A stretch of 8,812 nt of DNA from the NCBI GenBank assembly GCA_024206195.1, contig JAAGZO010000569.1, forward strand, positions 1 through 8,812. The letters run 5' to 3'. Numbering within the stretch: the first letter of the stretch is position 1; each line of letters opens with the position of its first letter. The position numbers and the translations under genes were made by a program. The notes beneath the pieces were generated by a model. It saw only the letters and a program-made list of their open reading frames with translations, did not search any database and had not been told where the DNA came from. Source of the stretch: a bacterium (GTDB lineage: Archaea; Nanoarchaeota; Nanoarchaeia; Woesearchaeales; UBA10216). This document shows positions 1-8,812 of this stretch, piece by piece.

Positions 1-2
1 AG

Positions 3-101
3 TCTGGAACTAATCTTAATCAAGTATGTGTAGAAGGATTTGAACTATGGCTCAAAAGGTACAAGCGCAGACTTAAAGACCAAGAAAAGATAAGTGCATA
101 G
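3..101 (+). CDS. 3' end of an unidentified gene (partial)
   Basis: Frame 3 is open from the window edge to a TAG at 99-101 and gives 32 residues ending in a basic, helical-looking tail (ELWLKRYKRRLKDQEKISA). The other two forward frames have early stops (TAG at 31-33; TAA at 10-12). The gene begins upstream of the window, so family and function cannot be judged. It is followed almost directly by a GTG-start small gene, consistent with the tight packing of the rest of the operon. Confidence 0.5.
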   Translation, partial: SGTNLNQVCVEGFELWLKRYKRRLKDQEKISA

Positions 102-102
102 C

Positions 103-240
103 GTGAAAGCAAATAGAAACGAGTACAACTGTAACTGCGGTTACAGAATAGTACACGAATCCGATCAAAAAGCACCACTAAAAATAGCGTGTACGAAATG
201 CAAGAAATCAATCAGGCGCAAGGTTAGGAGGATAAAATGA
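103..240 (+). CDS. Small zinc-ribbon-like protein, GTG start
   Basis: This is a 45-residue basic protein with two cysteine pairs, CNCG at residues 10-13 and CTKCKK at 30-35, spaced as in a short zinc ribbon. I do not recognise the family; phage Com-like and other small zinc-ribbon proteins have this general shape. GTG at 103 is chosen because it follows the upstream stop by one base; an in-frame GTG at 94 is also possible, and neither has a good ribosome binding site. The stop (238-240) overlaps the next start as ATGA, which supports a real coupled gene. Zinc binding, and any nucleic-acid binding, is inference from the Cys pattern and basic tail. Confidence 0.55.
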   Translation: MKANRNEYNCNCGYRIVHESDQKAPLKIACTKCKKSIRRKVRRIK

Positions 241-455
241 TGAATTGTACTTACCGAAACGGAAATCAATTTTATTCTGCAATAGAATTATGTAAAGAAT
301 GCCAGTATCAGTACTACCACACAGACGAGGAAGTGATCGAAAGAGGCGGTCACGAAATTGTTTATTCTTCATGCTTAGAAAACGAGGAATTGCACGTCCA
401 GAAGGAATCGGACTGCCCTCGAAATTATACAATGGAGGAGTTAGAATATGAGTGA
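237..455 (+). CDS. Hypothetical Cys-containing protein
   Basis: A 72-residue acidic protein with no family that I recognise. It carries five cysteines, including a CKEC pair at residues 19-22 and single Cys at 4, 46 and 60, so metal binding is possible. AGGAGG at 226-231 lies 5 bases before ATG 237 and 8 bases before an immediately following in-frame ATG at 240; either may be the start. It overlaps the preceding gene by 4 bases and the following one by 8, so translation is probably coupled. The tyrosine-rich stretch around residues 24-27 (YQYY) is the other visible feature. Confidence 0.65.
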   Translation: MMNCTYRNGNQFYSAIELCKECQYQYYHTDEEVIERGGHEIVYSSCLENEELHVQKESDCPRNYTMEELEYE

Positions 456-735
456 GGTAAAGATGTATTTCTTTCCAACACCAATTCCCAACAGGAAGTG
501 GAAAAGAAAAACAAGGATTGATGGAAAAACAGAATACGGTTATGAATTTGGCAACGTGAGAAAAGCAGAAAAAAAACTAATTAACGATGTAATCAGGGGG
601 TTTTATGTCGACCGAACAGATCAGAGAATTACAGGAAACAAAAGCATCACTGGAATATTTAATGTGGTCAGGGGATATTTCAGAAACAGAAAATCAACGA
701 GTGAGCAACATTTTAGACGCACTGGACGAAATTGA
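448..735 (+). CDS. Hypothetical protein; C-terminal half overlaps the next gene
   Basis: The ORF gives 95 residues from ATG 448 with GGAGG upstream near 434. The first 50 or so residues (MYFFPTPIPNRKWKRKTR...) look like normal coding sequence and no other frame is open there. From about residue 53 onward the frame overlaps a convincing 55-codon gene at 605-772 in another frame, and its residues become Arg/Asn/Thr-rich like an out-of-frame shadow. An A8 run at 569-576 sits just before this; one base more or less would end the protein within four codons (TAA at 578 or 582). So the true product may be only about 45 residues, or the overlap may be real. No function is recognised. Confidence 0.5.
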   Translation: MSEVKMYFFPTPIPNRKWKRKTRIDGKTEYGYEFGNVRKAEKKLINDVIRGFYVDRTDQRITGNKSITGIFNVVRGYFRNRKSTSEQHFRRTGRN

Positions 736-772
736 CGTTTGGTTAGAATGTTTAGAAGAAATTTCAGCGTAG
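605..772 (+). CDS. Small acidic helical protein
   Basis: A 55-residue protein, strongly acidic and predicted helical (MSTEQIRELQETKASLEYLM at the N-terminus, DALDEIDVWLECLEEISA at the C-terminus). It starts at ATG 605 after AGGGGG at 595-600 with a 4-base spacer. Its stop (770-772) is fused to the AGGAGG that serves the next gene, the usual arrangement in this operon. The heptad-like Leu/Ile spacing suggests a short coiled coil. It lies in a different frame from the ORF at 448-735 and overlaps it by 131 bases; of the two, this frame reads more like real protein in the overlap. Function unknown. Confidence 0.65.
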   Translation: MSTEQIRELQETKASLEYLMWSGDISETENQRVSNILDALDEIDVWLECLEEISA

Positions 773-781
773 GAGGTCAAC

Positions 782-982
782 ATGACAGACAAAATTAAAT
801 ATCATCTTAGAGAAATCCGCAGAGTTTTAATCAAAGTTTTCGGTGAAGACTTTGAGGATGAAAGCGATAGGGATATTGAAGTACAAATTGCTTTATCGAG
901 AATTGATTTTATTTTACGTCAAGAGTCGGCGCAGACTGGTAATCAAACACCGACCCAAGACTGGAAGATGGAGGTAATATAA
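782..982 (+). CDS. Hypothetical small protein
   Basis: A 66-residue protein with an amphipathic, charged N-terminal two thirds (IKYHLREIRRVLIKVFGE and a second helix IEVQIALSRIDFILRQ), then a polar tail. AGGAGG at 771-776 precedes ATG 782 by 5 bases. I recognise no family and see no Cys clusters, membrane segment or catalytic motif. It sits directly upstream of the putative annealing protein with one base between stop and start, so it probably belongs to the same recombination/replication transcript. Confidence 0.65.
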   Translation: MTDKIKYHLREIRRVLIKVFGEDFEDESDRDIEVQIALSRIDFILRQESAQTGNQTPTQDWKMEVI

Positions 983-983
983 C

Positions 984-1568
984 ATGGGTACAAATAATGT
1001 CAAGACAAAATTAGAAGGTTACGAGACAGTTAAAGAAAGAAAACAGAAGTGGTATAAGAAATACCCCGATGGTTCTTTAGTTACTGTTCTTGTATTCCAT
1101 GAGAAAGGTCACTGTATAGTGATGGGAATGGCATACAGAAGTAAGGAAGAACAGAAGGATAATCTTCCAACAGGGATAGGGTATGCAGAAGAGTATCAGG
1201 GGCAAGGCGGGTTCGCCAATAAGACATCATGGATGGAAAACTGTGATGAATCAGCTATCGGACGTGCTTTAGACAACGCAGGGTACTCAGGCAATAACAA
1301 GTGCAGTCGTGAGGAAATGGAAAAGGTAGAAAGGCACGATAAGGAAGAGAAGAAGGAAGAACCCAAGAAGTCAAAAGAAGACGCTCAGGCGAACGCAAGG
1401 GCATTCTTCAAGACTTTTCTGGAAAATCCAAAACTCACCGATGATGTTAAAAAATATTTTGAAAATCTAAAGGAAGGAGAAAGGTTCAAGATTTCTGCGG
1501 ACAATAGGTGGGAAATCGCATCTATTGACGCAGAGATAACATCTTTCTTACTTCAAGAAACGGCATAG
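984..1568 (+). CDS. Putative single-strand annealing protein, Rad52/Erf-like
   Basis: A 194-residue protein. Residues 13-115 resemble phage recombination proteins with a core of YxxVxxRxxKW (14-23), a strand with F-H-E-K-G-H (38-43), ATG/PTGIGYAEE-like (62-70) and the signature TSWMENCDESAIGRALDNAG (81-100). The last matches the 'TSxxENCETSAIGRALAxxG' motif I associate with Erf/DdrA/Rad52-like phage proteins. These anneal complementary single strands and promote recombination-dependent replication. A Lys/Glu-rich linker (115-135) follows, then a C-terminal segment of unknown role. Context agrees: a PD-(D/E)XK nuclease lies 165 bases downstream and SSB a little further, the classic exonuclease/annealase/SSB set. 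GGAGG near 969-973 is the ribosome binding site. Assignment rests on motif memory, so the exact superfamily is uncertain. Confidence 0.55.
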   Translation: MGTNNVKTKLEGYETVKERKQKWYKKYPDGSLVTVLVFHEKGHCIVMGMAYRSKEEQKDNLPTGIGYAEEYQGQGGFANKTSWMENCDESAIGRALDNAGYSGNNKCSREEMEKVERHDKEEKKEEPKKSKEDAQANARAFFKTFLENPKLTDDVKKYFENLKEGERFKISADNRWEIASIDAEITSFLLQETA

Positions 1569-1578
1569 GGAGGATAAT

Positions 1579-1737
1579 ATGATTTTAGCACTAACCATAT
1601 CATGTATAGGCTTAATAGGAATAGTTGGTTATGTTGTTTATGATAACTACGTTTATTCAAAAACGATGGAAACTATTTTAGAACGAATGGCAGATTTAGA
1701 GCAACTAGCCCATTCGATGATGGAGGAAATAGAATGA
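1579..1737 (+). CDS. Small single-pass membrane protein
   Basis: A 52-residue ORF from ATG 1579 with GGGAGG at 1568-1573 ahead of it. Residues 2-21 form one uninterrupted hydrophobic segment (ILALTISCIGLIGIVGYVVY), followed by a 30-residue charged helix with heptad-like spacing (TMETILERMADLEQLAHSMM). The expected topology is a single N-terminal membrane anchor with a cytoplasmic or external coiled-coil tail. Its stop overlaps the nuclease start as ATGA. The role is unknown; an anchor embedded in a recombination module might tether a partner to the membrane, but nothing in the sequence proves that. It is not a recognisable holin or spanin. Confidence 0.7.
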   Translation: MILALTISCIGLIGIVGYVVYDNYVYSKTMETILERMADLEQLAHSMMEEIE

Positions 1738-2609
1738 GGTACACAAACGAATTAGGTTTACCAAGTGCTTTTGAGGCTGCAATTAAAAATGACGACTACT
1801 CAGCAGGGTTTTCTGATTACACCACAACAGAAATAATAGATTCTGTTCAGAAAGTCATTCTAACTCGTCAGCATAAAAACGAATTAGTTAAAGATGTTAG
1901 CGAAGAAATTTACGCCTTATTAGGAAAGAGTGTCCATACTATTCTTGAAAGAGCAGAGGCCACAGCAATCGTTGAGAAACGCCTCTACATGGATATAGGG
2001 AACACTAAGATAGGCGGGAAATTTGACAGGCTGGCACTAATAACTTCCGAGGGCGGGTTCTCAGGTTTGTTACAGGATTATAAAATTGCTTCTGTATGGG
2101 AAGCGATCTATGGACTAAAGCAAGACCGAATTAATCAGCAAAATGTCTACTCTTTATTGCTAACAGAGAATGATTACAAAGTGGACAAACTTGAGATTAT
2201 TATGATATTCCGTGACTGGCAAATGTCTAAAGCAAAATTTGACCCCAAGTACCCTCAATTACAGGTAGCAAGAATAGAAGTGCCACTGTGGACAGAAGAG
2301 AAACAACTCCGTTACCTACAAGAAAGAGTTAAACTATTTAAAGACGCAGAAAACGGTAATATCCTGCCATGTACTGACGAAGAGAGGTGGTATAGTGGCG
2401 ATAAATACGCAGTGATGAAGGCAGGCAGAAAGTCAGCGGTAAGGGTACTTAATACCAAACAGGAAGCAGATGATTATATTATGCAGAACGAATTAGACAC
2501 GAAGAAAATTTCAGTTGAATATCGTCCAGGAGTCAATCGAAGGTGTGAGGATTACTGCGCAGTCAAGCAGTTTTGCCCTCAATACCAAGCGTTAAAAGAA
2601 GTAGCTTAA
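1734..2609 (+). CDS. PD-(D/E)XK nuclease with Cys cluster (RecB/Cas4-like)
   Basis: A 291-residue nuclease of the phage RecB/Cas4-like type. Visible motifs: GKSVH with His68, GGKFD with Asp98, the D-x-K strand QDYK (Asp115, Lys117), and QxxxY (Gln135-Tyr139). Together these make the usual metal-binding active site. Four cysteines, Cys213 (LPC) and Cys271, Cys275 and Cys281 near the C-terminus (RRCEDYCAVKQFCPQ), match the layout that holds a 4Fe-4S cluster in Cas4/AddB-type enzymes. Family knowledge predicts resection of DNA ends to make single strands for the annealing protein upstream. GGAGG at 1722-1726 lies 7 bases before ATG 1734, which overlaps the membrane-protein stop. The nuclease call is firm; polarity and the Fe-S cluster are inferred. 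Confidence 0.85.
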   Translation: MRYTNELGLPSAFEAAIKNDDYSAGFSDYTTTEIIDSVQKVILTRQHKNELVKDVSEEIYALLGKSVHTILERAEATAIVEKRLYMDIGNTKIGGKFDRLALITSEGGFSGLLQDYKIASVWEAIYGLKQDRINQQNVYSLLLTENDYKVDKLEIIMIFRDWQMSKAKFDPKYPQLQVARIEVPLWTEEKQLRYLQERVKLFKDAENGNILPCTDEERWYSGDKYAVMKAGRKSAVRVLNTKQEADDYIMQNELDTKKISVEYRPGVNRRCEDYCAVKQFCPQYQALKEVA

Positions 2610-2619
2610 ATTTAGGGAA

Positions 2620-2653
2620 CTGGCCTGCCGGGGTTTCGGCTCCGGTGGGCTGG
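2620..2653 (+). other. GC-rich RNA hairpin with UUCG loop and many G-U pairs
   Basis: The arms CTGGCCTGCCGGGG (2620-2633) and CTCCGGTGGGCTGG (2640-2653) pair over all 14 positions, five of them as G-U (2621, 2622, 2626, 2627, 2632). A further U-G pair (2634/2639) closes a UUCG tetraloop (2635-2638). G-U pairs become A-C mismatches on the other strand, so the structured molecule is the + strand transcript. There is no U-run after it, so it is not a standard terminator. It ends 9 bases before ATG 2663, where a ribosome binding site should be. Confidence 0.7.
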
Positions 2654-2662
2654 AATAAAATT

Positions 2663-2824
2663 ATGAAAACACCTAATTGTTCAATATGTGAATGGCATAC
2701 AGAAATTGATTACACAGTTATAGGAGTTCGCCTATTATGTTCTGCACAAGGACGTAAATGGTGTTCAGAAGTCTACAACAATAAATCATGTATCAAATTA
2801 TACAAGGAGAAGGAAAATGAATAA
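2663..2824 (+). CDS. Small Cys-rich protein, possible zinc binder
   Basis: A 53-residue protein from ATG 2663 with cysteines at 6, 9, 26, 34 and 43 (CSIC pair first), so a small metal-binding fold is plausible. I do not recognise the family. The open frame extends upstream to a TTG at 2573, inside the nuclease gene, but that route passes through the GC-rich hairpin and has no ribosome binding site, so ATG 2663 is preferred. Even there only a weak GGA (2652-2654) is available, partly inside the hairpin, unlike the strong sites of its neighbours. The stop overlaps the next gene by 8 bases. Confidence 0.6.
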   Translation: MKTPNCSICEWHTEIDYTVIGVRLLCSAQGRKWCSEVYNNKSCIKLYKEKENE

Positions 2825-3011
2825 ATATACAAAAACAATAGCAGTAAGACTTGATCCAGAGGCGTACGATCAAGTTAAAGAAGTTGCCAAAAAAAGAAAA
2901 ATGTCTACGTCGCAGTATATTCGTACTATGGTTACATTAGAAATACCGAAGCTGGATATACAACAAACAATAGTAGAAGACTTATTTAATTCGTCAGATA
3001 TTTCATTTTAA
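2817..3011 (+). CDS. Ribbon-helix-helix (CopG/Arc-type) DNA-binding protein
   Basis: A 64-residue protein whose residues 6-40 show the ribbon-helix-helix pattern: a short strand with alternating residues (KTIAVRLD), a first helix (PEAYDQVKEVAKKR), a turn (KMS) and a second helix starting TSQYIRTMV. Such proteins bind operators as dimers of dimers, the strand lying in the major groove. The C-terminal 24 residues form an acidic tail. AAGGAGAAGG just before ATG 2817 is a strong ribosome binding site. Placed between the Cys-rich gene and ssb, it may control this early operon. I see no toxin gene beside it, so an antitoxin role is less likely. Confidence 0.7.
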   Translation: MNKYTKTIAVRLDPEAYDQVKEVAKKRKMSTSQYIRTMVTLEIPKLDIQQTIVEDLFNSSDISF

Positions 3012-3022
3012 AGGAGATAAAC

Positions 3023-3355
3023 ATGAATGATATAAACCGAACAGTAGTAGCAGGAAGACTCACAAGAGACCCCGAAGGAAGAGATGCCGGAGGAACAGAA
3101 GTATGCAACTTCTCTCTTGCGGTGAACCGCAAATATAAAGGGGAAGACAAGGTTAGTTACATAGACTGTACTGCCTGGGCTAAAGGAGCAGAGATTTTAA
3201 TGCAATACGCCAAGAAAGGCAGCCAGATAATTATTGACGGAAGACTGGAACAACAGAGATGGGAGAAGGACGGAGATAAGCGGTCGAAGGTTGTTATTGT
3301 TATAGACAATTTTCAGCTGGTCGGCGGGAAACAAGAAACAGAAAATCCATTTTAA
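3023..3355 (+). CDS. ssb: Single-stranded DNA-binding protein
   Basis: A 110-residue OB-fold protein of the bacterial SSB family. The start MNDINRTVVAGRLTRDPE is the canonical N-terminal signature (N-x-v-x-l-x-G-R-L-t-x-D-P-E). It is followed by FSLAVNRKY, YIDCTAWAKGAE and the strand GSQIIIDGRLEQQRWEKDG, all conserved SSB strands. The usual long Gly/Gln linker is nearly absent and the tail is ETENPF, a reduced form of the acidic tip that normally recruits partner proteins. It coats single strands during phage replication and recombination, in line with its place between the nuclease/annealase genes and the initiator/helicase genes. GGAG (3012-3015) precedes ATG 3023. Confidence 0.95.
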   Translation: MNDINRTVVAGRLTRDPEGRDAGGTEVCNFSLAVNRKYKGEDKVSYIDCTAWAKGAEILMQYAKKGSQIIIDGRLEQQRWEKDGDKRSKVVIVIDNFQLVGGKQETENPF

Positions 3356-3365
3356 GGAGACTACT

Positions 3366-3542
3366 ATGACACATTTAAAAAACAAAGCACCGGAAAGACC
3401 TGCCAGATACTTCAACGAGATTAACGTAATAATGGCAGAGATAGACTGTGCCGATACAGGATTTGAAAGAGAATACATAACAATAGCCAAAGCAGACTTG
3501 ATTAAAATCTTGAATGAGCATTTCGACAAGGAGCAGATATGA
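3366..3542 (+). CDS. Hypothetical small protein
   Basis: A 58-residue ORF from ATG 3366, with AAGGAG at 3354-3359 placed 6 bases upstream and an ATGA overlap with the next gene at its stop. The protein (MTHLKNKAPERPARYFNEIN..., ending ILNEHFDKEQI) is soluble and probably mostly helical. I recognise no family or motif. Coding support comes from the good ribosome binding site, the coupling to both neighbours and the ordinary amino-acid make-up. Confidence 0.65.
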   Translation: MTHLKNKAPERPARYFNEINVIMAEIDCADTGFEREYITIAKADLIKILNEHFDKEQI

Positions 3543-3901
3543 ACAACGATAAAATAAAAAAACAAATAAACGGACATTTACAATTTATAGAATCGTTTGA
3601 ACGACAAATGATGGGCTTTAGGCAAGTATGCGTAAAAAATAATAAACTGCTTACAATTTCAACGATGCAAGGAATGGTGGATAGTGATTTAGAGAACCGA
3701 TGCAAAAAGATAAGAAATCTAATACAAAAAGAAGCAAGCTGGCGGGATTGCAGAAAAGGCAATCCCGATAAGGATGGCACTTATATTATTTACACAGCAG
3801 ACGAATCAACAGCAATGTGTCATTTTAGTAACGAAACGTGGCAGGGCTGGCGTAATGTTTTAGCGTGGATGCCAATGCCAGATAAGCCAGATTTCATTTA
3901 A
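3539..3901 (+). CDS. DUF551-like small phage protein (paralogue 1)
   Basis: A 120-residue protein. The N-terminal 65 residues are charged and helical. The C-terminal half carries a degenerate DUF551-like pattern, WRDCRKGNPDKDGTYIIYT (68-86) and AWMPMPDKP (109-117), corresponding to the 'WISVKDRLPxxG ... THWMPLPxPP' pattern seen fully in the gene at 5600. DUF551 proteins are common in phages; their function is unknown to me. Its last 11 codons are almost identical in DNA to those of the gene at 4251, so the two share a C-terminal module. GGAG at 3531-3534 overlaps the end of the previous gene and serves ATG 3539. The stop TAA (3899-3901) touches the leader of the next gene. Confidence 0.7.
   Translation: MNNDKIKKQINGHLQFIESFERQMMGFRQVCVKNNKLLTISTMQGMVDSDLENRCKKIRNLIQKEASWRDCRKGNPDKDGTYIIYTADESTAMCHFSNETWQGWRNVLAWMPMPDKPDFI
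3743..3767 (+). repeat. Perfect 9-bp hairpin inside the DUF551-like gene
   Basis: CGGGATTGC (3743-3751) and GCAATCCCG (3759-3767) are exact reverse complements around the 7-base loop AGAAAAG. It lies in the codons for RDCRKGNPD. The matching place in the paralogue at 4251 has no such palindrome, so it is not a feature of the family. Confidence 0.6.
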
Positions 3902-3909
3902 TGGCTAAG

Positions 3910-3938
3910 GCGTATGGGAAGTGCGCCAAAGGAGATAA
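3910..3938 (+). repeat. Duplicated leader, copy 1 (includes ribosome binding site)
   Basis: These 29 bases, beginning GCGTATGGGAAGTGCGCC and ending in AAAGGAGATAA, match 4221-4249 with one substitution. The copy lies directly before ATG 3943 and supplies its AAAGGAG. The same relation to the start of the next gene in copy 2 is the main reason for choosing ATG 3943 over an earlier in-frame ATG at 3901. Confidence 0.85.
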
Positions 3939-3942
3939 AATA

Positions 3943-4215
3943 ATGTTTAAAGAATGGATGGAGAAGAAAGGTTATAGTTATAATGATTTTGATAGATGTG
4001 AAGAAATGGATTTGTTAATTGAAGAGTACGCCAGCATTTCACATACGCATGAATTAGATGAAGTCACGTTAAGGTGTAAACAAAAATGTAATTTGTCAAA
4101 AGATAATAGTTGTTGTTGGGATTGCATGAATAGTGAAGATTGTGATGAGAAGTGTCCAGAACACTACAACGGCATTAAAAACGAGGATTGTGAGCATAGT
4201 AGTGATTTCATCTAA
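3943..4215 (+). CDS. Cys-rich small protein, likely metal binding
   Basis: A 90-residue protein from ATG 3943, 8 bases after AAAGGAG at 3928-3934. Residues 31-38 (SISHTHEL) and the last three (DFI) are shared with the gene at 4251, while the segment between them is quite different: nine cysteines in the protein, eight of them between residues 45 and 83 (C45, C49, C57, C58, C61, C67, C71, C83), with many Asp/Glu/Asn. That looks like a metal-binding domain replacing the DUF551-like domain of its neighbours. The Cys-rich codons (about 4068-4201) lie exactly between the arms of a long inverted repeat. No named family is recognised. Confidence 0.65.
   Translation: MFKEWMEKKGYSYNDFDRCEEMDLLIEEYASISHTHELDEVTLRCKQKCNLSKDNSCCWDCMNSEDCDEKCPEHYNGIKNEDCEHSSDFI
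4034..4067 (+). repeat. Repeat arm A (direct copy, in Cys-rich gene)
   Basis: Arm A pairs with 4202-4235 over 34 positions: one mismatch (A4041/C4228) and two G-U pairs (4037/4232, 4063/4206). Its core CATACGCATGAATTA (4042-4056) is the exact reverse complement of 4213-4227 and is repeated exactly at 4386-4400. It encodes SISHTHELDEV. Confidence 0.85.
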
Positions 4216-4235
4216 TTCATGCGTATGCGAAGTGC
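4202..4235 (-). repeat. Repeat arm B (inverted copy, between genes)
   Basis: Arm B contains TAATTCATGCGTATG (4213-4227), the inverted form of the core. It spans the last codons and stop of the Cys-rich gene and most of the leader of the gene at 4251, ending 3 bases before that gene's AAAGGAG. It can pair either backward with arm A (34 positions) or forward with arm C (28 positions). Confidence 0.85.
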
Positions 4236-4249
4236 GCCAAAGGAGATAA
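4221..4249 (+). repeat. Duplicated leader, copy 2 (includes ribosome binding site)
   Basis: This matches 3910-3938 at 28 of 29 bases and provides AAAGGAG (4239-4245) for ATG 4251. It is far more conserved between copies than the N-terminal coding regions that follow, and part of it belongs to arm B of the inverted repeat. Confidence 0.85.
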
Positions 4250-4250
4250 T

Positions 4251-4607
4251 ATGAAATTAACAAAAAAAGAGTTGGATAAAAAAGTTTCAGATTGGTACAT
4301 GGAAAAGTATAGTAAATGGCATATTGATGAATTAGATAAATTAAGGAAATTGGCTAAGTATTTACAAAATGATACCAGCATTTTGCATACGCATGAATTA
4401 GGTGATGGATGGCGAGATTACAGAAAAACACACATTCCTAAAGATGGAAATGAATATCTATTATTAACTCGTACTGGTATTGTTTCGGGCTGGTATTGTG
4501 ATGACGAAGATGGATGTTGTTATGTGTGTTATGATGATGAATTTACAATAGAATTAAAAGACATACTTGCGTGGATGCCAATACCAGATAAGCCAGATTT
4601 CATCTAA
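4251..4607 (+). CDS. DUF551-like small phage protein (paralogue 2)
   Basis: A 118-residue protein with a charged helical N-terminus (1-40), the shared HTHEL segment (46-50), then a DUF551-like half: WRDYRKTHIPKDGNEYLLLT (54-73) and AWMPIPDKP (107-115). Three clustered cysteines (C89, C90, C93; plus C83) sit in an acidic patch. The C-terminal codons are nearly identical to those of the gene at 3539, and the leader and HTHEL segment match the Cys-rich gene, so it combines modules of both. AAAGGAG at 4239-4245 lies 5 bases before ATG 4251. Function unknown. Confidence 0.7.
   Translation: MKLTKKELDKKVSDWYMEKYSKWHIDELDKLRKLAKYLQNDTSILHTHELGDGWRDYRKTHIPKDGNEYLLLTRTGIVSGWYCDDEDGCCYVCYDDEFTIELKDILAWMPIPDKPDFI
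4378..4405 (+). repeat. Repeat arm C (direct copy, in DUF551-like gene)
   Basis: Arm C pairs with 4208-4235 over 28 continuous positions with no mismatch and three G-U pairs (4229/4384, 4232/4381, 4211/4402). The core at 4386-4400 is identical to that of arm A. The core centres lie 171 and 173 bases apart (4049, 4220, 4393). Confidence 0.85.
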
Positions 4608-4709
4608 TTGGGGTATATCCGAACTATCGATTTGAGTAAATTTTTTTAACCTAAATATTGGAATATGTCTCATTAGAAAGCAGTTTAAATATTAAAATTG
4701 GAGGTTACT
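4608..4709 (+). other. Longest intergenic gap; weak promoter-like sequence
   Basis: This AT-rich gap of about 100 bases is the widest in the window. TTGAGT (4632-4637) with AATATT 16 bases downstream (4 of 6 consensus bases each) is a possible but weak promoter. The T-run (4641-4647) has no stem before it, so I do not call a terminator. TTGGAGG at 4698-4704 is the ribosome binding site for the glycosidase gene. The gap is consistent with a separately expressed cargo gene. Confidence 0.3.
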
Positions 4710-5603
4710 ATGATTAGAACAATTATAATGTGGGTATGGCAAAGACTCTTCCCTATCCCCTGCAAGCGTGACTATGGAATAAATGTCCATCTACTTCAAG
4801 ACGAGCAGTTAAAGAAGTTAGAGAAATTAAACCCGCCACTCGTAAGATGTGATTTTAATTGGTTTTTGATAGAACCAATAGAGGGAGGGTACGATTGGGC
4901 TATGACTGACAAAATTGTATCGTTCTGTACTATCAGGCATATCAAGATATTAGCAATTATAGGTTACGCTCCTGCATGGGTTGATAACGACCTGGACGTA
5001 TTCGCTATCAAGTGGTGCAACTTCGTTAAGGCAGTCACCGAACGCTACGGAGATATGATCGATTATTACGAGATATGGAACGAGCCGAACTTACCAAGAT
5101 TCTATCAGAAGTCAATGCCGTTTTACTTTTACGCAATTCTCCAACCTGCGTATGAAATTATCAAGAAGACAAACTCTCTTGTAGTAGCCCCCTGTGTAGC
5201 CGTAATGAATCATAATGACTGGCATATCTGGATAAAATTCGCTGAATCTTATTCAGAATTTTTCGACATAATATCCTTCCATGTTTACCGAGATACAGCA
5301 CTCTCTACGATAGCAAGGATTATCTTCGGAGTACCATTCCGAGGCGGATCGTATAGTCCTATCCTCAAGACACTCAGAAAATTCAACAAACCAATTTGGT
5401 TGAGTGAAACAGGATGGAAGACCGACCATGTTACCTACCGTCAGCAGAAACAATACATAGAGTTACTACTCCACTATGTTCAGCACAGTGCCATAGAGAA
5501 GGTTGTATTTTACGACATTATGGATGCAGGAAACAGCTTTTACGGAATTATGGAGAATGATCTAACCGAGAAACCAGCGTTTAAATTTTTGGAGGAATTA
5601 TGA
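4710..5603 (+). CDS. Glycoside hydrolase, clan GH-A type TIM barrel
   Basis: A 297-residue protein with the hallmarks of clan GH-A enzymes (GH5/GH39-like). It has YGINVH on the first strand (22-27), VRCDFNWFLIEP (45-56), a strand followed by GYAPAW (85-90), YYEIWNEPN with the acid/base Glu125 (119-127), FDIISFHVY (185-193) and PIWLSETGW with the nucleophile Glu233 (228-236). Both catalytic glutamates are present and the length fits one complete barrel. The substrate cannot be read from sequence. The N-terminus IRTIIMWVWQRLF is hydrophobic but short; export is uncertain. ATG 4710 follows TTGGAGG by 5 bases; a TTG at 4698 is part of that site. The stop overlaps the next gene as ATGA. A polysaccharide hydrolase within a replication operon is unusual. 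Confidence 0.85.
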   Translation: MIRTIIMWVWQRLFPIPCKRDYGINVHLLQDEQLKKLEKLNPPLVRCDFNWFLIEPIEGGYDWAMTDKIVSFCTIRHIKILAIIGYAPAWVDNDLDVFAIKWCNFVKAVTERYGDMIDYYEIWNEPNLPRFYQKSMPFYFYAILQPAYEIIKKTNSLVVAPCVAVMNHNDWHIWIKFAESYSEFFDIISFHVYRDTALSTIARIIFGVPFRGGSYSPILKTLRKFNKPIWLSETGWKTDHVTYRQQKQYIELLLHYVQHSAIEKVVFYDIMDAGNSFYGIMENDLTEKPAFKFLEEL

Positions 5604-5944
5604 AATGGATAAGCGTTAAAGACAGATTGCCTAAAGTTGGACGGTATCTTTGTTGCAGCCAGTTTGATTTTGTTTTAGTATTATTGCGGGACCATAACTT
5701 TGGATGGGTAAACGAGGAAGATAAATATAGAGATGATTATTGGAATCAGCATATTACTCACTGGATGCCCTTACCAAACCCGCCAAAAAAGAGGAAGAAA
5801 AAGCAGGGGGAAATGAAAATGAGTATAGCAGAGAAAATATTGTTAGAATATACTGCATCAGAAAATTTTGAACAAATCAAGGATACCGATTGGACGACAG
5901 CTGAAATTATAGAGTTGTTTGATGCGTATTTTAAAAGGAGATAA
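5600..5944 (+). CDS. DUF551 protein with C-terminal extension
   Basis: A 114-residue protein. Residues 2-11 (KWISVKDRLP) and 51-60 (ITHWMPLPNP) are the two ends of a typical short DUF551 domain, a widespread phage domain of unknown function. After a Lys-rich stretch (KKRKKKQ, about 62-68) comes a separate acidic helical segment of 41 residues from an internal ATG at 5819. GGGGG at 5806-5810 lies 8 bases before that ATG, so the extension could also be made as its own peptide. GGAGG (5591-5595) precedes ATG 5600, which overlaps the glycosidase stop. AAAAGGAG at 5933-5940, in its last codons, serves the next gene. Confidence 0.75.
   Translation: MKWISVKDRLPKVGRYLCCSQFDFVLVLLRDHNFGWVNEEDKYRDDYWNQHITHWMPLPNPPKKRKKKQGEMKMSIAEKILLEYTASENFEQIKDTDWTTAEIIELFDAYFKRR
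5819..5944 (+). other. Possible internal-start peptide within the DUF551 gene
   Basis: In-frame ATG 5819 with GGGGG 8 bases upstream would give a 41-residue acidic helical peptide (MSIAEKILLEYTASENFEQI...). It begins right after the DUF551 domain and a Lys-rich linker end. This may be a small gene that lost the stop in front of it, or simply a C-terminal tail. Confidence 0.3.
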
Positions 5945-5947
5945 CAA

Positions 5948-6580
5948 ATGGCACAACGTAGAATGTTCTCAAAAAGTATAACTAATTCAAGTCAATTTTT
6001 GATGATGCCTCAGAGTTCGCAGAATCTTTATTTTCATCTTGGAATGAATGCCGATGATGACGGGTTTTGTGAGCATTTTACACTTATGAGAATGACAGAA
6101 AGCAAGCCTGATGACCTTAAAATTTTAGCTACTAAAGGCTTTGTTCAAGTGTTTGATGATAAGGTATTAATTATTAAACACTGGAAAGAAAACAACTATT
6201 TGAGGGCAGACAGGTACACCGCAAGCAAATATTTAGAGATTTACAAGGAAGAATTAGGTTGGTTGGAGTCTGGTATACCACTCGGTATACCGGCGGTAGA
6301 CACAGGTAAGGTTAGTATAGGTAAGGTAAGTAAAGAAGAGGAAATAATCTATGAAGGAGACTTTTTTAACGTCAATCAATCAAGTCATGACAGATATACC
6401 AAACTTTATCCAGGACAGAATCTTATACAACAATATAGACAAATGGGTTCTTGGTTACACGATAACCCAGGCAAGAGATACAAGAATTATAAAAGATTCG
6501 TAGGAGGTTGGTTATCAAGACAATTCAAGGACCTTAAAGAACCGCAGTACAAAAAATTTGATAAAGGACCAATCTTTTGA
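5948..6580 (+). CDS. Replisome organizer / replication initiation protein
   Basis: A 210-residue protein of the phage replisome-organizer type. Residues 1-95 hold the characteristic winged-helix N-terminus: AQRRMFSKSI, then a strand-helix with YFHLGMNADDDGF (28-40) and VLIIKHWKENNYLRADRY (73-90). The linker (about 107-140) contains the repeat GKVSIGKVSK. The C-terminal part (150-195) has the conserved segment with WLHDNPGKRYKNYKRFVGGW (169-188), typical of initiator and helicase-loader proteins. Family knowledge: such proteins bind repeats within their own gene, melt the origin and recruit the helicase. The palindromes and iterons at 6271-6330 fit this, and dnaB lies two genes downstream. AAAAGGAG (5933-5940) precedes ATG 5948 by 7 bases. 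Confidence 0.8.
   Translation: MAQRRMFSKSITNSSQFLMMPQSSQNLYFHLGMNADDDGFCEHFTLMRMTESKPDDLKILATKGFVQVFDDKVLIIKHWKENNYLRADRYTASKYLEIYKEELGWLESGIPLGIPAVDTGKVSIGKVSKEEEIIYEGDFFNVNQSSHDRYTKLYPGQNLIQQYRQMGSWLHDNPGKRYKNYKRFVGGWLSRQFKDLKEPQYKKFDKGPIF
6271..6292 (+). repeat. Tandem 10-bp palindromes, candidate initiator sites
   Basis: TGGTATACCA (6271-6280) and CGGTATACCG (6283-6292) are both perfect palindromes sharing GGTATACC. Their outermost base pair differs but keeps symmetry in both. Centres are 12 bases apart, about one helical turn, as expected for two dimers bound side by side. They lie in the linker codons of the initiator gene. Confidence 0.6.
6304..6330 (+). repeat. Iteron-like direct repeats in the initiator gene
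   Basis: AGGTAAGGT occurs at 6304-6312 and 6319-6327, 15 bases apart, with TAG/AAG following; a shorter GTAAG continues to 6330. They encode the repeated GKVSI-GKVSK linker. Replisome-organizer genes of Gram-positive phages commonly carry the origin as repeats in this region, so this is the best origin candidate in the window. Confidence 0.5.
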
Positions 6581-7398
6581 ATTACTTAGATTTATTCTCA
6601 GGTATTGGCGGTTTCAGACTCGGTGCAGAATGGGCGGGGATGAAGTTTGATAAGGAATATCATTCAGACATAGACGAGTATGCCAACAAAGTATACGCCC
6701 AACACTTTCCAAAATCGAAACAGTTGGGAGATATTACTAAAATTGATTTTGAAAAATTAAAAGACGGCAATGAATTTCTGATATCGGGTGGCTTTCCATG
6801 TCAGGATATTTCAATAGCCGGGAAAGGAGAGGGAATTGAAGGAAAAAGGTCAGGTCTTTGGTCTGAAATGTGGCGAGCAATTAGGGTATTACGACCCCGA
6901 TTCGCAATTATTGAAAACGTGTCAGCAATCACTTTTCGAGGACTCGACAGGGTTCTTGCAGACCTTGCCGAGATCGGGTACTCTGCGGAATGGCAGGATA
7001 TACGGGCAGAAGACGTGGATGCACCGCACCGGAGGGAACGGATATGGATTGTGGCGTACCCCGAACAAGCACGATGGAGAGAGAGGGCCAATGGGGAGAG
7101 AATTGGCTTTGCAATGCAAGGAAGACGGGAAGCATCAAATAACCTTAGTGACTCAGGTGAAGCACAGGGAATTATGGCCTACCCCTCAGAGCAGGGACTG
7201 GAAGGGCAAGAGCCAGAGGGGAGGGACAGAGGGCAACAGGGATTGCTTACCGAACGTAGTCAATGGCCAGTTGAACCCTCAATTTGTCGAGTGGTTAATG
7301 GGCTACCCAATAGATCACACCGGCTTAGATGTTTAGGAAATAGTATAGTACCACAAATTGCACAACTTTTATTCGAGCAAATAAAGGAGGAAATATGA
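6577..7398 (+). CDS. dcm: DNA (cytosine-5-)-methyltransferase
   Basis: A 273-residue C5-cytosine methyltransferase that adds a methyl group from S-adenosylmethionine to cytosine in phage DNA, probably to evade host restriction. Motifs in order: I, DLFSGIGGFRLG (5-16); IV, GGFPCQDIS with catalytic Cys75; VI, ENV (113-115); VIII, QDIR...APHRRERIWIVA (140-160); a short variable target-recognition region (about 163-230); X, RLRCLGNSIVPQ (249-260). All key motifs are intact; the length is at the short end for the family. It starts at TTG 6577 overlapping the initiator stop, with AAAGGA about 8 bases upstream, and ends in ATGA overlap with the helicase gene. Codons 87-253 overlap a second apparent gene in another frame. 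Target sequence unknown. Gene symbol is generic. Confidence 0.93.
   Translation: MNYLDLFSGIGGFRLGAEWAGMKFDKEYHSDIDEYANKVYAQHFPKSKQLGDITKIDFEKLKDGNEFLISGGFPCQDISIAGKGEGIEGKRSGLWSEMWRAIRVLRPRFAIIENVSAITFRGLDRVLADLAEIGYSAEWQDIRAEDVDAPHRRERIWIVAYPEQARWRERANGERIGFAMQGRREASNNLSDSGEAQGIMAYPSEQGLEGQEPEGRDRGQQGLLTERSQWPVEPSICRVVNGLPNRSHRLRCLGNSIVPQIAQLLFEQIKEEI
6824..6838 (+). promoter_or_regulatory. Internal ribosome binding site and TTG start inside dcm
   Basis: AAGGAG at 6824-6829 stands 6 bases before TTG 6836, in the frame of the overprinted ORF. The strength and spacing equal those of the normal genes here. A stop (TAG, about 6806) lies upstream in this frame, so TTG 6836 is the natural start. 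Alone it could be chance, since dcm codes GKGEG here; with the ORF behind it, it looks functional. Confidence 0.6.
6836..7336 (+). CDS. Overprinted phage protein within dcm (YDPDS/LNPxxVEWLMG family)
   Basis: A 166-residue ORF in the frame one base off dcm, wholly inside it. It reads like a complete known phage family, not a random shadow: FGLKCGEQLGYYDPDSQLLK (residues 8-27), TCQQSLF (29-35), LPRSGTLRNGRIYG (44-57), LWRTPNKHDG (72-81), LWPTPQSRDW (113-122) and the end GQLNPQFVEWLMGYP (143-157). I know this order from proteins annotated in phages as hypothetical or methyltransferase-associated, with YDPDSxSWKTxQ, WPRSGxxxxGxxY, WPTPTAxD and LNPxWVEWLMGFPxGWT. It has its own AAGGAG and TTG start. 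Function is unknown; a role beside the methyltransferase (target recognition or protection) is only a guess. Family recognition is from memory. Confidence 0.65.
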   Translation: MKEKGQVFGLKCGEQLGYYDPDSQLLKTCQQSLFEDSTGFLQTLPRSGTLRNGRIYGQKTWMHRTGGNGYGLWRTPNKHDGERGPMGRELALQCKEDGKHQITLVTQVKHRELWPTPQSRDWKGKSQRGGTEGNRDCLPNVVNGQLNPQFVEWLMGYPIDHTGLDV

Positions 7399-8615
7399 CA
7401 CTTGAAAAAGAAGCAGAATTTGCCTGTATCAGTTCAGCACTCATAAATCGTGACGCTATGCTAACGATGTTCTCTCAGACAGTGCCTCAAGATTTCAGTT
7501 ATTATCAGGGAGTAGTTCAGATCATGGCCGACCTGCACAAAGCAGGAAAAGCAGTAGATACGGTCGCACTCCACCAAAAAGGCATAGACGCAAAGATGTT
7601 AGCAGAATTACAGCAAGGAGTATGTTCAAGTGCCAACATTACTGATTATTGCAAACAGGTACTTGACCACGCTGCACGAAGGAAGGTCAGGAAGGCCACT
7701 GAAATAGCCTACAAGCAGAGTGAAAAGCAATCCGAAAACATACATGAGATACTCGCAGAAGTTAGCTCGAAACTCAGGGGGATCACTACTGACCGAGAAG
7801 AACAGACAATATCTATAAAAGACCTCTTGAACATGAAGGACCTGCAAGCCAGAGAAGACTATATCAAAACAGGATATGTGGGATTAGACAACATTTTACA
7901 TGGATTATTTCCCGGGGAATTAACGATCCTGGCAGCCAGGCCTTCCCAGGGAAAGACATCTTTAGCCCTCAATATAGCCGAGTATGTAGCCCAAAGCGAA
8001 ATGGTTTTATTCTTTAGCGCAGAAATGCCGAAGAAAGCGATTACAATCAAGATGTTATCCAACCTGTCAAAACTACCATTTATGAAAATCAAGACCGGAT
8101 CCTTTACCAAGACCGAACGAGAATTAGTCGACAAGGCAATAGAAACGACAAGCAAGTATAAATTTTACATCAATGATGAATGTGGGATTGACATTGACAG
8201 GCTTGTAGCAAGTGCTGAGAGGTTTGCAGAACGTCAGAAAGTCGGGCTTATTGTAGTAGACTACATACAACTCTTATCAACTAACGTTAAAGGCAATTCT
8301 AACGAACGAGTCACGGACATATCCAGTAAACTCAAAGGGCTTGCCAGGAATTTAAACGTGCCAGTACTCGCTTTATCTCAACTCTCCCGTGAATGCGAGA
8401 AGAACGATAGAGTGCCTATAAAATCAGACTTGAGGGACTCAGGGAGTTTAGAACAGGATGCAGATGTTATTATCTTTATCGCCGGTGAGGTCAAACCTTT
8501 AGAAAATGCCACATCTTTACTTAAAAACATAATCATAGCCAAGCAGAGAAACGGTCCAATAGGCTCGGTCGATATGCTTTTTTATTGGAAGTATACTAAA
8601 TTTCAAGATCAGTGA
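7395..8615 (+). CDS. dnaB: Replicative DNA helicase, DnaB family
   Basis: A 406-residue hexameric 5'-3' replicative helicase of the DnaB/RecA-like type. Residues 1-100 are the DnaB N-terminal domain (begins EKEAEFACISSALIN). The ATPase domain follows a linker: TGYVGLDNILHGLFPGEL (159-176), Walker A ARPSQGKTSLA (181-191), FFSAEMP (206-212), Walker B VVDYIQLL (287-294), the H4 region LSQLSRECEKNDRVPIKSDL (327-346), then DSGSLEQDADVI, and the arginine-finger stretch QRNGPIG (384-390). All motifs are intact. It is somewhat shorter than bacterial DnaB, as is common in phages. GGAGG before ATG 7395 and ATGA overlap with dcm couple it to the replication operon; the replisome organizer upstream is its likely loader. 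Confidence 0.95.
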   Translation: MTLEKEAEFACISSALINRDAMLTMFSQTVPQDFSYYQGVVQIMADLHKAGKAVDTVALHQKGIDAKMLAELQQGVCSSANITDYCKQVLDHAARRKVRKATEIAYKQSEKQSENIHEILAEVSSKLRGITTDREEQTISIKDLLNMKDLQAREDYIKTGYVGLDNILHGLFPGELTILAARPSQGKTSLALNIAEYVAQSEMVLFFSAEMPKKAITIKMLSNLSKLPFMKIKTGSFTKTERELVDKAIETTSKYKFYINDECGIDIDRLVASAERFAERQKVGLIVVDYIQLLSTNVKGNSNERVTDISSKLKGLARNLNVPVLALSQLSRECEKNDRVPIKSDLRDSGSLEQDADVIIFIAGEVKPLENATSLLKNIIIAKQRNGPIGSVDMLFYWKYTKFQDQ

Positions 8616-8622
8616 GGGATAA

Positions 8623-8778
8623 ATGAAACTACCAGAACTAAAAAGAAAGCTGAGAAAGATAATTGAACTAACCGCTTATATCGCCAAAGACGGATCGGTT
8701 TGGGGACACGATACAGACATAGGAAAGATTGATGATTTGATAGACGATGCAATAGAAATATTGGAGGTTAAAAAATGA
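8623..8778 (+). CDS. Hypothetical small protein
   Basis: A 51-residue charged protein (MKLPELKRKLRKIIELTAYI..., acidic C-terminus IDDLIDDAIEILEVKK) that looks like two short helices around a GSVWGHD turn. GAGGG just after the helicase stop supplies the ribosome binding site 5 bases before ATG 8623. Its stop overlaps the next start as ATGA. I recognise no family. Confidence 0.65.
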   Translation: MKLPELKRKLRKIIELTAYIAKDGSVWGHDTDIGKIDDLIDDAIEILEVKK

Positions 8779-8812
8779 AACTTGAACCGTGTCCATTTTG
8801 TCAAAAAAGTAT
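8775..8812 (+). CDS. Start of a zinc-ribbon gene, Lar-like (partial)
   Basis: Only 12 full codons are inside the window: MKLEPCPFCQKS. The CPFC knuckle right at the N-terminus is the usual beginning of Lar-type (restriction alleviation) and related small phage zinc-ribbon proteins. GGAGG at 8763-8767 lies 7 bases before ATG 8775, and the ATGA overlap supports the start. Family membership cannot be settled from this fragment; a Lar role would fit beside a methyltransferase. Confidence 0.55.
   Translation, partial: MKLEPCPFCQKS

Follow-up and report, generated by a model that had tools for sequence, protein, structure and literature searches.

The beta polypeptide of M.EcoHK31I (YGGCCR), about 176 aa long, is nested in the gene of the alpha polypeptide in another reading frame. 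To go by the title of a 1995 paper by Lee, Kam and Shaw, the enzyme reportedly needs two proteins in vitro. A table in PMC6456624 lists M.EcoHK31I as an E. coli enzyme of the Type II restriction-modification class. Together with M.AquI it is counted among the naturally split C5-methyltransferases in the available part of a second source (PMC3404938), which places motifs I–VIII and X, along with a predicted target-recognition domain, in its large polypeptide and motif IX in the smaller one; in the M.AquI-type split, beta comprises the distal variable region and motifs IX–X. A further kind of out-of-frame protein, an HNH endonuclease (ShiLan domain), is reported for mycobacteriophage methylases in the available text of PMC11855218.

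The locus analysed here consists of a C5-cytosine methyltransferase gene (A) with a second gene (B) nested inside it in the +1 frame. Likened by description alone, A and B appear to divide the motifs in the same way as reported for M.EcoHK31I, with I–VIII and X in one chain and IX in the other, and the gene for the small chain lies, out of frame, inside that for the large one. The two systems differ in that the available description of M.EcoHK31I has a target-recognition domain predicted in the large subunit, whereas the corresponding segment of A is predicted to be disordered and is nearly unconstrained. Searches for EcoHK31I-like loci in plasmids and E. coli matched 4, 2 and 4 records, with nothing tying any of them to EcoHK31I; these were annotated DNA cytosine methyltransferases, and the one examined was a prophage region. 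The initial annotation of this DNA knew of no description of such a pair. For this family that stands, no account of the nested pair having been found in the literature searched (most subscription journals lay outside the search), but for the kind of arrangement M.EcoHK31I is a precedent, as far as the available part of PMC3404938 describes it.

Among actinophage relatives, the type in which motif X follows B in the same frame (Empress gp69, Anthony gp79, Badger gp74) corresponds to the M.AquI-type arrangement as outlined in that source, from which the window differs in that its motif X stays in A and its B is completely nested. The ShiLan HNH endonucleases, in the part of their account available, resemble B in that they too are encoded out of frame within the gene of a phage DNA methylase, but are mobile insertions of patchy distribution with an HNH domain in the third frame. 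B has no HNH match and no known insertion, overlaps motifs VI and VIII in the +1 frame and occurs across phyla; it belongs to no Pfam family and was found in nearly all members of its methyltransferase subfamily.

Layout of the locus

The window is the whole stretch of DNA that was analysed, 8,812 nt in length, and the features of the A/B locus within it are collected in Table 1. The 166-residue ORF that the initial annotation had pointed out is present with all the strings quoted from it, in the +1 frame relative to the 273-aa methyltransferase ORF. Motifs VI, VIII and X had been said to run across the overlap; VI and VIII do so, but X starts (7333) at the stop codon of B (7334–7336), and the overlap is therefore confined to motifs VI and VIII, the variable region and the segment before X.

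Table 1. Positions of the A/B locus features in the window.
Feature	Position	Strand	Remarks
A: putative C5-cytosine methyltransferase large (catalytic) subunit	6577–7398	+	273 aa, TTG start
A motif IV (GFPCQ, catalytic Cys)	6790–6804	+	P74 and C75 invariant, Q76 nearly so
Shine-Dalgarno-like AAAGGAG, 6 nt 5' of TTG 6836	6823–6829	+	duplex -8.7 kcal/mol
B: nested gene, 166 aa, TTG start, +1 frame of A	6836–7336	+	homologues, nesting, selection tests
B-N block (YYDPDSQLLKTCQ...LPRSGTLRNGRIYG), +1 to catalytic domain in relatives	6860–7015	+	codon-permutation z
A motif VI (ENV), under B	6913–6921	+	E113 and N114 invariant
A motif VIII (HRRER), under B	7027–7041	+	H151, R153 and R155 invariant
B first WxTP block (WRTP)	7052–7063	+	T75 and P76 nearly invariant
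A residues 166–245, target-recognition domain place, wholly under B	7072–7311	+	predicted disordered; omega_A 0.78 (relatives)
B second WxTP block (WPTP)	7175–7186	+	longer relatives have several WPTP-like blocks
B motif IX-like block LNPQFVEWLMGYP, over VEPSICRVVNGLP of A	7271–7309	+	P148 and M155 invariant; hhalign on dcm motif IX
A motif X (LGNSIVPQ), starting at B stop	7333–7356	+	G254 and N255 invariant

A DnaD-like helicase loader is encoded upstream of A and a DnaB-like helicase downstream, which places the A/B locus within a phage replication module. The same module holds a 301-aa ORF (4698–5603) with weak glycoside-hydrolase similarity (PF11790, 23.1 bits against a cut-off of 21) and no PHROG match at E ≤ 0.001. 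Three other ORFs of the window (3539–3901, 4251–4607 and 5600–5944) may be diverged copies: two share the ending LAWMP-PDKPDFI, with no Pfam family scored, and the third, which has HWMPLPNPP, is DUF551 by Pfam (40 bits). A small ribbon-helix-helix protein, NikA-like (PF21983, 30.8 bits), is encoded at 2817–3011.

Protein A: a catalytic core without a constrained recognition segment

Protein A matches Pfam PF00145 (2.4e-44) over residues 1–169 only, phrog_363 (1.6e-72) over residues 1–271, and TIGR00675 with 132.6 bits, above the cut-off of 100.65. Its PF00145 catalytic domain with motifs I, IV, VI and VIII identifies it as a C5-cytosine methyltransferase, and motifs I–VIII and X are retained; what the chain does not contain is a target-recognition domain of its own together with motif IX. 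In the AlphaFold2 model of A, the ten-residue block means are 91–98 over residues 1–160, fall to 44–59 over residues 171–250, the usual place of the small DNA-reading domain, and are 79–97 from residue 251 onward (C-terminal helix). A is without a constrained or predicted-folded recognition domain.

In the segment before motif X, residues W230, E233, P234, R238, R246 and R249 are highly conserved. The stretch of residues 230–250 (window 7264–7326), WxxEPxVGRVAxGVPxRVDRL, keeps this high conservation despite motif IX seemingly lying in B, which counts against the two-chain reading of the locus.

Protein B and its motif IX-like end

No Pfam family matched B; among PHROGs it matches phrog_1008 (3.8e-21). 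Its AlphaFold2 model, which is of low confidence (pLDDT 67.9, pTM 0.46), has two hairpins, some helices and long loops. A fold search of the PDB with this model returned nothing at E ≤ 0.001 (best E 5.5), and the seven BFVD folds matched at that threshold were all unnamed, uncharacterised or methyltransferase-labelled phage proteins. Against PDB sequences, the B profile gave zero matches and Empress gp69 three weak, unrelated ones.

By its sequence, the C-terminal end of B resembles motif IX, the block LNPxFVEWLMGYPxGWT being similar to RxLTPREAARLQGFPDxF of ordinary dcm. When placed freely by hhalign on a 327-column profile of ordinary dcm proteins, the IX block of B lands on dcm motif IX, weakly (29 columns, P 0.027, probability 1.8%). 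The in-frame IX–X segment of the actinophage relatives matches dcm motifs IX–X with P 2.5e-5 and a probability of 75%, a match aided by motif X and made with a profile of few distinct sequences (Neff 1.9).

Both halves of the pair are covered by PHROGs labelled 'DNA methyltransferase', phrog_363 matching A and phrog_1008 matching B, and the label of phrog_1008 conceals that its protein is the out-of-frame partner. A third PHROG with this label, phrog_116, matches the catalytic domain at 208–377 and a B-plus-X protein at 424–496.

Homologues of B and their nesting

A single-sequence search with B returned 105 homologues among 118 candidates, and a profile built from 102 B sequences matched 5,909 of 7,984 scored candidates at E ≤ 1e-5. 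Among the 120 profile matches listed, six bore methyltransferase names and five had PF00145, the others being unnamed or 'hypothetical'.

To describe the nesting we used 246 loci, made up of the window, IMG/VR, phage records and GTDB contigs, nearly all of them found via B. B is present in 245, and the one locus without it (L092) was found via A. In 243 of the 245, a single A ORF shares DNA with B, which lies in its +1 frame; the overlap has a median of 774 nt, exceeds 1,000 nt in 29 loci and reaches 1,447 nt. The stop codon of B precedes the end of A in 83% of 219 loci, and in the rest B overruns it. The two exceptions (L094 and L205) have a change of frame farther upstream that joins the N-terminus of A to the B frame, and relative to the ORF with motifs VI–X B keeps its +1 position. 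The B frame is open in relatives, a result in favour of the initial annotation, except in L004 and L033, where it is split over two ORFs.

Carriers of B, many of them metagenome bins, include by their GTDB titles members of Gammaproteobacteria, Actinomycetota, Acidobacteria, Gemmatimonadetes, Bacteroidetes, Nitrospiria, Treponema, Patescibacteria and Bacillota. When 299 genomes were drawn at random from each of two phyla, a B match turned up in 16 from the first and 5 from the second. For the first phylum, B lay in the +1 frame of A in 29 of 30 stretches (several represent the same gene), L329 having no B at threshold; for the second, a B-N match lay in the +1 frame of a catalytic domain in all 11 stretches (six genes). 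Two of these, L387 and L391, gave weak B-N matches (25–28 bits) over ordinary long dcm genes; these were taken as shadows and rejected as carriers.

No B standing alone, without a methyltransferase, was seen among the loci examined, which included 80 of the 81 loci of one set, 80 of 121 in the GTDB set, 80 from a further set of at least 600 stretches (at least 547 encoding a relative), and phage records numbering 7 of 65 in one set and 7 of 571 in another. The initial annotation had suggested that two separate families share this DNA. Every copy of B examined overlies a methyltransferase and no homologue was found outside dcm, which removes the reading of B as a separate family; this absence of stand-alone copies is no refutation of B itself, because of the selection tests described below.

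B is tied to one methyltransferase subfamily. Among methyltransferases chosen by phrog_363, B (at least 39 bits) accompanies 18 of the 19 that reach the A-type C-terminus and none of the 49 that stop short of it (two gave 17–18 bits), a split that is partly circular because the A-type model was built from loci found through B. Ten of these 68 loci come from genomes picked for B, and without them the counts become 12 of 13 versus 0 of 45. By an independent criterion, a phrog_363 match extending to position 309 or beyond with the B-picked genomes excluded, B occurs in 12 of 16 loci and is absent from L265, L268, L271 and L276. The diverged methyltransferase of L276 keeps a degenerate LNPSFAAAMMGFPPEW IX-like block in the +1 frame, and the B profile matches the place of B there with 22.5 bits (E 2.6e-4); L276 was excluded from the B carriers, and the LNPSFAAAMMGFPPEW block is perhaps a relic of B.

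Individual copies have entered the databases under various names. Paenibacillus phage Shelly gp56 is B nested in dcm, and its annotators had noticed the nesting: the entry is named a hypothetical protein and bears the note 'g55 internal gene'. The copy of phage Bloom carries the name DNA cytosine methyltransferase.

Selection on the nested frame

B is a real protein-coding gene under purifying selection. Permuting synonymous codons of A in the window put a mean of 7.6 stops into the B interval, which stayed open in 0 of 300 permutations, and the same procedure across loci gave P < 0.05 in 232 of 244 and not in 12; these figures are partly ascertained, because B intervals run from stop to stop by definition. 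Substitution tests for selection on B are independent of this ascertainment.

The +1 geometry makes codon position 3 of A position 2 of B, and position 1 of A position 3 of B. For 11 independent pairs of loci with at most 10% divergence, A positions 1, 2 and 3 change at.044,.018 and.151 upstream of B (986 codons) versus.090,.028 and.045 in the overlap (2,318 codons; Fisher 9e-23). Position 1 is faster than position 3 in 10 of 11 pairs within the overlap and in 0 of 11 upstream. Identity over the overlap in these close pairs is 93.5% for B and 89.7% for A. When 27 pairs of 1.2–25% divergence are taken (pairs with too few codons dropped; L039–L049 and L040–L050 are duplicates with identical counts), the codon-position effect persists (p 1.4e-37) and is less uniform, with position 3 slower in the overlap in 18 of 27 pairs, B more conserved than A in 17 of 27, and overlap identities of 81.2% for B and 79.2% for A.

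The reversal follows the extent of B. Along A (18 pairs, 219 loci), the ratio of position 3 to position 1 change (p3/p1) is 2.6–4.1 up to the PCQ motif, passes through 2.2, 1.6 and 1.12 to 0.66 on entering B-N, rises to 2.12 near motif VIII (60–80 codons past PCQ), lies at 0.43–0.66 over the recognition region and is back at 3.67 beyond the B stop codon, where the reversal ends. In an omega test that classed mutations by their effect in both frames (11 pairs, kappa fixed at 4), omega_A and omega_B were 0.15 and 0.86 upstream of B, 0.20 and 0.34 in the B-N zone (71 substitutions), and 0.78 and 0.17 in the recognition zone. The B-N zone is therefore dual-coding, with purifying selection in both frames as expected of overlapping genes, and clear constraint in the recognition zone falls on B alone, A being hardly held to more than staying open. 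The initial annotation's central proposal, a second conserved protein out of frame inside dcm with selection on both frames and synonymous change in dcm reduced over B, is borne out by these results.

Codon choice in A follows the needs of B at single sites. Where the VEWLMG of B is encoded, the Arg codon of A is CGA or AGA (xGA) in 123 of 123 loci versus 41% elsewhere in A, and the next Asp, Asn or His codon of A ends in T in 123 of 123 versus 47% elsewhere; the count covers only the 123 loci that fit a motif pattern. Scored against synonymous permutations of A, B-N had a median z of 2.8 for the nested loci (n = 10), 3.7 for the contiguous loci of actinophages (n = 21) and 0.2 for ordinary dcm genes (n = 17 of 26 listed; 9 on the other strand were dropped). 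The loci are not all mutually independent, and three of the 10 nested ones (the window, L008 and L017) are in the profile training set, so that the window's z of 5.1 is inflated; the seven nested loci outside the training set gave 2.1–3.8.

Could B nevertheless be a mere shadow of the methyltransferase, a frame opened by conserved residues of A and codon bias? We regard this as very improbable. In its favour, A does force some of the likeness to B: 728 of 732 synonymous permutations still match the B profile at E ≤ 10, the best reaching 86 bits (real B: median 147, lowest 61), and one of the 17 ordinary dcm genes (L286) exceeded its own permutations with z 2.5 in a frame without a stop. A shadow does not, on the other side, account for omega_B values of 0.17–0.34, the fixed codons at the VEWLMG site, a reversal of codon-position rates that ends at the B stop, or the higher identity of B than of A in close pairs. 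The shadow reading is largely refuted, barring an RNA- or DNA-level constraint that mimics +1 codon periodicity.

Motifs IX and X change frame among actinophage relatives

A catalytic domain was found in 38 of the 39 actinophage-type loci (not in L382). B-N occupies the +1 frame of the catalytic piece next to it in 37 of these 38, none being seen in L381, and L364 and L365 contain two copies each. The placement of motifs IX and X is variable. L347 has the arrangement of the window, with IX in +1 and X in the catalytic frame; both motifs are in +1 in eight loci (L345, L348, L349, L352, L353, L376, L377 and L380), both in the catalytic frame in 26 of the 39, so that only B-N remains in +1, and both in the third frame in L344 and L381, with only X scored in L346. 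Many of these phages are close relatives, and the counts of arrangements are for that reason not counts of events.

The initial annotation had taken the two frames to carry signatures of separate proteins. This finds no support: A and B are probably not unrelated proteins, B looking like the small domain (target recognition plus motif IX) of the same enzyme, and in actinophages the motif IX block can share one frame with motif X, or with motif X and the catalytic domain together. Mycobacteriophage Empress gp69 can be read as B followed by motif X, and residues 6–248 of its 249 match phrog_1008 (profile positions 70–326 of 329). In Empress-type Mycobacterium phages (L345 1464–3073, and L348) even the catalytic domain passes from one frame to another close to motif IV, and pieces of one enzyme therefore lie in three frames. 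Gordonia phage McKinley gp4 (L344 2744–3151), deposited as a DNA methyltransferase, is the B frame, and the catalytic ORF under it is without annotation.

The 26 loci in which only B-N remains out of frame indicate that B-N must do more than carry motif IX. They can also be cited for the view that the nested gene B is genuine but serves a function of its own, as a regulator, an anti-restriction protein or an anti-methylase, and is no structural part of the enzyme, as can the want of any solved fold matching B at E ≤ 0.001 and the weak match of its motif IX when taken alone. We consider a separate role unlikely, given that B ends in a motif IX-like block that stands in frame with motif X in actinophages, that the recognition segment of A is unconstrained and disordered in the model, and that B was never seen without A in the loci examined.

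Translation of B

B is predicted from its sequence to be translated from TTG 6836. The duplex energy of the AAAGGAG before this codon compares with a control mean of -1.9 kcal/mol, although the conserved GKG residues of A may force part of the signal. Start positions of B differ among loci: in 220 loci there are 128 B-frame start codons 40–46 nt past the PCQ codon, and their mean Shine-Dalgarno energies (-5.2 to -5.4) are better than the control value (-1.9), an effect that conserved residues of A may again force in part. The B frame is open beyond the start of the A ORF in 18 of the 220 loci.

Alternatively, B could be produced fused to the N-terminus of A by programmed ribosomal frameshifting and not free from an internal start. 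ORFs that join the A N-terminus to the B frame do exist (P0085, P0101, P0162, P0169, P0176, P0208, P0216, L094 and L205), but they are few among those seen and could be sequencing errors. The cluster of 128 starts with Shine-Dalgarno energies better than control, a B-coding signature that begins downstream of the 40–46 nt start point, and the deposition of the Shelly copy as an internal gene all speak for an internal start, and make frameshifting improbable.

Discussion

We interpret the A/B locus, with a probability of roughly 75%, as a two-polypeptide C5-cytosine methyltransferase whose subunits are encoded in two frames of the same DNA and whose target is read mainly by B. A would be the large domain, bearing the cofactor and catalytic motifs I–VIII and X and a loose linker at the place of the target-recognition domain. 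B would form the small domain, a recognition segment of B-N and WPTP repeats ending in motif IX, and its translation in the +1 frame would begin internally, at the TTG 6 nt behind AAAGGAG. We infer that A and B assemble into one enzyme, which would methylate DNA at a target recognised chiefly by B.

The novelty lies in how large and widespread the A/B family is, in dual coding proven at the level of codons, and in motifs IX and X turning up in different frames among relatives. On balance, we lean slightly towards a wider reading in which the catalytic and DNA-reading halves overlie each other in two frames in bacteria of many phyla and in their phages, frame-changing indels in the WPTP repeats would redistribute IX and X between the subunits, and the family would be among the largest prokaryotic nested gene families.

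Long same-strand overlaps are generally considered rare and mostly young. The A/B overlaps extend to 1,447 nt and occur in many phyla with thousands of members, so that both frames can be compared. The identity of B corrects the label of a large family, phrog_1008, whose members are now hypothetical or misnamed methyltransferases. The function of the hidden subunit is directly testable through changes that are synonymous in A, and recoding such a gene for expression would abolish B. Finally, the two-subunit model could explain why some phage and prophage C5-methyltransferases seem to lack a target-recognition domain.
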